The position numbers and the translations under genes are program-made. Positions 1 to 64,000 of a stretch of DNA of 64,000 nucleotides are shown here, piece after piece. The first letter of the stretch is position 1; the number at the start of each line of letters is the position of its first letter. The DNA is from Tubiluchus corallicola. Taxonomy: Eukaryota; Priapulida; Priapulimorpha; Priapulimorphida; Tubiluchidae. Under the pieces are notes generated by a model. It saw nothing but the letters and a program-made list of their open reading frames with translations, searched no databases and was not told where the DNA came from. The stretch lies in assembly GCA_030141605.1 (NCBI GenBank), contig JAQGDQ010000304.1, positions 124,001 through 188,000 on the forward strand. Direction: 5' to 3'.

Positions 1-949
1 TTCATATATGTATTCACCTTCATGGGAAAGATGCGATCAAACTATAATATATTCATAATTCATCTAATATATGAATTATAATTTACCTAGTTGTGGCAAA
101 GTGAGCAGCTGAATGATTACTGTGTGCATAGTGATCAAAGTTACACAATATTGAGCAATAACCGGTGAATGGATGGGTAACCACCTCATTCAATAGTTGT
201 TCCAAGTGGTTTTAACTGCCACATTTACCTCATTGAGGGATTACAGCGCGTTCAAACTTAGTGAGTTTTCTTGCTAAGTAACCTGCAAGCATGTTCAGAC
301 CATTGACTAAAACTTACAGCGAGCTACTCTGCAAGAAGAAGAGTGAGCTGACGCTCAATTTTCTATTCATTGCAAGAATCTCGCCAAGGCGTTCACAATA
401 TCTAAACAGTAACTCCGCAAAGCAGTTCACACAAGTTTACTGTCAGAGAGAACACTCGCTAGTTTGAATGCATCATTTTACATATGGCATGTAGCCGGAC
501 ATAGCTGAGATAGCAGAAACACCTCCTCTGATCCAGTGTCTCATCATAAGAAAATTGCTATATATCACTGATAATGAGATATTGTAAACTGTAAAATGAG
601 TGCATGCTGGAAATGTTTGCATATTTTGCGAGAAGAACCAGAAGCATGAATTACACTAATTTTAACTTGTTACTGGTTCTGGAGAGCAGCAGTTTGGCTT
701 GCCGGCACAAATGTTAGTGACTACTGATTAGCACAAACTTTTTTCCGGTTTAGGGTAGTTTCTTGGTCTATATGTTGGAGTGCTGGATTCCAGTTTGCAG
801 CTATAGCAGGCAAAAGTCAATAGTTTCTAACACTAAAGATCACCATATGTATGTACATGACAAAGTTGCTTGTTTAAAAATATTGGTGTTTTGATAATTT
901 ATAAACATTGCTATATTAACCTCTTAAAATATAATGCATAATGACTTAC
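1..949. other. Myosin intron 2 sequence, no feature recognised
   Basis: This is AT-rich non-coding sequence downstream, in gene orientation, of myosin exon 2. I looked on the minus strand for the short exon encoding the DREDQS-like stretch that normally follows AYRSMLQ and did not find it. I see no other gene or clear repeat. Confidence 0.5.
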
Positions 950-3814
950 CTTGTAACATGCTGCGATAAGCATTGTCTGTGATGGCATATACATGTGGAG
1001 GCACTTCATGACGCTTCTTGCCTTTGTACAATTCGATGACTTTTTCTGTATAAATCGGCAGCTTTTTGTAAGGATTCACTACTACACAAAACAATCCGGA
1101 GTACGTCTGTAAAATCATAATTAAAATAGAAGCTAAAGAGTGGTGATTAATCATTAAATATAACATACAGCTATCAAACTGTAAAATCCATATTGGTTGA
1201 CAACACTTGGAAAACATTAACAGTCCCAAAATCATGTTCTGCAAAAGAATTTATATTTGATTCCCAGACTCAAATAATACCAAAAAAGTAATCTAAAAGG
1301 TGTTTGCTAACTGTTAAACACTTTAAAAATAAGGCCCCGAATAATGACTATTTCTGTCATTCCTTAGCTAAAGATGAGCAAGAAGGCCGTATATGGCTAA
1401 CATTCAAAATCTTGCCTCTTATACTGTCGATTGGTAACAAATAACACAGCTAACGAAAGATACGGTAACTTGACAAAAAATAATCACTTTTCAGACAGAG
1501 AAGAAACAAAACCTTTCTTAGTTTTACATCTCAAATTTACCACGAACCCTCAGCGGCTCACCCACTATCATGGCCAAAGACGCAAGAGACTAAAAGCCTA
1601 CTTATTATTAATTAGTATCCCCACCCCATTTGAGTGTATATTTGCACATCCATTTGGAGACTTAGTGCATTGTAAAAAAATAGATAGAATAGGATTGACA
1701 AGACCGCCATATGTGATAAGAATTAGGACAGCTCTGGAAAGTTTTAAAAATGAGAAAACAAATCTCTTTAGGGCTTACAATTTTCAAGTTTTTGGAAAAC
1801 TAATCAGAAATTTATACATATAAATTTTTGTGGAGTTTTCATCATTAGTTGGTTGCCAATTCACAAGATTACAACATTCACAGCGTAATTGAGTAACCAC
1901 TGTGGTCTTCAATAAATTACTTGAAGGGTTGATTATTGTAACATTAAATGTCTTGTGATTTTCCATTTTGGGCAAAGTTAAGTTATGAGGTGGCAACAAG
2001 GTTATGTGTTCAACAGCTGCTGTAAACGAACTTTTAAACCCCTAAAAACTACTTAAAAAACCGTTCACAATGGCAGACACAATGAAGTAGGATACAAAAC
2101 AACAGGAACCTTTGACCTAATAATACAAACGAAACAGTTTGAATACAAATCATGGTGCAAATTTAGCAATTTTCTCATGAAAATGAGGACAGGCAGCTAA
2201 AACCCTATTTTTTCAATATGTAGAGAGAGAATCTTATACATCATTAATTTTTTACAGCAATTTGACAACATTACATGGCATATTCTTACATATCTACATA
2301 GGTTTTTTTCTGCTGCCTGTCCTTATTTCCACTTCTTGATAATACATTTATGTTAAATATACAGTGGGAATCATTTATTAGACTCACAGTTAATAGACTC
2401 AGTTGCTTAATTCACTCGAAAATGTCTGGTATGGGATGACCCGATTCATATGTATGTAAAAACTCAAATAATTGACTCAATGTTCTTGCTTCAAGTACTT
2501 TTGTGCATGCAAAAAGAGCTTTTACTGCTTTTATGACATCTTTACATCAATTTTGTGCAAAATAATATATGTAGAAACAATCGTTTGTGTTTCGTTTGTA
2601 AGCAGGTACGTTTATCATGCACTGATAATAGAATACTAGAATACACTGATAATAGATACTAGAATAGCATTTTTGCTTCGAATTTGTCACTTGCTCGTCC
2701 TCTGCAATAAAGCTGTTGCCCAAAAATTCATGGCGGCTAAATGTATGCCCAGCGGGTTTCCTTTGAAGCTCTTCCTGCTTTCCACCAAATGCTTAATCAG
2801 TTAACTGAACTTAGCTGTTATGCCACTGATGCAGTGACAGTAAACTGCCAGTATTCTCTGCAACTTTTCAAGCATAACTATCACAGAGCAACCAAGAGAC
2901 AGAATTTTGAAAAATACAGCATAAGTGCAAAACCATGCATTTAAAGCTCTAGCAGGGCATACCAAGTTGACAAATAAAGAAGACTCGTACTTCTATACTA
3001 GTAAAATTACACCCGCCGGCTAAGCGATTCAATAGATTAATTGGATCAAAACTCGTCCATCCCAAGGCGAGTCTATTAAGCAGCACCTACCTGCATTTGT
3101 ATTTCATCTGTTTTCTTTTATACATATATAGAATTTATATATTCGTTGCATACTTGTCCAATGCTGAAGCTGTTTATAGTGAACAAGTTTAAATGAAATG
3201 AAACAGCTTTGTAGATACAGTACAGTATGAAAATTTATAGCATTTAATTTTCCTACCAGTCGGCATGTTTTCTGACCTACATTCTATCCAAAGTTGTACT
3301 AGCTTCGGGTTGCACAATTTGCATTATCTTAGAAAACTATGGTAACTCATTGGGATAAGTCAAGGTCAAGTTAACAGGGAACAGTTAGGTTACACTAAAT
3401 TGACCAATATTGCTAATCTTCCTTCATTATACTCACAAACCATTCAGTCTATGAACTTACATATATCAGACCAGAATAATATCGGTCTTTAAGATTATGC
3501 AGTACAGATGCTTCATTTAGGCATGTCAATTCAGCCATATCCTCTACTTTAGAAAACTTGGGAGGATTCATTTTCTGAATGTCATCTTTATTAACAAGAT
3601 ATCGTTTTGATGTTTCAATTATTTCTACTTCCAATTCTTCGCCTCGCTCTGCCTTGATACTGGCGGCCACGAATCCATGAGAGTCGTGAGGTACCCAGAC
3701 AAGGCGTTTTGCAGTCCATTCTGCTTGTGCAGCAGGATCATTTATGACTTGCTTATCTACGACCAAGTACTGAAGTTCAGCCATGTTGCTCGTACTTTCC
3801 CTGCGATCCGCCAT
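950..3814 (-). CDS. MYH10: Non-muscle/smooth-type myosin II heavy chain, N-terminal exons (partial)
   Basis: The first two coding exons of a conventional myosin II heavy chain, the actin-based motor of contractile rings and stress fibres. Exon 1 (3814 to 3461, 118 codons) starts with MADRREST and contains the N-terminal SH3-like region ([16 protein letters not shown]) and the strongly conserved [20 protein letters not shown] segment. Exon 2 (1106 to 950, 157 nt, phase 1 end) encodes [19 protein letters not shown] through AYRSMLQ. The exon 1 donor is tat|gtaagt and the exon 2 acceptor is ttttacag|acg, in phase 0. The next expected exon, leading into the P-loop, was not found in 1-949, so the gene continues beyond the left edge. 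A second in-frame ATG lies at 3784. The sequence fits the non-muscle/smooth clade (pro-orthologue of vertebrate MYH9/10/11/14, Drosophila zipper) better than striated muscle myosin. The symbol is approximate. Intron 1 (1107-3460) hosts a pogo/Tigger-like element. Confidence 0.9.
2362..3093. mobile_element. Pogo/Tigger-like DNA transposon, copy 1 (decayed, non-autonomous)
   Basis: A 732-bp element in myosin intron 1. The left end begins CAGTGGGAATCATTTATTAG, followed by GACTCACAGTTAATAGACTC. The right end is the reverse complement of a related sequence (GAGTCTATTAAGCAGCACCT just inside the end). It is flanked by TA on the left (2360-2361) and by CA, a likely mutated TA, on the right. The interior shares recognisable blocks with the copy at 55247-56238, for example the stretch with TTTTACTGCTTTTATG and the stretch with TTTGTAAGCAGGTACRTTTA. 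A short open frame at 2741-2944 has no recognised homology. TA duplication and CAGT-type ends are typical of Tc1/mariner, pogo branch. That family assignment is inference. Confidence 0.75.
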
Positions 3815-5050
3815 CTTAAATTCCACAGGTTTGTACAACTTTTCACATAAAAAATTGACTGATTCAAAATACGTCCCACAATTACAGAAAGTTGTAACCG
3901 TGATAACAAATCGCTGGTAATTGATACTTTGCCGAAAATTGGCAACGAATCATTGATCTGTCTCAATTTTATCAAAGATAAGATCACACGACCGGACCAA
4001 CGAACTAGCGGAAATACACACGTGACCTACATGAAATTCGAAGGGACAAGGGATTTCGGAACTAAGACACCGCTCTCATGAATGTATCTATGACTGCTTT
4101 TTCAATGCGAATTTTCCTCGGGCACTCCAAGAGCTAGAGGTTAGAGGCATCTCATAATTCTAATAGGTAAAGTATAAGTACTGTCTTGATTATTAGGGAC
4201 AGTGCCTGGCTGGCTCTGATTGATCCCTTGCATAGTGTTTTTTCAAGAGAAAGTCCATTTACTTAGCAACAAACGTTATTTTGCAATTACTATTAACGGT
4301 TTAAAAACTTTAAATGACCATCTTACCGCCTGTAATTAATATTGCAAAATAATGTCACTTAGTACCCAAGATTTTAGTAGTGATGTTCTAAATACAACAA
4401 AATATTAAATTCTTACGTCCATTTTTGGTTTATTACACCACTAAATGACTGCTTTAGCTCTGGCTGATCTAGCAGATTTAATTAGCAACATGTGACTAAC
4501 TGATGTCCAGCACTATAACTGTAGGTCTAAGTTGCACAGTAAGTGCAAAGCATCAATTTGAATATATCTTCATAAGCTTGATTCATGTGTGTAAATATGA
4601 TAATTTAATAATAGTGTATACTTAGCAAGCACATTAATGAATACGAATTTTCATAAGCAGAATCTTTTGGGTGTTTGCAGGAACCAGGCATTGCATTGTA
4701 TATCTAACAGTCCTAGCAGATGTAAGCTACTGCCTTACACAAGACCCATTATTTTAGTTTTGCTAAGATGTCTGTGATACATTTATCTAACAAATTTAAT
4801 TTAATTTTATATCCCATGAATTACACTAAAATCGTCACAGAATAAAGGAAGTGTTTGATAAAAATATTCACTGAACAAACTAGTTATGTCCACAAATCAC
4901 TATCGTCACAAGTGTGTGCATTACAATTCTTTTTGCATATAAATGTATAGAAACTAAAACCACATTTCGGCATTAAAAATATTTTTTAATAAATTATCTA
5001 CAACAATATTTACAATAAATGGAGTGAATGGTAGCAATTAACAGGCATAA
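3815..5050. other. Myosin 5' flank and ZNHIT1 3' flank
   Basis: Intergenic stretch upstream of the myosin start and downstream of the ZNHIT1 stop; both genes are on the minus strand. The first 300 bp next to the myosin ATG is less AT-rich than the rest and is the likely promoter/5' UTR. I see no convincing TATA box, and no coding sequence in the remainder. Confidence 0.4.
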
Positions 5051-8000
5051 TCAGGCAGTCCATTTTAAGCACCTGAAAAAAATTATTGTAGTTATCAAAA
5101 ATTAAGAACATAATGTTTATTATTAATCTTATTTTGGGGACTGAAATATAATAGAAAAGGTACAAATATAAAATCTTTGAAGATTTTAAAGACAAATGCC
5201 CATACTAAGTTGACCAATTTTCAAATTAATATTGAACAGAAAAAAGGTGTGCAAATAATAATCACTTTCAAGTAACAACAAGAAAAACTTAAATCGTGGG
5301 TGAAGAGCATTCGTAATTCCATGAGATAAAATTGGCAGTGTATTAGCTGTTTGAAATGGAACCGAAATTCAGTGTATGTGCATCGCTAAATATTTTGAAT
5401 TTGAAAGCAAAAGTGCATTGGATGAAACATGATGGAGTCAGTAATTAGAATAAGAGTAGTGCGTGTACAAATAACAACTGCTGTCCGTGTAATGTCTGCT
5501 ATGCATTTCTCACTCCTATCTCAGGATGGTGCATAATACGAACGACATGCAAGTTGTACAACGGACACACCTGATGAGCTTGTTTCTGTTTGCTTTGGTT
5601 TTTCATAATGCTTAAACAAATTTAGGAAATCTTTTCCCGCTAAAAATTGCTCAACAAATCAGAGTTAGGTTTAGGTACTTGCCATTATGCACCCAGAAAT
5701 GTAATATCAGCAATACAAATACTTTGAGTAGTAGTTCAGTAAAAACCCACTAATGCAAAAGTAATTCAGTATTATGATGAATTGATACAATACACGCTTT
5801 TAAAAAAATGGATCATGTATTTAAGTTGCTATTGCCTGTGTTTTTCCAAAGTATGTTTTTAACTACTGAAGCCTGCCAAGATCATGAATCTCTAATGTAC
5901 TTATATAATTATAAAGTTACCTGGTATCCTGATGCGTACCCAAACACCGGACAGAGCAGTATCTGGCTCCACATGGCACGCACACATAGTTAGATGGAAA
6001 TGTTTGAACAGTTAAGGCAAACAAATGAATTTAATTAGTTAACGAAAAGATACTTAGCAAAATAAAGCAATGAAGCTTTTTTTAAATGACATAAAGACCT
6101 GGAAAACAAACCAAAACGAGTAACTACAAGCAGGCATACAACAAGAAGGTAAAATTCTTGACGACACGGTTGGATACAGTAACGCGTGACAATTTTAAGG
6201 TAAAAATTCTGAAAACCTCTTCTAAAAAAGCATAAAAAATGTGCATACAAAAATTCACAATTCACATTACAACATAATATTAATATCATACCATTAGATC
6301 TTCAAAAGTGTTTTGTCACTTGCCCGACATACTATTTAAAGGTACTTTTAAAGATAAGTGTTAAATTAAAATAAGAAGATTCCAGACATATGAATGATGA
6401 TATGGGAAATAATACATAAGTCAAACATCAACTTAACAAGGCCTAAAATTAATCTGAAAAACTTGTTCTATTATTTCATTGCAGTAAATAACCAATCTTT
6501 GAACAGTATGCTCAATCTAGGCTAACTTAAAGGATATCCACACACAGCACAGAATTTGCGCTCAGGAAATGCAGAAGGTGGAGCCTGTGCTGACAGATAA
6601 TTTGGTTCATCTGAAGCCAGCATTGTCTGCAATAAAAATCTGTTTGCACACTTTATAAATACATATAACTTGTAGATTTGTACTAAACTACCAGACCACT
6701 TTAGTCTACTTTTGTTAGGCATCAAACATAATGTGTATGTTGAAATTGCATTTTAACCCACTGACTGTGTGCAAACAAAAATCAAACTTGCTTGTATTTG
6801 GTACAGTATTTGCACTTGCAATATGTAGTATAAATGCAAGACTGCATTTATTTTCACAAAAGCAGTTTACATTTAAAAACCCAATGGTACTGTTTGTATG
6901 TTCTTTCTATAGACATCAATGTTGACAAAACTTTTTGAGTCACTGACAGAGAAACTATGCAAATGAAGCCTCTGCATGATGCAACATCCACATGCATCAG
7001 GTATACCAACATTAAGCTAATTAAATTTAAACACTCATGAGTTTACTATTAAATTTTGTTTCAGAAAAGCAAATTTGCACAAGGAATAACATTTCAAGCA
7101 ATACTTTACATAAATGCTGTTGAAAATAAATAGACACTTCATTAAGGAAGTACAAAAAGAGCTAAAAATTCATAATAACAGAAACTGAATTCCCCATTTT
7201 TTATGACTGGTGGCTTTAATCCAGGATTTACGAGAATGTAATCCTATCACTATAAAAATATTAAAAGAAATGAGTGCATCTCTAAATTATACTTGATTGC
7301 CAAAGTAATTTTACATATTTTCTAGAGATTACAAACAGGTGGGTATAACTGACCAAGTAAACCAATTTTTTTTCACTCTGGTCTTGAGACTGTCAATCTG
7401 TAAAGCATAAATCAGTTGCTGCTTGTTTAAAAGCAGAAACAATTTTATGAAACACATTTGCAGTGACAGTGGCTGTCGACTTTTCAAATCAATCTTGTTA
7501 ATGCAGCAAACTTCAATACTTTAAAGGCTGTACTGAATTAATCTCAATAAAAAGGAAAGAGCAAATCTTTTACTAGAAGCCTGGAAGGCAAAGTACAATG
7601 TTACGTAGACTGACTTCTATGGATGCAAGGTCCTCAGAAAGAACCAGACAGTCAAAATTAAATTAGATCAAAAGGAAGTGCAACATGATATTAAAAAAAA
7701 GAAATATTGCACAATGCGGAATTCTATTCAAGCTTCTTGTCACAAACGCTACAAACCACATCAATAGCCGCAGTACTATAACAATAGAATACTTACAGCT
7801 TCTTCAAGTAAAGCAGCAAAGTTCTTTCTATATCTTTGTTTAAGCTGCTCCGATCGACTTTTTCTTTTTTTGGTATTAGCTGAAATTGTAATGTTGACCA
7901 TAAGCCTTACAGAAATTACTCACATGCTTGAAAACAACTATATTATATCTTAATTTTCCCTTAACTATAAACACACACATCATTGCACTTTTTGGCAAGT

Positions 8001-8607
8001 CTTACACATTTTGTCGCTAGACGATTATGAGCACTCTCAGTTATCAACCATGCTGTCTTTAATGTTGCCCTTACCGTAGAACAAAATGAAGCACTATGCA
8101 CATTTTAACCACTGATTTGAAATTACCTGGAAGACTTTAATAAGGAATATGGATTCGATTCGAATGAAGCCAAAAATTCATTTTCTGGCAACCATGAGCA
8201 CCCTACTAGGACCCACACGTGCTCAAGGTCACTTTTCATAATACAAAAAGAAATGTTGTTTACAGCGTTTTATTCATTGTGAAGTTTTTAAATGCGGAGT
8301 TAAAAGTATTCGAATTGATCCATTTACTTGATCCGCTCTACAGGGAAGTAAAAAAGACCAAAAATTGAAAAGGATAGAATGGGCTAAAAATTCATTTCTA
8401 AATATTTCATCTCTGCATCCAGTCACTCCAAAGCACATTTTATTGAAACTTAAAAATTACAAAGTCTGACTTTTAGTTTACACAAACAAACTATAAGCGT
8501 TGAGTATCAATTACATTTTGTATTGTTTTGTGTCGGTAAAATACCTAATGTAACAGTAGTAAACCTAGCAAACGGTAAGTACTTTATCTGGAAATGTCTA
8601 CAAAAGT

Positions 8608-8695
<88 letters not shown>

Positions 8696-11660
8696 TGTGT
8701 GTGTGCGTGTGTGTGTGTTCTGGATATCCTATAAGTATTAAGTTTATTAAAAATACTTGTAACCCAAAGGTTAAATTACATTATATTAAAACAACTTTAC
8801 ATAACATTAATTAAAATAGACTGAAGTGTAAATTACATTACACTTAAAAAACAATAATTTACGTTAAGATTAATCTTATTCAAATCCATTATTATAATAT
8901 CTTGTATCAGTGTATACAGTAGTAATGAACTTACTGATAATTAAAAAGTACATGTGGTACAAAACTACTTTTAAAACGTTTAGGACAGCAAAGAGGTAAA
9001 GGGTACATGAGTTGTTTACGAAGATTGTGCTTACGGGGGTTGAGTTGAGGTAATAAATAATAGAGTCTACTGTCTTGATTTTGGATTGACTTGAAAAATT
9101 TTCAGCAAAGGCCATTTCTATGTGGAGATAACTATTCAATTTTTGATAGCTGCAAAGCATTTACGTAAGGTGTACAGAGGAAAATTAATTTTAAAATATG
9201 TTTTTGAATTGACTCTAGTAACTTTGTCTGTTCTAATGTTAAAGAAGTATGCCATGCAGGACAAGCATCTTTCAATGCTGGTCTTATTAAAGTACAATAA
9301 ACAGTAACCACATCTTTCTGATATGATTAAAAGGTGCGGAGGTTTATAAGTCAACTAAAGCTGTTGAATGTATTCAAAATATAGCTTCTAGGGAGTCTAA
9401 GGTGAGAACTCAGACCAGCTCTGAGAGGTCGGATCTACAGCTCAAATGTAAGCAGGACGTTCTGGATTCCTTACAGAAAAGGGCCGGCGTTTATAAGTCA
9501 ACTCCAGCTGTTGAATGTAGTCAAACGCTGTGTGTTGAACAACGAATGTGTTGAATGGATAAGTGTCTCTGATTGTCTGCTACTAGGGTGAGAACTCAGG
9601 CCAACTCTGCTAGGTTGGACCTACAGCTCAAATGTAAGCAGGAGGTTCTATGTTCAAATCCAGGTTGGTCCACAATTTTTCAGTGCCACTTTCTTTAATT
9701 AATTATCCATTAAGTAGACAAACTTATGTTAAGCGTGATGTCTTTCTTAATGTCTATAAAAGACACTTACAGTCTGGCAGACTTTCCTCAAATTTTGGTG
9801 CTTTCTTATGCATACTTAAATTAGCATGAGGATCATCTTGAAAGTTATCTCTCTCTAAAGCTTCAAGCTGTTTTCTGGTGCGACGATGTCGGGATGCTTC
9901 GTCGAGAATTCTACGCTGCAAGCCATCTTTGATGCGACCTGAAATTATACGTGTACTTTTCTTTACATTAGATTGTATTTCATTTTGTAACGGCACTAAT
10001 ACTATAACATGTCAGTATGGACGAATACCTTTTTCAACAGTTTGTGCCAGTTTGGCATTATTCATTATATAGGTTACAAGTGAGTGAGTCAAATTCTGGA
10101 CTAACTAGCTGCTATAAATGTTACTTCAAGTTTGCTTTCGAGCTCACATGTGTAATTATGACTTTTTAGTGACCCTTAATTGCCATAATGGCATAAGTTT
10201 ACCAGAAATATCATGATGTTTGCTATGCAGGTGATAATGTTTAGCGATTGGAGTCATACAGAAACAAAACAAACTTTACGTTTTTAAGTAATGGTAGGAT
10301 TATTATATAGGCCTTACTTTCAATGTGCGGTCACCTACTGGCAAAATAGTTTGTTAATCTCTCTCTCTCTTCAGCAATGTCATTCATAAAGTAGTATAAT
10401 AAACTATTGTTGTTTGACTTTTGGTAATTTTATAATCTAACATGTACAATAAGTTGTTAAAAATTTTCAATTATAATAGAAAACTTTACATAATTATAGC
10501 CAATAGCCCACATTGTTACTAAAAGCCAAATGACTATTGCTATAGCACTGCATATATTGACACAATTCAGTCAAATTTGAGTGGAAAAAATAACCAAAAA
10601 TAAGTGAAATCCGTGAGAATGAATTTCGACATCAAGGCTACGAGCATTTATTTTATGCCACGCAACATTTATTTTAACCAGTCAATAGATCATTTTTATG
10701 CAAACCATCAATTAAGCCAGCAAAATGACAACCCTGTCGGTTTTGCTAAACTCATTACATTGTATTTATTTTTGTAAATTCTTTATACAAACAACACAAT
10801 AACTATAATTCAAAGTTTTATGCAGCGTTTTAATCTATGTATAGAGCTTCACTGAAAAATATTTTTTGTACAAACTAAGATGCATTTCACTGAATTTCCA
10901 AAACTAGCTAAAACTCGAAAAACTTGTTAATTTCCAAGAATTACCCTAGTGGTTACCTGTGGGAGATTATATTGTTGCCTACTAGACCCCATAGTTCGGA
11001 GTTGGTATCTCTCTGGAATCAACCTCATTTAGCTGTTTTGTATATCTACTTAAGAAAAGTTTTCAACTCAGTCATATTATGTCGTCACATTTGTATAACA
11101 GGTTACACCAAAACTGTAGGTAACCGAGCGGTTGGTAACCAAGGCAAATATTATAAACAGGATTTGGATTATGGATTTTTTTTTAAACTCTAGGCATGAA
11201 AAATTAAACTGTGACAAAAAGAGACTTTGTGGTAAACAGTTACAAATAGCAAATGCAGCGCCTTGTTTTCACACTGTACTATATCAATGTGTTGATATAC
11301 CTAAATAATTATGTGATATTCAAAATCCTTTTTTACATACTGATTCATTCCATGTGAGCAAACATATGGGATTTTTACTATTATTTCAAACTTGTTTGTA
11401 AACATAATGAGTAGGCATATATAATTTTAGAAGACAAGGTAGTTTTTAGTTATGATTATTTTTTCTTTGACTACGAGTGCACTTGAAATGTATTTCAGCA
11501 ATAAACGAAATCGTATTGAATTGATCATCTACGATCTAAGCTACTATAAACTCACCTACGAACAGTTCAAACGTAAAGGAAATTTACCTATCCACTTAGA
11601 AAACTAAAAAGATCTTCAGAAAGCTACGAAGGCCGTACCTGACTCTCGTTTAATATCCAT
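5051..11660 (-). CDS. ZNHIT1: Zinc finger HIT domain-containing protein 1 (SRCAP/SWR1 complex subunit)
   Basis: ZNHIT1 (p18Hamlet, yeast Vps71/Swc6) is a subunit of the nuclear SRCAP/SWR1 remodeller that deposits H2A.Z. Six coding exons give 154 aa, the human length as recalled: 11660-11639, 9938-9771, 7879-7797, 6626-6538, 6001-5921 and 5072-5051. The N-terminal region carries RRILDEASRHRRTRKQLEAL and DNFQDDPHANL, matching the conserved family signature. The C-terminal HIT zinc finger is rebuilt across exons 4-6: FCAVCG, FPSNYVCVPCGARYC, CLGTHQDTRCLKW. All eight Cys/His-type ligand positions appear present. All joins are in phase. Exon 1 (22 nt, MDIKRES plus one base) is the least certain; it was chosen because its phase and donor fit. 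Intron 4 (6537-6002) is not GT-AG: it starts ATATCCTTT and ends AAC with a CCTTAAC branch site, i.e. a U12-type AT-AC intron. Intron 2 holds a SINE pair and a (TG)n tract. Confidence 0.92.
6002..6537 (-). other. ZNHIT1: U12-type AT-AC intron in ZNHIT1
   Basis: Read on the minus strand, exon 4 ends TGTGTGG at 6538. The intron starts ATATCCTTTAAG at 6537, matching the U12 5' splice consensus perfectly over nine positions. Near the 3' end the sequence reads TTGCCTTAACTGTTCAAAC, after which exon 5 starts ATTTCCATC at 6001. The branch-site core CCTTAAC puts the branch adenosine (6012) 10 nt from the 3' end, within the range required for minor-spliceosome introns. Removing exactly this intron gives CAVCGFPSNYVCVPCGARYC, which follows the conserved family sequence. 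No in-frame GT-AG alternative exists because there is no AG close to exon 5. Confidence 0.9.
8608..8718. repeat. (TG)n microsatellite
   Basis: About 110 bp of nearly uninterrupted TG dinucleotides with a few GGTG and GC interruptions, in ZNHIT1 intron 2. Open frames across it that read Val/Cys or Cys/Val repeats are artefacts. Confidence 0.98.
9332..9480 (+). repeat. tRNA-like SINE, copy A (tandem)
   Basis: This unit begins GGTGCGGAGGTTTATAAGTC and contains the blocks GTGAGAACTCAG, CTACAGCTCAAATGTAAGCA and GGACGTTCTGGATTCC. It is followed directly by a second, diverged copy that shares all these blocks. The B-box is degraded in this copy. It lies in ZNHIT1 intron 2. SINE assignment is inference, from the B-box-like sequence in copy B. 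Confidence 0.6.
9481..9680 (+). repeat. tRNA-like SINE, copy B (tandem)
   Basis: Starts GGGCCGGCGTTTATAAGTCA and repeats the block order of copy A. It carries an extra ~45 bp internally and a well-formed pol III B-box-like GTTCAAATCC at 9652-9661, followed by CAGGTTGGTCCAC, like the T-arm and acceptor of a tRNA. No intact tRNA cloverleaf was found, so I call it a tRNA-derived SINE and not a tRNA gene. Confidence 0.6.
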
Positions 11661-13690
11661 TGTGGTGCACACTTACACCGCCAGTCTTTTTATAGACCAA
11701 AAGGCAAAACCAAGGTTACCGAAAGCTTTGCCACATTTTGACGTAATCACCATAACTTCTCTCACATGCTTCCTAAAATAGGAATTACTTTTAATTTTTT
11801 GACATAACAAAAAAACATCGAAGTACCAATATTATTTTTGTTTCAAATCACCAGGCGCTACCACCACGCGCTGATAATTATCAATGAAACCGGCGAGGGA
11901 CCCATAAGGGGGATATTTTACGGGGAAGTTAAGACCAAAGACTTTTCTTAGTCATTATTCTCTCCTTCACGACCATGCTGGGATTGTATGTATAGTATAC
12001 TACGAGCACATGATATTTGGTCACGGCCACACTTTGGCCGAGACATTTAAGCACCAATAAAATTTATCAACGTTCCCATTTTTTTAATTTTTGTTCACTG
12101 AATTTTTAATGACTCACTGTAATTTTTTAATTCTCACAATGTTTTTTTTAAAGCACAAGAAAACCCTTTACTTACATAGTAATAGTCTGTTCAATTCATC
12201 GATAAACTTTAGTTCTGTTGGAAGTGAAATCTGCTAAGATAAATATGTGCTACAGTTGTTGTCCAATGGAGAGTGGAGCCAATTGTCATCATATAATCAA
12301 ATCAATCATTCATATCAATTGTTTTCTGAGCAAAATAATATACAGTATCAGATATTCATCACCAAACTTAAAAATTGGCAATGAGAGCGACTCATTATAA
12401 TTTAATGGTAACTATACAGACTATAGCATCACTAATATTTCAATGATATAGATTCACTACGGACTACAGAGGCAGCTGCTACAGACAATACCTATGAAAT
12501 TTCTAACACCGGTTAGAGTGCAGTTATAATAATGTCACTGTGGGTATATTAAATTGACATATACGTATGGAGGCATAGCCCCAACAAAACCAACTGTATA
12601 TCGTAAAAGATAATTCTTTTGACTGTAGTTGAACATTATGTAATGGACTATCATTAGAAATTAAACAAGTTTGTATACTTAGCATAGCTAGTCAGTCCAG
12701 TGTCATATTATTGCTCATAGAGCATATCGACTAGTCATACCCATAGCATTTTTCAACATTTTTAAATGTCTCGAAAACATTATAAGTTATATTGTAGGGT
12801 CTCAATAAATGTTTAAAAAATGTTTTGGTCCTGTTTTTGTGAAATGGTCTACAAAGCAACCTAGTTTATGCATCATTAATACATGTACTGCAATTTTGTG
12901 CATTATTTTAGCCTGCAATTAAATAGTTTCTAAAACGTTTTGAAAATATTTCTGAGACCTTACACTGAAATAATTTTTGAGATTGTTTGTCAGATTTTGT
13001 GAAAACGTTCTATATGTATTTGGTGGGTAGTACGCACTGAAGCGTTAGCGCCCAATATTGCCACTATAGAAACATTCATTCGTGCACGTCTATTCTTGTA
13101 TATTGTTGATTAATTAAATAAAATATAGTTGAGACTGTCATCAGAACTTACTTACTAACAGATTATCTGACATCTGTAAGTGATTTAAGTGTTAGTGCAA
13201 ATACAAAAATCTCTGTTACCATCCACCATGCTGCAGACAGCCTACTGCGAAATACTGCAGGTTTCTATAAATTTGCACATTATATCCACACAACCAGTTG
13301 GTTGGAAAGCTTGTTAAACTCTTTATCCAACCATATAAGCTTTTTTACTTATTTTTTTAATTGGGGGGGGAGGCAAAGAAATGATATTCAAACTGTGTTG
13401 TTATGACGATTTGCAAGTCGTGAAGTTTCCATGTTGGTAGCCAATATTGGGAAGACATGCAAGATGTTAAATGATTGAGAACACTTGCATTATTAATATA
13501 TTATCTTGCAAGGTATTGTTCATCCATAACTCACTGGTTCAATCAGTAAGCCCAATTTTGTTTCCCTCGGCACTAGGGAAGGCTAGTGCGTCACATAATA
13601 ATAGAGCGTGAAACTGAAATGAATTGAATCGATAATTGCTAAAGATTTCCATGACATTAGTTTGAATGCGTCGTCCAATAGAAAACAAAA
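11661..13690. other. Head-to-head intergenic region ZNHIT1/STUB1
   Basis: A two-kilobase interval between the divergently transcribed ZNHIT1 (minus) and STUB1 (plus). The ~300 bp next to ZNHIT1 exon 1 is moderately GC-richer, consistent with a promoter. The G8 run at 13363-13370 and the AT-rich centre carry no recognisable gene. I see no convincing shared bidirectional core promoter, given the distance. Confidence 0.4.
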
Positions 13691-16600
13691 ATGAATGCTG
13701 TTAATCTTAAAAATCAGGGAAATCGTCTGTTTTGTGCCAGAAAGTTTGATGAAGCAGCTTCCTGTTATAGTAAAGCTATTGTACGTGACAATGTCATAGG
13801 CGTGCTTGACTTCTTTGTAGCGTAAATGATTCATAACAATTGAGGAAGTCGGTTAAATGTTTGTGAACGTATCGTATGTTGTCGTGTTGTTGTACTGTTC
13901 AGTTTGTTCTTGCTGCGTAGGTGGTGGAACTTTCGCACTTGGTAGTCGTTCCAGGGCACATCCTTATCATTGCCCAGTAGGTGCCGCTTCGCGGTATACT
14001 GTAGCACCATGTACCGCCTGGCTGTGTATAACCTTACTATTACTAATACTAATAGTACTATAATAGTAATACTATTTTACTAATACTATGTATTAATTGT
14101 GCTGAAGTACACAGGGCTGCAGCACACGATAAAGCGGAATGCAGGATGTGGTATATGGTGAGGCGGTACACTACGTGGCATGTTCGCGCATTGTGGACGT
14201 TCCCGTGTACCTCCTCATTGTGTTCCGTAGTGCCATGTGATACCTCACTGTGTTACCAGTCAGTCTTTTTCCATATGCCGTTGCCTGTTTGTACTATAGA
14301 CCTGTCAACTCTCACGCATTAGGCGTGTTTCACACTGGTCTGCCCACAAGGTGAAGGAGTATCTGGCGCTGTGGTACATGGGGATTTTGGCAAGTACGAG
14401 CATCCCACATAGTGTTTTCAGGCTCCCCCACAAAGTCTGACATTTATCACATGCATTTTAAGTCTTTAATACATGCACATACATCAAATTTCAGTTCTTG
14501 CACATCCCTTCAGCATCACACACATATCTGCAAATGACTTGACTTTGCCATCAGTACCAACCTCACCACAATTATTTACTATTTTCAATAATGTAGAAGT
14601 GTTCATGAGTTTCACGATGTATATTATACGTCAGGATTGCCCACATTTATCTCTCACAAAATAAGATTATTTATGACTTATTAAAGTGATTACTTGTCCT
14701 CTCCAGAGTTTCTGGTGTTACTTAATATTGCTCACAAGGTGTGCAGTTAGTCCGTCACTGCAGTGTCAGTGCACACTTATTAAAAATTTATTTCTTGGTT
14801 TATACACAGTGACTTCAAAATGATAATTGTGGGCTCATTTCATCACAGATGAGCCTAATGCTAAAAAGTGGATTGATGGATTGTATTCTGATAACTTGTA
14901 TTTACCCCTAAGTTTATTGATAAAGAAGTTAAAGAGGTGAAATTTGTTCAACATTTACTCATTTTTGTTTTCACTGTAAACTGCCTTTTAAACAAGTTTC
15001 CTATTCCACTGTGGTACATTACTTATTTATTCTCAGTTCTAAATTATGGTAATCAAAATAATTAGTAGAACTTTGATTTACTATTTAACTTGTCTTGCGA
15101 TAGACATGTGTCTATAATAAGAATGAAACACAAATTTGTTTTTAGTCTAAGAGTCATAATTCATATTTACTTGCAGGCTGAAAATCCCAATGTGGCTACA
15201 TTTTACACTAATCGGTCATTGTGTTATTTGAAACTTCGGAAATGGGATCCAGCAGCGCAGGACTGCAAAAAAGCATTACAGCTGGATAGTACTTTAGTAA
15301 AGGGGCATTTTTTTAATGGACAGGCTTTGCTAGAGATGCAGTATTATGACGAAGCCATTATCAGCTTACAACGGGGTAAATTTCCCCTTCTTCACTTAAT
15401 TATGTCTGTTTAATTTAAATGTCTTTTTAAATCTTAATTTTTTGGTAGTTTGCTAGAGTTGACTCATTAATTCATTTTAATTTTTGTTAATATTATTATT
15501 ATTATTATTATTCATAAAATTATAAGCAATATAATGATAATCATGTAAGAAAATTTATATGTAACAGTAAACATGTAGATTTGTTGATGGGTATTACTTG
15601 ATACTTACTGTAAAATTTTCCAAGCTTTGCTTACTTTTTTCTTAGCAAACGATTTAGCTAAAGAGCAGAAATTGAATTTTGGTGATGATATTACTTGTGC
15701 AATCCGCATTGCAAAGAAACGGCGATGGAAAGCGTTGGAAGAGAAACGTATCCGACAAGAAATAGAACTTCAAGAGTACCTTAATGGGCTAATTAGGGAT
15801 GATTACCAAAGGTATACACTTTTAATGGAAATCAGTTATGCTTATAATTTTGTGAAGTATTAAAAAGGTTCAAGTTGTATTACATGCATATTATCATTTT
15901 CTAAGTAGGATAAAATAACAAAATGTTATCAATAAGTATGAAGTTGGTGTAGGATTGAACTTCATATTTTACTTTGCATTAAGCCCAGTTTTTAATAGAT
16001 TATTCAAAATAGCCCTTAGCTTGGTCTCATAGATTATACAAGATATCACTGTCCTTGTCATCTTAATGTTTTACTCTGTTAGTTTTACATTTTTGTTCTC
16101 AGCAAAACAGGATAAAAAATTTAAAAAAATATATAACTTTCATTGGAGTGCTTGAAAACCCTTTTTATATTTCATGACAGAATTGGTAAGAATAGGGAAA
16201 GTGCTTGTTCCACTAGTTCTGAACATATTAATATAAAAATTGCACTCTTTTTGGCAGAAAGGCAAAACCATAAACAATAAGCGTACAATCTATTTCCAAA
16301 GTGACGTCCTCAGTAACATTGGCTGTGATGTTGTTTCAACACGTCTGCTTTTCAGTCAGAGAAGTGATAGGAATATGTATTGTAGTGCATTTGAAGATAA
16401 TAATTCTTTTTTTTAAAAAATTGTTGCAATAAACTGTTGGTAGACAGACATGATCAGGACTGTAATGTCTACAACTATGTAGATTTTTAAATCACTATTT
16501 TTCTTTCAGGCCTATAGCATAGCAGTACATCTTTACAGCATATATGAAACAATGCCTTCCATAGCAAACAATGTAAAGCAATCACTTTTATTTCCCAGCA

Positions 16601-19600
16601 AAAATCAATACTGGCTGATGTACATAAAAGCAATTAGTGATTTGTATTGCAGGATAAAAATTACCAATGCCTGGCTACTTACTTGCTTTCAGTTGTGTTG
16701 CGGGACAGAAATTAACAATGCTTGATTCATTCCAAACACTTTATGGCATTTATGCTTGACAATTTCTGACGAAAGAAAACTAAAGTTTATAGCAAAAATT
16801 CAAATTTGAAACACAGTTTTTTCTTTCTTTCATACATGTATTTCCCCTGATTGCTCCCCTTGTACCATCTCTTCCTCTTTTTCTGTACTTGTTTTTTTAG
16901 AAAAAAATTCTAGCATTGGTTGGGTAAACTATTTCTTTTTTTTCTGCTACAGCTTCTTGTAGCACTATAAAGCATTAGCAATATTACGTCTTACATCTGA
17001 ACTGCACTTTCTATTTATGTTGTTGTCACAAAAAAATTTTGTCCACCATCAATATTTATAACAACTTCATGCAGCTAGCCATGTTTGTTTAACATGTTTC
17101 TCCATTTAACATTCTGAGAAATATTTCTAGTGTTGCTTTTCCGACATCTTAAAGGCAAATAAGATGAATGCAGTAATAATTAACCCAGCAATGTAATATG
17201 AAAGGATTTTATCAGAGGTGTTACATCTCTTTGTGGGAAAGTGCCAGTCATTAGGGAGCGGCCAACAACAAATTATCGCTGCCTGCGTCTGACTGCTTAG
17301 TAGGACAAATTATTATAGTGATGTCTGTTAATATTGGTTTCTTTATAAAGCACGAATGCAGTAAACAAAATTTGATTGCTTAAGGGCCAAAAAATGTTTG
17401 TTAAAATGAAAAATGCGTCGTTAAGTGAGTAAAGGTGTAAAAAGATCAGCGTCATTAAAATGAAACATCGTTAAATGAAATATTGCTAAGGGAGATCTTG
17501 CTATACTGCGAGAATTAGTGATAAAGTACCTGCATTTTTTGCAGACCACAGAGTCAAAGAAAAGTTATTTTTAGGTATCTTGATTTGCATGATCTAAATA
17601 CTGAGGAATTTTGCCACTTCGTACATTTTCATCAATTTCAATGACAGACAATCCTATTCAATCTATGGCTTCATTTGATGGTATTTCATTTAATACATCA
17701 TCACATTTTGGTAAGATGTAGTGCATCATTAACTGAGGACATTCTACATTTTTACACAGTATTAAAGAACTTCTCAGTAGACATTTTAAATTATAGTATG
17801 CTTCAGATTGGCAGTCATCACTTCTTGATTTTCTTACTTTTTCAGACAAAAAGAGAAATTGTACGAGGATTCTGAAAAAATGGAGACTAACGAATTGCAT
17901 TTAGAGATGCAGCTTGTATGTTGACATTCTTAAATTTTCTTTATTTAAAAATTCTTGTTGATCTTGTTTATTCCTAGTATTAAATTTATAATTTCGTTAT
18001 AACTATCTTAGGGGACAAAAAAAAATATTACTTAAATAAAGCTGAAAAAATTGTCCTGAAATATGTTTTTATTGCCTGTATGCTGTCTTATTGTGCATAA
18101 AACTTGTATTAGTAATAGCACTGTATGAAACTTGAAAATTAAACTCCCACGATCACATTTTGATGATAGGTAGTTTAAAACAAGTTTAAAGAACATTACC
18201 TAAAGTTCAAAAAACTAATCAGGGCATTCACAGCACACAATTTACTTACTAAGCAAAAATAAATTATATCTGGTCAAAGTGATTAATAATGTTTTCTGGT
18301 GAGTCGGTGACTTTTTTGGTGCACAGTAGAATAATGGGTCCAGTGACATTTTAGCAATTGGTATGAACATTGGAAGTTACTAAAGATTTTGTCTTCCAGT
18401 TAAATGTGTCTTTCAAACTGGTAAGTGTAAAGCTAAGTAATATAACTTTATATGGAAAGTTTTTTGGGAAATACTTTAAAATTCCCTTTTCCGTCCCTTT
18501 GAAGCTTTGCATATAATTTGCTAATTTTTCATTTATTTGGCTATTTTAAATCAATACGGCTGAGCAATAGTAGAAGCTGTCAAGGGTAGCCTAACTAATT
18601 CATAACTAATACTGTTGTCAAGCAATTAAATGTTTTGTGTTTTTTTAGGATAAGCGATTGGAACAAGTAAACGATTTATTTGCACAGGTTGATGAACGAC
18701 GAAGGGTCAGTACTTTATGATTGCCAAACTACATTTGATCACTTTCCAAATGTGTGTACAGAAATGAATTTTCATTATGCTCATTTTGAAAGAGAAGCAA
18801 GTTTACACTGATTAATACTAAAACTAACTTACAACTACGTAATATAAGATAACTAAGTAACAACCTAATAACTGTGTTACGTAGCCCTACTATTTATATG
18901 TTCCAAAATTCCTATTATTGAACTGTGCCAAAAGGGCTACCTCATGCTTAAAATTATAAACAAATGAGTCTTTGACATGAATTTTGACACTGCAATTTTT
19001 TGTGTTAATACTCATTTCGAATATGTGTCTTTTGTAGAAACGGGACGTGCCAGACTACCTTTGTGGCAAAATCAGCTTTGAGCTGCTAAAAGATCCTGTG
19101 ATAACTCCAAGTGGCATTACATATGACAGGAAGGACATTGAAGAACATCTGCAGGTAAAGATATATTAATGGCAATAAGCACACCTATAAACAGCTGAAA
19201 TAGTTGATCAGCACTTAAAATTCACAGAAAGCCCCATTTCTTTTAATAATGTGCTCTTGTTATAACAATTCACAATGATTAATTTTGCAGAAATATAATA
19301 AAATTACCCTATTTACTACAAATTTGTTAAATGTTTTTCTGCAAGGAACTTAACAAATTGAAATAAAATCACAAAGTAGTATAGTAAGTCTCGTAATGCA
19401 CACTTATGCTCGTAGAGTTTAAACAGTAAGCGATCCTATTATAGTACTGTATTTACTATTATAATTTTTAATGATTAAAACTCGATCTCATATTTATATT
19501 TCTTACACATTGCTGCTTGTTATGAATAACTTACTTGTGCTGCGACCTTTTCTCATACTTATTGTTTACCACTTATATGTAGTTCTTATACTTGATTTGA

Positions 19601-19787
19601 AAATAATCAAGGGCATCAGTTTTAGGCATTATTTTATGTCAATCTGTGAATGTATTTTTAGCGTGTTGGTCACTTTGATCCTGTAACAAGAGCAGATCTT
19701 AGGCAGGACCAGCTCATTCCAAATCTTGCAATGAAAGAAGTACTGGACCATTTTGTTTCTGAGAATGGTTGGGTGGAAGATTACTGA
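13691..19787 (+). CDS. STUB1: E3 ubiquitin ligase CHIP (TPR co-chaperone with U-box)
   Basis: CHIP binds the EEVD tails of Hsp70/Hsp90 through its TPR domain and ubiquitinates their clients through a C-terminal U-box; it acts in the cytosol. Seven exons, all in phase, give 274 aa: 13691-13780, 15177-15375, 15646-15811, 17846-17915, 18649-18705, 19038-19154 and 19662-19787. TPR region is residues ~1-110 ([46 protein letters not shown]), with the carboxylate-clamp residues K7, N11, N42 and K72 present. A charged helical linker follows ([20 protein letters not shown]). The U-box is residues ~197-274, ending [10 protein letters not shown]206, H231 and P240 match human I235, H260 and P269, which matter for E2 use and stability. 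It is 29 residues shorter than the human protein only at the N-terminus, where human CHIP has a Gly/Ser-rich leader. An AATAAA lies at 19899-19904. Confidence 0.95.
13917..14330. repeat. GC-richer, partly self-complementary block in STUB1 intron 1
   Basis: Base composition shifts sharply from the AT-rich surroundings. Two GTACCGCC-type words occur in opposite orientation (near 14010 and 14160), around an AT palindrome at ~14037-14092 built from TACTAATACTA and TAGTATTAGTA words. This looks like an inserted repeat unit, but I could not define its ends or family. Confidence 0.35.
15491..15512. repeat. (ATT)n microsatellite
   Basis: A short ATT trinucleotide run inside STUB1 intron 2. Confidence 0.9.
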
Positions 19788-19898
19788 AGCATGGTAAACT
19801 ATATTAAATTGTAAATATTGTAAATTACATGGGTGATATAAAACATTCAAATATATTTGGAACAGTAGAATTTGTTTATTAACAGAATTTATTAAATT

Positions 19899-19904
19899 AA
19901 TAAA
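19899..19904 (+). terminator. STUB1: STUB1 polyadenylation signal candidate
   Basis: Canonical AATAAA 112 bp downstream of the STUB1 stop codon, in an AT-rich 3' UTR. Confidence 0.55.
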
Positions 19905-20742
19905 TATTTCATGTTCTTTGTCTCTTCTAAACTCTATTAATGTTGAATAATTGAATAATTTTTATGTTCTGTTGTGTGAAGACAAAGATTATTATTTGAA
20001 AATGTTGTAAAAGTACTTATTTATCTATATTTAATAGTATAAAACATAGTCGTGACCGTTATTCACAGATTGTGCTTTGCTGTTTCACTTATTCATGTTT
20101 TCTATCATATTTTCCATCATTTGTTGCCGTCTTTCACTTAGCTTCATGAAGGGAGTACTTCATTCTTTATTCTTTACAGTTTCTAACAGTAGATAAAATT
20201 ATTTGTATTATAAATGTTTACTAAGTTCTAAAGTGAAAACACATGCAAAGTTTTCATTAGTTTATTATTCATCTTAGTAACATTTTTTAACTTATTCAAA
20301 TGTTCAGCAATAAGCAATTTGATATTAAAGCTGCATGTGCTTCTTGATTGTAGTTTAAAATGCAAATGTTTTTTTGGCAAGAAATGTCACTTATTCATTA
20401 GCAACAATGTGTTCTTGAACTTTGAAATGTTAACAATTTACCAATTTTAATTTTGTCAGCAGAATGTTGAAGGGCAAGCACCAATGGTCAATAAAAATGT
20501 CAACTAAATAATCCCTTGTGTGTTTTGCTATGGGAATTTCAATGTTTTAATTAATAAAGTTTGGCAAAAGGAATTTTAAAAATCTAGATTCAGTAAATAA
20601 AGTGACACAGGGAAATTGCGTAAGTGATATACAGCTTATATACAAATAATGTTGAAACATAAAATCAGTGTTCAGTAAGCTGAAATTACATACCTTCGAT
20701 ATAACACCTTAAGTTCGGTAACACTATATTTTCTGATTTTAT
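19905..20742. other. Convergent intergenic interval STUB1/TRMT5
   Basis: AT-rich sequence between two genes that run toward each other. It presumably contains both 3' UTRs. I see no further coding sequence, repeat or RNA gene. Confidence 0.4.
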
Positions 20743-22203
20743 TCAGCGAATTTTGCACTTTTTTGCAGGAGATTCTGAATATTTCTCCTCGTGAATATCT
20801 GTAGTGTTTTGTTCACAGTCCTTATGTTCACAATTTTTCTTTCTACTAGTTTTTGTTACACTATCGCTTGCAAACAACAGTGATTCTGACAGCTGGAACG
20901 AGACACAAAACATGTCTTTGTTTGGTGCAACTTTCCTAACAAAGTGAATACTAAGACCTGTAAAGGCATAACCTTTCAGAGATTTAGTGACTAACTGCTC
21001 AATTTCATTTTCTGGTGAATGAGCATCTTTGAGAAATATGTAGCAGTATACAAAAGGCAACTCTTTACCATTTAAAATATTTGCCACTTCTGCTACATCA
21101 AGGTCATCAAGGTCATGAAGTAAACCTACAAAAGCATCTAAAAATGTTATTGCTGTTGCTGGTAAATTCATGACAATGTGAAAGTGACCATTGAAAGTTG
21201 TATCTCTCAGATGCTCTAACATGTGAGTTTTAATCACACTTCTAATAAAATTCCTGCCATCTAAATTAAATGCACTTAATGTTTTTACTTTATTCAGATG
21301 AGCATTTTCTACCAACCATTTGTATGCTTCAACATTTAGATCATTAGCCATGACAGTCACTCCTTTCTTAGCAGCAGGTACAGCAAAAGGACCAATTCCA
21401 GCAAAAACATCATACAGCACATCACCGGTTTTCAATAAGCTGGTAACTCGTTGGTGTTCCGTATCAAGCCGGGGGTTCCAGTACACCTTGGAAAAATCCA
21501 TTTTGTAGCTGCAACCATGTTCTTTAACTGTAGTGATGAAATCCTCTTCGCCAGCAATTACTTCCATACAAAAGTTTCTATAAGTGTTGTCGATGTTTGT
21601 TGTCTTATTCACCACAGTTCTTACTCCTAAGTGTTTATCAAGTAACACTTGACCTATTAGGCTTTTGTAATCTGCTAGATGTTCTTTGAGGTTCAGGTGC
21701 AGAATATGACCAACACGACTGTACCCTGACACTATATTAGCATCTGTAGGAAGTACAGCTTTAAATATTTTGTCAAATGTCCAGTTGTCATACCCTAGTT
21801 CTAGATGACGGCTACCAAAGCCACTTGCATTTATTTTACATTTGTCTATTAGCTGAATTGAAATGTTTTCTGGAAGATTATCTAAACTTTTATACCAAGG
21901 CTTGAGTAGGATCTTTTTTATGTGGTGATCTTCACAGGTAATTACAGGTGCTACATTTGGAATATGCAGATAAAATGGTTTCAGGATTTTCAGTGCTTGT
22001 TTCAGTAAACTTACATTCACATCTAGCGTAGGTATGTCATAATCTCGACAAAACGTGTTTCTGTCAAGAATCTTCATTCCTCGCACACATTCTGGTGGCG
22101 ATAATTCTTCCATTGCTTGCATGTGGCAGTTTCTTGGCACTGTAAGCAGCAAAATGTGTCTAATAGTTGGTGGTCTGAAACCTGAACGATACAAAGCACT
22201 CAT
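20743..22203 (-). CDS. TRMT5: tRNA (guanine-37-N1)-methyltransferase
   Basis: TRMT5 transfers a methyl group from SAM to N1 of G37 in tRNA, next to the anticodon, preventing +1 frameshifting; in animals it serves the cytosol/nucleus and mitochondria. The whole 486-aa protein (human about 509) is in one exon. Visible family blocks: RGMKILDRNTF (~41-51); YSRVGHILHLNLKEH (~161-175); SLIGQVLLDKH (~181-191); NIDNTYRNFCMEV (~203-215); FSKVYWNPRLDTEHQR (~237-252); the SAM-binding loop DVFAGIGPFAVPAAKKG (~265-281); NDLN (287-290); NLDGR (313-317); and the catalytic-region NLPATA (346-351). The start at 22203 gives a basic, hydrophobic N-terminus (SGFRPP, IRHILLL) compatible with mitochondrial import. 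The ATG lies 6 nt after a ctttctatag acceptor-like sequence, so a 5' UTR splice or trans-splice is possible. Confidence 0.96.
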   Translation of the reverse strand: MSALYRSGFRPPTIRHILLLTVPRNCHMQAMEELSPPECVRGMKILDRNTFCRDYDIPTLDVNVSLLKQALKILKPFYLHIPNVAPVITCEDHHIKKILLKPWYKSLDNLPENISIQLIDKCKINASGFGSRHLELGYDNWTFDKIFKAVLPTDANIVSGYSRVGHILHLNLKEHLADYKSLIGQVLLDKHLGVRTVVNKTTNIDNTYRNFCMEVIAGEEDFITTVKEHGCSYKMDFSKVYWNPRLDTEHQRVTSLLKTGDVLYDVFAGIGPFAVPAAKKGVTVMANDLNVEAYKWLVENAHLNKVKTLSAFNLDGRNFIRSVIKTHMLEHLRDTTFNGHFHIVMNLPATAITFLDAFVGLLHDLDDLDVAEVANILNGKELPFVYCYIFLKDAHSPENEIEQLVTKSLKGYAFTGLSIHFVRKVAPNKDMFCVSFQLSESLLFASDSVTKTSRKKNCEHKDCEQNTTDIHEEKYSESPAKKCKIR

Positions 22204-22222
22204 TCAGAACTATAGAAAGTTA

Positions 22223-22312
22223 TCAACTAAATGAATCTACAACTGAATGTCTTGCATAAACAGGACGCATTTCTTTGATATTATCTATGTAAACCAGTTT
22301 TTTTGCACCAAC
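22223..22312 (-). CDS. Unidentified terminal-exon-like sequence directly upstream of TRMT5
   Basis: On the minus strand, a good acceptor (ttttttgtttttag) is followed by 29 protein-like codons and TGA: VGAKKLVYIDNIKEMRPVYA, then RHSVVDSFS. The stop codon lies 12 nt before a second acceptor-like ctttctatag and 19 nt before the TRMT5 ATG. I do not recognise the protein. Either it is the last exon of a separate upstream gene with almost no intercistronic spacing, or it is TRMT5 5' UTR read by chance in an open frame. A 29-codon open frame alone is weak evidence. No joining upstream exon in the right phase was found. Confidence 0.35.
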   Translation of the reverse strand, partial: VGAKKLVYIDNIKEMRPVYARHSVVDSFS

Positions 22313-22897
22313 CTAAAAACAAAAAACATTTGATGACATCGTTAAGCTAAATTTAACAATTGCACTAGTTTAGCTAAAAATTAGCAATTACTATTCATCA
22401 CATAATAAATGTTCAATTCGTTAATAAACAAGAGAGCTATAAACCCATTGTTCCAGATAAAATTTAAGTGAAAAGGATATTTGCCCTTAAAAGCTTTTCC
22501 AGTGCAAACATAAAAACTATTGGAGAAGCTTTTTACCTCCATAATTTTTTTTCTCAATGTCGATTTACTTTCTAGATTTTTAGTTGATGCTGATTAGATT
22601 ATTATGAATTTTTCGATGTTAGTACAAATACAGACTAGTGAATGATTTTGATTGGTGACAGCTTTTTGTGTCGCATTTACAAATAAAAATGTTTTCCGAA
22701 ATAATTAACAATATGTACATAATTAAGGCTGTATTTGATATTAATAGTTTCCATGAAATAGAAACTTGTCACCTTTTGATGCATGACCTATGGCTTAATC
22801 AAACTGGAGTAAACACACCACTCAATTTGTGTCATCGAGACCTTTCATTTGATACACTACAACTCGCTGTTGCTTGACGTTGGAAACATTCGTTGGC

Positions 22898-24118
22898 ACT
22901 CTATTAAAATCCAGGTCCCGCTCGATTTTCGCCGAGCGATCACCTATTTCGAGATATGATTACGAAAGGATGGTTGACAAGTCCGAGTTTCACTTGTGGC
23001 GGAATAAGTTAATGAAATATAACTAATAGAATATAAAAGTCCAATAGGTTTACGATTTCTATAAAAAACAAAAAATTGATATTTTACCCAATGTTTGATG
23101 CATTTGATTGAGCAAAATGTAGTTTAATCTGAATAAGTAATTAAATTATTACAAGCAGTGGAAAGTATTTTTCATTTGAGAAGTTTGTAATTTTTCATGA
23201 TAATTATTATTGTTAATATTGTAGTCATCTTCATTATCAGCCGATTATTATTAATAACTAAGCACGTCATTTCCGCAGTCGTCATGATAATAAACGTTTT
23301 ATTTATGTATCTTTCAACTGTTCATACCTAATTTTCAATGTTATGCTCCCCAGACGATTTTTTAGCCTCGCCCATTGTCTGGCACAGCGGGTTGTTTTTT
23401 AGTCGAGGGGTAGACTGAAAATTTATGTAACAAGTAAATTTACATTGATGGAGGTGATGGAAAAAACGTTAAACGTTAAAATGCAAATTTTTCCAGTTAA
23501 ATTTTAGCTAAGGATGGGCTGGATGCAAATTAATAATTATTTAGCAAGTTAATTTAGGTCAACAAAGACTACGGGAAAATGTATAAGCTTTTGAGTGGAT
23601 GCTATAATATTTTTATTTTGCTTCTCAGTCGAGTGGTGAAAACACTTAATCCTTTGTTGAAACAAACAGTAGCCTATCTCACAGGGCTAGTTCTTAAGTG
23701 TGCTTGGTCCTAATAGGACCAACAAATGTTTCCGAAAGAAAATTCTGCTTTGCTATAACTTATAATAATATAAAAACTACTGAAAAAAGTCATATAAGCC
23801 AACAATTTATTTATTCAGTCACATGAACTAACGTTTCGACTGAGTTAAGTTATGTCCAGCATTTTTACTATTTCAGCCTTATCTCAATTATTAAATAAAT
23901 AATGTGTATTTTCACAGAATTCTATACACAGACGTACTGGGCATAGAAACGCTGACGGTCTGCAAGCAATTGTGAGACCAACGCAGATCGTCATATTGCG
24001 CTAAGTAATGATATCGAATAGTAATAGTAATAGTAGCTTATAATAGTCCTAATAATAGGAATAGGACAATAGGTTATCGCTCGGCGAAAATCGACCGGGA
24101 CCTGGATTCTAATAGAGT
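22898..24118. mobile_element. 1.2-kb DNA element with 51-bp terminal inverted repeats
   Basis: The left end (22898-22948) begins ACTCTATTAAAATCCAGGTC; the right end (24068-24118) read in reverse begins ACTCTATTAGAATCCAGGTC. Over about 51 bp only three positions differ. The inner part reads GATTTTCGCCGAGCGAT on both sides. The interior is AT-rich and has no recognisable transposase, so this is a non-autonomous element (MITE-like). I could not see a clean target-site duplication, so the superfamily is undetermined. High arm identity suggests it is fairly young. Confidence 0.85.
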
Positions 24119-24136
24119 CCCATTTGGAATATTCTC

Positions 24137-24430
24137 CTAAGTATTTTCCAGCATAAACAACTCTGTGACATCATTTTCCTCAAACTCTAAAATTTTCTCA
24201 GTACCATCACACTCAACCTCCGACATTATAAGATGGTTCTTTCTATTTTCATTGTCAAATTTCACCGCCTCCTGTTTCTTTGTATTAGCCATTTCAGTAA
24301 GCTCAGAATATTCTAAGGCATTTAACAATGAAGCTTCATAAATGAAATCACATTTCTATCCAATTTTATTTTATTGAATTAATCACTTGCAATTCTTCTT
24401 AGACGCATCTGCGCTTATGGGGGGCGCCAT
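24137..24430 (-). other. Candidate 5' exon/promoter region and adjacent acidic open frame
   Basis: On the minus strand an ATG at 24430 opens a short GC-rich frame MAPPISADASKKNC that reaches a possible donor (aa|gtgatt) at 24387. It could be a first exon of the TRMT5 transcript or of an upstream gene. Immediately downstream, at 24328-24137, is a separate 63-codon open frame, rich in Glu/Asp (for example EKILEFEENDVTELFM), with no recognised homology; its first codon is not ATG. I could not join these pieces in phase with each other or with the exon-like sequence at 22312-22223. Confidence 0.2.
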
Positions 24431-26419
24431 GTTACAACAAAAAACAACAGCTGTTACTGTACTAGTCTAGTGTTGCCACTTCAAGGCCTTGTCGCTAAAT
24501 TAGACGTTTTTATTTGGGCTTTTATACCTTCCGGAATTTCCAGTAATTGTTGCATTTACTGTTTAGTGCCGGCATTGCTCAAGTCTTCTTAGTTGTACAT
24601 GCCCATCAGTCATACAAACACATAAAAATAATGATTATCATAACGCACTGATTAAACACAGATACTTACCTGTGGAATTTCTTACTGCAAATTGTTTCCA
24701 TGTTAACTGCAACCTCATCTATCTTAAGGAGAATGTTAACATTGATGAATTAGTTATACAAAATAATTCTGTTTGTATGGACAATTTGGACATGTGTTCG
24801 TATTTATCCATGCAGTATACCTCGCACTGTGCTGTCCTAGATATTGTTGGGACAATTTATATATAAAAAGGAATTAATAAAGTTTTGATAATAACAGTGT
24901 TATAAATTTGCAAAACACTAAAATTATATTATAGGTCTTTATTTTTAGTTAGGTTTAGCCACTCATAAAAACTTCAAAAATGCCTTTTCAGTCTGAAGAG
25001 TGAAAATCAAAATACCGAAAGAGCAATTAAAATTTCTCCTGAGACTAAATAACAGCATTAAATGGTGTACTTATCGTTTAGATTTAGGTCACGGTCTTAT
25101 TTAAATTGTATCATGTAAATTGCTGTAATTTTTTTCAAAACTTATCTTGTACATAGTGGCACATTTGTAATATTATAATATCATATTTAATGTTCCCTTT
25201 TACTCTGAATTAGCGCTCTTTTATCTGAATATTAATATGAAGGCCCTCACATTGTTTTTATCATGCTCATTAACACTATATAATTGTTAGTACTGTTAAA
25301 TGTTTTTAACTTGATAACCCATTGTGAATATGTATTTTTATTATGTATCGCTGTTGTACAACAAAATGTTTATTATTATTATATTATCTTGGCTGGTTTT
25401 ATTCATATTCGATAACGTACGTATTATTTTCTGGTCAAGATCTAGTCCGTTAGCATGCAACATCGCATGACTTAAGCAAACTGCAGTAGCAAATTGGTAT
25501 AACTTAAGATTACAAGGTTTATGGAATTGAATTAGCGAAAAAGATATGTGAATTAAAACGTTAATATTCAAATTACGTTTAGCGACACTAGTGATGAATT
25601 TAGGGACTTTATTTAGCCCAGAGAGCTTCATTGACCAGTCTATCATCGCATAGAAATGAGCATATAGGTGATATTTAATCCCTAAACGTCGTATTTTACA
25701 CGAAATGGAGTACGTACGTAAATTCATAAGGTGAGATTTTGAATTGTTTGCGCCAAAAAATTTACCCAATTTCTATACATTTTTTTTATTAAGTCATATG
25801 ATTTGTCCTATGGTGTGGTGAGTGTTATGTGGTGGAGTAATGTGGTGTGGCATCGTGTGGTCTGGTTAGTAAGGTGTGGGTGGTGTAGTGTAGGTGCACG
25901 GAGGATGTCAGAACTTTGTTGTTGGGGGCCTTTACAAGCAAATTGTGTGTAGTTTGGCTAGTAATTTATTATTGATCAATGATTATAACTCCTAGCTAGC
26001 TTCATACAAAAAGTTTTTGACAATATGATAAACAGACATGACAATTAAGTCTATAGTTTTTGCCCACATTTTTGCGGATTGATGAATATGCTCCTTTCTG
26101 CGCAGATTTTAAAAATTTCACACAAATTCACAGATTTGTGGATATGTGTGTAACATATTGTGCATGACGGATTTTGCAGTTGCGGATTTGCGGATAAACC
26201 AGAATGTTTTGACCCGTTACAGCGCTGCATTTAATTTTATTGAAATTCCTATTTAATTCTCGTGATACTTTTATTGTTTATAAACTAAATTGTGTGAATC
26301 AAAGGCAAAAATCAATACATCGATCGGATTTACAAATAGGCCCAATGTTATGTGACATAGCAATGAATAACATCATTATAATAACAAATCATCCAGTTAC
26401 TATGTTACAGGACCTGATT
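24431..26419. other. Intergenic, AT-rich, with a GTG-rich patch
   Basis: No gene is recognised here. A long open frame on the minus strand (25769-25341) has no visible domain or codon bias, and it overlaps ordinary AT-rich sequence. At 25800-25990 the plus strand is rich in GTGGTG/GTGTGG words and ends in a TTTGGCTAGTAATTTATTA-type sequence that recurs at 61020-61170. Confidence 0.35.
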
Positions 26420-27400
26420 TAGTGATTGGCGCCCTACCTCCTTTATGTTGATGACGTATTGCCTGTGGATAGTGCAAAAACTGTAGACAATTCCTGAGAA
26501 ATGAAAAATAAAAAAACGATGACTTTCAATTTTAAAAAAGACAAAGTATATGATAAGTAAAGCAAATAGCAAAAATTAGACATTGAATGTAAAAACAGTC
26601 AAATTAAGCATACCGATGAATATAAATATCTGGGAGATTGGTTCAGTAGTAAAAACAGTTATACATCTTATGTTCAAAAGCGAAAAGAGTGAAATTTACG
26701 ATTTCAGAAGTTCTGGTTATTGGAAGTAAAGCAAAAGTTAGTATTATCACTGTCGCTGGTGTGCGGTACAATGTTATTTGAAATTACACTATTATAATTA
26801 TTTTATCATTTATAATCAATAATGGAGAGACTTGCAGTTGCACCAGTCTCACCAAAACGGAAATGGGTGAATTCGACGACATACAGAGAGAAACATTATC
26901 GAAAATTTTATGGCCTATGGTATATAGGTTAGATTGCAAAAAAATTGATATATTACTACCTGCTAATAAACTCCAGCAATGAAAGATTAGCTAAACAAGC
27001 TAAACAAGTCCTAGAGGTAATAACTTTAAAAATTATTGATACCATAAAATACATAATTATGCTAAAATGCATGATACATTATGCTGACATATAATGTTGA
27101 CAGAAATTTGGGCACAATAAATTCAATCATTAAGTCTAGCTATATAGGTGAAATAAGTCTATTAAAAATAAAATCAATTCGGAAAGTATGACAAAATTAA
27201 GTTTCCTAAAAAATAAAGTTTTCAAAAGGCTTAAAAATGACCTTTCAATGACCTTTAACATTGCTGTGTTAAAGCGAGTTTTAAAAACTTATATAAGAAT
27301 GACCTTAAGTGTTCGTTATGCTACAGGGAAGAGGATACTACGGAGGAACACCTTTTTGATCGTCAAGCAATATGTGCCTATAAATAGGGCGTATCAGTGC
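26420..27400 (+). pseudogene. Decayed LINE reverse-transcriptase fragment (non-LTR retrotransposon)
   Basis: Several pieces of a retrotransposon polymerase are in order but in shifting frames with stops. They are an LYVDDVL active-site-like box with an upstream IGALPP near 26430-26460; the thumb-type HTDEYKYLGDWF near 26610-26645; a segment around 26820-26930 with the spacing of the post-RT region; and a terminal zinc-knuckle-like KCSLCYREEDTTEEHLFD near 27310-27360. That order matches LINE ORF2 C-terminal halves. The copy is clearly dead. The 5' part is not visible. Confidence 0.7.
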
Positions 27401-27524
27401 AGGACATAAAGAGTTCAAACATAAATAAACTAAAAAAGTTAGAATATGTGTCAATGAAGTACTACAATTAAAATTGTAATCAAAGACGAGGAAACAGTAA
27501 AAAAGTCACGCCAAAGTGAATGAT

Positions 27525-27785
27525 CTATATAGTGCGATTTACAAGTAAAGTAAATTTGTGTAATTGATCTCCCAAACAGACACTTTTTGTTGCTGTCTGT
27601 TTGCTCGGCGATTTTGGTGAAAGAGGATCGAGCTTATCCGCGGCGCGGTATTCACGGAAAGTCATAGATAATAACATATTGTACGCGGTTCTGTTGAACA
27701 AGGCAACCCTAGAGTTTGACCAAAGCTGAAAGCTCTTGCTAGATCTGGATTTTGGTGTCAGGTTCGGGGTTGCTGAGGCGGCCAT
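27525..27785 (-). CDS. Divergent open frame opposite the LUC7L start (hypothetical)
   Basis: An 86-codon frame starting ATGGCCGCCTCAGCAACC on the minus strand, only 58 bp from the LUC7L ATG on the other strand. It is Ser/Lys/Arg-rich (NLTPKSRSSKSFQLWSNSR), without a recognised domain. GC content is raised here because of the promoter, which makes chance open frames more likely. It may be a real divergent first exon or just 5' flank. I lean to flank. Confidence 0.2.
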   Translation of the reverse strand: MAASATPNLTPKSRSSKSFQLWSNSRVALFNRTAYNMLLSMTFREYRAADKLDPLSPKSPSKQTATKSVCLGDQLHKFTLLVNRTI

Positions 27786-27843
27786 GATGGTCTGAAATTT
27801 TTACGGAATTTCGCAACCTGAAATAATATAGCAAACTTGTAAA
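27600..27843. promoter_or_regulatory. LUC7L: LUC7L promoter/5' UTR region
   Basis: A GC-enriched stretch (including CCGCGGCGCGG near 27640) directly upstream of the LUC7L start in otherwise AT-rich DNA. No TATA box is evident. The composition and location suggest a housekeeping-type promoter, possibly bidirectional. Confidence 0.45.
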
Positions 27844-30800
27844 ATGTCGGCCCAAGAACAAATGAGAGCTATGTTGGACCAGCTTATGGGTACACAAAGA
27901 GATGGTACGTAATACTGTAAATTGTTTTAATACGTTTTTTATCATTAGTAGTATCATTTTTTGTCTTCATCTGTTTGGCTAAATATATACATAGTTATTA
28001 AGCCACGCATATGTCACGCTCGTGATATATTTCAGAAAATTGTTTTATGCTTTATTACACTTACTAACTACTAACGTCATGTAATAGTTGCTCGTCTGTA
28101 CTGTTACATATTTACATAATCCTGTGCTACTAGATGTTAAAGGATTCAAGGATGAAACAGTGAACAATATTAAGGAAGGATGAAGCAGTGAACAATATTA
28201 AGGCTTATTGGCAATGTTTGTTTTGATATTTCGTTGAAAAATGCACCCAAGTCTCGTATATAAATACGACCAAACATGTAAATTTGCCAAACAAATTTAA
28301 AATCATATTTTTAGTGTGATTTAAAAATATCTATTTCTTTGTACCTCCTTTGGTTCTTATAATATTATTATCATTATGTAAACATATGTTAAAGTGTGAG
28401 AAAGCAGTTTAATTAGCTTGTACTCTTAAAGTTTTTAATTGTCCTTTTTGTGTAATATGCTACCTTATTATGAATTCTAATTTACAAGCCATACTAGCAG
28501 ACAGTCTATTTCGTAAAGTATTTTAAATGTTGTTTACAATTTACACGTAGGCTTGCATCATACTAGCTTAAGACAAAATAAAATTTTTATTTTTTGTTTT
28601 CATAATAAATTATGTTTTATGCAAAAAGTCTGAAATTAATATAGGACACGTAGAGTGACCCTATAGAGGATACGGTGATCTAGCAAAACTCGGGAATATA
28701 AGAAAGTCGCATGCTGTTTATTACTTCTTAAAAGAGCTTTTTAGACAACAGCCTGTACATGGCATCAATTTTAATTAAATTATGTGATCTTGGTGCAAAC
28801 ACTTGTTTATTAAGTTTTGTGTACTAAACAACTGCATATTTCTTTCAGCATTTCGGGATCAGAATGTCTTCTTTTGCTTTCTGTGTGTTCGTTGTTTTAT
28901 TTATTTTGTACATAATTTTCCTTTGTAATTTTCAGTCGTAGACTATGTTGATTTCGTACTGTTATAGCTTCTAACATTTTGCATTCATTTTCAAGGTGTC
29001 ACGTAAGGAAAGCCTGCAAATTTTGTGCTGATACCTAGTCAGTCGTTTCATGGAACGTTTTTCTTACCCGTGAGTTCTAAATCTGTTTAGATACATATAG
29101 GAACATTTTTTGGAATCTGAAATTTATGCTGTAATTCTGGATGTATTATTGCGTAGAATCTGGAAGAATATCAAATTATCAATATTGTTTAGTGTATAAT
29201 AATAAACCTTTGGATATTTACGACTATAATAGACCTTGTATAGGAATGTTTATAGGCCTATAATATCAATATATGCAGTTGATTTTAGCATTAAGACATA
29301 GAAGCTTTGCCTGTTTGCATAATTTGTTATACTTATTTTAATAATCTTACTTCTAGATTCCCTTACAGTAGGTGTTGTTCATTGTAAGATTCAGCACAGT
29401 GCTGTGTCCGTATCTAGGGATGGGTGCGTACTTCCTGGATATTGGTTTAAAAGTTGGATTTTTCAGTCTACTGTATGGCAATATTGGCAACTTTAGTAGT
29501 GCAGAATTTAGCTTGTATCTAGGTATCTGTCATTGTACATAAAAAAACAGGATCAGAGATAAAAATTTTTGCTTAAATCATAGTTCATTTGCTGTTGTTT
29601 TTCAAATATCGGCTCATTCAGAAATCTTAAATAAAGTTCATTCCACTGTGCTGTGCTGATAACTTGTGAACTAATATAAATTTAATTTCCTTCAATTAGC
29701 AATTTTTTTTAGCTTAAAAATTTCAACCAAAAGCAGTGGATGATCGAAAAGCAAGATTCGCCATATTTCAGTTTTTTGAAGTTTTTAAAATGATCTTTTT
29801 TAAAATAGTCATAGCAATGCTGCTCAGTCAATGCAGTTAGTGTGACAGAGATTATTTTCTAAGTCTGCACGCCTTTTTCCACTGAGATTTTCCTATTTTG
29901 ACACACTGAGATCTGTGTGCATGTACATGCCTACTCTATGTATCTAGAGGTTATTTTTTACTTTATTATAAGCAGTTGCCATGTTGCCGTACAGTACGAC
30001 ATAATTTGTATCTACTTGATTCTGCCGTTTCCTACACCAAGCAAATGTATGTATCTTTAGTTTTGATCCTGTTCCGATTCAGTTAGGTAATTTGGTTTCA
30101 TCTTAGACGCATAGGGCATTGTATAGTTCCCAGACTGCAAGTACCTGTTGGTGCGTATTGCTGTTATCTTTGTTAGTAAGATATTTAAAGAAAAAGATAA
30201 ATTTAACCAGGATTTTAGTATTGTGAAATTCTAAATCTACGTATATTTTGCGGCTGCAGTCCGTATTCCATAACGGATGATTTTGGTGCGTATTTACATT
30301 GAAACTGATATTCAGCACTTCTACAGTTCCGTCTTTGATTATGTCTTCGAAAATTGTCAGGCTGTCCTCGACTGTTCATTAAGTTTCAAGATATCTATTG
30401 ATTTAGTCTCGACGATTGTTTTAGAGCCTAGTTAATGTTTTGGCAGGCTATATATCAGCGCAGCAGTTGCGGTGTGTATGAAATATTGTGTGTAGATTTG
30501 AAGCACTTAAATCTATGTCTTGTAAACCAGAAGATAAGGTCATTCCATGTCAACTGATCTAATTTTTTTCCAAGTGACAAAAATTTGATTATAAATTTGA
30601 AATCTTATTAATCTAATTAAATACTATTTTTCATGCATAATTGTGTATGTGGTGAAACTTATTTAAGAAAATTTAAGCTGCAATGAAGAAGTATGAGTGC
30701 CTCAAAGAAATAAAGTATTGTGCAACAAGGTGCAATATTTCTGGTTAAATGTTATGATTTTGTTTTGCACTTTTTTTAAATTACATGGTACAGTATGTTT

Positions 30801-33800
30801 AGTTAAAAGAAATTAGCACATTTGAATTTTGAACTTATTAATTTGTTTGTAGAGTTCATACTAAGTATAAGTACATACTAAGTAAGAACAATTTTTTCAC
30901 ATTTTCTGTAAAATTTATTTTATAATTCTGTTATGGTAGTTTTATCGGAGCTATTAAAATACTCTTTTCTATGTGATTGAATTTTGCTATTTTGCTTCCT
31001 TTACTAACCACACTCATTGTGTGATATTATAGTAGGCTGTTAATATTATCCTTGAGTTGTTAACTTTTTGGAACAAATGATTCCTTTCTTCAAAAATTTA
31101 AATTTAAAGGTCATATCATTCATGTGACTTGATGTCTGGTGGTTACTAGGTGAGTTGATAGGGATGACCAATTTTTAAACAATTTACTTTTATGATTTTA
31201 CCAAGTTTTACTTGACTTTGCTGTTCATTTAATAATTAATTAATTTCATTTGGAAAGGATTGCAATCGTTATCGTAATTATTATCTTGTCAGTTTTTTCT
31301 GGTTTACAATTAGCACTTATACACTATTTGTAATATTAAAAAGATATAAACAGTGCACTTATTTAAAGATTCTAGCTAGACCTCATTTAGAAAGATGGCT
31401 TCTTCAGCTTGCTTGCATAATAAGAGATTCCCAGCTAGTTTCCACTTCCCAGTAACTTCGTGTTGTGGTGCGTATAATAAATTATTTAATTTCAGTGTTA
31501 TCGGCTAAACATTTAGTTTTCTAAGATTTTATGCTAACAGAGGTTTTTCAGCAGAACGAGAGGACTACAGTGGGATCACCGAGCAAACTTTCCAGTTTGT
31601 TCCAGCTACTGTGAGTGTCATCATTGTCATCATCATCATCAATTTATTCGTCATCATCGTCGTCGTCATCATCTTTCAAATTCATCTTCTGTTCTATATA
31701 TTCAGCTGATCTGATCTACTAGCTAGAGCTTTCAAACTCTATTTTTTCATGAAAATGTTATTAGAAATCCTGCGAAAGGTTTTATGCAAGAGCTGCCTAA
31801 TGCTATATAGACTCTTTCTAGTAGAACAGGTCTGAATGTACTGGTTAATAACAAATGCACAGTTTACAATGTTTAATTGTTGTTGGTTGTGTGCTCTGTA
31901 TATAACAGGATCAAGTAAGACAAAGCTGAAGTTTAGTGATCCACAAGTGTGCAGGAGCTTTCTTTTGGATTGCTGTCCTCATGACATCCTTCAGAGTACG
32001 GTAAGTGATGACTTTGTAATAGACAAAAGCTTATATGTGTGCATTACTAGTTAGATGTTGTTTTGTTAGACTGTCAGTGACAGTTGAAAATTTGCATTTG
32101 TAAATAGTCTGTTTTCAGAAGTAATTCAAGGGCAGCATTTTAAATTTTTGTCTTCTGCCCAAATTAATAATTCTTAACCAGGATTTATATATGTTGGTAT
32201 ATAATTACCAATTTATGTAGCTACTGCAAATTTAAGCTTTTTATAACTGAAATTGCAGTGTTTCCTGCTTAGATTACTTTTGTAAAGGTATCTAAAATCT
32301 TACCAAGTTACAAGAGAATTACCTTTAACATGTCTATTTAACTCAAAAAGGTAGTATGTTTCATTTAGTGTCTACTATACTGTGAATTTCTGCTTACTGA
32401 GTTGAGTGAGTACAGTTATTTGTCCTCCAATTGTTCGTGTGATGATTTTATTTTAGAAAGTTTTTTTTCTGATTATTAATTCACGGCTTTCCATGAGTAA
32501 GAATGTTTAACCAGAATTTTGTTGAAAAAGAACCCATTTTTAGTTGTATCAACTTGTATTCAATAGTAACTGTTTCACACAATTTCTCATTGTATGACTC
32601 TAAAAATTTTTTGTTGCAAAAATTGCTCTTTTATGGTCAAAAGGAGCTAAATATTAAAATGATGTTCATTGTTTTTTATTTATAGCGTTTGAATCTTGGT
32701 GAGTGTCCAAAAGTTCATGAGTTGGCATTACGTGCTGATTATGAGATGGCATCTAGAAAGCGCGAATACTACTATGAAATGGATGTGAGTGACTCGTTTT
32801 GATAGACTTTTGATCAGTTTCTGGAAGAAATAAACGTCATAAGGAGGCATAAGCAGTATTAGCTTAATTAATTTTCATTAGTACATCTGACTAATGTTCT
32901 GATAATTTGCAACCAGTTACAATGTAAAAAATTACACATGGAATGCCTTCAATGTCTGCAAGTACCGTAGGGTTACCAGTGGCGTGTGCTTGATTTTCCT
33001 GTTTCTGCATACTGTAGTTCACCATTTGTACTAGTTGTAGGAACCAATTAATTGATTTAATAGATTACTTCGATTTGGGCTTTTATTTCTAATTTTTCTC
33101 AGCTGCTCTAGCAGCTGTTGTTTTGGAAAAACCACAAAAATAATAAACAATAATAAGCAAAGCCTTCGCTGCGGTGAAATCAAGCAATATGGTACTACTG
33201 CATAGTAACGTATCATCCTGCCAATGCACAATTCTTATAAGCACGAGCGCTTGGTATTGTCGTGGTTTTATGTGCGCCTGCTTTCTTCCACAGTTCGTAC
33301 AAAAATTTCAAACAAATTAAGTCAATTTTGAAGGACTGTTTTGTAAACTCCAAACTAATAAAATAAACTTATTTTTACTCTTATTCTTTACTTTAGATTT
33401 TTACTTTTTCTATCAGAATTGTAATGTAAACATCAATGGTTAAAATAACAAAATGTGTTACACTCCAAATGGTATTTATTAAACATTTTGAACTTACCAA
33501 TTTTTTTATACCTGAAAACTAATCGACATTTTAATCGATTTCATATCCGATTAAAATGAAGCAAATATCGCACCACTATTTTGTATTACCTTGCATTAAT
33601 TTTGGTAGTACTCGAGAGTGAAACAAATTGATAAAACAGCTGATCTGCTTTTCTTCTATACAGATGGCATTTATAGTTCATATTTTCCTCACTTAATGCT
33701 TTTTTTTGTGTGTTTAGGCAATGGAGCATTTGCAGGCATTTGTCCGTGATTGTGACACGCAGACTGAAAACGCCAAGAAGAAGTTAGCTGAAACACAAGA

Positions 33801-36800
33801 ACAACTGAGTGATGAAGTTAATGAGAAGGTAGATGTTAAGTTTAATCCATTTTTGAAAATTTGTGGGCTGTTTTTTGCTGTTCCATCTTGCTGTCCCATT
33901 TAGCAATCTGCCAACTGTTAATGACATTAAATACAAAACATGGTCTGACATTTGTGGCCTCATATCAACTAATTTTCAGTTTTGCTCATTAGCATTAAAA
34001 ATTCACGGTGCAGTGTTTCCAGTGCGACGTATTTCGGCAGCGGATACAGTAATTCCTGCTTCCTCGTCATCATCACTGCAGTCATGCAAAGTTGTAAAAA
34101 GTGCTTAGAACAAAGATACTGATCTAGCTTAAGTTACAAAGTAGGACATTTGTGTAGTCTATGTCACAATTTCGTTGCCTTCACTGTGTGCGAGGTGGAT
34201 TTATAAAGCGAAATTTCAATTTAATAAACTGTGGATTTTACTAGATTAAAGTATTATACAGTTGAGTTCCAGCAGTGGTCCCCACTATATGCAGCTGGAT
34301 TTATTAAGCGGATTCTACTGTATTGAAGATGCTAAGTCATTCACACCCATAGTGTCGGGTTTAAACAAAAGCTGCTTCAAGTCAGGCTACATGCATCTAT
34401 CATTGTACAACACATTATACTCACATAAGCTAGCTTCTTCAGCATACGTGACAGCATTTGAAAGTGTAACGAACTAAAGCTATGAATGTGTCTTGCAAAT
34501 TGAGTTTCTTTTAGTTGCTCGAAAAATTAAGTGGTATGTTCAACATTTACGGATGGCAATTCAGTTTTGGTGATCTATAAAGCCAAAAGATTCTTAAATA
34601 TTTTGCTGATAACTACAAAAATACTAGTAAATGTGTTGTTGTCAGGAAATGATCTTTTGTCAGTTTACTTGTAGACTGGAGTGATCAAAGCAAATTTTCA
34701 GTTGGAAAAGTGACGAGATTTTAGGAAACAAATGTAAAGTATTTTTTCTGCCTGCACTATTTATGTACTTCATTCAATTTTTAGTTAGATAAAGTGCATG
34801 AACTTGCTGAAGGAATAGGCAAGACACTTGCAAAGGCAGAGCAGTTGGGGGCTGATGGAAATGTTGAAGAGTCTTTAACTTTGCTGGAGGAGGTTGAGCG
34901 TCTTAAAAAAGCAAAGCATGATGCGGAGGTAAATTGTTTCATTTATTTCTTGATGAACACAGGTGGGAAAGACCTGATCTGTTTTCTGTGCTATTTCCCA
35001 CCTGTGCTGGCTAATATGTTTTTATACATAGTGGTATTGTGTATAATGTTTTGGATCACAACTTTTCTATTTCTAACAGGACTGCTATTTTATTGTTATT
35101 GCTTTTCATTCACTAGGGCTTCTTTAAAATTTAAACAGTATACGTTGTTTAATTAAAGTCTAGTGTATGCTGTAATAAATAATAACTATCCAGTTGAAGA
35201 AGTTTATAATTCTATTTCCATTGTGTAAATTAACAGATGGAGTATCGTAACTCGATGCCTTCTTCTACCTATCAGCAGCAGAAGCTACGTGTTTGTGAAG
35301 TTTGTTCTGCTTACCTTGGAATTCATGATAACGATCGACGACTTGCTGACCATTTTGGAGGAAAGCTGCACCTTGGTTTTATTGACATACGCGAAAAACT
35401 GGAGAAACTGAAGGTAATTGAAAAGCACATGTATGATTGTTAATTATGCTATTTGTATACCTTGCAGGTGTTCCAAATGTACGCACAAAAGATAATTGTT
35501 AACGAGTATTATATACATTTAATTTCGTGTCACAGTTTTCTGTTCGGTTTACTTAGGGCAGTGGTGCAATTATTACCCTAAATGCAATTTGTCGGAATTT
35601 TCTACGTAGCGAATCATCCAGCATTTTGACAGTTTTAGTTGTAGTAATTTGGTTTTGTCACAGGACTTAAAGTTTTATACACATTATGTTTTAGGTAGTC
35701 GTAGAGGAAAAGAAATTGAAAAGGGAAGCGGAACGAGAGCAGCGCATGGCAGAACGTGAAAAAGAGTGGCAGGAAAGAGAAAAAGAAAGAGAAAAGAGTA
35801 GAGAAGATTATGATCGGGAAAGAGAGAGGGCACGTAATCGCAGAAGGTATTCGCATTGTACTGGTCAATGAACTATGTAAATTGTAGTTACTAGCACCAT
35901 TTATATAATGTGGTGCAAAAATGTGCCTATGTTTTTTTACAATATTGTAAAAAGAAAATAATGGAATCGCCAATGACTTTGTCTTGTTGGAATTTGTATT
36001 TTTAACATCCAGAAGCTTCAGCCATAACTTAAAAGCCTCATAAACTCTAAATTTTTAACTTTCATAGCCAAAAGTTAATGTACTGCAATACCGCAATATG
36101 GAATTTTTACATTTTAGGGTGTTCACTTCTACTGTTATTGCAGTCTAAACTGCGGTGCATTTTTACTGCACCACCCGATATATCATAAAAGATAATGTGA
36201 TTTTGTTCTTTGGCAGATACTTATCAGTCGAATTACACATATATTTATCGGTTGCCCAATGTATATCATTCTTGGTATCGTCAACTTGAAACTGAAAAAC
36301 TGTAGGGCAGGAACTTATGGAAACCACTTATTTTTGTTTTATTCAGAAATGTATGTTAAATTCTGCTAATGCACAGTTTGTTTCTAAAACAACCAACATC
36401 CACAAGTAGCTATAATTGTTTTTTTGATATGTGATTGTACCTGTTAGTTTTTCTATTTATCATTGAGTGACAGATTTTCAAAGCCAAACTGTTTTCATTA
36501 ATGATGAAAATGTTTGTGATTGTGTATAACTGAAGATTGAAATAGGTGATACATGGTATATTGTTGAATTGTTTTGTTTTCTTTTTAGACGAAGCAGAAG
36601 TAGAAGTAGAGAACGACGACGCAGGTAGAATAAATTTTGTCATTTTGTAGTTTGTAAATTAGTAGTTACAAAGCAATAATTTTGAACTTAATAACTGTTT
36701 TAACAAGGTTCGTTAGTACACTGCATGAAAAATAATGTTAATTGTACTGATATGCAATAGTGTTGGTATATGCATATATACGAGTAATTGTTGTGTAGCT

Positions 36801-38444
36801 TCAGCAATTTCTTACATCAGTGCAAAACTAGAGTGAGACTTCGTGCACAGTTGCCTGATTGGCATATTGTATTCATCTTTGTTTCAATCTGGAAATAGTT
36901 AAAACGACTTGTTTAGCCAACATTTCTTCCTTAATCATGTTATAGTTTTTGATTTCACTATGAATTATCAGCTTACCAAAGATGATTTTATGGGCATGTT
37001 TTTCAGGTCTCGCAGCAGGGAACGACGTCGAAGGTCACGATCTAGATCGAGGTCTGATAGAACACGACGCCATAGGTCACGATCAAGGTCGTATGGCCGC
37101 AGTTCCAGGTGATTGGAACTATTTTACAAGCATTTATTACTAATGAAAACATTGAAAAGCTGCAATTGAAACAAGTTGGCAACTTTAAATTTCTGCAATT
37201 TCTCTGTCGTCAGATACTTATCTGTCATAATTAATAATATTTATTTACAGTAAACTACGTATAACCTCCGCCTTCGGGACCGGAAAATTTGTTCAAGTTA
37301 TGCGCAAAGTACGAGTTAGATGGATGTTCGCAAGAAAACAAGATTTAATCGCTCATCAACGTCCAACAGTATACTGCAGCTTGTGAAAATGACAATCTGA
37401 GCCTTTAGTCAAATATCAAACAACAATTTTTATGATTAATCAAAAGTAAAATGACTAGTCTACCCCTAACCATGGTTAATAGAATTTGGCAGTAATAATA
37501 TTGTGATCAACATTAAACCACGTTTGTTAAGTCACGTTGTGTGTTGCATTTTGCTAAGGTAATGCAAGAAACCTTAACATTTTTGCAGAAAAAGTGGTAG
37601 CATGTTGCACACTTTTGGGAGTAATTTCTTGCTTGGTAGGCTGTTTGTGATAGACGAGGTAATTTCAAGCAGATTCTTAAGAATTGTACAGGAAATTCGG
37701 TCTGAGTTACGCGATATTTGGTAAAGGGAAAATCCGTTCCACGAGATCTATTCAAGATGCACAAGATTTCGTGTTATACCGTTTCAAGTTATATGTAGTT
37801 TTCTGTACTTAACGAGTAAAGACTCTCTATTGTAATTACAAATGTCAAATTTCTGACTGTTTTTTTAGAGTCCTTGTACTGTAGTTTGTTTACTTTGCAC
37901 TTTCCATGAAAAGCTAAGAATGCTAAAGTACTGCAAATCTGAAAGTTTTCTATTTGTTTTCAGTTCCAGGTCCCAACGACGTAGATCTCGCAGCAGAGAG
38001 CCCTCTCCTTCAGATGATAGGTACTTACTCATTTAGCACTTTTCGCACTCGTTAAACCTTTTGGTAAAATAATGTCGTAAAAAGTCATATGCAAAATATT
38101 TAAACAAATATTGTAGTTTATGCTTTTGTTTCACCAGCCACAGGTATCATAGTTTTATTTGTCTAACTTACTATTATTGTTGTGTTCTTTAAAATATGGT
38201 TCATAGATTTTTTGTAATTTTAAATATTTGTATGCCAAAGAGCATCTTTATGTGGATTTGGGCCATAAAATTATTATTTTTCTATTATTAATACATGTTT
38301 GTACATAGAAAAAATTTCCGCTTCTAAAAACAAATGCAATTTTCAATATCATCATCCAATTTTATTTATAGGCTAGAGTCAGCTAATCGCAAGGAATCGC
38401 CGAGTAGAGCTAATAATGAAGGTGGCGGCGACACTTCACCATGA
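27844..38444 (+). CDS. LUC7L: LUC7-like U1 snRNP-associated splicing factor
   Basis: LUC7 family proteins sit in the nucleus on the U1 snRNP and help choose 5' splice sites. Eleven exons, all in phase, give 367 aa: 27844-27904, 31909-32000, 32686-32784, 33718-33828, 34785-34928, 35237-35413, 35695-35846, 36589-36624, 37007-37108, 37964-38020 and 38372-38444. Family blocks: MSAQEQMRAMLDQLMGTQRD at the start; a first CCCH-type zinc finger (VCRSFLLDCCPHDIL with the later VHELALRADYE); a coiled coil in exons 4-5; a second zinc finger (LRVCEVCSAYLGIHDNDRRL ADHFGGKLHLGF). The C-terminus is charged: a Glu/Arg/Lys stretch in exon 7, then Arg-Ser dipeptides split over exons 8-10. It is a LUC7L/LUC7L2-type protein with a comparatively short RS tail ending GGGDTSP. 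Intron 1 (4 kb) holds a candidate poison exon; introns 4 and 9 hold Tigger-like sequence. Confidence 0.96.
31552..31610 (+). other. LUC7L: Candidate poison exon in LUC7L intron 1
   Basis: A 59-nt stretch bounded by aggtttttcag on the left (with a tgctaac branch-like sequence just upstream) and gtgagt on the right. In the phase left by exon 1 it is fully open (AEREDYSGITEQTFQFVPAT). Because 59 nt is not a multiple of three, its inclusion shifts exon 2 so that a TGA occurs at 31927-31929, about 70 nt before the exon 2 junction. Using the next AG (31555 start, 56 nt) gives the same shifted frame. Confidence 0.45.
31618..31674 (+). repeat. TCA/TCG trinucleotide-rich tract
   Basis: Imperfect ATC/GTC repeats (TCATCATCATCATCA and later CGTCGTCGTCATCATC) in LUC7L intron 1, immediately after the candidate poison exon donor. 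Confidence 0.85.
34047..34320. mobile_element. Tigger-like element end(s) in LUC7L intron 4
   Basis: The right end reads TTATTAAGCGGATTCTACTG followed by TA. Reversed, that is CAGTAGAATCCGCTTAATAA, closely resembling the end of the copy at 55247. A weak match to this end (CAGTAATTCCTGCTTCC, preceded by TA) lies at 34047 and may be the other terminus, giving a ~274-bp element. The left boundary is uncertain. Confidence 0.4.
37248..37805. mobile_element. Tigger-like MITE in LUC7L intron 9
   Basis: The left end is CAGTAAACTACGTATAACCT and the right end, reversed, is CAGAAAACTACATATAACTT. TA flanks both sides (37246-37247 and 37806-37807). At 558 bp with no transposase frame it is a non-autonomous element. 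TA duplication plus CAG-type ends point to the pogo/Tigger group (inference). Confidence 0.75.
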
Positions 38445-38516
38445 CTCTGGTCTTCTGGTAATTTCATTTATTTGTAATATAGTTAACTTAATGTTTGGAA
38501 TTCAGTAAGTTTGCAA

Positions 38517-38522
38517 AATAAA
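38517..38522 (+). terminator. LUC7L: LUC7L polyadenylation signal candidate
   Basis: AATAAA 72 bp after the LUC7L stop codon. Confidence 0.6.
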
Positions 38523-40752
38523 ATGGTATGTAAATAAATTGCATGAAATAGTGAATCTACTTCATATCATTCAACCAGTATATTGCACAGGTAATAGGTA
38601 ACTTTTTACATGCGTCTATGATTGTGATACGTGCCTAAACACCAGCAAATCACAAATTCAGAAATTGTGCAACCCTCTTTACGTGAGCATGCAGCATTGG
38701 CTTGCATTTGCACTGTGAATCTAATTATTATACAGGTATATACATTATTTTAGTTCAGTAATCTCAATTTGTTTTAATAAATTCATTCCAAAAAAAACAA
38801 AAAATTGTAGGCAGTATAAAATGATTAGACCTGTAAATACCGTAGTTGATTAGCTTTTATTTAAAGAGAGAAAATGACATTTTACAATTACTTGTGCCTC
38901 CAGTATGGATACTTTAGTACTGAGGAACTGTAATTAAGTGGTCAGAGACATATTTGCTTGCTTGCTTTTTGTGGATCAGCATGTAATAAAACTGAGCTCA
39001 TTAAACTAAGGTATTTTGTAGCTTTTATGGTTTTGTATGCTTTATTCTCTGTGAAATACTTTGTAATAGTAGAATTACAACCATTATTTCCAGTATTATA
39101 ATTGTTTTGAATTTGCTCTTTGTTAACTTTGAAACCTAATGTTGATAATGGTGTTTAATGTGGAAGTCTTGTTTTCGCACATAAAACATTTTCTGTATGC
39201 ATTAGAGTAAAAGTTCAGTCTGATGATTCAACTTCTGATAAATTTTTAAATAATTTAGCACATCGGCAGGATACTTGTAATTTTTGAACAGTGTAGTGTT
39301 TAGCCATTATTAGCTAGTAAAATATTACCATTAGAACTCAACTCATTAAAGTCCTTTTCTTGAATTCATTCTCCTAAAATAAAGATAATTTGGTGCATAA
39401 AAAGAATATTATTTTAGATTTTTATGTTATGGCTGTAGTTTTATTGTGATTATAGTAACGTTTACATGACAACATTGACAGTTCTGTTTATCTCTTGTCC
39501 TGTACATTGGCAATGTTAGTGATAAAAAACTATTTTGTGTTATGTATCGTTTGCAATTGTTTATCAAAGCAAGATTAGTATTTATCAGTTTTGCATAACA
39601 GACTGTAATAATTGTCTCCAGACCTGATATTCTTGTCAAAAACACGGAACGGCTGTTGGGCGTGCCTACACAAACAGCTTGCATTGAGCACAGTTATGTG
39701 ACCTAATTTAAGCTAATTTGAGCAAATGCATGTGTAAAAACTAAACAAACAGACCTGCAACTGTATTTTCATTGAAAAAAAATTCATCTCTTAGTGCATG
39801 GAGCACTACATCACGTAAAATACTGGGTACTAGAAAGCATAATCCTGCCACTCATGGGATGGATACATTATGCAAGCTTACAGGATATTAGTGATGGGAG
39901 TGATGCATCCAAAATTGTGTAACTGTAACACAATTTTAGAAGTTACTTTTGTAACTGTTACAATTTTCTTTTTGTGGCAACTTGCAGTTGAAATGACAGT
40001 TACTTTTACTGTTACATTTGTCTAAAATCATATTAAAATTTTATTAATTGCATATAAATATTGTACTCTGCCTGTTATACTCCTTCTGTGCAAGTCAGCA
40101 GCACAACTTCATTCAAGCATGAATTTTAACACCCATGATTATTTCATATAATCCTTTCCTTTTTGAAGGAGTTGTAAGTGTAACTAGTTACTTTTTTGAT
40201 GGTGAAGAAGGAACTGTAACTATAACAAGTTATGCTTTCAAAAACAATGTAATTGTCTTTTCTGTAGCCGTGCCTTTATTACAACTTATTAAAAGGGTTC
40301 AACATATTACCAAAGTGTATCAAATTGAAATTAATACAGAGAGTACAAACTTATTACAAAAGTATATCTCATTGAATTTTTGATGTACAGCTCCAGGAAT
40401 AGCAGTAAGAGAAGCATAAAAATTTGAAAAATCTATTTGCAAACTTAAACATTGACACCAATCTTTGCGTAAACACTTGCAAAACTTTTTTGATAAGAAA
40501 ATTTACATCTTTCAAAATTTTGTTAGCAAGCTTGAAAAGGATGTTAACACATTTTTGTTGACTGTGTTGCCATGATTATGACTAAGTTCACAATGATGAT
40601 GTACCATTCAGTAGGTATTTACCATATTTGCCAAAAATTCACATGTGAAAAATAATAATAATAAGTTCTTACATGACTTCAAAATCGTAACATACATAGT
40701 TTCAAGAATGAGGGACATTAAATATTCGTAGACTTTCAAATTCAGTACAGAA
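38523..40752. other. Convergent intergenic interval LUC7L/PTCD1
   Basis: About 2.2 kb of AT-rich sequence between two converging genes. Around 39890-40260 there is a patch of degenerate repeats built from GTAACTGTAAC/GTTACTTTTG-type words. No gene was recognised; the open frames here lack domains and splice partners. Confidence 0.4.
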
Positions 40753-43700
40753 CTACGTGGTTAGTGCCGTCTTTACGTCCTCTTTTAGATTACCATCGGC
40801 TGTGGTGATGGACTGCCCTTCATGGTGATAATCAGCCCATGGGTGACGGCCAACATCTGCCTCTGTCTGCTTAATCCAGTTCATATAGAAGCATTTAAAC
40901 GCATTGAAAGCTTGCTTAACCTTCGGTTTCTTAAATCTTGCAGGCACTTTTTCATTGCGCTCCTAAAAAATAAACCCAAATTATTAATTGAAATTGGCCG
41001 AAACTAGTCACGAACTTTTTTAACAAAAATTTCAGACGTGATTAGCACTTGCACTCGGTTGCATTTGCATATTTGTTACTTATTTGCATAATTACACATT
41101 AAGCAAAAATGCATTAGAAATTAAAACAAGGGTACAAAAATGCATTAAAAAATTACAACTCATTGAAAAAGATTACATATCGATAATAAAAGCAGCATAT
41201 ATAAAAACATAAAACATTTTAATTATATATACCAATCTTAAAAAGTAACAGCCGGGTAGGCCTCCACAATGCCCATGCCCCACCTTCACGTGAAATTGTA
41301 ATTACTGTAAATTTAAGTGCTTCACATCGATTATAGCTTAAATCCTTAAGTGTTTAGTACACATCACAGGATATCTGTATACACACGGTAGTATTACACA
41401 AAGCTACTGTACATAGTATATGACTAACTTGCTAGTCTGCTTGTTGCTGTCATGTTAACATAAAAAAAATTAATAACATAAAAAAATCAACAGTAACCAT
41501 AGGTCAAGATTAACTGAAACTAAATTAGGATGTAAACATTTTTCCGAAATTTTATATTTGGCATTGTGAAAAAAATCCAGAAAACACATACATGATACAG
41601 AGAGAGATTTTATATAAAGCACTGCTCGGTTGAATAAGTATTGTATTTTGTTTAACGTACATACATATATATCACATTTTCAATAGAAATTTATACCATC
41701 TTTGTTAGTGCTGTCTTTGCATCCTTCCATGCCTTATCTATTAGCCGCAAGATATATTCATTGGGCTTGAAGTTCAATTCATCCATTTTCTTGCATAGTT
41801 CAAGTAAGTAGTAGAAGTCATTCTGATGAATGGCATTTTTTAACAAGCAAGACATAATCACCATATTGGGATAGAGACCAGCCTTCTGAAATATTCGAGA
41901 CATCTTATACATGGAATAAATAGTTCTACACTAAAAAACACAAACTCAATCAAAAAAGCGAGCTGTATACCATAAACTTAATCACACAATGTGAAAACAA
42001 CACAGCTGAAGGCTTAACAAATTACAGCACACATTAGATGGCTGACTTAAAGCTCAGGTTCGATTTTTAACCAATTACTGAGGCTGTCGCAAGCAAGTTG
42101 CTACTTTTCACTTTTCATCTTATTGGTTAAATCAAAAGCAGTTATTCGCTACAAAATGGATTAAAATTAAACTGATGTTTACAAAGACTCTTTGTGGTTT
42201 GCAGTTCTAACTAGTTTCATATATAATGGTATAATAAGTCTCTTCAACACACTTCTCTTAATCACAAAGATTCATGATTAATATGGTACTAGCAAAGGTT
42301 CCATAAAATATTTGCAGGAAATCAGAGTTTTCAACTGAGATCATCATCTGCTATCATCTGCAATGCTTGAACGTCTGGTCTAATGGTGGTAATAGCAACA
42401 AATACCATCAATGCGGCAGGCAGAATAATCGAGCATGCAATTTCAGTGCTTATAGCTTTTTGCAGGAATTTACCAAAAATACTCTCTTTACAGAGCATAA
42501 GAATAATTTCTTACACTTTATAAGACTGTAGTTTTACAGAAATGCTCTGGAAACCTTTGAAAGCAATTTCTAAATGTTTTGTAGAATTGCTTGAACATGT
42601 TCTTGACAAAATCTAAGGGTCAGTACAAGAAGGGACGTATTGTGAAAAGTTATGGTCTTCCCACTATATTATATGTGCAACCCATTAGATCGGCTGCAGA
42701 CAAATTCTCATTTTCCAGACTAGGGTGTAGAAGTTCAGTAGAATAAGTGCAAAATGGGTGAAAATGAAGACTAGCTGACGTCACTTAGTTCAGTAGTTCA
42801 GTCAAAGTGATGCTTCAAGCTCTTAAACCATTGATTTCAAATTCATGTATTAGTGTTACACTGTATAAGATCTTTGACACATTTTCAAAAAACTACACTG
42901 AAACATGTCATAAGTCGATTACCTCTATGTCATCAAGTAAACGAAGTCCGCGCTCCTCAGTTTGGCACCCAAGTGCTAAAACACCAAATGTTTTGATGTC
43001 AGGGTACACATCATTCTCATGTAACAAAGAAAGAACTTCCTACAGAAAAAAATGATGACTGGTTGAATGCATTTGTTCATGTTGTATATTTTCCTGTGTA
43101 TTTTTCACACACATCCTACTTGTAATATTAAGTCCAATAAAAACAAAAATTGGCATCATTTTTCAATGGAAAAGCAATTGTGATGTGAAACAAAGAGCTC
43201 TAAACTGCTGTACTATTATGATCAGGTGTTTAGCTACAGATCTATAAACTCCATATTTTCTTAAATCTGTTATGATGAGCAAAGAAATTTCCAAAAACAC
43301 ACCCATTACTGACATCAATACATATACATGGTACAGATGATTTTGCTCATTTCATGTCAACTAAATGCAAAGCAAATTAAATTTTGTAAACTTATTTTAC
43401 TAGAAAGTCTCTCAAAAATCAGTTTTGGAATGCAAATGACGGTGGGCTTCAAAAGGTTTATTTACCTTCTAGATGTGATCATTTACTGTCCGCATAAATG
43501 TAACCTAATCAAAAACTGTTCACTCAGTATGTATTTTGCACACATAGGTGACACAACAACAATCCTGTCGTTGTTTGTTTTAACTTGCTGAACAACTAAT
43601 ACAGAGAAACCTTTATGAAATCGCTACAAAACATTTTGTTCTAAATACTTTCTCATTTAAAAGTGCAGCTACTGGTACTTACCATAGCACCAACATAATC

Positions 43701-46700
43701 TTTACGAAAGTTCCTCTTTTTAATGAGCATGTTGAAGAAGTCGAGATCTGGTGCAACTCCATGATCTTTCATCTGTGTTAAAAGAACTGCCTCTCTGTCA
43801 TAAGTTGAAGGGATCACTTCCAACAGCTTCATAGAAAAAAGAATACATACAATACATACAGTATGCAAATTGAAAATAGGGCTTTGCCTATTTTAAGAAG
43901 GCTGGTAATACAAAAAATATCATAAATCCAAAACAGTTTATTTCAACAGCACCGCGAAGCCAATTAATGCTTAGCAGAATGCAAATGATCAAATCTATGA
44001 AACGCAAAAAAAACTAGTGCATCATTACTGCAGTAGTGGCAAATGACCCAGGACATCGATCTCGTCAATTTGAACTTGTTTAATTTGCAAGTGGGTTGAG
44101 TACAGCAGTTTTGCTAAAGTGTTACAGTCGTATGTTTCAAATAAAAGAGTTAGCTCTCTGTCTAAGATTGTTACGTTTCAGAACCTAGTCAAAATTATGT
44201 CTGCAGAAAAGCAATGTGAGACTAAACTTGAAGTAACTGAATGCAAAACTAAAACTTGTAAAAAGTATGTTTTGAATGGTAATGTTACTGATGTGATATT
44301 AATTTCTCTGTATACAGAGGAAAAATCAGCAGGATTTTGAATATTTTGTTGTTACAAAATTTTTATGAAAATCTTAAATTGTAGTGAACCCCTTTTTCAC
44401 TTAAATAAGAATGACAATACTTGCAGCTATTGTACAGTGGAAGAGTTAGTGACACGAGCAATGTATTTATTCATGCTTGTACTAAGAAGTTGTTGGTCAA
44501 AGCATGCAGTTACTAAGAAATAGGGGGTCAAGTAGCCGGTATTTTTCCAAATTTCCCTTAAACTGTTATCGTGCATTTGAAAAAAAAAACTAGAAACAAA
44601 TATTAAGTTACAGGCAGCTCATTAATTAAAAAAGAATTTGGTAGAGCACACAGTTACCATGCAATAAAATTTAAACCATTTTGATTACTGCACATTCTAC
44701 AGTCAAATCCCATTAATACAATTTTCAAGGGACCAAAATATTTTTTCACATTAAGCAGGTTTCGTACTATCCATTGTACATGGATTTCTACTTCCAATGT
44801 AAAATAGCAATTAACAGACGTGTAGTTACTACATCGGTTTTCTTTTGTCAGAGAGCTTAATTTAAGCTTGTTTAACCACCCTGTTTCGCATAAAGACAAA
44901 CTGCAAGTTATACCAACTAGTCAGTTGCTCTGGTTAGTCTAAAGCAAGCCTACAAGCAAGGGGTTAGCGGTGCTAGGGAGTCTGCGGATGTTGTTACCGC
45001 GAATGTACAGTCTGTAATGTAATACATCACAATGTTAATGCCCACCTATGCAACAAAACTTTATTACAGCTGCTGCTATGGTATTAGAATTGAATATGTA
45101 TGATGCCGGGTTATTTACGAATGGGAAGGCTGGCATAACGAGTACTAGTTCTAGAGGAAAGGCACATTTTATCACAGTGGGAAGGCATTTTTAGTTAAGT
45201 AACTGGTTAAGTAAAAATTTTTAACCTGAAAAAACTCCATCAAAGTAAAAATGTACTGTAATTAACTCATTCACATTTTACTACTTGAAGAAATCAACAA
45301 TTTTACTCTTTTGCATTCTTACAGGCAAAATTGGCTACGTTGAATATCTGGCTGAACATATTGAGTAATTTAAAGATTAAACTAAAACTATGACAAAATG
45401 CTGCATCTGTATGTTAACCCTGTTGTGGTTATGGTGAACTGTGTTTACAGGTGAACTGTGTTTACAGTATGTATTTCTGCCGGCCACAGCAAAAATCGAA
45501 TTATAAGTATTTATTTGTATTAAAATTATATTGGCGCGACTTTGGGAAAACGTCGTATAAATGGGGTTTTTGTAATAACAAGTTTCGTAGTAACCGTAAG
45601 TGATTTCATAGGTTTTATTATAAACTTGGCAGGTACATAATAAAATCATAATACTATCGAGAGTTTTGTTATAAGCAAAACTGTATTACAATGATTCGAT
45701 TGTATTTCTTTTGACCCACTCAGAACAGCTTACTATACAGATTACTATACATTTCCATTATTATTTTTACTATTTAGTAAGTTAATATTTATTAAAGCAT
45801 CTCTCCTGATTTTGACTGCAAAAATTCAGATGGGTAGCTAGTCTTACTATCATAATAGTCACATACCAAGTATCACTGATGAAAGATTTGAAACAATTAA
45901 TGTTGCTGAGCATGGATATTAATACAAACCTTTAAAAAGGTCGTAGGATTTGGCTTAATCTTTAATTTTCTCATGTAGGCTAGCACACCATCAGAGTCGC
46001 CCAGCAGTGCCAATCTGTCTTGCACTGTTTTTACTTGTCCCAACTCCACAATGTTATCCAGATCTCTTTTCTTTAGCGACAAAATGTTAGGTAGCCTAAT
46101 GCTGAGTGTTTTATGATCTTCCCACCACTCGTAAGGCAATGAGCTCTTTGATTTAGAAATAACTAAAGCTGAACTACTATCAACTGCGATATTTAAAGAA
46201 TGGAAAACATCATCAGATGACAAACTTTCATTGGCTGGCTTTTCAGCTGATGACCTGCTATTTACAGTAGCTGTTTCTTGTGATTCACTAATCTCAACAA
46301 CAGGATTTAACATTAATAGCTTCTTGGTACTTTCACTGGGTAACTGTCGTTGTTTAATTGCTTGCACATCAACCAGCTCACTTATAGAAGTAACGTTACC
46401 AAGACCACATAGTCGGACTATTCCCAATAAGATATGAAATAGGTGAGCATCTGGCTTAATTCTGGAGTGTTTCATTTTCATCCAAATCTATAACAACGTT
46501 CGAAAAAGTATGTGAAAAGTATGTATATTTCATGCAACTTGAAGAATGTTTTAGTTTGCACATCTACAACTAAAACGTGTATGTGAAACCAACTAACAGA
46601 AACAATTAAAAGCGTGCAGTAGAGTGCTTGTACATAACCCGACTCTTTTCAGTGAAATTTCTGTTTAATTATTGCATAATCAGCTGCTGTTATAAGAACT

Positions 46701-49700
46701 GATCCTTCCTAATTTCGTTTTTATTTTCAAATTACAAATTGCGAGTGTCACTACACAGCATCTTTATGTTCAAACTGATGCCTGACACTGAATAATATAA
46801 AATGCCTTTGGCTTTCATATTTGCAGCAATTACCAAATTTATTATTGTATCAGCAGTCTATGCACATTGCAAAGGAGTGTATAAAGCTTTAAACTTGAAC
46901 AAAAAGTCAGACCTGTATGGCATATTTAAAGCCGTCATCAGTCTGATGAAGACAGGCAAGAAGTAAGTGTCCGTATGTTTCTATGTTTGGCTTCATTCCA
47001 ACATTTAACATTTCATCTACGATCCGGAAAGCAGTTACCATGTCCTTTCGAAGAGCGAATGCTGAAAGGTGACGAACAGCTATTTTACCGCACTTAGTGA
47101 CACAAGAATCAGTTTGTAAGAGTAACGAATTTTAGGCAAGAATTAAATTTTGCACATTTTGTACACAGTGACCAATCGGTAATTTTCGTGATTAACTAAA
47201 ATGAAAGAGTTGCAAATGAGAACACCACTCAAGACACCACACACCACTTACACCATGGTTTGGGCTGCTTTTCCTCTACCCCTCAAACCGACCTAGGCAC
47301 GGCCTGGTGTACAGCAACGCATGAGTAACAATAGAACAGGAGCTCAACTTTTTTTCCAAGATACAACACATGACCACGCACACTACAGTTGGCACAATAT
47401 TCCCAATGACTAATAATTCAAACAATCAGAACTAATTCAAACAAATTAACTAACATCATTAAAACATGTTCATTAAAACAAGCTCTGAACTTTCTATTAA
47501 ATGAACAAACTACTCTGCAAAATAGATAGGTAAATAAACACCAGTGACTGTTTCAAGTTATAATACATCATCAACTTAAGGAACCCAGATATAAAAGCAC
47601 AAAACTGCAAAGAACTTTTAAAAATTTATTCTTGATCAAAAAAAGTACCACATTTCTTCAAAGCTGCTTAATTAGATAGAATGCACTACAAAATACATTG
47701 TGCAAGTGTATACAAAAGTAACATTGCATTTAAGCAACATTTAAAGGATACAAAAATTAAACAAAAATATCGTTTGGTGATTATCTTATTACTTTATAAT
47801 GTTGTTCAAATGTTTTAATAGAAAACAAAAATACACCAACCTTTAATCATAGCATGATACGTCTTTTGATTAGGTATGATCTGCTTTTCAAACAGCTCTT
47901 CGCGTAGTCTCTTAGCCCGATCTAAACCATCTTCAAGGGATGGGCTCAATGCACAAGCATTAAATAGTGCAGTATATACATGATCATCAGGTGTTAAACC
48001 ACGACGCTTTAACTGTATTTGAAAAAAAAAGTTGGAAAAACTTCTGAACACTGATAATTTTTTGTTGTAATTTTCCTGGATGCAGAGACAAATAACCTTA
48101 AACTATAAACAGTCTTCAAAAATCCTTAAAATACATAAATGCAACGGTTTTTGGAGAGTTGCCCCAACTATTGTATTGCGAACTTACAGCACTTACATTG
48201 GAGTGCATAAGTGTACAATAAAGGGCACTCTTTTACCCGGAGTCTACACAGGGACCCACAACTGCAAAATTCAGAGTCTAGCCTTTGTCGTAATATTGAG
48301 GGTTAACAAAGTAATAATTTAAAGTTTGGTACTAGAGTATTCACATAAGGTGTAACTTTGTAACGTGTCCAAATGTCCATGCGAAACTTTGCATAACTGG
48401 TAAAATTTTATTATAAAATTATTGAAATGTAAACAAAGCTTTCGATATAAAAGCTTTTAACAAAAATTCTTATTCCCTTTAAATGTATACAAACTAAATA
48501 CAGGATACGTTTAAGATAATATCATCAACTATAAAAAATTCTAGTCAGTGAGCCAAGAATGAATGAGTATTAATAACTGGTTTAAATAATTTGAGTTATT
48601 ATTTTGGGTTATCAATTCATTATTTGGGTCGACAATTCATTTGGGTTAAAAGCCGATTTAGAAGTTATTTTGGTTATTTAAAAGTGATGGACCAATATAC
48701 CAGACCATACCAAATCTGATGCCAGTATGACTGTTTTTGTTAATACCTAAGACCGGCCGGTAATGAAGAGAGTACCAGAGTTAACAGTAATAGTATAGCA
48801 TATAGGGGTTAGACTCTGTATATTTATGATGTTCCTGGTTAAGTTAGTAATGAAATGATAAAAATGGTAACCCTGCATAAAGGCTATTACAGTACAATTA
48901 CTAATGACCACCAATCACATTGCTAACCCTCCCGGTGTTTAAATGTTTGTGTTGGGAAAGCCGAGGAACTGGGAGAGTACACTTTGTGCACTTGTATTTA
49001 CATACATATAAATGGCTTCATAAGTTTTAAGTAAAATGTGCCAATTTCCTAAATACAAGCTAAAATAAATGAGATATGCAAAAGGAGTGAATTACCTATT
49101 TGAATCTGACATTTTTATTGAATGGTCAGAATTTTGTATTAAAATTGTTTCCCCTTCCTTCCCAGTAGCTATAACAAACAGGGCATATTATAGCATAAGT
49201 TTCATGAATAATTAAGGCAATCAGGGCATCTTAATGTACGAGAAAGCGAGCGAGACCGAGAGAGAGAGAGAGAGAAAAGAGTGAGTGAAAGAATATGGGA
49301 GAGAGAGAGAAAAGAGTGAGTGAAAGAATATGGGAGAGAGAGAGAAAAGAGTGAGTGAAAGAATATGGGAGAGAGAGAGACAGGACAACACAGAGAGGTA
49401 GAGAAAGACAGAGGAAGCCAGGACAGGAAAGAAAGGGGGACCCGGGAAAAAGAAAGACAAAGATAGAAAGAGAAAGAACAATGATTACGAAAGTAATCGT
49501 TCCCAAACTAAGCAAAGTATTCCCAGTTTTGACATTATTTAAATAAAAAAATGAAGTTGTATTATAACGCTAAATTGATAAGGTTGCTGCAACCATTTCG
49601 GTGTTCATGAAGTTTCGTATTTCCAGACGGGCACATACTGTACGCACACTTAAATATAGGTAGAACATAACAATAACAGCTGTGTAAATGAACTATGTCA

Positions 49701-51453
49701 TCTGGTAGAGTGACAGCAGTATTGCTGCTGTAGAAAAATTTAAAGTATGGGTGCCAGAAATGACTACAAATGTCATATACTGGATGGAAACTTGAAGTTC
49801 ATTGGATGCCAGACCATCACTATTTAGTTGCATGTCTTCTGTTGGTGTCAAAGATTCCATTAAACAATCACAAAACAGGATCTTGACACTGACACATTCT
49901 CAAGAGTTCACTTAATTAAACTTTGAACATGTCTTTTGAAGCATCCCAATTGGTATCATAATTAAAAAGATCTCAGTTTAAAACAAAATGCAGAAAGAAT
50001 ACCTGCTGGTATAAACTGAATGCTTTCTCTGTGTATCCAACCTTGCCACATGCGGTAATTACTACAGCCAACATGAATGCATTTGGATTGATTTTTCTTT
50101 CTTCTAACATGTCAATTTCAAACATTGCAATAGTTTCCTTTACCTATTTAAAATCAATGAATAAACTTTTAAAAGGCAACGATCTTAAATTGCTTCGGTT
50201 ACATATTTCCAATAAATCAAAAACAGCAACAAGTTTGACTTTTTGTCAGCTATACGCCATCTCCCTACCAAGCAGCCAGGAAGCAGCTAGAGTCCACTAT
50301 CAGTGTAAATTTATGGACAATGTCTATTATCGTAGTTTTGCAAAATAACTGAAAGTCAAACAATCAAAGCAAAATGATTTTCATCTGTCTCCAGTTGTAA
50401 AGTCGAAAAAACTAAACAAATCTGTACCTGGCTCAAACCACCATATCAAAAATAGAGACTTCAGAGTGCTCATTTAGGAAACACTCAATATCTGTCAGAC
50501 AAGAAGGTAAGTGCTCGATTATTTCCAACTAGACATACAAATTAATTACTGTGTGGCAAAAATTAATTATTTTTCCAATTTGGTGGCATCACCGAGAATC
50601 TGCTAAAAATTTAGGGTACAGTGGAGTAATGTCGGCCACCCAGTTTTTATTAACTCAAATACAAAGTAAATCATAGAAAAAAATTTAAGTGTGGCTAACA
50701 TTACCCCATTACACGCTATTACAATAAGTCAATATAGTAATAGTTCAATAATAAGTCAGTTTCATTTGTAACATGTAAATATATGTAGACTGTAAGTTGT
50801 CACAAGGCCCTATGCAATGCTAATAGTCAAGCAAGATTTTGGATTTAATGCACAATAAACTAAACACAAAATAGCAAATTACGACAAAATATGTCTATTA
50901 AGTGTACCTCTGTATCAGTGTTTAGAGCTGTTACAAGAGAACAATAAAAAAACTATGCTACTAGTAATCAGTGTTGAATTCAAAAATTAAGAATGCCCAG
51001 CAGAACACAGAGTTAGGAACAATAACTCACCAGGCCTTTTTTCATCAACCTTTTCAACTGTCTTTCCCAATAAATGTCGCGTCTTCGCCGAAAGCCAATA
51101 GGTCTCTCTGTTACTTCACCAATGTCATCTTCATCTTCCAAACTGACTGGAATGCTATCGCTCCTGTTTTCATTCAGTTGTAGACTTCCAAATGTATTGG
51201 CGTATCTCTTATTGCTTTTATCAGGCAAAGTACCATCCAATGAAACAAAATTCTCTTTAACTTCTGGTGGGCGTCGATCTTTAAAAATTAGTTCATTTCT
51301 TGAATCAGTAACATTTTTCTCTGAAGGATGACCACTCTGTTTTGACGACCTCGGTCGCTCCATAAACTGATGCGACAGTTTTCCAAATATGTCAGCATCA
51401 TCAGTTGTAATTGATAGAAACCTCACATTTCTTCCTATTAAAGTAGTGAACAT
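40753..51453 (-). CDS. PTCD1: Pentatricopeptide repeat domain protein 1 (mitochondrial)
   Basis: PTCD1 is a mitochondrial matrix PPR protein that affects leucine tRNA levels and 16S rRNA/ribosome maturation. Nine exons in phase give 700 aa, matching the human length as recalled: 51453-51031, 50143-50003, 48012-47841, 47061-46913, 46487-45930, 43826-43683, 43039-42923, 41885-41697 and 40962-40753. The N-terminus (MFTTLIGRNVRFLSI) is Arg-containing, without acid residues, like a mitochondrial presequence. PPR units: MFEIDMLEERKINPNAFMLA (exon 2); LKRRGLTPDDHVYTALFNAC (exon 3); FRIVDEMLNVGMKPNIETYG (exon 4); MKHSRIKPDAHLFHILLGIV (exon 5); MKDHGVAPDLDFFNMLIKKR (exon 6); LLHENDVYPDIKTFGVLALG (exon 7); KAGLYPNMVIMSCLLKNAIH (exon 8). 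The conserved C-terminus FKCFYMNWIKQTE and HPWADYHHE is in exon 9. A TTG codon upstream is not the start. The exon 8 acceptor (aatatttcag) was chosen because LLDDIE|KAGLYPN follows the family pattern. Confidence 0.95.
44700..45572. mobile_element. Tigger-like MITE in PTCD1 intron 5
   Basis: The left end is CAGTCAAATCCCATTAATAC and the right end reversed is CAAAAACCCCATTTATACGA; TA flanks both (44698-44699 and 45573-45574). The arms match over CCCATTNATAC and the following GGGA-type block. No transposase frame. A second similar end may lie ~110 bp further right (45683), so the right boundary could be nested. Confidence 0.5.
49257..49380. repeat. 35-bp GA-rich minisatellite
   Basis: About three and a half copies of a 35-bp unit containing GAAAAGAGTGAGTGAAAGAA then TATGGGAGAGAGA. 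Adjacent purine-rich sequence continues to ~49480. It lies in PTCD1 intron 2. The open frames on either strand across it (Ser/Phe/Leu repeats, Arg/Glu repeats) are artefacts. Confidence 0.95.
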
Positions 51454-51769
51454 ATTAAGAAAAAGTGTCTTCAATCCATCTTAAATTTACTGCCACAACA
51501 CACACCAGTGTGATCAATTGCTGAAGCTACTTTAAGGAAGAGGGTTTTAACACACATGTATAATGCAAAACCACCAACTAAAATGCAAATGACCTTCTTG
51601 GAAATCTACAAAGCTTTATAAAAAAATAAAATGAACAGATAATGATTGCCCAGATAGCATGTACCACTATGTCACTATGGTCACTCATTTAAGGCTGCTG
51701 CAACATCACCAAAAACTGCAACTTTTGAACACAAGAATACTTTATACGCAAGTCATTTATTTATGATGT

Positions 51770-52640
51770 GTATTTCCATCCATCCTTTATGTACGCCCAC
51801 ACGCTGCAGCGTACCCCCTAATGTAGTTTACCATGAGAATCAGCATGGCTCTGGGAAGGTTATAGAGTATGTCAGTTTAGGTCACTACTCCCCCCAAATG
51901 GCATTCAAAACAGTACTATTTAGAACATTCTGCTAAATATGGCCATCTGTGGTGTACCATAACAACTAACGTGGTCATGGGAAGGTTTTGAGCTGATGTC
52001 AATTGGATCCCCACCCCCGTTCAACGAATTGGCGGCCAAAATGGCACATCCTTTATGCATATGCCCGCATGCTGGCTGTGGCAATCCCTCAAATGGGGTA
52101 CACTATAATAAACAGCATAGCCTTGGGAAGCTTCTAGACTAATGTGTATTTAGACCACTGCCTCCCAATATAGCTGCTAAAATGGTGTCAAAATATCACT
52201 TCTAGGACATTTTACAATGTATAGTCGTTAAAGGTGTTTCTGTTCCATAACAACCAGGATCACCATGGGAAGGCTTCAGGCTAATATCAATTAGAGTCAC
52301 TGCCCCCCCCCCCCAAAGGCAGCAAAATGGTGCACAATGCATATATTTAATAAACTGAATATCATTCTTTTGTGGTTTATTCTTCTACAGAATCGTTCTC
52401 AGGCAATGAACTCCTACCCATGCCATGGAGTGGGCATCCTAAAAATATACTGTTTTCACATGATAGATCATAGGGTTGTAACAAGACCCCTAAGTCACGA
52501 TATGATACACATTGAGTTAACATTTGTAGACTCTGATAAAAAACATCATTACATTGTTGATATATTATATATTATGTATTACATATGTATATATGGCTGT
52601 CTGTGGTGTACCATAACAACCAACGTGGTCCTGGTATATA
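51770..52640. repeat. Degenerate ~140-bp tandem repeat array
   Basis: The word TGGGAAGGTT/TGGGAAGCTT/TGGGAAGGCT recurs at about 51854, 51978, 52125 and 52267. Each time it is followed ~25 bp later by a C-rich CACTRCYCCCCC-type stretch, and each is preceded by a (TACCATAACAACNA)-like segment. A fifth partial unit (GTGGTGTACCATAACAACCA) is at ~52600. Spacing is roughly 125-147 bp. It lies just upstream of PTCD1. Confidence 0.75.
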
Positions 52641-55246
52641 TATATATACACACAAAATGTTTCAGCAATGTTTTGGTTTCTGTTTATACTCTTGTACTCT
52701 TTGAATTGTAAGCCACCAGAAATGCAAAACATTTCAATACTTTTGATTTAAAATATGCTGGCGTGTTTTCTAGTCTGCATCTTCTGCAACCCATTTCAGA
52801 AACTTATACGAAAAAAACATAATTAGCTTACTATAAATTATTATAAACACACTATGATTTCAACCGCTTCACTTTGGATGCTAGCAGCAGGTCAGCCTGT
52901 GTCAAAGTCTAGTCTGATAAATGCTGCGCTCTCTGCCCTGATTGTTACATATCTACAATACATTCTACAGCTGTAGCTTGAATTATTTCATGTTGTTTTT
53001 ATCACGGGACAGTCAAGCATGTGTTAAATACCAACGACTCAGATTATCGCAATACTGGTGCACTTTGACGATACATGTATTGTCACAAATGGTATCACGA
53101 TGCATTGATGTATCGTTACAGGCTTAATAGATACCAAACCAGCCCCGGATGAAGCTGGGTATTTCAGCTAGTCTTATGTATAAAGCCTACTGAAGTAAAT
53201 CAGTATTGTTGATTAATCAGTAAAATGAACTAACCCAATGAGGAAATGTTCTGTCCTTTCATCCATAAACATCTGTCAGAAGTCCTCATTCCTGCTGCTA
53301 AGAAAGATAAAACATGCTTATTCATTGCTGCTTGGTATATCGGTAGCTATGAAACCATCTCTATCCAACTGCAAATAATTTATACATTCGATCAGCATAA
53401 ATCTGTTGGTCTGCAGCTACATCATCAGAATTTCAGATTTTTCATCTAGTGATAGCTATGTTTTTTTAGGTATTAGTTGCGCAGTGGGACAAAACCCAAA
53501 TTAAATTTTGGGATGAAAGGTGTCCCACTTCCTCTCTTTTCTACTCAAATTTGGGTTCAAAAACTAAGAATAATTAATTGGTTTGGCAGAATTCTAAACG
53601 AAACTGGCCTTAAGGCACATGTTGATCTTGTAGCTCCTTTTACAAATGAAAAATAGTCTTACCACATATTAATAAGAAGCAAGTAAAAGTAGATGCAATA
53701 GCTTTTTCTGCTAACAATTTACTTGTAATGCTTATCTCACCAAGACTGGTGAATCTGTCAAGTTTCCAGATTTTCCAGTGGGTGGAGCGGCAGGGGAGCT
53801 ACTGCAAAGCATAGCTTTACGAGGTAAAAATTATGCTATCCATTAGGCAGAAAGTAAAACAGAAATCTGCCTAACTGAGTCAGTGCAGGTGCTTCCCATG
53901 TTCAACTTGGCAAGCTTTATTTACAGTTTGCAAGGCTGTAACACATCTCATTGAGAATCATCAAAAATTCGTAAAAGGTTGACCATTCAGTGTTCACCCA
54001 AAAGTTATTGAGCATGTTTTTTTGTTCAACTTCACTCGAATATTGAGGTTTACATACATACATACATGTGTTAATAGTGTATTATAGAAATTATCTAGTG
54101 CACCTACACTTCCCAGTTCTTTTAGACTAGTTAACAGCATTTAAGTAACTTATCTCCTGTTAAAATTTTGAACGATGTGTCTACAATCAAGCAATGAGTC
54201 ATAACTACACACACTTTTACACAAAAAACAGCTTCTTACGTTCTTACACTCGAAATCACCTGCACACTACAAAATCATAGTGACGTTCAATTGAGCTATG
54301 TACTCCTGGCTACACTTGTCGGAAGACTATAATTTCCTGCACTTGACAATGGATGGTGCTGTATGGGGTTGGTATACATGGCAATGAATCTTATACAACA
54401 ATGTCACACAAGTCCCACGTTCGATGGCAATGTAACGACCAATTTCGAAAACAAGATTATTAAAAGTTGCAACCTTTAAAATGCACACTTAGTTTGAAAT
54501 GCTAAAAAGGAGCAAAAACACATTTAAATAACTGCATTAAAACTGATTAATTTATCATGTATGAATCGACATTCACTTGTGCTTGTGGGATAATTATATT
54601 ATGTAGTGTAAAACTGAAAGATTACATCATTGCGTGGGGATGATACAATTTAGGGATGAGAATTACAAAGTTACTGAGATTTTTTCATTTTAGTCTGTAA
54701 ACTAAAATAGCCTACAGACACCTTTGTGGACTAAATTTACATTTTATTTTTTAAGTCATTGTTACAATTTACAGTATCCAGGCATAATTAGAAAGAATGG
54801 GACAATGGCAATGAGTTAATGGTAAAATTTTTCATTAAACACTTTTCATATAAATATTGAATATAGAAAGTGGGATTACATTTCAGCAGTATTTTCGCTG
54901 GAAAATTTTTTTCAATGGTGACTATCAACGACTCGATAGCACACAAAGTTGCCACAAAGAGTGGGAAAAGCTACAGTACACTGTGCATTCATGTCGAAAA
55001 AATTATTATAGGCTGTCACGACAGCTGGTATATATAAATAGAGAAAGTGCTGCCACGTCTGGCAAAAACGCACACGGTCTTCACGGTTAGTGCTTCCTAC
55101 TTACACAAAAAACTGTCATAGCTCCAACTACTAGCTGGCACATAAGAGTATTGCTGTTTATACGGTAATTATCAGAATATACGATAAACTGAGCCTTCAT
55201 ACCGTACAAAAAATAGACTATGTGATAATTATATGATAGTTTATTA
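52641..55246. other. Intergenic, no gene recognised
   Basis: AT-rich sequence between the tandem array and the second Tigger-like copy. Short open frames lack domains or splice partners. I see no coding or structural feature I can support. Confidence 0.4.
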
Positions 55247-56238
55247 CAGTAGGTGCCGCTTAATAGACTCACAGTTAATAGACTCAATCGCTTAATTTAC
55301 TCAAAAACGCCTGGTATGAGCCGCTTCTATTCAAATGTACATAAAAACTGTCAGTAATTGATTCAAATAACTGGCATAATTGACTCAATATTTTTCCTTC
55401 ACATACTTAAAATACGACATTTGTATGGACCCTGCTTACTGCTTTATTTTTACTGCTTTTATGTCTACTTTGCATCAATTTTGTGCACCATAACATATGT
55501 AAAAACAATCATGTTAAGTACCGTTTTGTTTGTAAGCAGGTACATTTATCATGTGCTAATACGCTAGGGTAGCGGTTTACCTTTGAATCTGTTACCCGCT
55601 CGTCCACTGCAATTAACCTTGTTACACCAAGAATTTCTGGAAGCTAAATATTTAATCACTTGTCTAGCAGTCTCTTCTTGAAGATCTTGTTGCAAATCAT
55701 GCTTTCAGGCTTAATTAGTTAACAGTCAAAGATGCAGGTACAGTACTCAGCCAGTATCAGACAAAACCACTTGTGAGGAAACAAAGGCACCACCAACTGC
55801 AGCTCAAGGAAGCCAAGGGCTAAACGTTTTAGGAGAATATGTGCACCACACAGCAACAGATTTTCAGCATTTTTATAATTATGAGAACTTTGTGAGAGAA
55901 CTTCTTCGCAAGAAAAAGAAGTAGCCAACCTTGACGAAACTTTTGTAATTTTTGCAAACAAACAGACTTGGGTGATTTAGAAAAGTATACTTTTTAATTT
56001 ATTGCTAATTCGCTTATACAAATTAATATTTTAAAATATCTTTTTAAATTTTTAACTGCAAAAAGGAATTTAGGCCATTACTCTATTTCTAAAATTCATT
56101 AAAAACCTTTGCAGTGCATACTAAGCTGATGACTCATACTATACTAGTAATACTACACCCATCGGTTAATAGGTTCAGTCGGTTAATTGGGTCAAAACAC
56201 TTCGATCCCAAAGTGAGTCTATTAAGCGGCGCCTACTG
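55247..56238. mobile_element. Pogo/Tigger-like DNA transposon, copy 2
   Basis: The left end is CAGTAGGTGCCGCTTAATAG and the right end reversed is CAGTAGGCGCCGCTTAATAG, i.e. 19 of 20 positions identical. TA is on both sides (55245-55246 and 56239-56240). It is 992 bp long and related internally to the copy at 2362. On the plus strand near 55760-55940 a short frame ends EYVHHTATDFQHFYNYENFV then RELLRKKKK and a stop, which could be the tail of a transposase; too little remains to be sure. The DDE domain is missing, so it is non-autonomous. Confidence 0.85.
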
Positions 56239-57974
56239 TAATATGAAACGTGAAAAATTGTGCACTGAAAACATTTACAACATTACTGCTAACATTGAGA
56301 AGTAACTTTTATTTCATCATAATCGGAATTGTGCTAGTCACAGGCCCTGAAAAGTGTTCATGATGACAACACTAAGGCTTGATTCTGCACACGCAGAAAT
56401 TAGCGATATTTCGCTGTGCTATCGTAAGTTTAATTTTGTACTTTCAAATGCCGCTTTTTTGGTGTTGTCATACTTAGCAAAAACAGGGGCATATTTACCA
56501 ACTGGCTAACTAGGCTACAGCATATATAGCCTATGGTGCCAAATTTTCTTATATTTTTAGGCATTTATTTAGAGACGCAATATTAAAAAAAAATTGGATT
56601 CTATTTGAAATGAAAATATGTATCATTTCATATTCATATAAAGTGTGTATTTTATAACACAAGACAAGCAATTAAGGAGGCCGTTTTCTTATAATTATAT
56701 AAACATCACACAACTAACATAAGCACAAAAATTATTGTTATGCAGAAGGTATTAGCAACAGCTTCCCTGGTCAGATGTAAGCGTTATGCAGACACAGTAT
56801 ATCCAATTAACAATAACCATGTAGGTACTAGGTAATAAAGCTTAGGTATACACCACAACTACGCATTGTAAATTCTGCTTCACATACAAAACAACCATAA
56901 ATCCGTAATGGAGATGACGGTAGTCGCATGTCTTGCATACGGCCCAGCTTATTAAGTACACAATAATTTGCAACAATATTTCTTCAAAGTTACTAAGTAT
57001 AAGTATAATAATATTTTTTTAATATTACATTTATTAAGCAATTTTTTAAACTTTAGTCTCCTTGTCATTTATCAATTCGTACGAAGGTTGCGAAGCATTC
57101 CGTAAACGTTTTTGTAATTACGCATTGGCACGATAGGTCGATTTCACTTACATTGAGAGTTAGAAAACCCACTGAGCGACGAGCGTGCGTTGTACGAAAA
57201 AATTAAGACTGTAAGCTGCCATGACAGAGAAGCGACGTAGTTTCGCTATCAATTCAATTTAATTACATTTTTGTATTTAATTTCAATTCAATTTCATTTT
57301 ATTGCACAAATAGAGTAGTGTATCAAGGCAAAAAATTACAATTACAAAAAAAATAAAATGCAAGAACAATTTCAAAATATAACAAAAACAATTATGCAAT
57401 GCTGCAAAAACATGAGTTTTACAATTTATTTAAATAGCCTACTTACATCTAATAAGAAATTATGTGCTCTTATGAAATAATATTTTATGCTACAACTACA
57501 AAGAACTGGTAAAAGCGTAATTTAGGTATAACCTAAATAATTAAAATAATCACAAACGAGATTAAATTATACAATCACAGCACAATGTTTATCCAGCACT
57601 CACAGGTTACATCAAGATATATTGCCTTATGTTATCACATTCATTAAGTAGTTTCCAAAGTGAATAAGGTCTTCTGGGTTTCTATTTAGAAAAAGCCATA
57701 TTACTGAGTGTACATTACCTTTTTTGTAAAGATAGATTATAAATTTTATGCTCATATTTTTGTATAATATTTTCATACAATGTGACAGTATTGACAAAGT
57801 ATTTCATCCTTTTTTTATTTTTATATCTTTATTTTTATATATATATTTTATATCTATACCGCGTTCTATTTCTAGGTTATGATCGCTGATGCATAATTTT
57901 GTAATCTTTTGTCTCTGTTTCTTATTAGAAATAATTTTCAAATAATCTTCTAATTCATAATTGATTTTACATGG
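56239..57974. other. Intergenic, no gene recognised
   Basis: AT-rich sequence between the Tigger-like copy and the LINE remnant. No supported coding region or repeat. Confidence 0.4.
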
Positions 57975-59215
57975 CTATAAAATCTTTGTTTTTGCCACCA
58001 TTTTGTCTAGTATCATTATGTACCTCTGTAAAAATAGTTTACTGTACCCTGATTTGAGTATATTACTGAATTCTTTTAATTTGCGATTCAGACACATTTT
58101 ATTAATTTCATCTACACCATATGTTTGAAATCTTGGAAAATTTGCCCCTTTTGTATAAAGCTGTTTCACTTCTTCACGAGATTGGTAACTATACACATTT
58201 TTAAATAATGTATTCCTTGGCTTTATGTGTGTCATTAATAGATATTTGTGAAGAATTATTGATGCTTTAATTAGCAGTGGGTATATGCCTAATTCAGCTT
58301 TACACGCTATACTGGAAGCACTTCCCCAGACACGTAAAACCCATTTTGAGAATGTGTTCTGAACATACTCGAATGGAAAAAGATTCCACATTTTTAAAAG
58401 TTTTTCTGAGTTGTCAGTGTTTATGTTATTTAGTTTGGTGATAAAAGACTGACACCAAATTTCTCACCAATAAAGTGCTACTGGTGAGAATAGGATTCAA
58501 ATAAGTAAAGAAGTATATTTACATCAAAACTGTATTGAAATATTAGAGATTTTAATTTAATTTATACCCTAATGCTTTGGTTTTTCATTGTGTCACAGTG
58601 CATTGTGTATGAACCATTGTTTGTAAAATACATTCCTAGGTATTTGATATGTTTTTCTGTCTTTAATAATGTATTGCCAAGATAAAAGTGATTATTCAAT
58701 GTTTTACTGGATGGTTTGTTTCCAAAGGTAACAGCTTTGGTTTTGGTATGATTAACTTGTAATGAGTTCTGTTTTGCATACATAGCTAGTTTGTTGATTT
58801 TATTTTGTAGTCCTTCTTTAGATGTATTGAAAATAACTAGGTTGTCAGCATACTGTAAGCATTTAATGATTTTGTCATGCAAAATCGGGGAATCCCCATC
58901 AAGTAAAAAAACAGGAAGACCATTTACATATACATTAAACAGAGTTGGAATAAGAGTGACACCTTGCCTAATGCCAGTTTCAGTTTTAAACTGTGGTTTG
59001 ACTTTTGTGGTTTGACAATTATTACACATATCTTTAATGATACGTTGGATATATTCATCAGTTCTGCTAGTCATTCATTAATGATGGAATTAAAAACTTT
59101 TGCCAAGACATGAAGTTACTGAGATTCCATGGTAATTTTTAGGGCCACCTAGTGTTCCTCCTTTAAATATGGGACTTAAAATGCTCTTAGACCAGTTTTC
59201 TGGATATTTCATCTG
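57975..59215 (-). pseudogene. Broken LINE reverse transcriptase (non-LTR retrotransposon)
   Basis: Three successive pieces of one LINE ORF2 are visible on the minus strand. At ~59205-59095 is the RT start block YPENWSKSILSPIFKGGTLG plus NYHGISVTSCLGKSF, ending in stops. At 59074-58562 is the palm: TETGIRQGVTLIPTLFNVYV, then the active-site box YADN (58852-58841) where YADD is expected, then HIKYLGMYFTNNG. At 58391-57975 is the post-RT C-terminal region. Stops separate the pieces and the second catalytic Asp is replaced by Asn, so it is inactive. The endonuclease part is not visible. The LINE clade is not determined. Confidence 0.85.
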
Positions 59216-60095
59216 AGGTGAAATCGAATAGAAAAGTGATTTCTGCTATTTTTAACACCCCTTTTCTGCACAGCAGCGTCTAGTTTTTTGCTGGATTACT
59301 ACTGTGTTTACCTATCTTGAGGGCAGATTACTTTCATTTTAGTGTTCTGCTTTCCCAAAGTCTACAACAGACGTAATGAGCAAATGTAGGATGATGCTGG
59401 CAACTTGGCATGGGAAAACACGTTTCAACACTTTCAGATTCATGTTATTGCATTTTATTATTATAGCTGCAGAAATGATTTAATAAAGAGCAATCGAGCA
59501 GTAGCCTACTTAATACATCAAAATGAGGCCTTTCTGCCTCTAAAACCCTGCTTGCAGAAATGTTTACCTGTTTTATATCATAGCAGCATTTTTGCTGTAA
59601 TTTCGTTACTTGTCATGTGCGATACATCTTCTCCTAAGTCATGGCTATCATAAAACCGTGTTTTTATTGTTTTAACGATGACTTTGGTGAATAGAACATT
59701 CCAAGTGGAAAAGAGTTGTTGAACATTACCAAAACCTGTTAGAAAGCCTCCTGGTGGACAATATTGCGTGCAGTAACAAACAGTAAACAGTAGACTAACT
59801 CTGAAAACTATAAGAATTTGAAATATGGCAGTGAATATTTTTTGGAGAAGAGATGTCTAAAGCGATGTCCACACTCCACATATGATTTGCTGTTCTAAAT
59901 AGACAATTATAGCACAGGCACGTAAAATGCTACGCCTTTAAAATTAAATGACATTCGCGTGGCTTTGAGAAATGATTATAACACGACACTAATATTTGAG
60001 GATGCAGCTACTGAATCACCTACTCAAATAAATTTTGCTTGATGTTGGTAGCATTCAACATGAGATGCAACTCAATCGTATATATTAATTTCGGT

Positions 60096-60097
<2 letters not shown>

Positions 60098-60175
<78 letters not shown>

Positions 60176-60182
60176 TATATAC
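60098..60182. repeat. (TA)n microsatellite
   Basis: About 85 bp of alternating AT with two single-base interruptions near the right end. The Tyr/Ile repeat frames on both strands are artefacts. Confidence 0.98.
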
Positions 60183-60189
60183 ATGGATA

Positions 60190-60760
60190 TATAACCGACG
60201 AGGCTACAGCTCCAATGACAGCACCATTTTCGGCGATACATCAAGTGAAAGGTACGGACCACAGATTTGCTATTGGTTTATTTTTTGAATCGGGCCCTCC
60301 GGAAAGAACGGGGGCGAAAAACCTCCAAAAACGTTCTTCTTCGACCATTTTTTTGCAAAACTTATACCTCTTATTTCTAGAGAATGGGAAGTGCCCCGGG
60401 TGCTGCTGGTTATGGTTAGATAGCCCGTTCAACGGTGGGTGTTATAGTCATATTTAGATTTCGCGGGACAGCCACGGCGTCCCGTGACTGGTGTTTTCCT
60501 AAGCACGCAAATTTTGCAGAAAACTGCTCAAACAGCCTCCAGAAAAACTCTAATTGTGCAATTGTTTGGGCATGTTGGGGAAAAATAAGCACACTCACAG
60601 AAAGAGGACGAAGTGGTCTAGAAAATGTTGAAGGTTCCAATAGGAGAGATATCCACTGGACGAAACGGGAAGGGTGTATTTCAAAGTTCTTTTTCTACCC
60701 CCCCCCGTGCTGCATGCTATTTGGAACACCCATTGTCTTTGAGTTTGACAAATTTCGCGG
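60190..60760. other. GC-rich block of unknown origin next to (TA)n
   Basis: Directly after the (TA)n tract the composition changes to CG-containing, GC-richer DNA for about 550 bp (for example TCGGGCCCTCCGGAAAGAAC and CACGGCGTCCCGTGACTGG), ending near a C9 run at 60702. Open frames exist on both strands but none shows a domain, and they contradict each other. It looks like an inserted or older repeat unit, or a remnant of another sequence class. Confidence 0.4.
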
Positions 60761-61019
60761 TTGTTCCAGGCATTGTCTTCACCCGTCGTTCTATAGTGTT
60801 ATAGATTATACATGTAAGTTCTGTTAAGCATATTATCATCTGAGAAGCAGCAAATAAAACTATGTTTAATGTCCGCGCATTATTGATTATTGGTAGACAG
60901 ACTAAAAGCATTTATTATAGCACACTGTTTGACTTTGTGCAAAATGTTTTGAAGGGTTTCACTGTGTGAATGCCGTACTGTTGCTGTCATTATCGTTGTC
61001 GTCATCAACATCATCACCA

Positions 61020-61170
61020 CCATGTGACGTGGTGGGTGTGTTGTTGGTGGAGTGATGTGGATAATGTGGTGGGGTGTAGGCAATGTGTTGTGGGTTGTTG
61101 TTGTGAATTTATGGACAAAATTGTTTTGCGGGGTTTGGCTAGTCTCGTTATTAATTTTGCAGTTAATGTA
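61020..61170 (+). repeat. GTG-rich patch related to 25800-25990
   Basis: Rich in GTGGTGGG/GTTGTTGG words and followed by GGGTTTGGCTAGTCTCGTTA then TTAATTTTGCAGTTAAT. The same composition followed by TTTGGCTAGTAATTTATTA occurs at 25800-25990, suggesting a dispersed repeat. Confidence 0.4.
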
Positions 61171-62290
61171 CATTCTCTCAGTATGATGGCAAAATACTAC
61201 TTAACTATACGAGTAAATGCCTGAGAGAAAAAGTAGCGTGCATCATCAGAAAATGATGGAACACAAAGTAAAAATGTGCAAATTATCAATTATTTTGACA
61301 GGTCGAGCCAATTACTGTCCTGCAAACAATACACAATAACGCTGCAACGACAATTATTGATACAACACCAAACTACTGTAATGTGGTTTGCACTGTTTGG
61401 CATTATTATCGTTTTTGTTGTCTAGGGGAATGAAGTGTGTGCACCACAAGTACATTAACCTCACTATGGTAATAGTGTAGGTGTGAAGTTTGGGTCCATT
61501 TCTGCATATGTGTACCAAATTGGATTACACTGAACCAGTGGAAGGAAAATGCAAATAATGCGAAATTAAGTTTAACCAGTTTATTTTCTAATCATAAATC
61601 AGATACAATAGTAGGAGTAAACACTCCAATACAAGTTGATGTCTTCAACTTCATTATTCAGAGCAAACTTCAAATTGAATGTTGAAAATGGCACATTGTT
61701 AATTTAAAGTTACATCATTCTATTTCAGAATGCAGTGGGCTGTTCAATTTGTCAGATAAATATCTGTACTTCTTTGCCTCAATTTAGTCACAAGTTCATG
61801 TGACTATGGCAATTTGAGTTATTTCATCCTTCAACTTGGAAGTTTGAGTTTTAATTTCTCACCTTTATTTCAGGTTTGGTTTTCACTGCTTTTATCTCAG
61901 CAGGGTTTTTGTTTTTACTGCTTTTGTCACAGCAGGGCAAAAAGGCATTGATCACGGCTAAAACTCTTGTTTTTATACACAAATGCAGTGCTCTGCGCAT
62001 GCGCGTTGCCAAGTGATACCATACTGCATGTGTAATGAGGGTTTTGAGCAACTGCTACTTATTTCCATTAGCATCTTCTTAACAAGCTATTAAATTGCTT
62101 ATTTTACTGTATACTTTGTCATCTGCTTTCTTCTAATTATTTTGCAGCTAACAAATAGTAACAATTTGTTAAGCTCTACCAAAAATAATCTTCGGTAAAT
62201 TAATTGGTTTACCGAGCATCCCAACGGCTCTCGATTGGCATGATTCCTTGTTGCGCGCCCTCTATCGGCGGGTTGCAAAGTTGATTTTGT
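61171..62290. other. Intergenic with NRF-1-type site
   Basis: No gene recognised. Contains the NRF-1-type palindrome described separately, then a GC-richer stretch (GCGCGCCCTCTATCGGCGGG at ~62253) leading to a candidate first exon. Confidence 0.4.
61994..62005. promoter_or_regulatory. NRF-1-type binding palindrome
   Basis: TGCGCATGCGCG, containing the full GCGCATGCGC palindrome bound by NRF-1-family factors at many housekeeping promoters. CpG-rich words are rare in this AT-rich window, so a perfect match is notable. It lies about 300 bp upstream of a candidate first exon. Confidence 0.5.
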
Positions 62291-62298
62291 AAACAAAC

Positions 62299-62338
62299 AT
62301 GTCCGCTTCCAGCGAAGACATTATTTATTGTAGCAAGG
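62299..62338 (+). CDS. Candidate first coding exon of a gene beyond the window
   Basis: ATG in an acceptable context (aaacATGTC) opens MSASSEDIIYCSK and reaches a possible donor (caagg|gttagg). It follows a GC-richer, promoter-like stretch and an NRF-1-type site. No downstream exon is recognisable in the remaining 1.6 kb. I do not recognise the protein, and 13 codons is too little to identify one. Confidence 0.3.
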
Positions 62339-64000
62339 GTTAGGTGGGTTTTTAAACAAGGCAAAAACACCACACTACTTTTGCCACTGCACTGTAAGCA
62401 ACAACAAAAACTGTCTTGATAGGATACACTTTTCGAAAAAGTAATCTGTATACTGCAGCTGTAACTAACTACAACACGTCCACATGCATGTTTTTGGTAC
62501 TTGGCTTCTGCACCCCATAGCAGGTTATATGTACTGACAGGTGCAAAGCAATTTGATGTATTTATGTGTTGCTATAGAAAACAACCTGTAATTAACTGCA
62601 ATAATTATGGTAACAATTACCAATGAGTATTTATAGTTGTGACAAAAAACATTCAAAATTGTTTATCAGAACATTATTTTATTCAGCTGCATTACATCCC
62701 AGTTCAATGATCGGTTTGCAAGTATCAAAATTTTTCGAAAGTTTGTGTGTATGATGTTGTTCACATCCAGATATGTCTATCAGACAAAAATGTAACAATT
62801 ATATAAATATATTAACATAGATGACCAATCCTCTTACAGTAACAAAAAATAGACAATTTTGAAAAGGTGTGACCCTTTTTTCTTAAACACATATTTCAAG
62901 CACTGGGTTACAAAGAACTAATATTATATTATAATGATTAACAATATGAAGTAACCAATAATAGATGACTAAGACAATTAATATGTGACACCGGTGAAGA
63001 GTAACTAGACCATTTGTAATCTTCTGTTAGCCGGCATACAGTGCTCAGCACTCACAGATCAGTAAACAATTCTTGCTTACACTTGATTGCATTATTTGTC
63101 TTTCTTTGTGTAATGTCCAGACCTGATCACAATTCAAGGATACAGTCCACATCGCGTCAGAGTTTTGGAGGAAAATACATATATGCACAGGAAAAACTGC
63201 TTATATTATCAGTGGATATAATGTTTATTACTATTTCAAATTTAAACAAGAATTATTGATAAGAAATCTAGTTGAAAAGAAATGACCACTGTTGAATGGC
63301 ATCATTGATTGGTTATAAGCAGTTGATATAGATATGTTTTACATACACCAATTATGTATTAGCATATACATGAGAATTCCAAACTATAAAATTGTTATAA
63401 CACCATGTTCAATGTACAATTTTTAGAGTATGTTGCTTGTTTAATAGCAATTTAGAAGAGCAATGTCAAAATGGCTACTAGAAACCAACTTGCGAATGCA
63501 AATGTGGCAAATAGTTTTTTGAATTCGAGAAACCTGCAGTTCCAAACAAAATTCATGGTTACAAAATGTTATAGTTTGAAAAATTGCCATATTTCAATTA
63601 CAGGGCCAAATATAATAAATGTCAACACTCTGTGCCATGCAGGCTGGGCCTATGAACTTTTCAACAGCCATATTTCTTGCTGCCAAGGCCATCACCATAT
63701 GTGCTATTTATATCCAGTAAAAACAGATCAGCCTTGGCTGTATTATGTCATTTGTGCATCTGGTTAGAATTGTGCACCCATGCTTAAGTCAGTAACATTC
63801 TACACAAAAGTGCACTATATGTGCATGGTGCACACATGTTAGTTTTGTTCTGGGCAGAAAACAATACTGGTTAACAAACTGCTCACAGTTTTAAAGCATG
63901 AATTGCTGTATGTACGGAAGACCATTAAATAGAACTAACTGTCAAGAATAAAACAAATTCCTAAAACACTAGTACAGTAGGGCTGGCTCTCCAGCGATAC
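62339..64000. other. Right-hand end, no confirmed gene
   Basis: AT-rich. A 98-codon ATG frame at 63471-63767 (starting MATRNQLANANVANSFLNSR, good Kozak-like aaaATGG) has no recognised domain and is probably chance. At 63973 the window ends in CAGTAGGGCTGGCTCTCCAG preceded by TA, possibly the left end of another Tigger-like element cut by the window edge. Confidence 0.3.

Follow-up and report, generated by a model that had tools for sequence, protein, structure and literature searches.

The locus raises two questions: how the coding sequence of a HIT zinc finger split between two exons is joined, and which spliceosome would remove the intron between them. ZNHIT1 is a chromatin-remodelling protein, and the SRCAP complex loads H2A.Z. 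On the minus strand of the 64-kb stretch of DNA analysed here (the window), six exons join in frame to give a protein of 154 aa followed by a stop codon (Table 1). This protein matches human ZNHIT1 almost end to end, and its residues 4-153 align to a chain of a solved structure (8x15_L, Zinc finger HIT domain-containing protein 1; E=1.1e-57). The C-terminal zf-HIT domain occupies residues 114-141 (39.4 bits vs a cut-off of 24.7), and the alignment to the human protein has no gaps at the junction of exons 4 and 5. Judged by full-length homology and this zinc finger, the six-exon gene is ZNHIT1. Going by the genes present, its source is probably an animal. Exon 1, the weakest of the six, is predicted solely from its reading frame, its GT-AG junction and a weak resemblance at the N terminus. 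Introns 1, 2, 3 and 5 are GT-AG introns of 1700, 1891, 1170 and 848 nt, and intron 4 is the sole AT-AC intron of the five.

Table 1. Coordinates of ZNHIT1 and its intron 4 in the window, and of the minor-spliceosome snRNA genes in the genome.
Feature	Location	Strand	Basis or detail
ZNHIT1 exon 1 (start codon)	11639..11660	-	22 nt, 7 codons; predicted
ZNHIT1 exon 2	9771..9938	-	frame and homology
ZNHIT1 exon 3	7797..7879	-	frame and homology
ZNHIT1 exon 4, first part of HIT zinc finger (...FCAVCG)	6538..6626	-	frame and homology
ZNHIT1 intron 4, predicted U12-type AT-AC, phase 2, 536 nt	6002..6537	-	splice-site anatomy and frame
5' splice site ATATCCTTT	6529..6537	-	motif search; complementary to U11 and U6atac of the genome
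Branch-point motif CCTTAAC	6011..6017	-	motif search; CCTT-(A)-ACT complementary to U12 of the genome
Intron 4 3' end AAC (terminal AC)	6002..6004	-	sequence
ZNHIT1 exon 5, remainder of HIT zinc finger (FPSNYVC...)	5921..6001	-	frame and homology
ZNHIT1 exon 6 (CLKWTA, stop)	5051..5072	-	frame
U12	G000:C246		105.9 bits vs gathering score 53
U11	C1937		101.7 bits vs gathering score 39
U6atac	C1219		112.4 bits vs gathering score 33
Second U6atac-like sequence	G000:C1024:835508-835631	-	74 bits vs gathering score 33; conserved positions changed
U4atac	C1248		86 bits vs gathering score 53

Several other features were observed in the window. Close to ZNHIT1 and on the same strand lies an exon for the N-terminal part of a heavy chain of myosin II (3449-3949), closest to non-muscle and smooth-muscle chains. 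Intron 2 of ZNHIT1 contains a long TG repeat (window about 8608-8719, plus strand) and, at about 9400-9690 (minus strand), two stretches that look similar by eye, each with CTGCTTACATTTGAGCTGTAG and GAGTTCTCACC; their sequence suggests a repeat element. A fragment of an RVT_1 reverse transcriptase (58562-59074, minus strand; 55.9 bits) is presumably the remnant of a retrotransposon. An open frame of 486 aa (20743-22203, minus strand) carries a TRM5/TYW2 methyltransferase domain, and we take it to be probably TRMT5.

The consensus of the U12-type class is an RTATCCTT donor and a TTCCTTRAY branch site. Intron 4 starts with ATATCCTTTAAG and finishes with ...TTTGCCTTAACTGTTCAAAC, giving the termini of the AT-AC subtype. 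Its 5' splice site, ATATCCTTT at 6537, matches the RTATCCTT pattern, and its branch site, TGCCTTAAC, lies near the form TTCCTTRAY within the expected distance of ∼10-13 nt from the 3' end. The CCTTAAC core occupies intron positions 521-527 of 536, which puts its first and second A 11 and 10 nt from the end, respectively. According to the available part of PMC3584512, the optimal distance from the branch site to the 3' splice site is 11-13 nt, and either A is usable. No polypyrimidine tract precedes the 3' splice site, as by eye TGTTCAAAC alone follows the branch motif, and there is no AG close to the 3' end, the last one in the intron stopping 51 nt short of it. Four details count against the assignment: the branch site has one mismatch to TTCCTTRAC, its second A lies nearer to the 3' end than the optimum, a second branch-like site (TTCGTTAAC) starts at 6046, and a T-rich stretch lies directly upstream of the branch motif. 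The preliminary description of this DNA had proposed a U12-type AT-AC intron in ZNHIT1 with this donor, CCTTAAC and an AAC end; all of these are present, the gene is borne out by the structural match, and the sequence agrees with the class. The branch distance of 10 nt given there is correct for the second A of CCTTAAC.

Is this junction forced by the protein? Single-intron donor-acceptor pairs at least 30 nt apart were enumerated within 6626-5921. Three cut pairs restore KFCAVCGFPSNYVCVPCG letter for letter, because neighbouring junction bases match, and the sole pair with recognised termini is 6537/6002. Hence the claim that this excision alone rebuilds the finger (CGFPSNYVC) holds among single-intron junctions with recognised termini. 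In a wider enumeration, GT-AG, GC-AG and AT-AC termini were admitted, KFCAVC and YVCVPCGARYC were kept, and up to 60 residues were allowed between them. Two open pairs were found, both AT-AC and both using donor 6537. With the alternative acceptor, the intron would finish at 6011, at the branch motif itself, and add residues in the finger.

These enumerations bear on the possibility that the real junction is GT-AG, or that the exon layout differs (e.g. an extra small exon), with the U12-type motifs present by coincidence. In favour of coincidence, donor and branch motifs on their own are not rare in 64 kb, since 200 dinucleotide shuffles of the minus strand of the window gave expectations per strand of 0.57 for ATATCCTTT and 3.48 for CCTTAAC; the enumerations, too, covered one-intron solutions only. 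Against coincidence, no GT-AG or GC-AG pair left the frame open across the two parts of the zinc finger with up to 60 residues between them (single-intron pairs, 6626-5921), and we regard such a layout as extremely improbable. The minus strand of the window contains a single CCTTAAC, two copies of ATATCCTTT (6537 and 22480) and 18 looser branch-like sites that differ from TTCCTTRAC at no more than one position. The improbable part is the joint placement of both motifs at the frame-restoring junction: post hoc arithmetic from the shuffle rates, assuming independence and about 15 acceptable branch positions, puts this at roughly 7e-9.

The shorter pattern RTATCCTT was found four times on the minus strand of the window (63143, 47751, 22480 and 6537) and not at all on the plus strand. 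The donors at 63143, 47751 and 22480 were taken as chance matches: in the 200 nt upstream of each, read in three frames, no convincing exon ended at the donor. One frame before 22480 was open for ∼37 codons. A downstream branch-site scan of these alternative donors covered 63143.

Which machinery would recognise intron 4 was addressed by searching the genome (343.5 Mb, 2344 contigs) with Rfam models and their gathering scores. U11, U12, U4atac and U6atac are all present and align full-length to their models (Table 1). The absence of minor-spliceosome snRNAs had been named as grounds for rejecting the preliminary reading, which this result upholds. A second U6atac-like sequence, with altered conserved positions, is perhaps a pseudogene or variant copy. 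Inside the 64-kb window itself, an Rfam scan at gathering thresholds found no RNA genes. LUC7 is a U1 snRNP-associated family, and a LUC7 family-like exon was seen in the window at 34785-35156 (plus strand; 33.9 bits vs a cut-off of 33).

The snRNA genes can also be compared with the splice sites of intron 4. The donor TCCTTT is the exact complement of a U6atac segment, and CCTTT complements the 5' end of U11, with six pairs if one G-U pair is counted. CCTTACT, with one A of the branch motif taken as bulged (CCTT-(A)-ACT), complements a segment of U12 that we take to be its branch-site-binding segment, and we likewise assume the roles of the U11 and U6atac segments. Under the established mechanism of the minor spliceosome, U11 would pair with the 5' splice site (UCCUUU), U12 would pair with the branch motif with one A bulged out, and U6atac would then take the place of U11 at UCCUUU; the anatomy, frame and snRNA genes on which these steps build were observed directly.

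The AT-AC termini alone do not settle the class, according to the available part of PMC2831892, and intron 4 might therefore be excised by the major (U2) spliceosome, as are some sodium-channel introns. The AT-AC introns of sodium channels described there have G at +5, whereas intron 4 has C at +5 within ATATCCTTT, and the presence of a U12-type branch motif also argues against U2 removal, which makes this route very improbable. Because anatomy, frame, snRNA genes and their pairing agree, ZNHIT1 intron 4 is almost certainly, on sequence grounds, a U12-type (minor) spliceosomal intron of the AT-AC subtype.

Reading through the donor without splicing gives CGYPLS-stop, as the preliminary description had pointed out. 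If intron 4 were retained, the protein would stop after CGYPLS at residue 125 rather than 154 (counted from exon lengths), and most of the finger would be lost. In agreement, the C-terminal part of the read-through product (61 aa) had no Pfam match at E 0.001, and hence no zf-HIT match. This early termination and the missing domain would suit a regulatory switch, compatible with the U12-type assignment rather than exclusive of it, in which failed minor splicing yields ZNHIT1 without a whole finger or leads to transcript decay. However, any retained intron containing a stop would act likewise, and such regulation is speculative and very unlikely. That splicing of intron 4 limits the amount of intact ZNHIT1 finger, and so ties H2A.Z loading by SRCAP to minor-spliceosome activity here, is equally a matter of speculation and very unlikely.

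A search of article text, with supplementary tables and databases outside its scope, found no paper linking ZNHIT1 to minor introns among the matches listed. One paper, PMC5460035, is reportedly on ZNHIT2 and the U5 snRNP. The main text of a minor-intron survey, as far as available, has no occurrence of ZNHIT (PMC10639083), and the single ZNHIT1 passage in the available text of PMC12701963 is about splicing factors during spermatogenesis and does not address the class of introns.

Intron 4 resembles known minor introns in several respects. AT-AC introns had been called the rarest spliceosomal class, which is overstated: as a subtype, they account for 26% of U12-type introns in human, 47% in fly and 8.6% in honeybee (PMC7367187, Table 2). 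Minor introns are biased away from phase 0 in the portions available of PMC7367187 and PMC10639083, and the phase 2 position of intron 4 fits this bias. The fly orthologues of PHB2, STX6 and KCMF1 have AT-AC introns with U12-type human counterparts (PMC2831892, available part); intron 4 shares their subtype and class but differs in its host gene, ZNHIT1. In the nematode Trichinella spiralis, U12-type AT-AC introns of the form ATATCCTTTC...TTCCTTAAC...AC are described in the accessible part of PMC2846911. The ATATCCTTTC donor and the CCTTAAC branch core are common to these introns and intron 4, whereas the full branch site is TTCCTTAAC in T. spiralis and TGCCTTAAC in ZNHIT1, the nematode motif lies farther from the intron end, and the host genes differ. 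Certain annotation pipelines have historically left out minor introns (PMC10639083, available text), which backs the earlier worry about misannotation in general, not for ZNHIT1 in particular. The same source regards most minor introns as old and recent gains as few, and intron 4 is therefore probably ancestral.

U12-type AT-AC introns are well described, and ZNHIT1 intron 4 is a fresh and typical instance, ordinary in kind, that leaves knowledge of splicing itself unchanged. Here the homology of the protein, the anatomy of the splice sites and the snRNA genes of the genome itself agree in one clean case, which can be used to check how minor introns are annotated in this genome. Should orthologous introns be present in other phyla, intron 4 would add to the old minor introns a further one whose host is a conserved chromatin gene.
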